Position numbers and translations under genes: made by a program. Below are positions 1 to 34,594 of a stretch of 34,594 nucleotides of DNA, one piece after another; the stretch's first letter is position 1, and each line of letters opens with the position of its first letter. The stretch comes from a virus. The DNA is taken from the IMG/VR virus record IMGVR_UViG_3300008108_003759, positions 1-34,594 of that record; one strand, 5' to 3'. The notes beneath the pieces are model-generated. The model saw only the letters and a program-made list of their open reading frames with translations. It was not told the origin of the DNA and did no database searches.

Positions 1-227
1 CCCTCATAGGGCGAACCTGGTGTTAGATAATCGTATGCAGAGTTAAATGTTCCAGTACCAGTGTTATCGTACTGTAGTCCTGGATTGGTGTTTCCTCCAC
101 TTCCCAGCGTACCTGTTGATTCATTTACTCCTGCTTTTATAAATTCATTTACTAATATTTCATTTCCTGCGATTGCCGGTACCGATAGCATAGCGGCAAC
201 TATTGCTGCAATTAATTGTTTTTTCAT
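1..227 (-). CDS. Secreted protein, partial (C-terminus beyond window)
   Basis: The reading frame starts at 227 and runs off the left edge, so only about 75 residues are visible. The start is fixed by a strong GGGGAGCG Shine-Dalgarno just upstream and by a typical Sec signal peptide ([20 protein letters not shown], then G). The mature part begins NEILVNEF and becomes rich in Gly, Asn and Thr. I recognise no domain. It is the last visible gene of the curli-like cluster and shares the extended GGAGCGAAAATG ribosome-binding context with the curlin and csgF homologues, which suggests it is another secreted or surface component. Gene status is quite sure; function is unknown. Confidence 0.7.
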
Positions 228-308
228 TTTCGCTCCCCAACTTTATTATTTTTTTTGGTGTTGGTGTACTATTATTTAAATCTAAGTTATAGAAATAAAA
301 AACTGTGT

Positions 309-1412
309 TTAATTTTGTACTATAATTATAGTACTAGTCGATCCTTTATTAACGTTTTGTATAATTGTTTGTCCATCTTGTATTAAAGTAAAAGTAACAT
401 TTTTTGTTGTATCAAAAGTTGCTGTAGCATTATGTGTGCCTGCTTTATATAAAGTGACTTTACTTTGATCGTCATTAAAGTAATATAATAGTCCTAATGA
501 CTTATTAGAACTATAACCTGGCAATACAGGTATATCTAATTCGTCTCCTAACAAACTGGCATTTTGTCTATCTAATTCGTTTAATGAATTGTAAGCTAAC
601 AAATCAGCGTCAAGGTCATTTCTATCTAGTGATGTTTTTTTGTCCAACGCATTTTCATCTAATTTAGAATATTTTAATAAGTCAAAATCTAGTTCATTAA
701 AATCTAATAGACCTTTTTCTTTCTTAACGGTACCTGCATTTTCCGCATCTGCAACTTCTTTTGGTTTACTGATGATCAACATGTTATTAATATTAGCTTG
801 ATCAATTTTAATTACTACAGGTTCGGTTGGAGGAGTATACGCACTATTGACTAGTGTAGCCTGGTATGGAACATCTAATAAAACTACGCCGCCAAAGTTT
901 CTAACTTCAATTGCTCCAGTAACACAGCCGCCTTTGGGATCACAACTAGGAAGAAGCATAACTAAACTCCTTCCTAGTTCGTCCACAGTCATTGAAAAGT
1001 CTGTACCACGAACAGCAATACTGGCGGTTGGTGTTTTAATTGCTACCTGTTGAGGATTATTTTTGGCAATCTGTCCGCTGGCATAACGTGCGGTACCTAA
1101 AGCCATATTTAAAGCCAACTTACCTGAACCTTTCTTTGGATCATATACAAAATCATCTATGATCATTTTACTGTGTTCTGTAAGTTTGACTGTAGTTTTA
1201 TCTTCAAAAGTTAATTCGGCTTTAGCTTTGGCTGTAGAGACGGTGTCATTCATCTCTACGCCCGTGTTTAGACTAGAAGGAATACTTTTCTTATTCCTTA
1301 AAATTTCTGTAGGCCCGGTCTGTTCAGTAACTTTGCCAACACCGGCAAAGCTATTAATCGGACTGAGTAACAACAACGTTGTTATTAGAACCGTTACTGG
1401 TAATAACTGCAT
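309..1412 (-). CDS. FecR-domain exported protein
   Basis: A 367-residue protein with an N-terminal signal peptide (MQLLPVTVLITTLLLLSP, cleavage near SFA-G). Residues about 25-150 match the FecR fold: alternating beta-strand pattern with a VEMNDTVST segment, a LTFEDKTTVKL strand pair, then KTPTASIAVRGTDF, which is the FecR signature. The rest is Asp/Leu-rich with LDxNxLD-like repeats (about 240-300). FecR domains sense or bind in the periplasm; here no FecI sigma factor or receptor is visible, so a structural or adhesive role beside the curli genes is more likely. ATG at 1412 is preferred over the upstream start at 1430. The first 59 bases overlap the end of the curlin-like gene in another frame. 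Confidence 0.75.
   Translation of the reverse strand: MQLLPVTVLITTLLLLSPINSFAGVGKVTEQTGPTEILRNKKSIPSSLNTGVEMNDTVSTAKAKAELTFEDKTTVKLTEHSKMIIDDFVYDPKKGSGKLALNMALGTARYASGQIAKNNPQQVAIKTPTASIAVRGTDFSMTVDELGRSLVMLLPSCDPKGGCVTGAIEVRNFGGVVLLDVPYQATLVNSAYTPPTEPVVIKIDQANINNMLIISKPKEVADAENAGTVKKEKGLLDFNELDFDLLKYSKLDENALDKKTSLDRNDLDADLLAYNSLNELDRQNASLLGDELDIPVLPGYSSNKSLGLLYYFNDDQSKVTLYKAGTHNATATFDTTKNVTFTLIQDGQTIIQNVNKGSTSTIIIVQN
317..352 (-). promoter_or_regulatory. Possible sigma70 promoter with 18-bp palindrome
   Basis: TATAAT (325-330) with TTAATA (347-352) 16 nt upstream reads as a moderate sigma70 promoter for the secreted gene at 227. The -10 lies in a perfect 18-bp palindrome, GTACTATAATTATAGTAC (317-334), so TATAAT occurs on both strands. 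It overlaps the 3' end of the FecR-like gene. Confidence 0.35.
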
Positions 1413-2025
1413 TTTTAGCGAATACTCCACTCTGTGTTAGGGTTACAGCATTAGCAATCGTACTTGTGCCGCTACCTGAAACTGTAATTTCTCCTGAATG
1501 TAAACCTACTCCCGATGCAGTATGCGTTACGTTGTTATAATTTCCGTTAATAGCAATTTTGCTCTGAACAACGCCGCCACTTAGTGTTTGTACAGTATTG
1601 TTGTTATTACCTGTAATTTCAGATCTGATGATGCTGGCGTTACAAGCAGAACTTAATGCAGTTCCACAACCAATAGTTTGATTGTTATTACTTCCGTCTG
1701 CTGAAACTACTACTGTTGCGCCAGTGCCATTGGATTCATTATTGATAATCATGCTAAGTGTATTACTAGCACCAATTTGACTGATAGTTACGTTGTTAAG
1801 GTCGCCTCTAATCAGTGCTGCATCATCAGCATTACCGTTACCACCAACGTTACCATTGACTAAGTTGCCAGCGCCTGTTTGTGTGATTGAAACTGATGAG
1901 TTATCACCAATTTGTTCTACATAAACATCGTTGGCCCACGCTCCCGATGACATCATTCCAGATGTCATTAGTATTGCAAGTAGTTTTCTCGACAACTCGC
2001 CACCGCCTGTGATTCTTTTTTTCAT
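1354..2025 (-). CDS. Curlin-repeat (CsgA/CsgB-like) protein
   Basis: A 223-residue exported protein with signal peptide (hydrophobic stretch about 13-30, cleavage near AWA-N). The mature part has curlin-type units with the pattern Q-x-G-x-x-N: YVEQIGDNSSVSITQTGAGN, then VTISQIGASN, NNNQTIG, ITGNNNNTVQTLSG and a final NGSNNNVVVTQSD. CsgA and CsgB polymerise as amyloid from such repeats on the cell surface. Repeats here are looser than in enteric CsgA, and several units have lost the terminal Gln. ATG at 2025 is preferred over an upstream TTG because GGAGCG lies 5-8 nt before it. It follows csgG in the same direction. CsgA versus CsgB cannot be decided. Confidence 0.75.
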   Translation of the reverse strand: MKKRITGGGELSRKLLAILMTSGMMSSGAWANDVYVEQIGDNSSVSITQTGAGNLVNGNVGGNGNADDAALIRGDLNNVTISQIGASNTLSMIINNESNGTGATVVVSADGSNNNQTIGCGTALSSACNASIIRSEITGNNNNTVQTLSGGVVQSKIAINGNYNNVTHTASGVGLHSGEITVSGSGTSTIANAVTLTQSGVFAKNAVITSNGSNNNVVVTQSD

Positions 2026-2106
2026 TTTTCGCTCCGGATGCAAGTTATGTTTGTTAATGCATCCATATTTTAGTTTAATAAAGACTTTCTCCTATGCTTG
2101 ACTCAA

Positions 2107-3294
2107 TTATGATTTGTGTTCTGAAAGCACGTCAGTTCGCACATACCCTTTACGCTTCTCGGCGTCTACTACAAAATACCATCCTTCGGTAACTGTTCCT
2201 TGTATGCTTAACTCTGTTCCTTTTTTCAACAACCAAGTTCTTTGACTTTTTTCGTTTGGTTCTTTATAAACATAGGAATCTTGTTTAAGATACACAGTTG
2301 TAAACTCTGTTTTTTTCTCTTCACGCTGAACTACTGTTTCTACTTTAGCCTCAGTGCCTCGCTGGTTGTTGGTTTCGTCTGTTTGGCCTGCTCCATTGCT
2401 TTCTCTGACGCTGGAGTTTGTCTGTGTGGATGGTAGGGGCTCTGCGGCTCTTTGGGGTGTTTGTGAGGTTTGTGGTTGAACCAACTCATCTGTCTTCTCC
2501 TCTTTAATAGCAGGTTTAGCAAGTTTGTACCTCCATAGGCCTTTTTTCTCACCTTCGACTATCATGTCGTGTACTGCTTGTTCTATAGCTACTCGTACTG
2601 CATAAGTTGTAGGCTCGTTTAAAGCCATACCGTTTTCTAACTCTAAACTTTTTGTCCCAGCATCAACAAAACGAAGTACGCCTACATTATGTTGAGTACT
2701 GTAAATTGTTTTGCTCACAGCATTTGTAATCAAAACTTCACCACTGTTAACACTAACTAATCTTAAACTAATTACAATTTCATCTACACGATACTGCTGA
2801 CTTCCTCCAATACCAAGAAATCTTGCACCATTACCACCACTACGTATATTACTATCGTAGCCAATAATGCCGCCTTCAATCATAATGCCTGCCACTGTCA
2901 TAGGTTTAAGAGGACGGGCATCTTTGCCTTCGTATACTTCGCGTTGATTTCGAATTAATTGTCTTTCTTTTACAAGATTATCTAGTCCTACACGTTCTAC
3001 TACTTTAAACCAATTTTTACTGTCTTGTAAACTTTTAATTAAAAATACTTCAGCGCCTTGTGTAACTGCCTTTGAAAATACTGCCAGTCTGTCATTAGGT
3101 TTCATTTGTCCAGTCTTGTCCATAAAACCGTAGACTGCAACAGTCATTGAAGGACCATCTAACTCTGGAAGTTTTTCTATAAGATTTTCTCTTGTTTTCA
3201 AAGATATAGGTTCTTCCCTAGCGGCATCCATATGAACAGTAGCACAGCCTGATAATGTTCCTGCTACTAGCAATGATAACAATAGTTTTTTCAT
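2107..3294 (-). CDS. csgG: CsgG-family curli secretion pore with C-terminal SH3 domain
   Basis: A 395-residue outer-membrane lipoprotein. Signal peptide with lipobox LSGC (lipidated Cys17). Residues about 25-255 align by eye with CsgG, the nonameric curli pore: VAVYGFMDKTGQ, NWFKVVER, ERQLIRNQR, IIEGGIIGYDSN, VDEIVISLRLV, and the C-terminal amphipathic region. Escherichia coli CsgG is 277 residues; the extra 120 residues here are a low-complexity Gln/Thr/Glu linker (about 258-325) and an SH3b-like module (about 330-392, VYLKQDSYVYKEP, LLKKGTELSI, GYVRTDVL). SH3b modules often bind cell wall, so this version may anchor the pore to peptidoglycan; that is inference. Its ATG overlaps the csgF stop (TAATG). 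Confidence 0.9.
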   Translation of the reverse strand: MKKLLLSLLVAGTLSGCATVHMDAAREEPISLKTRENLIEKLPELDGPSMTVAVYGFMDKTGQMKPNDRLAVFSKAVTQGAEVFLIKSLQDSKNWFKVVERVGLDNLVKERQLIRNQREVYEGKDARPLKPMTVAGIMIEGGIIGYDSNIRSGGNGARFLGIGGSQQYRVDEIVISLRLVSVNSGEVLITNAVSKTIYSTQHNVGVLRFVDAGTKSLELENGMALNEPTTYAVRVAIEQAVHDMIVEGEKKGLWRYKLAKPAIKEEKTDELVQPQTSQTPQRAAEPLPSTQTNSSVRESNGAGQTDETNNQRGTEAKVETVVQREEKKTEFTTVYLKQDSYVYKEPNEKSQRTWLLKKGTELSIQGTVTEGWYFVVDAEKRKGYVRTDVLSEHKS

Positions 3295-3743
3295 TAGAAT
3301 GCAAAGCTCGCTATAGGAACAACAATTTCTGTACGACTGCCATTAGATTCTATAATCGTAAGGGTAACATCTGTACCTGTTTTTACCCAACTGATATTAG
3401 TTCCTTGAAAATTCATAGTTCCGCTGTCGCCGCCGCCTTCAGAAAACATTTGATCTGCCAGTTGTTTAGATAACTGAGCATATATACGTGCTTCTACGTT
3501 TACTAGGAATTTACTTAGATTTGTTTGTTTGGCTGCTGCTTCTGCCTTGGCTATAGCGGCTAGTTCTTCGCTTTTTATTTCTTTCTTTTTATTTTCTTCT
3601 AATTGATAGATGCTAAGAACGTGCTGACTGTAGCCATTGCCAGGTATAAAGGCAGGGCTTTGGAATTGATGTACTAATTCTGCATACGCTGGCGAGCATA
3701 GAGACAGAATTATTCCGCCTAAGGTAAAAAGTTTGAATTTCAT
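3294..3743 (-). CDS. csgF: CsgF-like curli assembly factor
   Basis: A 149-residue protein with a cleavable signal peptide (cleavage near AYA-E). The mature N-terminus reads LVHQFQSPAFIPGNGYSQ, matching the CsgF segment that plugs into the CsgG pore (TFQFRNPNF in Escherichia coli). The middle is a charged helix and the C-terminus a beta-rich tail (GTDVTLTIIESNGSRTEIVV). In the known system CsgF couples CsgG to CsgB on the surface. Immediately upstream of csgG, as expected for a functional pair. Start supported by GGGAGCGAATC before ATG; a late-type promoter box lies at 3769-3776. Confidence 0.85.
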   Translation of the reverse strand: MKFKLFTLGGIILSLCSPAYAELVHQFQSPAFIPGNGYSQHVLSIYQLEENKKKEIKSEELAAIAKAEAAAKQTNLSKFLVNVEARIYAQLSKQLADQMFSEGGGDSGTMNFQGTNISWVKTGTDVTLTIIESNGSRTEIVVPIASFAF

Positions 3744-3768
3744 GATTCGCTCCCGGTGTCCGGTATAG

Positions 3769-3776
3769 TATTTACA
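3769..3776 (-). promoter_or_regulatory. Late-type promoter box (TGTAAATA)
   Basis: TGTAAATACTATACC on the minus strand resembles the T4 late promoter TATAAATACTATT. Expected start of transcription near 3763, giving about a 20-nt leader for csgF and then csgG and the curlin gene. Confidence 0.5.
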
Positions 3777-3837
3777 ACCGGCAGAGAACGAATTAAGCGA
3801 GCATTTTATTCTTTTTAGACTTTAGCAGCTTTAGCCG

Positions 3838-5565
3838 CTACATGATAGTTGTAATTCCGTCAGCTAAATGATAACTTTCATAAGCTAGTAATGTATATGC
3901 TTTAATCATAGAATCAACATCAATACCACCATCACGTCCGTCTTCAGTTGTAGGTATTGCTGAATCTATTAGCTCCATAGCTGTTTGACCTAAACTATCT
4001 TCAACTTGATCTAAATTAAGAATAATACGTCTAAATGTTTCGTAAAATAGTTCAGAAGTCAATGCTCGTGTACTAAAAGGACGCAACAAGTCGTTGTTTA
4101 AAGCATTTAATCCAGTATCGTTAAAGTTATAGCGAGCACCTTCTTTTCCTGCTCCTTTAACTTTTTCGCCTGTATCGGTAACTTCTGTTTTATAGTTAAC
4201 AACGTTAGCAGTAAAATTTTCTTTAGGAACTCCAACAACTTGTCCAGTTTCTTGATTCTTAAGTCTAATAGGAGTTCCTGCTGGAATTGAATCTACAATT
4301 TTCTGAATACCAGGAGTCCATGCCTTCTTCCAAGCTGCGGCTGGTTTAGTAATTTTCTTACTGTTTAGTCGACCGCCTGAAGTAGAACCTGCCTTTACTT
4401 CAATTTCTTTATCACCAATTAATAAATCGCCTTTTTTAGCTTTTTGTGCAGGATTGCCCATCATAGACAACGCCATTTCTCCTGGACCAATGGCACCAGA
4501 AGTTTTTCCAGGATTGTATGAGAAGATTTTTTGAGTTTTAAATATATTAAACAACTTAATAAATTCTTCGTTTACATGTGATTCTACATTTCCGTTAGTT
4601 TCTGCAATTAATGATAACATGTTAATAACATCACCTGCCACACATGCTTCTAAAAACTCTTGAATTTCTGTTTCGTTAGTTTGATGAATTTCTGGTTTTA
4701 ATGTAATATCAATAATAAGTCCAAACATAAAATGTTTTAAGTTTTGAGTAAATGCACGAGCATTCTTTTCTTTGCTTAATACTTGACTGCGTTCTTTAGA
4801 ACTTAATGCTTGCTTTTCTTCAACTGAACTTTCTTTAAATTCTTGTACTTTGTTGCCTAATGCTTCTAATAAACCGTTAACGTTTCTTAAGAAGTTTTTT
4901 GCAATTTCTTTATCTGCTTCGCTGGCTTTTAATTTGCCAGTTAAAGTCTTGACCTGTTTAATTAGAGCTTTGTTAATTCTGATACTGTGTTCAATATCAG
5001 CTACCATAGCCATTTTCTGAGAATGAGAAAATGTTTTAGTAATTGGTAATTTTAAAATGAATTCAATGTGCGACATTAAACGTTCTGCTAGTGCCTTAAT
5101 TTCAGAGGCATTGACAGTTGGATCTTTTGCTTCTGCAAGCGACTGCTCTTCTTCGTCGTCTGTTTCTTCTTCTGGCGGGTCTTGCTGTGCTACAGGTTCC
5201 TGTGGAACTCCAGCTAATTGAGAAATTCTTTCAATTTCGTTTGGTTGTGCTTGTTGTTGCGGCTGAATTTCTTGGGGCGCAGGCTGTTGTGCTGTAGGAG
5301 CAATTGGTTGTTGTGGCTCAGCCACTGGTTCAGGAGCAACTTCAGCAGCCGGCAACTCAATACCAGCTTTTGCTAATTGATTAGTAATTTTGCTCTCAGT
5401 ATTTTGCAAATTTGCTAGAACTTTGTTAGCAATATTTTGATTCTCAGGCGGAATCTGTTCTGCAATATCCGCAATAGACTGCAAATCAAACATCATTGCT
5501 GATGTTGAAATGTCTTTTTCTAATGTGTATTCTAATAGTGGAACTTTAAATTCAAAAAATCGCAT
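3838..5565 (-). CDS. Large phage protein with PD-(D/E)XK-like motif and capsid-targeting-like leader
   Basis: A 575-residue protein, predicted soluble. It begins MRFFEFKVPLLEY, the tag shared with six other proteins here, with a candidate prohead-protease site LLE/Y after residue 12. Residues about 70-145 are a Pro/Gln/Glu linker. Residues about 150-330 are helical. About 355-400 carries GPGEMALSMM, then KKGDLLIGDKEIEVKAG and GGRL, which fits the D...ExK core of a PD-(D/E)XK nuclease (Asp in GDLLIGD, then EVK). The C-terminal part is mixed. Similar large proteins occur in marine T4-like phages, as I recall. Nuclease activity is unproven. A CATAAATA box ends 8 nt before the ATG, which would give an almost leaderless mRNA. 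Confidence 0.75.
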   Translation of the reverse strand: MRFFEFKVPLLEYTLEKDISTSAMMFDLQSIADIAEQIPPENQNIANKVLANLQNTESKITNQLAKAGIELPAAEVAPEPVAEPQQPIAPTAQQPAPQEIQPQQQAQPNEIERISQLAGVPQEPVAQQDPPEEETDDEEEQSLAEAKDPTVNASEIKALAERLMSHIEFILKLPITKTFSHSQKMAMVADIEHSIRINKALIKQVKTLTGKLKASEADKEIAKNFLRNVNGLLEALGNKVQEFKESSVEEKQALSSKERSQVLSKEKNARAFTQNLKHFMFGLIIDITLKPEIHQTNETEIQEFLEACVAGDVINMLSLIAETNGNVESHVNEEFIKLFNIFKTQKIFSYNPGKTSGAIGPGEMALSMMGNPAQKAKKGDLLIGDKEIEVKAGSTSGGRLNSKKITKPAAAWKKAWTPGIQKIVDSIPAGTPIRLKNQETGQVVGVPKENFTANVVNYKTEVTDTGEKVKGAGKEGARYNFNDTGLNALNNDLLRPFSTRALTSELFYETFRRIILNLDQVEDSLGQTAMELIDSAIPTTEDGRDGGIDVDSMIKAYTLLAYESYHLADGITTIM

Positions 5566-5576
5566 AGTAACAATAT

Positions 5577-6263
5577 TTATGCGATTTCAGGGAAGAGACA
5601 TTCCTGTATGAAATGTTTAACATCGTCCTCACTAAGCCCTAAACTAACCATTACACGCGGTGTATGAGGGTTTTGCTTCTGATTTTCACAGTAATAGTTC
5701 TGTGCTAGTGTAGTATCTGTAGTTGTATTGTTTGTTTCAGCTACTGTGCTTAGATAGTGATTTATTGTAGTTTTAGCTAAGTTTGTAATTTGCTGTAATT
5801 CTGCTTCGTCTTGTACGTTGCCTGCCGCAACCATACTTTTGCTGAATATGTTAGTAGCCCATTCAGGCAAAGCACGTTCTCTACGCCACTCTAACTTGCT
5901 AACCTCTCCAGCAAACCATTCCATCATAGGATGGTCAGCATCGCCTGCTTTGCTGTAATCATGAAAACAGCCGGTAATTTTGTTCTTACCAGCTATAACG
6001 TCAAAGCCGTAAATTGGAGCAGGATTGTGTGTATGTGGAAAGATGCAACAATGCATCATCCACAGTCCTTTAGTTTCTCGAGCGTCTACAACGTCAACAT
6101 GAGCACGACGATAAGAATCGGACCGCCAAACGCGATTAACCCACCCAGGCTGATTAAAGCGATCCATTCCAGGTTCAAATATTTCTGTACCAGTTTTGTT
6201 AAACGAATCTTCCAGTAGGTGTTGAATATCAATTAATGTATCCCAGACTTTGCTGTCATTCAT
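5577..6263 (-). CDS. pcyX: Ferredoxin-dependent bilin reductase, PcyX-type
   Basis: A 228-residue protein of the ferredoxin-dependent bilin reductase family (PcyA, PebS, PcyX), which reduces biliverdin IXalpha with ferredoxin. Visible family blocks: RRAHVDVV (His55, Asp57, aligned to PcyA His74/Glu76), MMHCCIFP (His71, aligned to His88), IYGFDVIAGKNKITG (Asp88, aligned to the catalytic Asp105) and HDYSKAG. The Glu76 position appears to be Asp. It directly follows heme oxygenase, with an 8-base overlap, the arrangement reported for viral ho1-pcyX cassettes whose PcyX makes phycoerythrobilin. Product assignment is by this synteny and general similarity. ATG at 6263 is preferred to the TTG 12 nt upstream. 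PcyA is the main alternative name. Confidence 0.85.
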   Translation of the reverse strand: MNDSKVWDTLIDIQHLLEDSFNKTGTEIFEPGMDRFNQPGWVNRVWRSDSYRRAHVDVVDARETKGLWMMHCCIFPHTHNPAPIYGFDVIAGKNKITGCFHDYSKAGDADHPMMEWFAGEVSKLEWRRERALPEWATNIFSKSMVAAGNVQDEAELQQITNLAKTTINHYLSTVAETNNTTTDTTLAQNYYCENQKQNPHTPRVMVSLGLSEDDVKHFIQECLFPEIA

Positions 6264-6810
6264 AATCTTTAGCAATAACCATCATTTCTTCAAAAAACCG
6301 AGTTGCAAAATCAAAACAAACCTTTGCTTCGTCTGCCATGCTATCATCTAACTTGGCTCGGATGGCATTTTTAATTTCTTCTGTATCACCGTTAAATTTA
6401 TAATATTTCCCAGATCCAGGAACCCGTTTACTAATCATTTGTCCACCACTTAAATCTCCCATATGTCGAACATACATATGAGCCATAAGTTTATGTGGAT
6501 CTTCTTTAATACTTAAAATATACTTAATGTAATCGTTTACTACTGGACACATCTTCGGTTGTTCGTCGTTGTCCTTGCCCCAAAGTTCAATGAAGTCTTC
6601 TAGGATTGCAGGAGACCTGCGTATATCTGGAATGCCGTGCAACAATTGATGCGGCATAGCACAGGCTTCCAAAACTTCGTATTGCGGGTGTTGATTTTTT
6701 AGGTATGTTGCATATAATTTTGGATTTACATGCCCAGAAAATAGAATTTTAACAAAGGGTCTAGTTTCTGCTCGTCTGTGTTGCTCGTGTGTTAAATCTT
6801 TTAAACTCAT
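6256..6810 (-). CDS. ho1: Heme oxygenase
   Basis: A 184-residue biliverdin-producing heme oxygenase. The N-terminal helix has LTHEQHRRAET with proximal His11, which ligates heme iron. The distal helix carries the diagnostic GDLSGGQ (118-124) that lets heme bend and bind oxygen. The reaction opens heme to biliverdin IXalpha, CO and free iron using reduced ferredoxin. It sits between clpS, with a 4-base ATGA overlap, and the bilin reductase, which uses its product. Slightly shorter than cyanobacterial Ho1 (about 235-240 residues), as is common in phage copies. Family call is firm. Confidence 0.93.
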   Translation of the reverse strand: MSLKDLTHEQHRRAETRPFVKILFSGHVNPKLYATYLKNQHPQYEVLEACAMPHQLLHGIPDIRRSPAILEDFIELWGKDNDEQPKMCPVVNDYIKYILSIKEDPHKLMAHMYVRHMGDLSGGQMISKRVPGSGKYYKFNGDTEEIKNAIRAKLDDSMADEAKVCFDFATRFFEEMMVIAKDYE

Positions 6811-7109
6811 TCTTCCTCCAATTTAATTTGGAGTGGAAATCCATTGCTTCTTGCTTGTGTAGTTGCTTCCACTGCCTTTGCTTCTGCGATTTCAAAACTA
6901 TAAACACCAGCAATGCCGCTACCTGTTTCGTGAACTTGTAGCATAATATCTCTAGCTGTATCATGAGTATGTTTAAAAATCTCAACTAGCAAGGAAATCA
7001 CAAACTCCATCGGCGTTGAGTCATCGTTAAGCAAAATAACTTTCCAGTTTTTTGGTTCAGCTACTTTTACTTTAATTTTTTCGTCTAGTTGAATATCAGT
7101 ACCGGGCAT
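6807..7109 (-). CDS. clpS: ClpS, N-end-rule adaptor of Clp protease
   Basis: A 100-residue ClpS. The core matches closely: WKVILLNDDSTPMEFV (the NDD pocket that binds N-degron residues), the helix with MLQVHETGSGIAGVYSFEIAEAK (pocket His), and the C-terminal strand FPLQIKLEEE. ClpS delivers proteins with N-terminal Phe, Leu, Trp or Tyr to ClpAP and competes with other substrates. No ClpA or ClpP is in the window, so it would act on the host machine. A phage copy could redirect host proteolysis during infection; that is inference. Confidence 0.93.
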   Translation of the reverse strand: MPGTDIQLDEKIKVKVAEPKNWKVILLNDDSTPMEFVISLLVEIFKHTHDTARDIMLQVHETGSGIAGVYSFEIAEAKAVEATTQARSNGFPLQIKLEEE

Positions 7110-7128
7110 TTCGTTCTCTTTAGGTTGT

Positions 7129-7148
7129 GGGGGAGTTTTACCTCCCCC
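7129..7148 (-). other. GC-rich hairpin between hsp20 and clpS
   Basis: GGGGGAG and CTCCCCC form a 7-bp stem with a 6-nt loop. No U-tract follows in the minus direction, so it is not a standard terminator. It may separate the hsp20 and clpS parts of the transcript by processing or partial stop. Confidence 0.5.
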
Positions 7149-7157
7149 GTGTTACAG

Positions 7158-7580
7158 TTATTTAATTTCGATTTGACGTGGCTTTAATGCTTCTGGCACA
7201 ATACGCTCAATTTGAATTTTAAGCATACCGTCCTTAACTTCTGCACCTTTGACTTCCATATACTCAGCAAGAGTAAATGTTTGTTCGAAGTCTCGAGCAG
7301 CCAATCCACGATGTAAGTATTCTTTAGAAGAATCAGCGTCAGTAGATTTAGTACCTGTAATAGTTAGTTGATCTTGATCAACTTCTACAGTAATTTCTTC
7401 TTTGCTGAAACCTGCTACTGCAACTTCAATACCATATTGGTTTTCACTGTACTTCACAATATTATGTGGAGGATAGTTACCATTTTGGTGATTTGGTACG
7501 TTGAAGTAACGATCAAATCCTACTAGTGCTCTACTTAGTCCAGCTAGAGCTGCTGTATCAATAGTTCTTAATTGTGTCAT
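7158..7580 (-). CDS. hsp20: Small heat-shock protein, IbpA/Hsp20 family
   Basis: A 140-residue holdase chaperone. The alpha-crystallin domain spans about 37-135: YGIEVAVAGFSKEEITVEVDQDQLTITG, RGLAARDFEQTFTLAEYMEV, the conserved AEVKDGMLKI, then PEALKPRQIEI with the tail that docks on neighbours. It most resembles IbpA. It keeps unfolded protein ready for refolding by DnaK, encoded just upstream. hsp20 is common in T4-like marine phages. A sigma70 promoter (7643-7671) and a structured leader that pairs the Shine-Dalgarno (7587-7637) lie in front. Confidence 0.95.
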   Translation of the reverse strand: MTQLRTIDTAALAGLSRALVGFDRYFNVPNHQNGNYPPHNIVKYSENQYGIEVAVAGFSKEEITVEVDQDQLTITGTKSTDADSSKEYLHRGLAARDFEQTFTLAEYMEVKGAEVKDGMLKIQIERIVPEALKPRQIEIK

Positions 7581-7586
7581 TTTAGA

Positions 7587-7637
7587 TCTCCTTTATTAAG
7601 CAAGAACTGTGTAGGGCCCAACCATTGGCGCCCTACA
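7587..7637 (-). promoter_or_regulatory. Structured hsp20 5' leader, ROSE-like thermometer candidate
   Basis: Two elements on the minus strand. First a hairpin TGTAGGGC/GCCCTACA (7630-7637 with 7610-7617). Then UCUUGCUU (7605-7598) faces AAGGAGA (7593-7587), the Shine-Dalgarno: pairs U-A, C-G, U-A, bulged U, G.G, C-G, U-A, U-A around a 4-nt loop. A UUGCU motif pairing imperfectly with the Shine-Dalgarno is the hallmark of ROSE RNA thermometers on ibpA genes. The same element precedes dnaK. Confidence 0.6.
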
Positions 7638-7642
7638 TTTCT

Positions 7643-7671
7643 ATTATAAGACATTTAGTCTTTTTTATCAA
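7643..7671 (-). promoter_or_regulatory. Sigma70 promoter for hsp20
   Basis: TTGATA (7666-7671), a 17-nt spacer, then TATAAT (7643-7648), an almost perfect housekeeping promoter. It overlaps the last codons of dnaK. Transcription should start near 7636, at the base of the leader hairpin. Confidence 0.7.
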
Positions 7672-9550
7672 CTTCTTTGAACTCCGCATTAACGGTTTGT
7701 TCGCCCTCAGTTGGTTGGGCTGTGGTTGAAGAAGCTTTTTCCTGTTTCTTTGTAAAAATAGGTGCGGCTGCTTCAAACATATTTTGTACGGCTTTATTGA
7801 TTGCTTCTACATCTTCTCCTAGGCGAGCTTCGTCTACAGACTTAACAGCTTCTTGGAATTTAGTTCTCTCATCTTCTGTGATTTGATCTTTAAATTCTTC
7901 AAAATCTTTATTAAGACTGTGTGTAGCACCTTCAGATTGATTTTTAGCATCAATTAGCTCACGAGCCTTTTTGTCAGCGTCAGCATTTGCTTCTGCTTCT
8001 GTAATCATACGCTCGATATCTTCTTTACTCAAACCACTATCACTCTTGATAGTAATTTTGTTTTCTTTACCTGTGCTTTTATCTTTAGCACTAATGTTCA
8101 TAATGCCGTTAGCATCAATATCAAAGGTAACTTCAATTTGAGGAAGGCCGCGTGGAGCTGGATTAATTCCATCAAGTTTAAATTCACCAAGTGCTTTGTT
8201 GTACTTGAACAGTTCACGTTCACCTTGTGCTACTTTAATATCAACAGCCGGCTGATTGTCTTCTGCCGTTGAAAACACTTGTGATTTTTTAGTAGGAATG
8301 GTTGTATTCTTTTCAATAAGTTTTGTAAAGATTCCGCCCATTGTTTCAATACCTAAGCTCAGTGGAGTAACGTCTAACAATAGAACGTCTGTTTTATCAC
8401 CACTTAGTACTGCACCTTGGATGGCCGCGCCCGCCGCTACTGCTTCGTCCGGGTTAACATCTTTACGTGGTGCCTTACCAAACAATTTTTCAACTGCTTC
8501 TTGTACTTTAGGCATACGTGTTTGTCCGCCAACAAGAATTACTTCGGTGATATCGCTAGCTTTAACATTAGCGTCTTTCATAGCAACTTTGCAAGGCTCG
8601 ATACTGCGCTGAATTAAATCCTCAACCATTGACTCAAACTTGGCACGACTAATAGTTACATTTAAATGCTTGGGTCCACTAGCATCGGCTGTAATATACG
8701 GCAAGTTTACGCTAGTACTTTGTGAGCTAGATAATTCAATCTTGGCTTTTTCAGCCGAGTCTTTTAGACGTTGCAAGGCCAGCATGTCGCTTTTTAAGTC
8801 AATACCGTTTTCTTTCTTAAATTCATCAACCAGGTGATCCATTAGACGTTGGTCAAAGTCTTCACCACCGAGGAATGTATCACCGTTTGTTGATAGTACT
8901 TCGATTTGTTTGTCGCCATCAATGTTGGCAATTTCAATAATACTCACATCAAACGTACCACCACCTAGGTCGTATACTGCAATTTTTCGATCCTTTGTAT
9001 CTTGTTTATCTACACCATATGCTAGTGCGGCCGCTGTTGGCTCGTTGATAATACGCAATACTTCTAGTCCTGCAATCTTACCTGCATCCTTAGTTGCTTG
9101 ACGCTGGCTGTCATTAAAGTAAGCTGGTACTGTAATAACTGCTTTTGTAACTTCTGTGCCTAAATAGTCTTCTGCTGTCTTTTTCATTTTGCGAAGTACT
9201 TCGGCTGATACTTGTGGTGGTGCAAGTTCTTTGTCTTGTGCGCGAATCCATGCATCGCCATTTTTAGCTTCCATAATGTCGTAAGGCATTAGGTCGATAT
9301 CCTTCTGAACTTCTTTTTCAGAGAACTTACGACCAATCAACCGTTTGGCTGCATAGATTGTGCTTTTTGGATTTGTAACTGCTTGTCGTTTTGCTGTTGC
9401 ACCTACAAGAATTTCGTCTTGTGTGTAAGCGACGATTGAAGGTGTTGTACGGGCGCCTTCTGAGTTTTCAATAACTTTAGCTACGCCGTTTTCTAGAATG
9501 GCTACACAACTGTTTGTGGTGCCAAGATCAATACCGATGATTTTGCTCAT
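7655..9550 (-). CDS. dnaK: DnaK, Hsp70 chaperone
   Basis: A 631-residue, full-length Hsp70 (638 in Escherichia coli). The nucleotide-binding domain has [14 protein letters not shown] (phosphate 1), the [13 protein letters not shown] loop (phosphate 2) and [14 protein letters not shown] (adenosine). The linker [19 protein letters not shown] is intact, followed by the beta-sandwich substrate domain and helical lid, then a low-complexity tail ending EFKEVDKKD. By eye it resembles proteobacterial DnaK, perhaps betaproteobacterial. DnaK genes are rare in phages. DnaJ and GrpE are not in the window, so host partners would be needed. ATG at 9550 follows AAGGAG; the upstream in-frame start at 9574 lies inside the leader RNA. 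Confidence 0.97.
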
Positions 9551-9555
9551 TTTTA

Positions 9556-9602
9556 TCTCCTTAATTTTAAGCAAGAACTTGTAGAACCCGAAGCGTCCTA
9601 CA
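9556..9602 (-). promoter_or_regulatory. Structured dnaK 5' leader, ROSE-like thermometer candidate
   Basis: Hairpin TGTAGGAC/GTTCTACA (9595-9602 with 9580-9587), where a G.U pair replaces the G-C of the hsp20 copy. Downstream, UCUUGCUU (9576-9569) faces the Shine-Dalgarno AAGGAGA (9562-9556) around a 6-nt loop, with exactly the pairing seen at hsp20. The loops and spacers differ while the paired bases are kept, which supports a selected structure. Confidence 0.6.
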
Positions 9603-9608
9603 TTTTTA

Positions 9609-9636
9609 TTTATGCCACAGAATTCTGTTTTGTTAA
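9609..9636 (-). promoter_or_regulatory. Possible dnaK promoter with internal palindrome
   Basis: TTAACA (9631-9636), a 16-nt spacer and CATAAA (9609-9614). The same bases also read as a late-type box CATAAATA. A perfect 12-bp palindrome ACAGAATTCTGT (9617-9628) fills the spacer and could be an operator. It overlaps the 3' end of the HD gene. Confidence 0.4.
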
Positions 9637-10191
9637 TTCTTCTTGTAAAAGTTCAAAATGCTGTAAAAATAAATCATATGCTTTTACACTAGTTAGTGGC
9701 TGTTCAAATTCTTGTAATTTTTTAAATGTTACTTTAGGTAAGTTCCAGTCATTACCACGAGAATGCATAAAATTATAAGCTTCTACTGCCTGCTGATGTT
9801 TGTCAGCAATTTTTACAATCGTATGCTCTTCTGCTGTGGGCTGTTCTACGCCTAATGCTTCATATATAGTTAGCATTAGTTTGTCTTCTAACTTGCTAAT
9901 AACGGCATGTATCTCGGGTATATGTTTGATAGGGCTAGGCAAGTCATTAATATATGCTTCTGCAGCATCATGCAATAGTCCGTGCATTTGTATCCTAGGA
10001 CCGTGCGGTGCTAATTCTTTCATAACTTGAATACAATGTTGTGCTACTGAATACGGAACATAAGGTATACTATGTCCTGAAAATCTAGGCATACGACTAA
10101 GTGCCCATGCAATATCAGAAATGTCTATTGTGGCTGGATCTGGATCCGTGACATTAATTTTTTTACCTGAAACTGTTTCGAGTGTTTTCAT
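9610..10191 (-). CDS. HD-domain phosphohydrolase (YfbR-like)
   Basis: A 193-residue HD-superfamily metal-dependent phosphohydrolase. Motifs: RFSGH near residue 40, SVAQHCIQV (first His), [18 protein letters not shown] (the HD pair and downstream acid), and [15 protein letters not shown] (last Asp). This arrangement matches the YfbR-type 5'-deoxynucleotidases and phage relatives, which hydrolyse dNMPs and alter nucleotide pools. Substrate is inferred from family only. ATG at 10191 starts 1 base after the stop of the exonuclease gene; an upstream start would overlap that gene heavily. Confidence 0.8.
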
Positions 10192-10192
10192 T

Positions 10193-10780
10193 TTATCTTT
10201 GGTTGCTGAAAGGCGATAACATTTTACCGTCATAGGTAGTAGAACTGCGTAGCGTATTATAGACATTTTGTACGCCTACTGCTTGATTCCATGCGTCTTC
10301 TAATGCATGATGTTTTGTAACAGGAGGACGGTGAGGATTAATGCCTATGTCAAATGCTGTGCGAACATCGCGAACTTGCCAAAAGCTCCACGGAATTGCT
10401 TTTCCTACTCGCTTAAAGGCAGTTTCGCAAATTGGCACATCGAATGCTGCGCCGTTTGACCAAACACGTTTTGTGCCCCAGCAAAATTTATAAAGCCGAT
10501 CCATTGCATCTTTAATATGTAATCTATCAGCACCTTCACCAAATGCTTCATCTTGGACTGCTCGGTCTTGTTGCCCCCACCAAGCTATAGTATCGTCATT
10601 AACAACTAATCCAATTTCATGACAGCTATCTAAATCAACCCGAACATAAAAACTGTCCATAGCTGGTTCTTGAATGTCTTTACCAAATGGATCAAATTTT
10701 ACTGCTCCAATGGTAAGAATGGCGGCATCCGTAGATGTCGCCAATGTTTCTAAATCTATCATTACATCTGTATTTGCCAT
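10193..10780 (-). CDS. DEDDh-type 3'-5' exonuclease
   Basis: A 195-residue exonuclease of the RNase T/DnaQ superfamily, closest in style to phage 3'-5' exoribonucleases. Exo I is VMIDLETLATSTDAAILTIGA (Asp, Glu). Exo II is SNGAAFDVPICETAF (Asp). Exo III is TKHHALEDAWNQA (His and Asp, the DEDDh form). It degrades single-stranded RNA or DNA from the 3' end; which one is not decided by sequence. It has its own perfect sigma70 promoter, so it is probably expressed early. The HD phosphohydrolase follows directly. Confidence 0.85.
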   Translation of the reverse strand: MANTDVMIDLETLATSTDAAILTIGAVKFDPFGKDIQEPAMDSFYVRVDLDSCHEIGLVVNDDTIAWWGQQDRAVQDEAFGEGADRLHIKDAMDRLYKFCWGTKRVWSNGAAFDVPICETAFKRVGKAIPWSFWQVRDVRTAFDIGINPHRPPVTKHHALEDAWNQAVGVQNVYNTLRSSTTYDGKMLSPFSNQR

Positions 10781-10810
10781 TATGCTCTTTCATTTTAGGA
10801 ACTAGCATAA

Positions 10811-10839
10811 ATTATAACACAAAATATTACTAGTGTCAA
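10811..10839 (-). promoter_or_regulatory. Consensus sigma70 promoter
   Basis: TTGACA (10834-10839), 17-nt spacer, TATAAT (10811-10816): a perfect consensus promoter reading into the exonuclease and HD genes. Expected start near 10804. Confidence 0.85.
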
Positions 10840-11069
10840 TATAATTTTGGTGGGAGTTGCTCTTTTTCGAGTTTCTTCTTCCAACGTGCTTTGGCTGCAC
10901 CTTTGGCACGTTTACGAGCTGTTGTTGGTTTTTCGTAGAATTCTTTTTTACGCAAGTCATCCAAAATTCCTGCATCTTCTACTTTACGTTTGAAACGCCT
11001 AAGAGCTTGGTTGATATTTTCGTGATCCTTAACGGTTACTCCAGTACCTTTACTCTTATTGTAATTCAT
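10836..11069 (-). CDS. rpsU: Ribosomal protein bS21
   Basis: A 77-residue bS21, the small-subunit protein that helps 30S ribosomes start on mRNA. The body aligns directly with bacterial S21: INQALRRFKRKVEDAGIL, DLRKKEFYEKPTTARKRAKG, then a Lys/Arg-rich tail. bS21 is among the ribosomal proteins most often found in phages and can swap into host ribosomes. Two adjacent ATGs (11072 and 11069) are possible. Its start overlaps the end of the preceding gene by about 14-17 bases, suggesting coupled translation. Confidence 0.95.
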   Translation of the reverse strand: MNYNKSKGTGVTVKDHENINQALRRFKRKVEDAGILDDLRKKEFYEKPTTARKRAKGAAKARWKKKLEKEQLPPKLY

Positions 11070-11472
11070 CATCTTCGTCGTCCTCTTCGTCTTCGTCGTT
11101 AAATTGATTAACTATTCCTTCTAAATCCCAAATTCTGTTTTTGCTTATTAGATTGTAAGGTGTAGTTTCGTCTAATGTTATATAGTGAGCATTGGGCTGT
11201 GCTAGTAAAAATGTGACAAACTTTTGAGTTATTGGATCACAGTTATCTACATCAATAACTACAACATCGACTTGTTGAGCAACACTTAGCATCCATGCTA
11301 TATCTGTTTCTTTTTCATCAAAAATGAATACATTTAAATCATCAATACATTTACTAAGTATTGACTGAAATTGTTGTTTCACAGAATTTGAAGGTTTAAC
11401 TAACAAATAACTTAAATTTAAATTAAAAAGTTTGTCGGGTGGGGTTATTAGAGTTATTTTTCCTAAGTTCAT
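11056..11472 (-). CDS. Conserved phage hypothetical, acidic tail
   Basis: A 138-residue soluble protein, reading MNLGKITLITPPDKLFN at the start, with alternating hydrophobic strands and helices (VFIFDEKETDIAWML, VDVVVIDVDN, HYITLDE), which suggests a small Rossmann-like or receiver-like fold. It ends in an acidic run DEDEEDDEDDELQ. It resembles a hypothetical seen next to bS21 in marine T4-like phages, as I recall. No catalytic motif is visible. Overlaps both neighbours. Confidence 0.65.
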   Translation of the reverse strand: MNLGKITLITPPDKLFNLNLSYLLVKPSNSVKQQFQSILSKCIDDLNVFIFDEKETDIAWMLSVAQQVDVVVIDVDNCDPITQKFVTFLLAQPNAHYITLDETTPYNLISKNRIWDLEGIVNQFNDEDEEDDEDDELQ

Positions 11473-11629
11473 ATATCCTACTTACAAAGTCTTTTAAACG
11501 CTCTGGACTATAATTTGCAAATTTTGGTCCTCGAGATTTAGTTTCTTCTACAAATTCATACAATGCAGGGTCTGTAAACCTATCAATTATCAAATCTTTA
11601 AATTGATCTTTGTCGTACAGCCTGTACAT
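11423..11629 (-). CDS. Short reading frame, likely the -1 frame extension of the upstream gene
   Basis: From the first ATG this gives 68 residues (EFVEETKSRGPKFANYSPER, DFVSRIYELRK). The same frame is open without a start codon back to the A9 tract at 11762-11770 of the upstream membrane-protein gene, adding 44 sensible residues (EQIITGYVQNAEQTEGTIWS, RISGLKPKDE). The ATG has only a weak ribosome-binding site. It is therefore best read either as the C-terminal part of a -1 frameshift product of the 11707-12930 gene, or as the result of one missing A in the sequence. As an independent gene it is less convincing. Overlaps the next gene by 50 bases. Confidence 0.6.
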   Translation of the reverse strand: MYRLYDKDQFKDLIIDRFTDPALYEFVEETKSRGPKFANYSPERLKDFVSRIYELRKNNSNNPTRQTF

Positions 11630-11706
11630 TTCGTCTTTGGGTTTTAATCCAGAAATTCTTGACCAAATCGTTCCTTCAGTCTGTTCAGCATTTTGAACGT
11701 AACCAG

Positions 11707-12930
11707 TTATGATCTGTTCTTTATCTGAATCTGTCCTTGGTTGTCCTTGGTCATGTATGTCTTTTTTTTTGATTCTTCTGTTTCTTCTGCCTCAGGAGAG
11801 TCTGATTCAACTTGAGCCTTTTTCTCTTCTTCAACTGCCTTTTCAGCTTCCTCAATCATTTTGTTCCATTGCTCCAGTGGTATGACTGGAACAGATGGCT
11901 CTTCCTGCTTTACTTCTTCAATACGTTCTTGAACACGCTCTTCAGCTTGTTTAAGAAAGTCTGGTTCCAAATTTATTGCTTTTTCCTCCGGCGCTGTTAT
12001 ATCACCTCCTAGTGCAGTCGACGGTGTTTCGTTTGGAACTTCTACAGGTTGTTTTACTGATGGGAATGGCCATACAGTTGGAGAATCATTAGTTGGTTCG
12101 GGTTCTTCTTTTAGAATTGGACCACGAACTCCGTTAGAAAAATCATATTCGTCTCGTAATGTATTTTTATTTTCTCGGTGCCATTGGAAGGTCATTTGCG
12201 CAGCCAATAACATAATAACAGCCAACGGATCGAATACAATAACAATAAGAATAATGATCCATGTAACTGCTTTTTCAAGCATATTCTCATCAGCGGCCTT
12301 ATCACCGTAAATGAATTTTGCTATGTATTTTATAGGCCCAACTTCCGCTTCAACTTTGCGTACTTCGGCTGCGATTGGTGCACGGCTTTCATTAAGTTGT
12401 ACAATTTTCTTCTGTTCGGCTTCGATTTCAGAAAGTAGTCTACCACGTTCCTTTTGTTGGGACCTACGTACAGCAACGGCTTTATCAGCACCTTTCTCGT
12501 CTGAGCTACGTGCCATAACTTGGTCCACCGCTTCATCCATTTGTTTAAGCGCCTTGCGGTTAGCATCGATATTGTCCTTGGCTATTTTAATTTTTTCATC
12601 GTATAGTGCTATCTTACTTTGAACATCGCCGCTGACTAGATTTTGATCATTATGTGCTTTGGATAGGAAACCAAAGATACCCATGCTGGTAATCAACATA
12701 AGAACTACAACGGCAATAATCATGTAGTACTTCATGAAACGTGGAGCACGTTCCCAATTGGCTTTAAGCCATGAGGCACAGACAAGTTTGCCTACTTCTA
12801 AAGCTGAGCCCATGATAATGATTGGAATCACAGCCGCAGAGAAAATAGCGGCCAGACCTACTACGGAGTAATAGATTGCGACCGCTGAGATTGTTAAACC
12901 AGTTAGTAGTAGTAACCAGGCTAAAGTCAT
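11707..12930 (-). CDS. Membrane coiled-coil phage protein
   Basis: A 407-residue protein with four hydrophobic segments, about residues 3-23, 28-50, 68-88 and 222-245, flanking a long coiled coil (about 105-195, Lys/Glu/Ala-rich). The C-terminal 150 residues are acidic and Pro/Glu-rich. Similar multi-TM coiled-coil proteins are conserved in marine T4-like phages; function unknown, with roles in membrane remodelling or virion assembly possible. The last 17 codons follow a slippery TCA-AAA-AAA-AAG (11761-11772); shifting to -1 there would replace them with a 112-residue extension. It opens right after the structural gene at 12939. Confidence 0.75.
   Translation of the reverse strand: MTLAWLLLLTGLTISAVAIYYSVVGLAAIFSAAVIPIIIMGSALEVGKLVCASWLKANWERAPRFMKYYMIIAVVVLMLITSMGIFGFLSKAHNDQNLVSGDVQSKIALYDEKIKIAKDNIDANRKALKQMDEAVDQVMARSSDEKGADKAVAVRRSQQKERGRLLSEIEAEQKKIVQLNESRAPIAAEVRKVEAEVGPIKYIAKFIYGDKAADENMLEKAVTWIIILIVIVFDPLAVIMLLAAQMTFQWHRENKNTLRDEYDFSNGVRGPILKEEPEPTNDSPTVWPFPSVKQPVEVPNETPSTALGGDITAPEEKAINLEPDFLKQAEERVQERIEEVKQEEPSVPVIPLEQWNKMIEEAEKAVEEEKKAQVESDSPEAEETEESKKKTYMTKDNQGQIQIKNRS
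11761..11772 (-). promoter_or_regulatory. Candidate -1 frameshift site (TCA-AAA-AAA-AAG)
   Basis: Nine A then G, in frame as A-AAA-AAG, the most efficient bacterial -1 slip heptamer. The -1 frame stays open for 112 codons to the stop at 11423. An identical site ends the gene at 25219. Confidence 0.5.
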
Positions 12931-12938
12931 CAGTTACC

Positions 12939-13553
12939 TTATTCTGCGTCGCCTGATGAATCAGCTGTTGTTAATTCAGTGCCGTCGATAAGTGTTACTG
13001 CTACAGTTCCTAATGTCTGGGTTGCTGTTGCACCAGTATGGGTTGCTGTAATCGACAACATGTTATCAGTACCAGTTGCTCCATTGTAAACACGAGCATT
13101 GGCAGTAGTTGACAAACGAATTGCTTTTGCTACTTCATTTTTAAGATACAATGCTTTTGTTGTAATACTACCGCCAGCAATGTCTGTACCAGTTGATGGT
13201 ATAAATGCATCGCGGTCATATTTGGCAGTAAATGCTAGTGTAGTTGCTTGTGCGTCACCGTTGGTCTCGTCACTGTCAACTTCAATATCTATAATTTGGC
13301 AATCTGCTATGCCTGTTAGTGCGTTAACAATGTTACGGAAACGCATATTGCCACGAGCACGGTTTTGACCGTATGCTAGTGTAGTAGGCAAGTTAGCAGT
13401 TGAAAAACTGTCTGAACTATTTGGTGTAACGCCACCGCGGTCATTTTCGGCGCCGGCTGTGGTTGGATAATAGGTTGTACTTGTCATTGTTAGTACAACT
13501 CTGTAAAATCCGGGTGCTAATTGATTAGCGTCTTGTTGAAATCCTGATGGCAT
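12939..13553 (-). CDS. Probable virion structural protein
   Basis: A 204-residue Thr/Ala/Gly-rich protein with no signal peptide or TM segment, starting MPSGFQQDANQLAPGFYRVV. Its composition and repeated short strands (TTLAFTAKYD, TLGTVAVTLIDGTEL) are typical of phage tail or capsid decoration proteins, and proteins with this opening are conserved in marine T4-like phages as I recall. Exact location in the particle unknown. A clear late promoter box (13580-13587) and AAGGAG ribosome-binding site precede it. Confidence 0.65.
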   Translation of the reverse strand: MPSGFQQDANQLAPGFYRVVLTMTSTTYYPTTAGAENDRGGVTPNSSDSFSTANLPTTLAYGQNRARGNMRFRNIVNALTGIADCQIIDIEVDSDETNGDAQATTLAFTAKYDRDAFIPSTGTDIAGGSITTKALYLKNEVAKAIRLSTTANARVYNGATGTDNMLSITATHTGATATQTLGTVAVTLIDGTELTTADSSGDAE

Positions 13554-13579
13554 TTAAATGCTCCTTTAAATATATTTTG

Positions 13580-13587
13580 TATTTATC
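13580..13587 (-). promoter_or_regulatory. Late-type promoter box (GATAAATA)
   Basis: GATAAATAC about 27 nt upstream of the structural gene start at 13553, matching the T4 late consensus. Confidence 0.6.
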
Positions 13588-13593
13588 GCTATT

Positions 13594-13941
13594 TTACTTG
13601 AAAACAATTAATGCCAGCAAGGCTGCTTGGACAAAAAACCCAAGTCCAATTGTTACAATATTAAGCAAATCCTTCTGAATTGTTGCCTTGATAAAGAACA
13701 AAAATAGCCCTAACCAGCTAAAAAGCACCATATCTACAGGTGGCATTTTTTCAGTCAATCCTGTAAGCACAGCAAGCATGGTTGGCAATGTAGCCATATG
13801 TAACAGAACTACCGCAACCCAGCCGGCAGTTTCTGCTGAAATGTGAGGTGCGTGTTCTTTGATGTTTTTGACCCACAAATCTAAATCAAAAAGATCGTGG
13901 AAGAATTTTTTAACTGACACTTTAAACATTTCTATATTCAT
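13594..13941 (-). CDS. Small membrane protein, holin candidate
   Basis: A 115-residue protein with an amphipathic N-terminus and three hydrophobic segments (about 40-60, 70-86 and 93-113, ending ALLALIVFK). It lies 9 bases after the endolysin gene. Size, three membrane spans and position beside a cell-wall hydrolase fit a class I holin. No sequence family is recognised, so this is inference from context. Confidence 0.55.
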   Translation of the reverse strand: MNIEMFKVSVKKFFHDLFDLDLWVKNIKEHAPHISAETAGWVAVVLLHMATLPTMLAVLTGLTEKMPPVDMVLFSWLGLFLFFIKATIQKDLLNIVTIGLGFFVQAALLALIVFK

Positions 13942-13950
13942 TATCTATTC

Positions 13951-14481
13951 TCACTTGTAAAAAATATGACGACCAATTTTTGCTACTCTTTCTCTTTTCC
14001 ATCCAGGATTTATATAATCCCCATGAAAGTATAGTGCGTCTTTAACTGAAGGTAATCTAAATCCTTCTAAGAGAACTTTTTTGGCAACTTCCATGGACTC
14101 GTAATAAACTGGACCATTCATTGGTTTTTTCAGTGTAGCACTTTCACAGTACCAACTAAATTGACAAAGAACTTTTTCATAAACTATGTTCTTTTGATAA
14201 ACTACCTTGCAGATATCGCTGGGAAAATGTCCGCTTTCTGCACGATTGATTGTAACTTGTGCAACCGCTACCTTACCTTCGAATGGCTCGTAGCCTGCTT
14301 CGTGGTAGATGTTACGAGCTAGACAGTCTAATTGTTTCTGTCTCATTTCTGCTGTAACTGGGCTTATTGCAATTCTAGCAGTCTTTAGTGATTCTAACTT
14401 ATATGTAACTGCTTTATAACCGCCTATTGCAACTAGCACCGATGCTAGAGCAAAGACTAAAATTTTGATAATGCGTATCAT
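13951..14481 (-). CDS. Cell wall hydrolase, SleB-type endolysin
   Basis: A 176-residue peptidoglycan hydrolase of the SleB/Hydrolase_2 family. N-terminal hydrophobic segment (about 5-25) acts as signal-anchor, as in SAR endolysins. The catalytic domain shows LARNIYHEAGYEPFEGK (catalytic Glu), AVAQVTINRAES, FPSDICKVVYQK, CQFSWYCE, DALYFH and IGRHIFYK, all hallmark blocks. It would cut the glycan strand for lysis. Holin candidate follows. A 166-nt leader with a strong palindrome (14577-14598) precedes it. Confidence 0.88.
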   Translation of the reverse strand: MIRIIKILVFALASVLVAIGGYKAVTYKLESLKTARIAISPVTAEMRQKQLDCLARNIYHEAGYEPFEGKVAVAQVTINRAESGHFPSDICKVVYQKNIVYEKVLCQFSWYCESATLKKPMNGPVYYESMEVAKKVLLEGFRLPSVKDALYFHGDYINPGWKRERVAKIGRHIFYK

Positions 14482-14576
14482 GTTTTTCTCCTTTACGCTG
14501 GATGAGTCCTCGCTAGGGACACTTTTAAAATACGGCTTCGATACATCTCCTCATGCGTTAAAAGCCTACTGCCTAA

Positions 14577-14598
14577 GTACCCCAAACCTTTGGGGTAC
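14577..14598. repeat. Perfect inverted repeat in endolysin leader
   Basis: Arms GTACCCCAAA and TTTGGGGTAC (10 bp) around 2 nt. No U-tract follows on either strand, so it is not a standard terminator. It lies in the 166-nt gap between the gene at 14648 and the endolysin start at 14481, which otherwise shows only a 17-codon frame (ATG to TAA ending just before the endolysin Shine-Dalgarno) that could be a leader peptide. Confidence 0.6.
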
Positions 14599-14647
14599 AA
14601 TATATAGTTATGCCTGTTGTTCATGTATAAAAACATAAGTTTTTAAA

Positions 14648-15040
14648 TCAACGACGCATTTTACTAATATCTACTGCTTGTTCATCACTAAAAACAGGTA
14701 CAGCGTTGCTTTTATGCATGGTTGCAATGCCTTTTACCATAGTTCCAGTGTAAACTTTTTTTGGTGCAACGGTGCATGGACCACCGGTAAATGGCAAACT
14801 TGGGTGTTTGACATCAGTGCCATATCTAGTATATGGTTTGTTGTCTGGCTTCCATACTTCGGCAGTCAAAGCACGTTTGCGCTTTTTTTCTTCTGCTTCA
14901 AGTCCCCATTTCTTTTGTAACTCTTTCCAAGACTCTTCTTGTTCTCGAGCCTTGCGGGCGTGTTCTGCTGAAGCAAATTTCTGTTTACCTTTCTTTTTGC
15001 CAGTGGTGCTGAGCCATGGGCCTTCCAAATGCATACTCAA
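14648..15040 (-). CDS. Conserved phage hypothetical, basic
   Basis: A 130-residue highly basic soluble protein, opening MSMHLEGPWLSTTGKKKGK, with a Lys/Glu helical stretch (HARKAREQEESWKELQKKWG) and a C-terminal part with TGGPCTVAPKK. I recall similar proteins as conserved hypotheticals in marine T4-like phages. Nucleic-acid binding is plausible from charge only. GGAG lies 7-8 nt before a TTG at 15040 and 13 nt before the ATG at 15034, so TTG is the likelier start. It has its own strong sigma70 promoter, which points to early expression. Confidence 0.65.
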   Translation of the reverse strand: MSMHLEGPWLSTTGKKKGKQKFASAEHARKAREQEESWKELQKKWGLEAEEKKRKRALTAEVWKPDNKPYTRYGTDVKHPSLPFTGGPCTVAPKKVYTGTMVKGIATMHKSNAVPVFSDEQAVDISKMRR

Positions 15041-15071
15041 AATTATTCTCCAAAAGTTTTACTATTCTGCT

Positions 15072-15100
15072 AGTATACAGAATTTTTTGGTTAGTGTCAA
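15072..15100 (-). promoter_or_regulatory. Strong sigma70 promoter
   Basis: TTGACA (15095-15100), 17-nt spacer, TATACT (15072-15077), reading into the basic protein gene at 15040. It sits right after the IscA stop. Confidence 0.8.
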
Positions 15101-15105
15101 GAAAT

Positions 15106-15432
15106 TTATACTCGAAAACTTTCGCCGCAGCCGCAACGATCTTTTTCGTTTGGGTTAACAAAATCAAAACCTTCGTTAAGGCCTTGTTTTTTCCAATCCA
15201 TTGTTAAACCATTAAGATAGGGCAAGTCTCTACCATTTACCCAAATTTTAACACCGTAACTATCGTAACTCATCCAATCTCTAGTTACCGGTGGGCTGTC
15301 TACATATTCTAATTTGTAAGCCATTCCGCTACAACCAGTAGTTTTAACACCAATAGTAATGCCGTAGCCTTGGCCTCTTTTTTCTAAATGTGATAACACT
15401 TTTTTTGCGGCTTGTTCAGTTAGTGATACCAT
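15106..15432 (-). CDS. iscA: A-type Fe-S carrier, IscA-like
   Basis: A 108-residue A-type carrier (IscA/ErpA/SufA family). The three cluster-binding cysteines are present: Cys34 in TTGCSGMAYKLEY, and Cys100 and Cys102 in CGCGESF. Length matches Escherichia coli IscA (107). It passes Fe-S clusters or iron from the scaffold to target enzymes. ATG at 15432 lies inside the 3' end of iscU, with a 17-base overlap, so the two are translationally coupled. IscA versus ErpA cannot be separated by eye. Confidence 0.9.
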   Translation of the reverse strand: MVSLTEQAAKKVLSHLEKRGQGYGITIGVKTTGCSGMAYKLEYVDSPPVTRDWMSYDSYGVKIWVNGRDLPYLNGLTMDWKKQGLNEGFDFVNPNEKDRCGCGESFRV

Positions 15433-15805
15433 GTTTTTCTTTGTAGTCAATTACCGCCGCCTTAATTGCATCTTCTGCTAAGATAGAACAATGTATTTTA
15501 ACCGGAGGGAGTGCAAGCTCTGTTGCAATCTCACTATTCTTGATCTGTCCTGCTTGGTCAAGTGTTTTGCCCTTAAGCCATTCAGTGACCAGTGAACTAG
15601 ACGCAATAGCACTTCCGCAACCATAAGTCTTAAACTTAGCATCTTCGATAATTCCATTTTCGCCTACTTTGATTTGCAACTTCATTACGTCGCCACAGGC
15701 AGGTGCTCCCACCATGCCTGTGCCAACATCAGTATCATTCTTATCAAAGCTACCTACGTTACGAGGATTCTCATAGTGATCAATAACTTTGTCTGAATAT
15801 GCCAT
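15416..15805 (-). CDS. iscU: IscU Fe-S cluster scaffold
   Basis: A 129-residue IscU, complete. Ligand residues: Cys37 and Asp39 (GAPACGD), Cys63 (YGCGSAIASSS), His105 and Cys106 (IHCSILAEDA). The LPPVK motif (99-103), bound by the Hsp70 partner HscA in bacteria, is intact. It builds [2Fe-2S] clusters with a cysteine desulfurase, absent here and so supplied by the host. No HscA or HscB is seen, but the phage encodes DnaK. Downstream iscA overlaps. iscU genes are known from some marine phages. Confidence 0.95.
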   Translation of the reverse strand: MAYSDKVIDHYENPRNVGSFDKNDTDVGTGMVGAPACGDVMKLQIKVGENGIIEDAKFKTYGCGSAIASSSLVTEWLKGKTLDQAGQIKNSEIATELALPPVKIHCSILAEDAIKAAVIDYKEKHGITN

Positions 15806-15807
15806 AA

Positions 15808-15924
15808 TTAACCCTTTTTAAACATTCCTAGTACTTTAGCCTGAATTGTTTTTGCAAACTCAGGTTGTGGAAAGTTCCAACCTACAAATGCGCCAAGGGC
15901 GAACCAAAATAATGTTTCTAACAT
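15808..15924 (-). CDS. Small membrane peptide, 38 residues
   Basis: A 38-residue reading frame with a hydrophobic N-terminal segment (ETLFWFALGAFVGWNF) followed by PQPEFAKTIQAKVLGMFKKG. It is supported by an excellent GGAGGAACG ribosome-binding site, a late-type promoter box 28-35 nt upstream, and a stop only 2 bases before iscU, so it opens that operon. Similar tiny single-pass peptides occur in marine T4-like phages, as I recall. Function unknown. Confidence 0.7.
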   Translation of the reverse strand: MLETLFWFALGAFVGWNFPQPEFAKTIQAKVLGMFKKG

Positions 15925-15951
15925 AATCGTTCCTCCAAATGTGAACAACTA

Positions 15952-15959
15952 TATTTATT
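15952..15959 (-). promoter_or_regulatory. Late-type promoter box (AATAAATA)
   Basis: AATAAATATAG in front of the 38-residue peptide, iscU and iscA. Suggests the Fe-S genes are transcribed in the late phase. Confidence 0.55.
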
Positions 15960-15960
15960 G

Positions 15961-16161
15961 TTACTTTCCAGAAGACTCTTTACGAGCGTTTTTAACTGCG
16001 GTTACGTCATTACGAACTTCTTTGCAGAGTTTTGCCAACTCTTGTAAGTGCTTACGGACACGGGTTCCTGCTGCGCCAACTTCTTTATCATAAAACTTTT
16101 CAAAATCGCCTTCCATTGCTTCAACTAGAGCAGTGAATTCTTGATGTCTATTTTGTGCCAT
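15961..16161 (-). CDS. Histone H1-like (Hc1-type) small protein
   Basis: A 66-residue helical, basic protein. The stretch ALVEAMEGDFEKFYDKEVG then AAGTRVRKHLQELAKL resembles the Hc1-like histone H1 family found in some bacteria and phages, which bind DNA and condense it. It lacks the long Lys/Ala tail of chlamydial Hc1 and ends KNARKESSGK. Start confirmed by AAGGAG. A TTGACA promoter lies upstream. DNA-binding is family inference. Confidence 0.65.
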   Translation of the reverse strand: MAQNRHQEFTALVEAMEGDFEKFYDKEVGAAGTRVRKHLQELAKLCKEVRNDVTAVKNARKESSGK

Positions 16162-16200
16162 TTTGTTCTCCTTTAATGGTGAGTATGTAACTCCTGCTAT

Positions 16201-16230
16201 AATTTAGCAGACTGTACTACTTAGTGTCAA
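16201..16230 (-). promoter_or_regulatory. Likely sigma70 promoter
   Basis: TTGACA (16225-16230), 18-nt spacer, TAAATT (16201-16206), reading into the H1-like gene. Perfect -35, weak -10. Confidence 0.5.
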
Positions 16231-16244
16231 ACTTTTTGGTGGGG

Positions 16245-16499
16245 TTATTTCCCGGCAAATACGTTAGTACTGCCTGAGGTTATGAGGCCGCCATCGCTCA
16301 TACCATCGGTTTCTCTGCCAATACCTTTATCATTGACAAAAACCGTTTGGGATCCAGCTATTACAAGTACGCCAGATGAATTTGTACTGGTTTCAAATAC
16401 TACGTCTGTATCGTTAACCGACACATTAGTTGATCCAGTTTTAAATATTTTATTGCTACCAATATCTTTGCCAACTCTTGCTACGCTGTCTTTACTCAT
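16245..16499 (-). CDS. PAAR-repeat spike tip protein (T4 gp5.4-like)
   Basis: An 84-residue PAAR protein. It begins MSKDSVARVGKDIGSNKIF, has repeated strands with SGVLVIAGSQTVFVNDKGIGRETD (the PAAR-type SxTVFVNxK motif) and ends DGGLITSGSTNVFAGK. PAAR proteins form the sharp cone on the tail spike that first pierces the outer membrane; T4 gp5.4 is 97 residues. Start at 16499 is 2 bases after the stop of the neighbouring gene. The His residues that usually hold zinc are not evident. Confidence 0.85.
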   Translation of the reverse strand: MSKDSVARVGKDIGSNKIFKTGSTNVSVNDTDVVFETSTNSSGVLVIAGSQTVFVNDKGIGRETDGMSDGGLITSGSTNVFAGK

Positions 16500-16500
16500 A

Positions 16501-17226
16501 TTAGCCTTGATCAATGTCAATTGGAACTTGGATAGTTGGGCGTCCTGAAGTTGCTCCGCGTTTAACGGCATTAGTTTGAACAGCTTTCTTTCTAGCTGTT
16601 GTAATTTTTGGAAATAAAGCGTTAAACTTTTGCTTTGCTGTATTCCAAAGCCCCGAGATACCTGTGGCATCTAATGCTTCTTCAATAAGATTAGTTCCTA
16701 CATCAGTAACCAGATCTCCTACATAGGCCAACCCGTCTTGAGTTAGTCCTGCCACTTTACTTTGTAACTGTAAATCACCAATGTCTTTAGCTGTTCCTGT
16801 AACACGCTGGGAAATATCGCCAGGTGTTACTGTAGTTGGAGGCAACCCTGCTCTTGCGAGAGCATCCTGCGACTGTGTCTGTTGAAATAGATTAGCTTTT
16901 GACTGATCTAAATATGCTAGTTGAGCTGTGGTTACTCCAGTTCCTATGTTTGTAGAAACTCTGGTCATTGATCTTACTAATAATTCTATATTCCTGTTAA
17001 TTTCTTGTTGCTGTGTAATAACATCTGTCATCATATTTGCCATGTCGTTTGTGGCTTCTGCAATAGTAGCTAGGTTAGATGCTGGAGTTCCTGGAATATT
17101 AGCGGCAAGTGCAGTGAATTCAGACATGGCCTCTGTAAGAGCTGCGATGGCTGCAACTGCGATGGTATCATCTACTACAACTGTACCACCTGTAGAAAGA
17201 GTCGCTGTTAATAAAACTCCTGGCAT
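16501..17226 (-). CDS. Probable baseplate or tail protein
   Basis: A 241-residue Ala/Thr-rich protein with a long helical region (about 20-110, with NDMANMMTDVITQQQEINRN) and a basic C-terminal part (ITTARKKAVQTNAVKRG). No recognised domain. Located right before the PAAR spike gene, and led by a perfect late promoter box, so a virion role near the spike is inferred. Confidence 0.6.
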   Translation of the reverse strand: MPGVLLTATLSTGGTVVVDDTIAVAAIAALTEAMSEFTALAANIPGTPASNLATIAEATNDMANMMTDVITQQQEINRNIELLVRSMTRVSTNIGTGVTTAQLAYLDQSKANLFQQTQSQDALARAGLPPTTVTPGDISQRVTGTAKDIGDLQLQSKVAGLTQDGLAYVGDLVTDVGTNLIEEALDATGISGLWNTAKQKFNALFPKITTARKKAVQTNAVKRGATSGRPTIQVPIDIDQG

Positions 17227-17245
17227 ATAATTCTCCTATTTTAGG

Positions 17246-17253
17246 TATTTATA
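17246..17253 (-). promoter_or_regulatory. Late promoter box (TATAAATA, perfect T4 consensus)
   Basis: TATAAATACC 20 nt upstream of the ATG at 17226. Overlaps the end of the Sm-like gene. Confidence 0.7.
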
Positions 17254-17539
17254 CTAGTTTTATACCTGATGTAGATTCTATAAATTGATCTGCAAATTGC
17301 TTGTCTGTTGCTTCGGCAACTGTAACTGTAATTTTTAAAAGTTTTACTTCTTTGTCTGGATGTACTGTAAACAAGTAAGGCATTAGTCCTGGACCTTTTG
17401 CACCCATGCCAATAACCATAGGTTTACTTAGTTTATAATAAGTTGCTGTTTCTTCTGTAAGTTTAGCAACAATTTCTTCACCGCTTGTAAGTTTAAGTGT
17501 AATTACTTCGCCTACTGATACGCCTTTATCTATTAACAT
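17249..17539 (-). CDS. Sm/Hfq-like fold candidate
   Basis: A 96-residue protein of conserved phage type. The first half, VGEVITLKLTSGEEIVAKL then EETATYYKLSKP, has the strand pattern of an Sm1 motif, in which a strongly bent strand with a central G-E/D is followed by an alternating strand. A second part, LMPYLFTVHPDKEVKLLKI, would be the Sm2-like end. Viral Sm-like proteins may bind RNA. Length and motif are suggestive only; a structure prediction would decide. Confidence 0.5.
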   Translation of the reverse strand: MLIDKGVSVGEVITLKLTSGEEIVAKLTEETATYYKLSKPMVIGMGAKGPGLMPYLFTVHPDKEVKLLKITVTVAEATDKQFADQFIESTSGIKLV

Positions 17540-17548
17540 AGTTTTCCT

Positions 17549-17785
17549 TTATAGTGTGTTCCAGAAGTCTTCAGATTGTGTAGATAATGCTTGAAAGCCG
17601 CCTGGAATAAGTGTGTTATCTTTAAAAATTTGTGGAACGGATTTTAAACCTTGTCCAATTAAAAAATCTCTTTCAGTCTCATTTTCTTCAATGTTGACAG
17701 AAATATACATTTTTCCTTTGCTTTCTAAAAGAGCTTTGGCTCTATCGCAAAATGGGCAATTATTTTTTGTGTAAACTTTAATCAT
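17549..17785 (-). CDS. grx: Glutaredoxin, dithiol
   Basis: A 78-residue glutaredoxin. Active site NNCPFCDRAK (Cys10, Cys13), the cis-proline strand SVPQIF, and the glutathione-binding end IPGGFQAL are all present. It reduces disulfides with glutathione and is the electron donor for class I ribonucleotide reductase, whose genes lie directly upstream in the same direction. T4 encodes a comparable NrdC. A TATAAT box overlaps the stop of nrdB. Confidence 0.93.
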   Translation of the reverse strand: MIKVYTKNNCPFCDRAKALLESKGKMYISVNIEENETERDFLIGQGLKSVPQIFKDNTLIPGGFQALSTQSEDFWNTL

Positions 17786-17803
17786 AGTGTTTCCTAAAAG
17801 TTA

Positions 17804-17833
17804 ATTATAATACAGGTAGTTCGTCATAATCAA
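17804..17833 (-). promoter_or_regulatory. Possible sigma70 promoter for glutaredoxin
   Basis: TTGATT (17828-17833), 18-nt spacer, TATAAT (17804-17809), embedded in the last codons of nrdB. Would start near 17797 with a very short leader. Confidence 0.4.
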
Positions 17834-18905
17834 TCGCATCGGACATCACGCCAATTACATAATTGGTGCTTTCACTTTCCTGTAATGCTGTTTGTTTTTT
17901 ACTTGTATCGCTGTGTTTGTTAAACCAAGGAATAGGAGTTGACTTTGGAGCAGGATGCTGATATTTTATACCAATATCTTTTAATGCACCAAACGCTGTA
18001 TAGTCAACAAAGTCTTTAAGAATATTTGCGTTAAGTCCAATCACAGGACCTTTAATAAACAAATAGTCGGCCCACTCCTTTTCTTCACGTATAACATCCA
18101 TATATAGTTGATACACCTCTGCCTCACACTCTTGTTTGGCTTCTGCAAATCGAGCATCTTCCTTGCATACTTGATTAATTAAGAAAGCGGTCCACCCTTT
18201 GTGTAGCAATTCGTCTTGTAGAATCAAACTGATAATGTTGCCATTACCAATAAAGATCTTGTTCTCTACCATTGCTAGACTTGTGGCAAATGATACCATA
18301 AAGCGGAACGCTTCTAAGGCATAGCTAGCGTTCAAGGCCAACCAAATTGCTTTGATATGTGTCTTTTCGTTAATCTTCTCGCCTGCTTCTTTACGGCAGT
18401 TGATAACATGCAAGTCGTCATAATATTTTCCTACACTACTTGCCATGTCTACAATTTCTTTAGTGTCGTGGATAGTGTTAAACACTTCCTTAGGCACGTT
18501 GTAGATGTTACGGATGATGTGACTATAACTACGGCTGTGAATATTTGTTTCAAAGAATGTCCAGTTATAGACCAGTGCTTCTAATTCTGGAAGGCTTACG
18601 ACCGGAGTAAAGATTTGACTTGGGCCGCGGCCTTGCAGACTGTCAAGAGCAGTTTGCCTAAGCAGGTTGCTAGTGAAGATATGTTTAACTGCATCTGATG
18701 CATCCTTAAAATCATTTGCATCTTTTGCTAGGCTAATTTCTTCTGGCACCCAAAAGAAACCACGTGCTGTAGTTTCAAAGTCTGCAATTTTGTTATACTT
18801 TACTTCTTCAAAACGTTGAATAGTAACTGGCCCGGCTGGATCTAAGAACATTTTACGGTGAAGGTAGTCTGTCTTTGTGTTTAAATTATATTGTTGTTTG
18901 CTCAT
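17805..18905 (-). CDS. nrdB: Ribonucleotide reductase class I small subunit, NrdB
   Basis: A 366-residue diiron/tyrosyl-radical subunit. Metal ligands and radical: Asp88 (LDSLQGRGPS), Glu119 and His123 (FFETNIHSRSYSH), radical Tyr127, LEAFRFMVSF (Glu), and LQDELLH (Glu, His). Compared with Escherichia coli NrdB the ExxH spacing has one extra residue (ETNIH); I recall the same form in marine proteobacterial and phage NrdB, so it is not a defect. The C-terminal tail ending IDYDELPVL would dock on NrdA. It overlaps the aldolase gene by 4 bases. Intact although its partner nrdA is broken. Confidence 0.95.
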   Translation of the reverse strand: MSKQQYNLNTKTDYLHRKMFLDPAGPVTIQRFEEVKYNKIADFETTARGFFWVPEEISLAKDANDFKDASDAVKHIFTSNLLRQTALDSLQGRGPSQIFTPVVSLPELEALVYNWTFFETNIHSRSYSHIIRNIYNVPKEVFNTIHDTKEIVDMASSVGKYYDDLHVINCRKEAGEKINEKTHIKAIWLALNASYALEAFRFMVSFATSLAMVENKIFIGNGNIISLILQDELLHKGWTAFLINQVCKEDARFAEAKQECEAEVYQLYMDVIREEKEWADYLFIKGPVIGLNANILKDFVDYTAFGALKDIGIKYQHPAPKSTPIPWFNKHSDTSKKQTALQESESTNYVIGVMSDAIDYDELPVL

Positions 18906-19423
18906 TTATGTTTTCCTGATGCAAGTACTATCTTGCAAATATGTTCTAGTCTTTCTATGTGTTCATATGCTCGCCATGGTGTGCTATCAATAGCAACTAC
19001 TCCGTGACCTTTAATACCTACAATATCGTAAGAAATATTACCATCTTTATCCAACTTTAAATTACGATGGCAAGCATCGCCTAATTCTTGACTGATCGGC
19101 GGAACATCTCCTACATTTGGTGCTACTCGCGTATATCTGCTAAGTTCTGGAAAGTCATTTACAATAGTGCTTAAATCAATTCCGGCATGCATGGCGGCAA
19201 CACAGTAGGTAGGATGAACGTGTACTACAACACGGACATCGTCTTTGTGCTGACCCAGTTCTTTTTGCAGACCAAAGTGTAAAGGCATCTCGCCGCTAGG
19301 TTCAAGATTTCCACTAAGGTCAGTTTGTTCAATAACTTCCCAGTTATAGTTAAAAACACCAGTGCCTACCCCACTGTTGATTGTACGCCAGATTTTAATT
19401 TTTTTAAACATCTCTGGCTGCAT
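18902..19423 (-). CDS. Class II aldolase/adducin-family protein
   Basis: A 173-residue member of the zinc class II aldolase family (FucA, AraD, adducin). Metal-binding pattern is complete: Glu in PSGEMPLH, His-x-His in VVHVHPTYC, and His in GIKGHGVVAI. FucA is about 215 residues; the N-terminal substrate-loop part is short here. These enzymes cleave or epimerise sugar phosphates; the substrate cannot be read. It sits between nrdA and nrdB in one operon, an odd place for a sugar enzyme. ATGs at 19423 and 19411 and a TTG at 19438 are all possible starts; no strong Shine-Dalgarno decides. Confidence 0.75.
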   Translation of the reverse strand: MQPEMFKKIKIWRTINSGVGTGVFNYNWEVIEQTDLSGNLEPSGEMPLHFGLQKELGQHKDDVRVVVHVHPTYCVAAMHAGIDLSTIVNDFPELSRYTRVAPNVGDVPPISQELGDACHRNLKLDKDGNISYDIVGIKGHGVVAIDSTPWRAYEHIERLEHICKIVLASGKHK

Positions 19424-19448
19424 GTTATATCGCAACAAGTTTCTAACA

Positions 19449-21714
19449 TTATAATTTACAAGCCTCGCAATCTTCTTCTAACAGTTCTACACTAACCTGA
19501 TGTCCGTTCATTCCAGCAACATGATATCCATTAACTTCTTGTGCTACTTCAATTGCTTTACTTCCTGCTTTGTTGATTAAACTATAGTAAAATGTTTTAA
19601 TTCCCCATAACTGTGCCTGCATTAAATTTTTTACAATTAATGTTGTAGGCACTTTACGTTCTGGAAAGTGTGCTGGATTGTAGAATGTATTTGTACTAAT
19701 ACTTTGGTCAACGTAAGCCGCAAGCACAGCCGCAGTCTTCAAATAACCATCACAGTCTTTCTGTTCCCACATTAGTTGATACTTGTTCTTTAACTTATGG
19801 TATTCTGGAACTACTTGTGTAAATGATCCTGCTTTTGATTCTTTAGTTGAAATTAAACTCATTGGCATTTCAATGCCATTTGTACTATTAATAACAACAC
19901 TACTAGACTCAACTGGAGCAATAGCCATAAGAGTAGCATTTCGTACACCATGTTCTTTCATCTCCTTACGTAAAGGTTCCCAATCTAGTTCTGGGGTAAA
20001 GTCTGCTAATTCATTTACACCTTTAGCACGTAGTTCCCAAGGGAATGTTCCTTGCCCGTAACGTGTCTTATCGCTATGTGTACAAGCGCCGCGTTCTTTA
20101 GCCAACTCAACAGTAGCTTCTGTTAGATAATATGCTTGATGCTCCATCCAAGATTTAACATCTTGTAGTGCATCCTTCTCGCCGTATTTAAGACTACGCT
20201 TGGCATGCCAGTAGGCTAGATTAGTAACACCAATCCCTAATGGTTGAATCTCGTCATTGCTAAGTTTACTTTGAATACTTAAGAAGTCTTGATAATCAAG
20301 AATATTACATAAAGAACGCTGAAGTATGCGGCAAGCACGACGCATGTCTTCTGGATTGCGGAAAGCTCCCCAGTTGATACTACCAAGTGTACACAAAGCA
20401 ATACGGCCGCTATCGTCATCGAGACGCTTAAAAGATTTAGTAGGTAATAAAATTTCACAGCAAAGGTTACTCTGGTAAATTGTGTGATACTCAGGATCAA
20501 AAGGCCCCTGGTTCATGACATTGTCAATAAACACTAGATAGATACGTCCTGTATCAGTACGTTCTTTCAATATGCCCGACTTGAATACTTCTTCAGCGGA
20601 CATTGTCTTCTTGCGTAGGTCTTTACGCTTTTCGTATTTTACATACAGCTCTTCGAATAAGGAAGTATTTTTATAGAAGGCTTCATACAAGTCTGGGACT
20701 TCGTTAGGATCAAAGAATGTTATGTCTTCCTTGTTCTTGAAACGTCTCCAAAAGAATGCGGAGAGTACGACTCCATAGTCCATGTGGCGGACTCGTGTTT
20801 CCTCTGTTCCTTGATTATTCTTGAGAACAATAAGGTCATCAAACTGATGATGCCAAATAGGATAAAACACAGTAGCACTAGCATTACGAATGCCTCCTTG
20901 ACTACAACTACGTAAATCGCCAAACCATTTTTTCAGGAATGGTATCATGCCGGTGTGCATGATCTCACCACCTCTGATGGGACTACCTAACGGACGAAGA
21001 CGTCCAATCTCTAGACCAATGCCAGCTCGCTTGCTGTTTAGTAGGAGTGCCGAGCCCAGCCAGCACAGGTGTAGCAAGAGTAAACAAACCATCGGATGCT
21101 GCTGCATAGTATTCTTTAATGTAACGCATCCTTGCGCTATTCGGCTCTTCCTTATGGAACACAGTTGCAGCCGCAACCATGTATCTAATCTGTGGAGTTT
21201 CATATATTTCCTTAGTAGCTCTGTTGCGTACCAAGTACTTCTCAATCAACTGCTCAATAGCCGCATAAGAGTATTGCTCGTCTTTTTCATGATCCAGCAT
21301 GTCATTCATTCGGTTCCAATCTTCTTCACTGTACCACTCAAGAAGTTCTTTGGCGTACAAGCCTGTTGCAACATTTTTTTTCACAATGTTGTATAAGTTT
21401 GGAACTTTATAGTCGCCGTATACATCTTTACGTAACATACTAAGTCGTTGCTTACCTGCTACATATTGATAGTTTACATGGCCCACGTCTGGATTGTGTT
21501 CAACATCGATTAAATCAACAATAGCACGTAATGTAATTTCATCAATTTCTTGTGTAGTGATGCCGTCATAGAAATGAGGCTGACTTTTGATTTCTATCAT
21601 GGACTGGCTAACATCAGCTATTCCACTACAAACTTTTGCTATCTGAGCTTGCCACTTTTCTACTGCTAATGGCTCTTTGTTTCCGGATCTTTTAATTACT
21701 GTTATTTTGTTCAT
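19449..21714 (-). pseudogene. nrdA: Ribonucleotide reductase large subunit NrdA, broken by a frameshifting deletion
   Basis: Two frames together give one NrdA. The first (21714 to about 21045) carries the ATP cone (TVIKRSGNKEP, HFYDGITTQEI) and the N-terminal domain up to ATPVLAGLGTPTKQ. The second resumes at KRAGIGLEIGRLRPLGSPIRGG and runs to 19449, with the SNLCCEI centre (Asn, Cys439 and Glu equivalents), IALCTLGS (Cys462 equivalent) and the redox tail CEACKL. Between them about 27 residues, including the Escherichia coli Cys225 equivalent, are missing, and the frame shifts (about 83 bases lost). Without Cys225 the enzyme should not reduce ribonucleotides. Either a true null, a minority variant, or an assembly error; neighbouring nrdB and grx are intact. 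Confidence 0.85.
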
Positions 21715-21765
21715 CTGTCTTTCGCTCTTATTGTTGAAATGGTTTATACTTTTTGTTTTAGAGAG

Positions 21766-21773
21766 TATTTAGT
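21766..21773 (-). promoter_or_regulatory. Late-like box (ACTAAATA) before nrdA
   Basis: ACTAAATACTC about 52 nt upstream of the nrdA start at 21714, downstream of the terminator at 21785. The same ACTAAATAC stands before the gene at 29739. Confidence 0.35.
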
Positions 21774-21784
21774 GGTCAATTGAA

Positions 21785-21839
21785 AAATAAAAAAGCCTTG
21801 TGACAATCAACGTTTATGCGTTGATTTGTTAAGGCTTTT
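21785..21839 (-). terminator. Rho-independent terminator
   Basis: Outer stem AAAAGCCTT/AAGGCTTTT (21831-21839 with 21791-21799), inner stem ATCAACG/CGTTGAT, then TTTTTTATTTTT. It follows the tail-fibre gene but also lies downstream of a promoter at 21885-21913, so it may end a short RNA or attenuate nrd expression. Confidence 0.8.
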
Positions 21840-21884
21840 GGAAAAAAATTTTTGGCCACTGACCTTATCACAATAATATATCAA

Positions 21885-21913
21885 ATAATATACGTATTTT
21901 TTGTATAGGTCAA
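21885..21913 (-). promoter_or_regulatory. Sigma70 promoter upstream of the nrdA leader
   Basis: TTGACC (21908-21913), 17-nt spacer, TATTAT (21885-21890). Transcription would start near 21878 and meet the terminator at 21839-21785 before nrdA. Confidence 0.6.
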
Positions 21914-21937
21914 GAGGGATTGGTATTTTTGTTTAAA

Positions 21938-24142
21938 TTAATGGATAGCTGTATATGAATAAGAAATTGAGCTTAACAGCTCTCCGGTTAGGGTGTGTCT
22001 ATATCTTAAAGCAATTGATGCTGGTACATCGCTTACTCCATTTATTTCCATGCCTTCTTGATTTAGTATGACTGCTGAGAACTCAAGTTTTAAAGCATCT
22101 TCTTCTGATAATCCAGTTACAGTATACTCATCGGACAAATGTGTAATTGTAGAATGAGTAATTGCACTCTGGTCAATATCGGCTATCAAGGTTATAGTAC
22201 CGTTTCTGGTAAAATTGTTTGAGTCACTCTTGTATTGATAATCAATTTTATACCCAACTGAGCCTGCTGCACCACCGCTTTGACTTGCCGATCCTGGTAG
22301 AATTGATAATAGCGTCCAACTTGATGCAAAACCAATTGTCATTTGTTTAACGCCGTATGATTTATACGAAACTGTTCCTGTTATTTCAGGAACATAAGGA
22401 ATCATAGATAACGAACTTACTGTTGTTGGTCTAATTTTTGGATTATATGTTCCAAACATAGATATTCCAGCCGATGGAGTTAGTTGCCTAAATGTAGGAG
22501 TAATATTAACTGCATCCAAGTATGTATTGGCAATTTTAAAATGTGTGCTGTCAACAACTGACTGAACATAATAAGTTGTTCCCGCAACCACTCCACCAAA
22601 AGTATTGTTAAATGTTATACTGGCGCCAACTAAAAGAGCACCGGTTAAGCCGTTAGTTTCAAATGCGTCACTAACAGAACTAGAACTTATAATTTCAATA
22701 GTAGTAGTTTCTCCAGGATTAAACACACTATCAACAGTTAATGTGTTTGTTGTATCAAATGGCGCAATAAAAGGTGTTACTATTGTTATGTTAGTTTCAT
22801 CTTCGTAATCTTCCTTCAACGTTCCTTGTACATGAGAAACATTCTGTCTTACTAATGACCCTTTAGAAGCTGTGATTGGATAGTCTAATTCTAAGTCTAC
22901 TGTAAATAACTGGGTAACAAGAAATTCTTCTCTGTCTGATTGATTGCTTTGACTTGAATTTCCAATAGATCCATAATAAATCTGTGGGTAGACTGGAAAG
23001 TAAACTCCAGCATTATTATTGCCTACGTTTTCAATAACTGAGTTACTAACAGTATTTCCTGAACCTCGAGTTACAACTACTGCATGTCGTTGTATATCTT
23101 GAAAATTACAAGCATCAAATAAATTTTGTCTTGGGCCATACTGTTGTCCTACTGTAATTCCATCAGCACCTTCCCCAAAGACAACACCTTGCCTTAAATT
23201 AGAAAACTTAGAATTCCTAAACGAATTTTTTTGAATATCTTGATTTGACCAAATGCCATAACTAAAACCAGAAATATTAATACGATTAAAAGTATTATCG
23301 TTACATGTAACAAGAGCAGATACTGCCGACAAACTTATACCTTTACTGTTGGCGTTAAACGTTCCAGTCCAATTTCCTTTTATTACAAGATCTTCAAATA
23401 AACTGTTTCTAACAGCATCAAGCTGTAGGCAAATTTGGTTATTTGTTGCTGTATTAATTGTCAAATTTTGTAATGTTATAAATCTAGGCTGTGTATTATA
23501 CAATGTACTGGTTATAGTACTTGGATTTCCGGATACTGAGTTGTCGTTGACAAATCTTATTGCAGTACCAGTTCCAGTGTAGTTAATAATTGTTTTGTTT
23601 GACCCTGCTCCAATAATAGTTGCATAACTTGGAATGTATAATGTTCCTGAGATTTTATAAATGCCAGGGCCTAACTCTAGTATTACTCGTGTTTTCACAC
23701 CGTCAGCAGTATCAGAGGATGATTTAGTTGCTGAGTTTAAAAATAATTGATCGATGGCTCGTTGTAATGCTTCTGTATCATCAGCTGTTCCATTAGCAAT
23801 CGTTCCAAAATCTGTTGCTGTTACTCTATCGTCAAGTCTTTCTTGTGTACTTCTTGATATTGGATCATTGACTGTTGGTCCTGTTTGAATATCAGGATCA
23901 TTAGATTTATAAATGTGTTGAATTAGATTTAGTAAGTTACCTTGAACAGTTAAGTCTCGCTCTGTTAGAACCTTAGTGTTTCCAACAGCAGGGCTACCTT
24001 CTGAAACTGATCCGTTACCAATGTATAATTCCTGAGTATCAAGCGACCATGCTAATTCGCCGCTGGCTAATTGCGGAAGGCCTGTTCCTGATAATGATCT
24101 ACCTCTGCGTATTTGAATACGGCTGATTTGCACAACTGCCAT
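21938..24142 (-). CDS. Tail fibre with pectate-lyase-like beta-helix
   Basis: A 734-residue tail fibre or receptor-binding protein. The N-terminus MAVVQISRIQIRRGRSLSGT with LASGELAWSLDTQELYIGNG is the virion-attachment module common to phage appendages. Residues about 105-450 start DFGTIANGTADDTEALQRAI and continue with Asn/Gly-rich coils (GPGIYKISGTLYIPSYATIIG), a right-handed beta-helix of the pectate-lyase type, often a polysaccharide depolymerase or binder. The C-terminal 280 residues are beta-rich domains. Late promoter at 24165. Receptor unknown; catalytic residues not identifiable. Confidence 0.85.
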   Translation of the reverse strand: MAVVQISRIQIRRGRSLSGTGLPQLASGELAWSLDTQELYIGNGSVSEGSPAVGNTKVLTERDLTVQGNLLNLIQHIYKSNDPDIQTGPTVNDPISRSTQERLDDRVTATDFGTIANGTADDTEALQRAIDQLFLNSATKSSSDTADGVKTRVILELGPGIYKISGTLYIPSYATIIGAGSNKTIINYTGTGTAIRFVNDNSVSGNPSTITSTLYNTQPRFITLQNLTINTATNNQICLQLDAVRNSLFEDLVIKGNWTGTFNANSKGISLSAVSALVTCNDNTFNRINISGFSYGIWSNQDIQKNSFRNSKFSNLRQGVVFGEGADGITVGQQYGPRQNLFDACNFQDIQRHAVVVTRGSGNTVSNSVIENVGNNNAGVYFPVYPQIYYGSIGNSSQSNQSDREEFLVTQLFTVDLELDYPITASKGSLVRQNVSHVQGTLKEDYEDETNITIVTPFIAPFDTTNTLTVDSVFNPGETTTIEIISSSSVSDAFETNGLTGALLVGASITFNNTFGGVVAGTTYYVQSVVDSTHFKIANTYLDAVNITPTFRQLTPSAGISMFGTYNPKIRPTTVSSLSMIPYVPEITGTVSYKSYGVKQMTIGFASSWTLLSILPGSASQSGGAAGSVGYKIDYQYKSDSNNFTRNGTITLIADIDQSAITHSTITHLSDEYTVTGLSEEDALKLEFSAVILNQEGMEINGVSDVPASIALRYRHTLTGELLSSISYSYTAIH

Positions 24143-24164
24143 GATAATATCCTCTATATAGGAT

Positions 24165-24172
24165 ATTTATCA
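24165..24172 (-). promoter_or_regulatory. Late-type promoter box (GATAAATA)
   Basis: GATAAATATCC about 23 nt upstream of the tail-fibre start; it includes the stop codon of the exonuclease gene. Confidence 0.6.
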
Positions 24173-24856
24173 GTTTTGTGCGTAGTATTGTTCCACCCGT
24201 TTACACCACTCTTCGGTCCAGTAGTCAAAATCCTTAGGTTCTAGGATAAACTCCTGATATTCATAGTCTTTACTGCACATTAGAATAACGCCCTTGCGTA
24301 TGTTAGTGCCGTGTACTTCGTTGTGTGCTAGAGCGTAGGCTGTTAGCTGTAGGAAGTAGTCGCTAATCCACTCTAATTTTTTAGGTTTGTTAGTTTGTTT
24401 AAAGTCTAGTATTGATTGATCGCCATCGTGTACGCCACAGCAATCTGTAGTTCCTGCATATAAGCCTGGAAAATACAATGGAACTTCACTGCCCCAGACT
24501 TCGTGTATTTTAGGAAATCCTTTTGCAATAACTAGTTTAGCCATATCTAGGCTTTGTTGTGCAAATGGGTTTGTTACTGTTTCTTTTAGCACATCACCTT
24601 TGATGTAGTCTTCAAGATACTTGTGCATTCTTGTACCACGACCAGCGGCTTCTGTAACAATCTCTTGTGCTTTCTTTTCTCCAACTGCCTTCTTCCAGTT
24701 TGCCAGTGCTGCTCGAGCTTCTGCTGGTTTAGTTTTATCTAGTATTGTAGTTACACTAGGAACTTTGTCGCCGTCGGGAGTGGCATATAAACGTTTGCCT
24801 GTTGATTCGTCTCTAGTAAGTTTGGTATATGTATATCGTGATATTAGTAGGGTCAT
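24170..24856 (-). CDS. RecB-like PD-(D/E)XK exonuclease
   Basis: A 228-residue nuclease of the RecB/Cas4-like PD-(D/E)XK family. Motifs in order: VPSVTTIL near residue 33, GRGTRMHKYLED (His and Glu of motif I), LYAGTTDCCGV (Asp of motif II), SILDFKQTNK (Asp-x-Lys of motif III), and FLQLTAYALAHN (Gln-x-x-x-Tyr). Comparable proteins in marine T4-like phages are annotated as exonucleases for DNA processing or recombination. It has its own sigma70 promoter whose predicted start coincides with the ATG, inside a perfect inverted repeat. Confidence 0.85.
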   Translation of the reverse strand: MTLLISRYTYTKLTRDESTGKRLYATPDGDKVPSVTTILDKTKPAEARAALANWKKAVGEKKAQEIVTEAAGRGTRMHKYLEDYIKGDVLKETVTNPFAQQSLDMAKLVIAKGFPKIHEVWGSEVPLYFPGLYAGTTDCCGVHDGDQSILDFKQTNKPKKLEWISDYFLQLTAYALAHNEVHGTNIRKGVILMCSKDYEYQEFILEPKDFDYWTEEWCKRVEQYYAQN

Positions 24857-24891
24857 AGTGCAAGTATATAGTCATTTGCACTATGAGTCAA
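24854..24891 (-). promoter_or_regulatory. Sigma70 promoter with operator-like inverted repeat
   Basis: TTGACT (24886-24891), 17-nt spacer, TATACT (24863-24868). A perfect 10-bp inverted repeat, CATAGTGCAA (24876-24885) and TTGCACTATG (24854-24863) on the minus strand with a 12-nt gap, brackets the -10 and includes the exonuclease ATG. This is the layout of a repressor operator; alternatively an RNA hairpin. Confidence 0.6.
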
Positions 24892-24895
24892 CGAA

Positions 24896-25117
24896 TTATT
24901 TGCCCAGCTTGGTTGCACGTTTAGCCATTTGACTGACTACGCCAGAATCCTCTTCTCCGCCTACTTCAGGTTGTTGTTTGGAGTCTTGTGTTTTAACAGT
25001 CACACCTGAACCGTCAAATTTTACTACAAGATTGTGTAGGACTTGTTTTTCGGGAGGTAGGGTTTGTTCTTCTTGCCAACGTTTTGCAAACGCTGTATAA
25101 GAAATTGGAATGCCCAT
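24896..25117 (-). CDS. Small reading frame, likely the -1 extension of the upstream virion gene
   Basis: From ATG 25117 this gives 73 residues (MGIPISYTAFAKRWQEEQ, LVVKFDGSGVTVK). The frame is open upstream to the A9 tract of the preceding gene, adding 35 plausible residues (SETIDPLVRTLFTAQSAG, TWNALKN) with no ATG, GTG or TTG. The ATG has no Shine-Dalgarno and lies in the loop of a perfect 11-bp hairpin (25105-25136). So it is probably expressed as a frameshifted C-terminus of the 25219-26229 gene, or the sequence lacks one A there. No domain recognised. Confidence 0.6.
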   Translation of the reverse strand: MGIPISYTAFAKRWQEEQTLPPEKQVLHNLVVKFDGSGVTVKTQDSKQQPEVGGEEDSGVVSQMAKRATKLGK

Positions 25118-25136
25118 ATTTTTTAGGGCATTCCAA
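25105..25136. repeat. Perfect inverted repeat around a start codon
   Basis: Arms TTGGAATGCCC and GGGCATTCCAA (11 bp) with a 10-nt loop, inside coding sequence. As RNA it would hide the ATG at 25117 and lies about 85 nt downstream of the slip site. Confidence 0.8.
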
Positions 25137-25218
25137 GTTAATGGTGCTTTTGTATCTTGATTGTCGCCTGCGCTTTGAGCCGTGAATAATGTTCTTACTA
25201 ACGGATCAATTGTTTCAC

Positions 25219-26229
25219 TTACTTTTTTTTTGATACTTCAGAGGCCAATAACATGCCTAGTTTACGGCTATAGTTGATGCTTTCTCTTTTTTCTCTGCCT
25301 ACTTCTGGTGCTGGAGGGGTTGTTTCTTCTGCACCGGCTGGTACTGGAGGAGCTTCTGCGCTCATCTCATCACCTAAGCCTGCTGCAGCTTGATCCATTG
25401 GGCCTGCTGCGGGTGCTGGTGCTCCCATAGTTGATACTTCACCGCCTGATACAATTGATAATGCGCTTGAAAGTCCCTGACGTGATGTTTCTAATGCTGT
25501 GTAGATTGCCTCTAATGCAGGCTTAACTGCTTCGTTATAGCTTTGAGCTACATCGCTTCCTTGGGTTTCTCTTATAGAGTCTAATAATTCTAAAAGCTGT
25601 TCTGCTTTCATAGCCGCTACATCTTCTAACCAACCTGTAATACGATCGACCATGTCTTTAGTAGCCATGATAGTTTCAGCTTTGGCTTCTTCGCCTTCTA
25701 AAAGCATCCAACTAGCCTTGCCTTCGTTAATGTCATAACGAACTTTTAATTCAGCTTTGAGTTCTTCTTTGTCTGCTTGGCCTAGTTCAATGCGTTTGAG
25801 TGCGGTTTCAATCCAACTTTCTGGAACGGACTCACTCATTGCACGTTTGCGGATTGTTGCAAAATAAGCGTTTTCGCCTTTTTCTTCTCCGTATTGTTTT
25901 TTCATTGATTTTTTCATATTAGACTTGTCAGTCTTTGCTTTGATATCTTTTTCTTTTTCTTTTTCGCCTGGTGTCATTTCACGCTCTAGTATTTCTTGAT
26001 TGATACAGTCAAGCATCAAACGTGTTTTTTGATACTGTGGGCTCTCAAGCACAGAATCGAACGCTTCTGAAAGCTCCATTTGACTCAGTCTTGTGCGTAG
26101 TTTGTTACGTGCATCTTCTAACTGAACATCTGAAAATTGCTCAAAGTTAATAGTGTAGCCAAACTTTTTAGCTAGGTTTTCGTTGAGTACTTTTGATGTT
26201 ATTGGTTTTTGAAATTCTCTAATTTGCAT
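25219..26229 (-). CDS. Virion or prohead protein with capsid-targeting-like leader
   Basis: A 336-residue mostly helical soluble protein. It begins MQIREFQKPITSKVLNEN: the shared tag, with a candidate prohead-protease site LNE/N after residue 17. Blocks such as DARNKLRTRLSQMELSEAFD, MATKDMVDRITGWLEDVAAM and KPALEAIYTALETSRQGLS resemble a conserved structural protein of marine T4-like phages, as I recall. A Pro/Ala-rich linker (about 268-312) precedes a C-terminal helix. It ends at a slippery TCA-AAA-AAA-AAG-TAA. A perfect late promoter is upstream. Confidence 0.75.
   Translation of the reverse strand: MQIREFQKPITSKVLNENLAKKFGYTINFEQFSDVQLEDARNKLRTRLSQMELSEAFDSVLESPQYQKTRLMLDCINQEILEREMTPGEKEKEKDIKAKTDKSNMKKSMKKQYGEEKGENAYFATIRKRAMSESVPESWIETALKRIELGQADKEELKAELKVRYDINEGKASWMLLEGEEAKAETIMATKDMVDRITGWLEDVAAMKAEQLLELLDSIRETQGSDVAQSYNEAVKPALEAIYTALETSRQGLSSALSIVSGGEVSTMGAPAPAAGPMDQAAAGLGDEMSAEAPPVPAGAEETTPPAPEVGREKRESINYSRKLGMLLASEVSKKK
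25222..25233 (-). promoter_or_regulatory. Candidate -1 frameshift site (TCA-AAA-AAA-AAG before TAA)
   Basis: Nine A then G directly before the stop. In frame it is A-AAA-AAG, and the -1 frame stays open for 108 codons to 24896. Same sequence as at 11761-11772. Confidence 0.5.
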
Positions 26230-26255
26230 GATTCTGTCCTAGAAATCTTATTACG

Positions 26256-26263
26256 TATTTATA
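26256..26263 (-). promoter_or_regulatory. Late promoter box (TATAAATA, perfect T4 consensus)
   Basis: TATAAATACG 27 nt upstream of the ATG at 26229. Confidence 0.7.
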
Positions 26264-26714
26264 CAAAACTCCACTTAAACATCCGAGAAATTTCTTCCTG
26301 ATAGTGGGCTCTGCGTAAATTGCTCTCTTCTAATCTATTTAACAAAATTAGATATCGCTCAGTTTCTTTTGCATTCTTGATGTTATTTTTAAAAATAATA
26401 GCGTCTGTGTAACTAGCCCAATACAAGTTGTCTAAACTTTTAATTTCTTGAAACTTGTCAAGCTGTACAGCACTATAGGCTTTAGCAGCCATTACTGCAC
26501 AAGTTTTCATGTAAAACTGATCAACATAGGCTTTATTCTTAAAGTTAAACACAGCCCAGTTGCCTTGTTTAGTTTCTTTAATTATATAATCCTTGTAAGC
26601 AACTGCTCCGTGTTTAAGCGTTGTCAATTGCATGAACTTGCTAAATTCCAAATTAAGTTCTTTAGCTAGTTCTTTAACTCTAATTGTTGGTATCTTACGG
26701 GTTGATTTTTTCAT
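26259..26714 (-). CDS. Hypothetical phage protein
   Basis: A 151-residue basic, soluble protein with an opening MKKSTRKIPTIRVKELAKEL that resembles a short helix-turn-helix-like segment, then mixed strands (GNWAVFNFKNKAYVDQFYMK) and C-terminal helices ending MFKWSFV. No family recognised. Overlaps the upstream gene by 20 bases. Confidence 0.6.
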   Translation of the reverse strand: MKKSTRKIPTIRVKELAKELNLEFSKFMQLTTLKHGAVAYKDYIIKETKQGNWAVFNFKNKAYVDQFYMKTCAVMAAKAYSAVQLDKFQEIKSLDNLYWASYTDAIIFKNNIKNAKETERYLILLNRLEESNLRRAHYQEEISRMFKWSFV

Positions 26715-26955
26715 TGGCCACTACCTTAGGATCTTTCATTCCTATCTTAGTTACCAAACTTTTACGAACCATGCCCTCAATCGTGAATTGCTCGTGCTCA
26801 CTCAACGAACTTAACTTAACCGGATTTTTTAATCGTTTAAGCATGGCAGCTTCTTCGTTGGTTGTATATATTTGAAAGCTACCAATCATTTCATCAAGAT
26901 TGTCTCTTGAACGCCCAATTGGACTATTATAGCCTAGCAGCTCGTGTATTTTCAT
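26695..26955 (-). CDS. Small protein with capsid-targeting-like leader
   Basis: An 86-residue protein beginning MKIHELLGYNSPIG, the shared tag, with candidate cleavage LDE/M after residue 22. The remainder is helical and charged (TTNEEAAMLKRLKNPVKLSS). No domain seen. It overlaps the gene before it by the ATGA arrangement and the gene after by 20 bases, within a packed set of similarly tagged genes. Confidence 0.65.
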   Translation of the reverse strand: MKIHELLGYNSPIGRSRDNLDEMIGSFQIYTTNEEAAMLKRLKNPVKLSSLSEHEQFTIEGMVRKSLVTKIGMKDPKVVANEKINP

Positions 26956-27656
26956 ATGCCTGATAGCTTTTTAATTAGATTTAATTCTGAAGATTCAAAC
27001 TTTAAGTCAGGGTTAGTCGGATGACGTCCTGGTAATCCTATATAGTCTAAGCCACGGCCGAACATATTTGATTTTTCTAAATAGTCTGGGCTTAACCCGT
27101 CTTTACCAATGATCCGTGAGATTGTAGTTGGATCGGTACTTCGTTCCCATTCTGCTGGTGGCAATATTTTTTTATTTTGCGGTACCATGCCCTGTTGAAC
27201 TGCTTTAATTCTATATTCTATTTGTTTCTTTTCCCAGGGCTGAGTAGCCTGTTGCATTAAAGCTGTTAGTTGTAAAATATATTGTTGTGCTTGAGCTTCA
27301 GGAGATTCTTCCATGCTTTTTTCAGCATTTACTACAGTACCAGGTGTTACATTAGGAGTGTTAAGAGTAACTGTATTGTTTTGTCCTTGTTTTAACTGTG
27401 AAAGATCTATAGTATTAAGTTTTCCGTTAGGATCTGTAATTGTAGCTGTACCAGCACCTTGATTGACTTGTGATATTTTGCCAACCATTTGCCCTATTTG
27501 TGTTTCATTAACATCTTTTGCAGGTTTCTTTTTTTGCGTTTCGGCTGATACTGTTCCTTGGGGCTTTACTGGTTCAATATAAGATTTAGGTTTTTGAGCG
27601 TATTTTTTAGCTCTAAAGCCTTTTTTATGTTCCCCAACAATTTGTTTAACTTTCAT
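26952..27656 (-). CDS. Protein with capsid-targeting-like leader, Gln/Thr-rich
   Basis: A 234-residue soluble protein. ATG at 27656 is chosen because GGAG lies 9 nt upstream. It begins MKVKQIVGEHKKGFRAKKY: the tag, with a possible cleavage VGE/H after residue 9, then a basic stretch. A beta-rich middle (QVNQGAGTATITDPNGK, NTVTLNTPNVTPGTVV) is followed by helices. The C-terminal SPDYLEKSNMFGRG is not recognised. Overlaps the nucleotidyltransferase gene by 11 bases. Confidence 0.65.
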   Translation of the reverse strand: MKVKQIVGEHKKGFRAKKYAQKPKSYIEPVKPQGTVSAETQKKKPAKDVNETQIGQMVGKISQVNQGAGTATITDPNGKLNTIDLSQLKQGQNNTVTLNTPNVTPGTVVNAEKSMEESPEAQAQQYILQLTALMQQATQPWEKKQIEYRIKAVQQGMVPQNKKILPPAEWERSTDPTTISRIIGKDGLSPDYLEKSNMFGRGLDYIGLPGRHPTNPDLKFESSELNLIKKLSGI

Positions 27657-28347
27657 GTTTTTCTCCAATGCTTAGACTAGCACTTTCTAATTTATCTATA
27701 TATTTACGCAATTTGTCAATTTGTCCACGAGCTCTAAGCAGTTTAAATGCTAGGTTTTCCACGCTGTGTTCGCCGCCTTGCTCTAGTCCTGCTTGACGCA
27801 GTTTGCGTATACTAGCCATTGTAGCCTTGGCTTTTTCCAAGTCATTGGCTTTTAATGCTTGATTGATTTTAGCTGAGTAGTTTCTAGCTTTGCTTTTTAC
27901 TTCTTTAGCTGTGGCTTTTGGAGCGCCTGGTTTTGGTTCGCTGATCCACTCGTTCTTTAGAATGCTGTAAATCCCGGAAGAATGATGCGTTTGTTTTGAA
28001 TCCTGTACATATAATTCTACATCTATGTCTTTGATTGTAATGTCATATCTTGAATTATAGACATTCTTTTTAGCATCATATAGTTCGGCTTTTTCAGGAT
28101 TGTCTACAACTGCTATCAAATGTAAATCAAGATCGCTACTATCGCTGTATCCGTAACTGGCATTGCTGCCGCTGATAGTAATGTCTTTGAGATTAAGATT
28201 TTCTACGTTTAAATATTCTGCAAAATGTTTAGCTATGATCAACAACTTATGTCTGATTTCAGGTATGAGACGGTCGCCTTCCCATAGCTTGGGATTAAGC
28301 TGGTTGTGATGTGTGATAGGAGCGATTGATAGTTCTTGAAACTTCAT
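27646..28347 (-). CDS. Nucleotidyltransferase (pol-beta superfamily) with capsid-targeting-like leader
   Basis: A 233-residue protein. Leader MKFQELSIAPITHH, with candidate cleavage LWE/G after residue 23. The pol-beta superfamily core is clear: ISGSNASYGYSDSSDLDLHLI (GS...DLDL, the two metal Asp) and KDIDVELYVQ (third acid) about 40 residues on. The C-terminal half is helical (about 140-225). Such minimal nucleotidyltransferases add nucleotides to RNA or proteins; target unknown. A late-like TTAAATA box stands 4 nt before the ATG, so its mRNA may be leaderless. Confidence 0.8.
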   Translation of the reverse strand: MKFQELSIAPITHHNQLNPKLWEGDRLIPEIRHKLLIIAKHFAEYLNVENLNLKDITISGSNASYGYSDSSDLDLHLIAVVDNPEKAELYDAKKNVYNSRYDITIKDIDVELYVQDSKQTHHSSGIYSILKNEWISEPKPGAPKATAKEVKSKARNYSAKINQALKANDLEKAKATMASIRKLRQAGLEQGGEHSVENLAFKLLRARGQIDKLRKYIDKLESASLSIGEKHES

Positions 28348-28364
28348 TCTGTATTTAACAGAAT
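28346..28364 (-). promoter_or_regulatory. Late-like promoter box inside an inverted repeat
   Basis: TTAAATA (28352-28358) lies at the centre of ATTCTGT/ACAGAAT arms (28346-28352 and 28358-28364). It ends 4 nt before the ATG at 28347. Confidence 0.45.
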
Positions 28365-28765
28365 TACAGTCCGAAGAACTTTAAAATATGAGGAAAACTT
28401 ACAGAGTTAAGCCAGCCAGTACCAGCCGCAAATGCTAAACCAATCATAGCATACATGGTCCATTTGTTTTTGACTTTTTCTAATTCATCAATACGGGCAC
28501 CAAGTTTGCCATGTGTTGCTACATCTTCTGCGTGTAATTTGTCAGCATGTTCAAAGTATTTTGCACTATTGATACGATATTCGCCCTGCATTTTTTCTAA
28601 TTCAGACATCACGCTGTCACGTGTACGATCCAAACAGTCGTGCATGTCTTTAACATCGACTTTTAGGTCGGCGAGCTTTTCATTGATGTTTTCAACTTGT
28701 GTTTCTAATACGCTTACACGCTCGGGTAAGACTGCTAATTGTGCTACAGCTTCTTTCGTGGCCAT
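28364..28765 (-). CDS. Coiled-coil protein with C-terminal membrane anchor
   Basis: A 133-residue protein: coiled coil over about 8-100 (VSVLETQVENINEKLADLKV, DELEKVKNKW) and one TM segment at about 103-122 (MYAMIGLAFAAGTGWL). The layout recalls XhlA-type haemolysin-like lysis accessory proteins, but the sequence match is weak. The 100-nt leader carries a concentric inverted repeat that includes the ATG. Confidence 0.65.
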   Translation of the reverse strand: MATKEAVAQLAVLPERVSVLETQVENINEKLADLKVDVKDMHDCLDRTRDSVMSELEKMQGEYRINSAKYFEHADKLHAEDVATHGKLGARIDELEKVKNKWTMYAMIGLAFAAGTGWLNSVSFPHILKFFGL

Positions 28766-28829
28766 TTAGGCGATCCTCTAATTAATGTGTCCAAACACGG
28801 TGTTTGGTATAGTATTAATAGCCTAAATT
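28764..28829 (-). promoter_or_regulatory. Concentric inverted repeat covering a start codon
   Basis: Outer arms ATTTAGGC/GCCTAAAT (28821-28828 and 28764-28771), a middle ATTAAT pair, and inner arms CCAAACAC/GTGTTTGG (28800-28807 and 28791-28798). The outer right arm includes the first base(s) of the ATG at 28765 and the GAGG Shine-Dalgarno sits inside the loop region. Candidate cis-regulatory RNA. Confidence 0.5.
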
Positions 28830-28859
28830 GTTGATTTGATTGATGTGCCTAATATGTTT

Positions 28860-28867
28860 TATTTATT
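28860..28867 (-). promoter_or_regulatory. Late-type promoter box (AATAAATA)
   Basis: AATAAATAAAAC, about 95 nt upstream of the ATG at 28765; it gives a leader containing the concentric repeat. Confidence 0.5.
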
Positions 28868-29267
28868 ATTTTTTATAAAAAACTATATTGCACGAAGGCC
28901 CGTCAGTTACAAATACATTGTAGTTTTGTTCCATACATTCGTCTAACCCGCTGATGTAGGGAATACCGTCAAAATCGCTTAAAAGATAACCCACAGGATT
29001 TCCTGCTGATTCAAAAAGTTGTTCGCGTTCTGTAGCAAAGTCAAATCGCCAAACTCGTATAATTTCTTCTGTATTGAATCCTACAAGGCTACCTCGCATC
29101 TCGCTTATTGCAGGTTTGTCACTATAGATAATATTGGCTCTTATGCCCAAAGTTTGCAACACCGTTTGAAAATTTTGTTCTTTCCAACGTAGGTGTTCTT
29201 TGCCTGCTTCTGTTCTATATTGACCAGTATTAGTAATATCAACAGTAGTATAGAGTTTGTATTGCAT
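28866..29267 (-). CDS. Conserved phage hypothetical
   Basis: A 133-residue soluble protein opening MQYKLYTTVDITNTGQYR. I recall the same opening, with QNFxTVxQTxGxRAN and IIRVWRFDFxTER blocks, in conserved proteins of marine T4-like phages. Role unknown. A TTAAATA box ends 5 nt before the ATG, so the predicted start of the RNA is the ATG itself. Confidence 0.7.
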   Translation of the reverse strand: MQYKLYTTVDITNTGQYRTEAGKEHLRWKEQNFQTVLQTLGIRANIIYSDKPAISEMRGSLVGFNTEEIIRVWRFDFATEREQLFESAGNPVGYLLSDFDGIPYISGLDECMEQNYNVFVTDGPSCNIVFYKK

Positions 29268-29272
29268 GGCAG

Positions 29273-29279
29273 TATTTAA
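29273..29279 (-). promoter_or_regulatory. Late-like promoter box (TTAAATA), leaderless spacing
   Basis: CTGTTAAATACTGCC then ATG at 29267. The same CTGTTAAATAC precedes the gene at 28347. Confidence 0.45.
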
Positions 29280-29286
29280 CAGCCAT

Positions 29287-29312
29287 AAAAAAAGGCCTAG
29301 TTAAACTAGGCC
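29287..29312 (-). terminator. Rho-independent terminator
   Basis: GGCCTAG/CTAGGCC stem with TTTAA loop, followed on the minus strand by seven T. It ends the structural gene at 29338. Confidence 0.88.
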
Positions 29313-29337
29313 CTTCCTTCCCATCCCTAGGAATTAA

Positions 29338-29739
29338 TTAAGCACGAGCTGCAACGAAACCAGTTGGTTTTGTTACTGTAGCTGTTACGCTGCCGTTACC
29401 TGCTGCGATTGCTGTTTCTAGAACACCGTAACCGCCGTTACCAGCTGTGCCGCCAGTGATACCTTGAGCGGCTGTGTCGCCGTCCCACTGTGTATCTGTT
29501 GCGATAACTGCGTGGAAGTAATCAGTTGTATCATCAACTGGTGTGAAAACTGCATAAACTTCAGCAGTTTGTTGTAGAGCACGAACGCTCTTGCTGAACA
29601 AGCTGTCTGCTGTTGCGTAGTCAACGAATACACCTGCGATAGCTACTTTGATAACTTCTAAGTGACGTGTGCCGAATTGGCTTGATGGAGCAGCTTTTAA
29701 ATAGTTAGCTGCGACTGTAGTTCCGACTAATGATGGCAT
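29338..29739 (-). CDS. Probable virion structural protein
   Basis: A 133-residue Ala/Thr/Val-rich protein with no signal peptide, starting MPSLVGTTVAANYLKA and ending VTATVTKPTGFVAARA. It is beta-rich with a Gly-rich turn (GGTAGNGGYG). It forms its own unit: late-like promoter, a leader with a short hairpin (29769-29786), a strong GGAG site and a strong terminator. That isolation and GC-richer codon use suggest a highly expressed virion protein. Its place in the particle is unknown. Confidence 0.65.
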   Translation of the reverse strand: MPSLVGTTVAANYLKAAPSSQFGTRHLEVIKVAIAGVFVDYATADSLFSKSVRALQQTAEVYAVFTPVDDTTDYFHAVIATDTQWDGDTAAQGITGGTAGNGGYGVLETAIAAGNGSVTATVTKPTGFVAARA

Positions 29740-29796
29740 AATATTTCTCCTCGTATATGCTAATCAATGCTCACTACTCTGTGAGCTTTGTATATG

Positions 29797-29804
29797 TATT
29801 TAGT
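29797..29804 (-). promoter_or_regulatory. Late-like promoter box (ACTAAATA)
   Basis: ACTAAATACATA with about a 50-nt leader to the ATG at 29739; a GCTCAC/GTGAGC hairpin (29769-29786) lies in the leader. Confidence 0.5.
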
Positions 29805-29824
29805 TCGGGCAGAAAAAAATGGGC

Positions 29825-30610
29825 TTATACGCCTATTTTTTGGTAGATGTTTTTGAACCAATCAATGCTATTTTCCTGTACAGCAACACGGCCTTTTTCA
29901 ACCCAATTCTTGTCTTGTTGTACATGAGCTAGTAATGCTTGTGCTTGGTCGCTTGGCAAGCTCTTCATAATAGCTTCCACACTACCTAGATTATTACCGT
30001 CAGCTTTAGGACCTAGCAATACTCGTGCAATTTCATCCCAATCGTCTGCAACAAGTTCTCCCTTTTTGTTTTCAGGAGTGCGGGCGTATAATCCTTCCCA
30101 TGCGCTGTACACATATCCCTTTTGTTTGGCAAGACTAGCAATCATAAGTTGTTTGCTAACACCCTTATATGGGCTACCGCGTGGAATTCTGTGTTGATGA
30201 TATCGTTGGACTTTGCCTACTTTACGAATACATTCTAAATCAACTTGATGTGCATTTGGTCCGTAGGGCATACGTACAAATACATTAACGCCAGCTTGAC
30301 TTGTTTGTAGTCCCAATTGTTGTATTGCATCTGATAGTGCTCTGCGAGCAGCTTTTTCAATGCTGTCTTTTTTATCAGCTGGATTTACCTGTACATTTAA
30401 CTTTTCTATGATATCATCCAAATCAACCATATTGTCTAGATCGCTGGCCATTTCTTCTGGATCTCGGTCCGGGTCGCTGGTTGATCCAACACCTACGGCT
30501 TCAAGCCCTAGTTTGGCTAGGTACTTGTTCATTTTAGCTCTTAGTTCGTCGGCATGTTTCTTTTGAAACGGGACGGTGTCAGGAAATATTTTACTGCCTT
30601 TTTCAGCCAT
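29825..30610 (-). CDS. Nucleotidyltransferase-like phage protein
   Basis: A 261-residue protein. ATG at 30610 overlaps the stop of the upstream gene (ATGGCTGA), which decides the start. A region at about 40-65 reads GVGSTSDPDRDPEEMASDLD and a later strand has HQVDLECIRK; together they fit the metal-binding acids of a pol-beta-type nucleotidyltransferase. The C-terminal half is helical with KGVSKQLMIASLAKQKGYVY. Related proteins occur in marine T4-like phages. It lacks the shared leader tag. Activity is inferred. Confidence 0.65.
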   Translation of the reverse strand: MAEKGSKIFPDTVPFQKKHADELRAKMNKYLAKLGLEAVGVGSTSDPDRDPEEMASDLDNMVDLDDIIEKLNVQVNPADKKDSIEKAARRALSDAIQQLGLQTSQAGVNVFVRMPYGPNAHQVDLECIRKVGKVQRYHQHRIPRGSPYKGVSKQLMIASLAKQKGYVYSAWEGLYARTPENKKGELVADDWDEIARVLLGPKADGNNLGSVEAIMKSLPSDQAQALLAHVQQDKNWVEKGRVAVQENSIDWFKNIYQKIGV

Positions 30611-30860
30611 TGTCTTTTGATTCCTGGATACGTTTGACGCCGCGTTTGAATTTAGTAGGGTCGCCAGCTTTGATGCTGTTGATGAAACGACGTTCAAGTT
30701 CTGCAGCCGTTTCAATGTCGTAGTTTTCTTTGATCAAAGTTAACAAATTAATGGCACTTTGAATAAGGTTAGAACCTCGGCTCTCTATAACTAAATCAGT
30801 ATCTCTACTAATTCCCAAATCTGAAAGCTCTTGTAATATCGATCTAGTGCTTTTTCGCAT
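30603..30860 (-). CDS. Conserved phage hypothetical, helical
   Basis: An 85-residue protein, MRKSTRSILQELSDLG at the start, then SRDTDLVIESRGSNLIQSA and AAELERRFINSIKAGDP with TKFKRGVKR. Conserved in marine T4-like phages as I recall; function unknown. Start set at 30860 because the upstream ATG (30878) is 1 nt from a late promoter box and would fall before the RNA start. Confidence 0.7.
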   Translation of the reverse strand: MRKSTRSILQELSDLGISRDTDLVIESRGSNLIQSAINLLTLIKENYDIETAAELERRFINSIKAGDPTKFKRGVKRIQESKDNG

Positions 30861-30879
30861 AATAATGTTTTTCCACATG

Positions 30880-30887
30880 TATTTATT
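30880..30887 (-). promoter_or_regulatory. Late-type promoter box (AATAAATA)
   Basis: AATAAATAC directly before 30878; transcription expected near 30874, leaving a short leader to the ATG at 30860. It faces the divergent plus-strand island. Confidence 0.5.
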
Positions 30888-31010
30888 GTATATTACAATA
30901 TTGTTTTGAAATAATCAAGAGCAATGAAACTTGTGCAACCGCACAAACCAAGCTAAATACTCAGTAGAAACACTAATGTATATCTACACACACTTACAGA
31001 GGAAAGTAAA

Positions 31011-31190
31011 ATGAAAACACTATCACGAAAGATGCTAGCCATCTTAGAGCGTTTGGCTGAAATATTCCCAGACAGCTCGTATCAAAGCCGCTTAGACATA
31101 TATCTAAGCACTAAAGGCATTACCGATGCCGCACAACTCGAAAATTACATTCGCGAGTTTAACTATTCTCACAAGGAACAATATCTATGA
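31011..31190 (+). CDS. Small hypothetical protein, 59 residues
   Basis: Opens MKTLSRKMLAILERLAEIFP and ends REFNYSHKEQYL; helical and charged, no TM segment. GAGGAAAG lies 5-12 nt before the ATG. Its stop overlaps the next start (ATGA), so the two are coupled. First gene of the plus-strand island. No family recognised. Confidence 0.7.
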   Translation: MKTLSRKMLAILERLAEIFPDSSYQSRLDIYLSTKGITDAAQLENYIREFNYSHKEQYL

Positions 31191-31306
31191 AAGCAGTTTT
31201 AAATTATATCTGGTCTGTAATGGACTCATTTGGCAGAGCTCGTGCCGCAAGTCATTTTGCTCGTATGGGTGATCATGAAGCAGCTAGGCGTGTAATGGCG
31301 GAATGA
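31187..31306 (+). CDS. Small protein, DUF1127-like, 39 residues
   Basis: Sequence MKAVLNYIWSVMDSF then GRARAASHFARMGDHEAARR and VMAE. The RARAASHxARMGxxEAAR pattern is like the small Arg-rich DUF1127/YjiS proteins of proteobacteria, which affect RNA and metabolism. That similarity is short and by eye. Translationally coupled to the gene before it. Confidence 0.6.
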   Translation: MKAVLNYIWSVMDSFGRARAASHFARMGDHEAARRVMAE

Positions 31307-31321
31307 TGAGTAAATAGTAGC

Positions 31322-31897
31322 ATGAACTTGGTGTATATTCATGGAGCCAATGCTACAAGCGAGAGCTTCAATTATATTAAGAGTAAACTGGGCAACGGGC
31401 TAGACATTAACTACGACAGTCGCAACGGGTTTGAAAATAACCTAAAAGACATGCAGTCCACATTGCAGAACTATAAGAACCTAGTGTTCGTTGCACATAG
31501 TCTAGGAGGTATCTATAGTTTGCATCTAGCTAACTCGATGCCCGATTCTATTAAGGGTGCTGTAACACTAAGCACTCCGTATGGTGGTGCTGAAGTAGCA
31601 GACTATGCTCAATACTTCTTACCATTTAGCAGACTAATGCGTGACATTGGGCCCAGCAGTTGGGTTATGAAACAGGCTAGTCGTATCAAGATTCAGCATC
31701 CTTGGACTAATATAGTAACAGTCAAAGGGCAAAGTCCATTCATGCACGAGCCTAACGATGGTGTAGTAACCATTGCCAGTCAAAAGCATCACGAAGATAT
31801 GGAGTTAGTAGAAGTAGATTATAACCACTATGAAGTTGTGCTCAGTGACGTAGTGGTTGATATTATTAAAGAACGAATAAAAAAGTTCAAGAAATAA
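31322..31897 (+). CDS. Alpha/beta hydrolase (lipase/esterase-like)
   Basis: A 191-residue alpha/beta hydrolase. Catalytic triad is visible: Ser in VFVAHSLGGIYS (nucleophile elbow GxSxG-like AHSLGG, about residue 62), Asp in EPNDGVVTIASQ (about 144), His in VDYNHYEVV (about 166). The oxyanion strand NLVYIHGAN opens the protein. PGAP1/lipase-like. Substrate could be lipid or ester; not determined. No signal peptide, so it would act in the cytoplasm. Confidence 0.85.
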   Translation: MNLVYIHGANATSESFNYIKSKLGNGLDINYDSRNGFENNLKDMQSTLQNYKNLVFVAHSLGGIYSLHLANSMPDSIKGAVTLSTPYGGAEVADYAQYFLPFSRLMRDIGPSSWVMKQASRIKIQHPWTNIVTVKGQSPFMHEPNDGVVTIASQKHHEDMELVEVDYNHYEVVLSDVVVDIIKERIKKFKK

Positions 31898-31898
31898 G

Positions 31899-31927
31899 TT
31901 GATTTTTTGCTGAAAAGCATATATAAT
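31899..31927 (+). promoter_or_regulatory. Sigma70 promoter
   Basis: TTGATT (31899-31904), 17-nt spacer, TATAAT (31922-31927). Start near 31934. The 54-nt leader begins with TAACAGT/ACTGTTA arms (31932-31938, 31951-31957), a possible 5' stabilising hairpin. Confidence 0.8.
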
Positions 31928-31987
31928 AAGTTAACAGTGAAAAAGAAGTAACTGTTAGCAGTACAAACATACACACAGGAGAATATT

Positions 31988-32203
31988 ATGTTTACATTTG
32001 AATCAGTTGTTGACAACGTTAAAGGTGCTCAGTCTAAATTAGTTGAAACCTACGTTACAGATAAGAAAATCCAAACAGAAATGGTAAAGTTAGTTGAGGC
32101 TCATGCAGACTTTGCTAAAAATTCTTATCAAACTACATTGAGCCTTGCTCAATTAGCACTTAAGGGTTTCAGCGACACAGTTTACTCTAAGAAAGGAGCC
32201 TAA
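31988..32203 (+). CDS. Small helical protein, phasin-like
   Basis: A 71-residue amphipathic helical protein: FTFESVVDNVKGAQSKLVET, then ADFAKNSYQTTLSLAQLALK. The second half resembles the helical repeats of phasins, proteins that coat storage granules, but it is much shorter than a phasin. Strong AGGAG site; promoter 60-90 nt upstream. Function unknown. Confidence 0.65.
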   Translation: MFTFESVVDNVKGAQSKLVETYVTDKKIQTEMVKLVEAHADFAKNSYQTTLSLAQLALKGFSDTVYSKKGA

Positions 32204-32205
32204 AC

Positions 32206-32475
32206 ATGTCCGAACTTAGTACACCAAAAATGCCAGAAGTTAAATTTAATAAAAACGGCTACGAAATTCGTACAGATATCTTAGCTATGGCTAAAGATGT
32301 TGTTACACATGACTTCCAAGTTAAATTCAACGGTTGGGAAATGACTGCCCAACGTGACGAAAAGACTGGACAGATTGTTAGCAAAGTTGATATGCCAGAG
32401 TTTCCAGGTCTTGATAAGATCTTAGAAGCAGCAGAAAAAATGTACGGCTTTGTAAACGCCAGTGCAAAGAAATAA
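32206..32475 (+). CDS. Conserved phage hypothetical, NGYEIR type
   Basis: An 89-residue protein with FNKNGYEIRTDILAMAKD and TGQIVSKVDMPEFPGLDKIL. I recall this as a conserved small protein in marine T4-like phages. No catalytic motif. Two bases after the previous stop, with AAAGGAG inside it, and closed by the terminator at 32548-32571. Confidence 0.7.
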   Translation: MSELSTPKMPEVKFNKNGYEIRTDILAMAKDVVTHDFQVKFNGWEMTAQRDEKTGQIVSKVDMPEFPGLDKILEAAEKMYGFVNASAKK

Positions 32476-32547
32476 TTATTGATATTACAACCTAAATGGT
32501 TTATTATCACCCATTGGGTATAAGTAGATTGATACTATAAAAATAAG

Positions 32548-32571
32548 AAAAGCACCTTCGGGTGCTTTTTC
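32548..32571. terminator. Bidirectional terminator between convergent genes
   Basis: AAAAGCACC-TTCG-GGTGCTTTT with a UUCG tetraloop and T-run on the plus strand, A-rich flank giving T on the minus strand. It closes both the plus-strand island and the metallopeptidase gene ending at 32574. Confidence 0.9.
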
Positions 32572-32573
32572 TT

Positions 32574-32978
32574 TTATAGAATACTTTCCTTGTCAAACAG
32601 TTCTGGATGTTGTTTACCCCACTTACGCATAATGACAGCTGCTTCTGCGTTGGCTTCGTTTTCTTGTGGGCTACCTGTTGCACCAGGGTCTGGACCATCT
32701 AGCTCGTTGTTTAGATCCTGTTTGTAGTGTACAAGTTCGTGTGCCAGTGTACGGCATACATCCATGATATGGCGATTGACTACAGTGATATTGATATGTT
32801 CACCACCGTACCCACCAAAGCTGTGATGCTCTAGGCTACGTTTAGTATCAAACCTAAAATCAAACTTAGGCAAACTATCTAGATCTAAATGCTCAGCTGC
32901 AAACTTAATGAAGTCAAGTAAGATCTTGTAAGTGTTCTTACGATCCATGCCTTCAGTTAGTAATTCACGAACTTTCAT
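32574..32978 (-). CDS. Zinc metallopeptidase-like protein with capsid-targeting-like leader
   Basis: A 134-residue protein. Leader MKVRELLTEG with a near-ideal prohead-protease site LTE/G after residue 9. The zincin signature is TLAHELVHYKQD (HExxH, about 80-85) and the downstream third-ligand region ENEANAEA. Similar small HExxH proteins occur in T4-like phages. If packaged and injected, it could cut a host protein; that is inference. Overlaps its upstream gene by ATGA. Confidence 0.75.
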   Translation of the reverse strand: MKVRELLTEGMDRKNTYKILLDFIKFAAEHLDLDSLPKFDFRFDTKRSLEHHSFGGYGGEHINITVVNRHIMDVCRTLAHELVHYKQDLNNELDGPDPGATGSPQENEANAEAAVIMRKWGKQHPELFDKESIL

Positions 32979-33412
32979 TTTTTACCTGTTGGTACACAGT
33001 TATCCACTGTCTTGCCACCTTTCTTCTTAGTACCCATGCGTTTGTAGCCATCCCAGCAGGCTTTACCGTCTACGCCCTTTTGTTTAGCTTCGCCAATGTT
33101 CTTATCAATACCTCTGCTTTGAACCCCACCTTTTTTACGTTTGGCTGCAAGTTCACCAATACCATGACGAATCTGTTCTAAGTTTTGTTCTAAGCCCATA
33201 AACATTCCGCCTTTGGCTAGACGTGTAATCTTTTCCCAAGCTACTAAGTCATCAGACTCTGCTAGTTGTGCTAGTTCTTTTAGCTGTGCTCTAGCTGACA
33301 TGATGCGTCCTTTAAGACTCATTGGATTGGCTTTTTCATGTCCGTAGACAACAGGATCGTTAGGATCACCTGTCATGTCAATTGGAGTTTCTAGTAGTTG
33401 ATGTATTTTCAT
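32975..33412 (-). CDS. Basic protein with capsid-targeting-like leader
   Basis: A 145-residue Lys/Gly-rich protein. Leader MKIHQLLETPIDMTG with candidate cleavage LLE/T after residue 8. Helical middle (MSARAQLKELAQLAES) and a basic C-terminus GKACWDGYKRMGTKKKGGK with DNCVPTGKK. That Cys/Lys tail type recurs in marine phage proteins, as I recall. DNA contact inside the capsid is plausible by charge. Function unknown. Confidence 0.65.
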   Translation of the reverse strand: MKIHQLLETPIDMTGDPNDPVVYGHEKANPMSLKGRIMSARAQLKELAQLAESDDLVAWEKITRLAKGGMFMGLEQNLEQIRHGIGELAAKRKKGGVQSRGIDKNIGEAKQKGVDGKACWDGYKRMGTKKKGGKTVDNCVPTGKK

Positions 33413-33420
33413 ATATGTAC

Positions 33421-34594
33421 TTATCTCTGTTCAATCCAAGTCATTGTGGCCACAGCATTCTTGTTGGCATTCTTGGCAGCGATAGCCAAGGTCAAGTTAT
33501 CGCTGACTGTGCCCAAACTACTTCGCCCAAGTTGATAAACTGTGTCAGTGTCTATTCTAATCTGTCCGGCACCTGCGCCTGAGGTAATCATACCTGCTGA
33601 CAGTTCAACACCGTCTGTGATAGCACCTGTTGAAGTATAGTTGTACTGTGTGAAAGCATTAGGATCTGGATGATTCACCCACGTGCCATTCACTGTGGCA
33701 TTGCGTATAAGTTTGTAGTAAATGTCAGTGTTGTCCAATGTGCCTGCTTGGAAGTAGGTGGGTAGGACAATGCCCGTCAATGCTGTGCTTTTTATTCTAA
33801 TGCTGACTATGGGATAAAAAGTATTGGAATCGGGCATGTTGATGCCAGTCAACGGTGTTAGAATACTTTCAGCAATACCTAACTTTTCTGTACTTCCTTC
33901 TGCCAGTAAACTGTTAGAACCTTGCCATAGATAGTGTGTGCCCGCGGCTCCAGTGAGATTTTCTATCTCCAGCCTAATGGGCAAGAATGGAGTTTTTGCC
34001 CAAGGACTTTGTAGTCTATTACCATGGTTAAAAGTGTGTATAACTCTAGGCAAACCGTTCATTACAAACATAAAGGATACCTGTCCAGCACCGTACCATT
34101 CGTAATCCATCATAACCAACTGTTGCGCTTGAGGATTTGCTGTGATACCGCTGGGACCGTTACCATCTAGTTTATCGCCGTTCCAGTCTTTGCGATAGAT
34201 TCTTTCCACTGTGGGTGTGGCACCATCACTGTTGATAATCACACAGGCATACTGTGGCTCGCCCGTGTCAGGATCAACAGTTCCGCAGTCCTCAAAGAAA
34301 AATCCGTCAGTGCCATCAAACATACCAAACCTACGACGAATGCCAGTTGCTGGGGTATCTAACCTAACAGCGAATGCCACACTCTGTGTGCGGCCCGGAG
34401 TATAACGTTGAACGTTGCGAGTCTGTCGTATAACCTTGGATCCCGTTTGATTTGTCACCTGCATACGCACCTGACTAAATGAAGTGTCAAATACTGCGGC
34501 AGCACCGTTGACTGCGCTCTCATCCCACACATCAGTTTCTTTACCGTACTGGAATGTGTTGAAGAATAGAGTTTGCTGTGACTGAACTTTGAGA
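33421..34594 (-). CDS. Large virion structural protein, partial (N-terminus beyond window)
   Basis: The frame is open to the right edge (codons reading LKVQSQQTLFFNTFQYGKET before 34530), so only the C-terminal 390 residues are seen. Blocks GRTQSVAFAVRLDTPATGIR, RFGMFDGTDGFFFED, YEWYGAGQVSFMFVMNG and ENLTGAAGTHYLWQGSN match a conserved structural protein of marine T4-like phages as I recall, perhaps baseplate or tail related. Beta-rich, no signal peptide. Followed after 8 bases by the tagged gene at 33412. Confidence 0.7.
   Translation of the reverse strand, partial: LKVQSQQTLFFNTFQYGKETDVWDESAVNGAAAVFDTSFSQVRMQVTNQTGSKVIRQTRNVQRYTPGRTQSVAFAVRLDTPATGIRRRFGMFDGTDGFFFEDCGTVDPDTGEPQYACVIINSDGATPTVERIYRKDWNGDKLDGNGPSGITANPQAQQLVMMDYEWYGAGQVSFMFVMNGLPRVIHTFNHGNRLQSPWAKTPFLPIRLEIENLTGAAGTHYLWQGSNSLLAEGSTEKLGIAESILTPLTGINMPDSNTFYPIVSIRIKSTALTGIVLPTYFQAGTLDNTDIYYKLIRNATVNGTWVNHPDPNAFTQYNYTSTGAITDGVELSAGMITSGAGAGQIRIDTDTVYQLGRSSLGTVSDNLTLAIAAKNANKNAVATMTWIEQR

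Follow-up and report, generated by a model that had tools for sequence, protein, structure and literature searches.

A conserved nine-adenine run and a start-less −1-frame domain point to programmed recoding at the end of a virion protein gene in uncultivated large phages

Introduction

A viral sequence of 34,594 nucleotides (34.6 kb; IMG/VR virus record IMGVR_UViG_3300008108_003759, hereafter the window) carries on its minus strand a gene (26229-25219) that ends GTA TCA AAA AAA AAG TAA. Behind this end the −1 frame, which begins with GTA (25222-25220), runs through 108 sense codons to a TAA stop at 24898-24896. The locus thus raises the question of whether the nine A's are a signal by which some of the gene product is extended from 336 to 444 aa (336 + 108), or a place where one A was lost during sequencing. 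A first-pass annotation, made from the sequence of the window, had put forward both readings. Its description of the gene end and of the 108 open codons is confirmed by the coordinates, and so is its statement that the −1 frame lacks ATG, GTG and TTG over its first 35 codons, the earliest of these being the ATG at 25117 (codon index 35, counted from zero). The features discussed are collected in Table 1.

Table 1. Positions of the two candidate slip sites of the window and of the features around them
Feature	Position	Strand	Remarks
0-frame gene, 336 aa, predicted virion structural protein	25219..26229	-	phrog_14154, 8e-8; homology to PA5oct gp247 and synteny
A9 slip site (site 1)	25223..25231	-	next base G 25222, then 0-frame TAA 25221-25219
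−1-frame extension, 108 codons and stop	24896..25222	-	predicted winged-helix-like domain
Exonuclease gene directly 3' of the slip pair	24170..24856	-	42% identity to PA5oct gp244; synteny anchor
Stem-loop, 13 bp with mismatches	25175..25209	-	9 nt past the 0-frame stop
Perfect 11-bp hairpin within the −1 ORF	25105..25136	-	
Second slip gene, 0 frame, 407-aa predicted membrane/coiled-coil protein	11707..12930	-	
Second A9 slip site (site 2), GAA TCA AAA AAA AAG ACA	11762..11770	-	17 codons 5' of the 0-frame stop
−1 extension of the second gene, 112 codons (DIHDQG...NNPTRQTF) and stop	11423..11761	-	

The gene product and its −1-frame extension

The 0-frame protein is predicted to be all-helical, with a disordered linker at residues 265-314 and a conserved C-terminal helix (KRES.dYSRrLgmlLaSKKK). 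Its earlier description as a tagged virion protein gains support from its profile match to the virion structural proteins of PHROG 14154 and from homology to gp247 of the Pseudomonas jumbo phage PA5oct, which lies in the same gene order and is annotated as detected by ESI-MS/MS. Other searches gave little: blastn against isolate phages returned no match, tblastn with the 0-frame protein found only a short motif shared with Synechococcus phages, Pfam matched neither half and Rfam had nothing in 24700-26400. At residues 86-130 (about 25840-25975, minus strand) most homologues have a CxxC..PCxC cysteine motif, replaced in the window protein by a KKSMKKQYGEEKGENAYFATIRKRAM segment, and the same part is the one common to Synechococcus phages.

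The extension is conserved right from the junction (E..DPLV.TLR.LQS...), and purifying selection acts on it in the −1 frame only (pN/pS 0.50; the two remaining frames have 0.97 and 1.59). Its predicted fold includes a block of pLDDT 87-95 over residues 11-80, with the elements in a winged-helix-like order. Foldseek searches with this domain found nothing significant in the PDB, where several weak winged-helix matches were returned, and three uncultured-phage proteins in BFVD (E 8.5e-4 to 1.3e-2). The A9 loci share no conserved start codon: the first ATG, GTG or TTG of the −1 frame stands at a median codon of 26.5 and, in 11 of the 96, at or after codon 60, so that in these 11 the domain cannot come from independent initiation.

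Two further observations concern other parts of the window. The gene for the large subunit of ribonucleotide reductase (nrdA) is split at 21034-21036 (minus strand), between ORFs 20983-21714 and 19449-21245, where about 80 bp of the relative G003 (L477) are missing, out of frame; this gap is either a real deletion or an assembly fault. At 309-3743 (minus strand), the translations suggest a cluster of genes for a CsgG-like lipoprotein, a curlin-repeat-like protein and a FecR-like protein.

The nine-A run among relatives

A homologue search with the 0-frame protein, using patterns that avoid its 3' end, provided an unbiased set of 80 loci. All 78 complete genes of this set, like the window, end (T/C)CA AAA AAA AA(G/C/A) TAA with a −1 ORF behind, the remaining two loci being a contig end (L080) and an internal indel (L081). 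A search with the −1 domain alone added 79 loci, of which 77 have the identical junction. A table of 96 non-redundant loci from freshwater and marine contigs, for which a run of at least eight A's was required and with which the unbiased lists agree, contains 93 loci with A9 and three with A10; none of the complete loci has A8 or A11 and longer, a seeming A8 (L168) having been left out because its contig starts within the run. A scan of genome contigs added just one relative, which sits in a Neomarinimicrobiota MAG and also has A9. Set against the expectation from family codon usage (TCA about 70% of TCN serine codons, AAA 64% of lysine codons), the nine-A gene end goes far beyond chance. The recurrence of the same A9 in some 100 independent loci also disposes of the missing base (A10 read as A9) that had been considered for the window.

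The codon 5' of the run is TCA, CCA or GGA, its third base being always A except for one TCG (L384), where the nine A's are kept in a different phase. In 86 of the 96 loci a G follows the run, and the heptamer in 0-frame phase is mostly A_AAA_AAG, otherwise A_AAA_AAC or A_AAA_AAA. The invariant element, which the first-pass annotation had not recognised, is the length of the run rather than the A_AAA_AAG heptamer. Since the 0-frame stop lies anywhere from 0 to 8 codons past the run, it does not belong to the signal; a shifty-stop model, in which the slip needs an adjacent UAA, was rejected on the marine phages, with stops 1 to 8 codons away.

Besides site 1, the window has just one A9 run, the second site of Table 1. 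This run is kept in most of 46 distinct run-bearing relatives, TCA-A9-G being present in 39 non-redundant loci. The variants comprise A8G with an intact heptamer (L425, L468), A10 (L488, the G006 contig), A11 (L449) and an A9 in another phase (L464), the latter and L384 at site 1 being the only codon-phase variants that keep A9. A few site-2 relatives encode the long form within one frame: in L429, where A10 is fixed, it reads SKKKELHDQ, in agreement with the predicted re-phased product, and the SKKK(E/D) junction of L472 is likewise the one that re-phasing predicts. In the isolates Mosig and Mel-JY01 site-2 homology is limited to the N-terminal part and the A9 run is not present. An 86-kb G008 contig (L489, G008:C1:5500-8500) has two site-1 gene ends and two site-2 genes, and may be chimeric or carry duplications.

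Depletion of long A and T runs

The one genome tested in full, that of the 191-kb relative G003, was compared with synonymous permutations of its ORFs. Runs of at least eight A's numbered 4 where 20.6 were expected (A8, 2 against 13.5; A10, 0 against 2.6), T runs of eight or more were absent (4.7 expected), and the sole two A9 runs were site 1 and site 2. In-frame A_AAA_AAG was not avoided (14 against 17.6). Across eight large contigs (about 1.35 Mb), 14 of the 16 A runs of nine or longer are again one of the two sites. For many bacteria, Baranov et al. (2005; PMC1088944) found that selection against A/T runs emerges at nine, and they considered a 9A run of conserved length among homologues very likely to serve transcriptional slippage.

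Transcripts with A8 or A11 would lead into the +1 frame, which closes early at both sites. At site 1 it does so after 2.7 codons, as against 6.7-7.0 in synonymous shuffles; at site 2 a stop follows after 2 codons in 39 of 39 loci. The +1-stop test is noisy, with |z| values of up to 4.5 at control positions.

RNA structure downstream of the sites

Stimulators of ribosomal frameshifting characteristically take the form of a downstream stem-loop, for which polymerase slippage 5' of it has no known use. Two freshwater clades have such a stem-loop under selection after site 1 (z about −4.3 relative to synonymous shuffles, about 0 elsewhere), the structure being limited to some 60 nt past the site (mean z −3.9 over 67 representatives); as relatives are not independent, these z-scores are descriptive. 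Most freshwater relatives have a strong stem-loop, the marine clade and the clade of the window a weak one; its distance from the stop varies from 0 to 27 nt, and site 2 has no downstream structure (z −0.06). Its weakness in the marine clade and its absence from site 2 led to the rejection of the stem-loop as a universal signal. A reading of the 80-locus set revealed no AGGAGG-like Shine-Dalgarno motif 8-14 nt upstream of site 1, an element that not every −1 ribosomal frameshift requires.

The first-pass annotation had placed the ATG at 25117 in the loop of a perfect 11-bp hairpin. The hairpin is real, with arms at 25136-25126 (TTGGAATGCCC) and 25115-25105 (GGGCATTCCAA); as to the ATG, its G belongs to the stem, which leaves just the A and the T in the loop. 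In the window's clade, where the slip-adjacent stem-loop is weak, this hairpin is itself under selection (mean z −2.8 at +74..+134).

Relatives with separate genes

Aligning the homologues, as the first-pass annotation had suggested, brought out slip-type loci, nearly all with A9, and also relatives with two separate genes. A distant clade (L266-L274, L287-L310) is devoid of the A run: its upstream gene ends in GRGKRA-stop or similar, and a domain with its own ATG (MKLLEVAPDF...) follows, this ATG adjoining or overlapping the upstream stop. Profile comparisons of the second domains (A1 vs A3, E 8e-12; A4 vs A3, E 2e-17) show that the domain of this clade is the extension domain, and the upstream proteins of both arrangements are homologous as well (A2 vs A5, E 1e-25). 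One locus of the marine set (L387) also has no run and a downstream ATG. Loss of the A run thus coincides with the second domain having a start of its own.

PA5oct has gp247 (virion structural), gp246 (structural), gp245 and gp244 (exonuclease), one after the other; gp246 has its own GTG start and no A run, and both gp247 and gp246 are annotated as detected by virion mass spectrometry (ESI-MS/MS). The window protein matches gp247 (hhalign E 5e-7), whereas the match of gp246 to the separate-gene profile is weak (probability 73%, E 3e-5). The PA5oct pair, taken with the homology of the separate-gene clade, argues that both parts are virion proteins, which one large group joins by slippage and other groups keep apart. 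A short tag of the MK.LE or MQIRE kind would stand at the start of each of the separate proteins; where the two are slip-joined, the second domain would be carried by the tag of the upstream part.

Many genes of the window begin in a similar way (MQIREF, MKIHEL, MKFQEL, MKVREL, MKIHQL, MRFFEF; minus-strand starts at 26229, 26955, 28347, 32978, 33412 and 5565), as does the −1 domain where it is a separate gene (MKLLE). This shared start is possibly a virion-targeting tag.

Which machinery slips

The comparative data support the earlier proposal that a long form is made by ribosomal or transcriptional slippage, and that A9 is programmed recoding of one kind or the other can be held with near certainty. 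Slips by the polymerase and by the ribosome yield one and the same protein. The conserved A9, the conserved −1 domain without a start, the separate-gene and fused alternatives and, in G003, the avoidance of long A/T runs are observed directly, whereas the leading part of RNA polymerase, the ratio of the two products and what the extension does are inferred. In the proposed mechanism, most transcripts would yield the short form, a virion protein of 336 aa with SKKK as its last residues. A re-phased fraction would read SKKK-VSET... and add the 108-residue domain, and the resulting 444-aa form would probably bring this domain into the virion by means of the tagged upstream protein. The main slip would be the addition of one A by RNA polymerase, giving an A10 mRNA, to which the stem-loop at freshwater site 1 would probably add, or tune, ribosomal −1 slippage on A_AAA_AAG.

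For a polymerase-led programmed slip making the two forms we see an even chance. Polymerase is favoured as the main slipper because the two different genes have the homopolymer in common, not its surroundings, because nine A's exceed what the heptamer needs while structure is little or lacking in marine phages and at site 2, and because G003 is depleted of long A/T runs and not of the in-frame heptamer. The early closure of the +1 frame and the A10 single-frame long form of L429 lend it further support. Against it stand the freshwater stem-loop, the frequent G after the run, which suits the best bacterial ribosomal heptamer, and the two site-2 loci with A8G only (L425, L468), where the heptamer is intact. 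These last points would be accounted for by a purely ribosomal, dnaX-like −1 frameshift, with tRNA-Lys re-pairing on A_AAA_AAG or A_AAA_AAA helped by a 3' stem-loop: the heptamer is correctly phased in nearly all loci with G as the usual tenth base, the A8G variants retain it, structure is confined to the stretch just past the site, and ribosome sliding on A runs itself depends on run length. Such a frameshift leaves the two to three extra upstream A's without a need and does not fit the avoidance in G003 of long A and T runs rather than of the heptamer, the missing stem-loop at site 2, the scarcity of structure in the marine clade, the variable stem spacing or the lack of an upstream Shine-Dalgarno-like sequence, and we consider it possible but somewhat doubtful.

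The selected stem-loop after the site does speak for a ribosomal component at freshwater site 1. A design in two layers would set the ratio twice, by polymerase slipping at every A9 and by stimulation of the ribosome at freshwater site 1. It would do justice to two strong sets of evidence that come in part from different lineages; neither site alone requires both, and this reading is unlikely. Independent translation of the downstream ORF, with ribosomes either initiating internally or reinitiating after termination at the 0-frame stop, finds a precedent in the distant clade and in PA5oct, where a homologous domain is a gene of its own near the upstream stop. The A9 loci, however, have no conserved start and a peptide conserved from the junction, and own starts accompany loss of the run, which makes this explanation very improbable. 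A sequencing or assembly error, or a decayed pseudogene, could be suspected because homopolymers are error-prone and the window also bears the nrdA deletion; confronted with A9 in about 100 loci and with the selection on the −1 domain, this deserves almost no credence.

Comparison with known systems

The closest parallel to a polymerase-led slip is dnaX of Thermus thermophilus, where transcriptional slippage on A9 yields two products from one gene (PMC1088944). The coding-strand run of nine A's and the two products per gene are shared; in Thermus, slippage truncates the protein and the templated A9 encodes the long form, whereas here the templated A9 encodes the short form, and two phage genes are involved. 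The A11 transcriptional frameshift in tssM1 of Citrobacter rodentium adds extra A's and, at about 20-25%, a C-terminal domain (PMC4256274). There too a poly-A tract lies close before the stop (28 nt in tssM1) and a C-terminal domain is gained, but tssM1 is a single bacterial gene with A11, while the phages have A9 across a whole family and in two genes. The −1 ribosomal frameshifts of E. coli dnaX and of IS elements share with the present sites the identical heptamer and phase and, at freshwater site 1, the 3' stem-loop; in the phages, by contrast, no upstream Shine-Dalgarno was seen, stem spacing is not fixed, site 2 has no stem, and the conserved nine-A run exceeds the heptamer.

Among phage proteins extended by frameshifting are those of T3/T7 gene 10, Lactobacillus phage A2, Listeria phages and lambda G-T (PMC5009743, a passage of which also mentions ribosome sliding on A runs). 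As in the present case, a structural or assembly protein has a minor C-terminally extended form; those cases are ribosomal and concern other proteins, and the present extension is predicted to be winged-helix-like and is a separate virion gene in relatives. The PA5oct pair gp247-gp246 shares the gene order before the exonuclease, with gp247 homologous and gp246 weakly so, and differs from the window in consisting of two separate genes with a GTG start for gp246 and no A run.

Significance

The extension of phage structural proteins by programmed slippage is of a known kind. No report of slippage at these genes was found in the literature searched, the coverage of which is incomplete. New here are the family itself, the strict A9 in two genes per genome, the separate, slip-joined and fused states, and the depletion of long A/T runs. 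That large uncultivated phages have in A9 a two-product switch in two unlinked genes, purge long A/T runs genome-wide, let the pair move between separate, slip-joined and hard-fused states, and rely on RNA polymerase to slip, is a composite picture to which we give slightly less than an even chance.

In hundreds of metagenomic phages, gene callers have split or missed a conserved C-terminal domain of a virion protein, and A9/T9 runs in such genomes are suggested as a guide to further hidden fusion proteins. The natural series of A8, A9, A10, A11, fused and separate forms lets polymerase slippage and ribosomal frameshifting be distinguished. If the polymerase-led reading is true, conserved transcriptional slippage would set the virion composition of a DNA phage.
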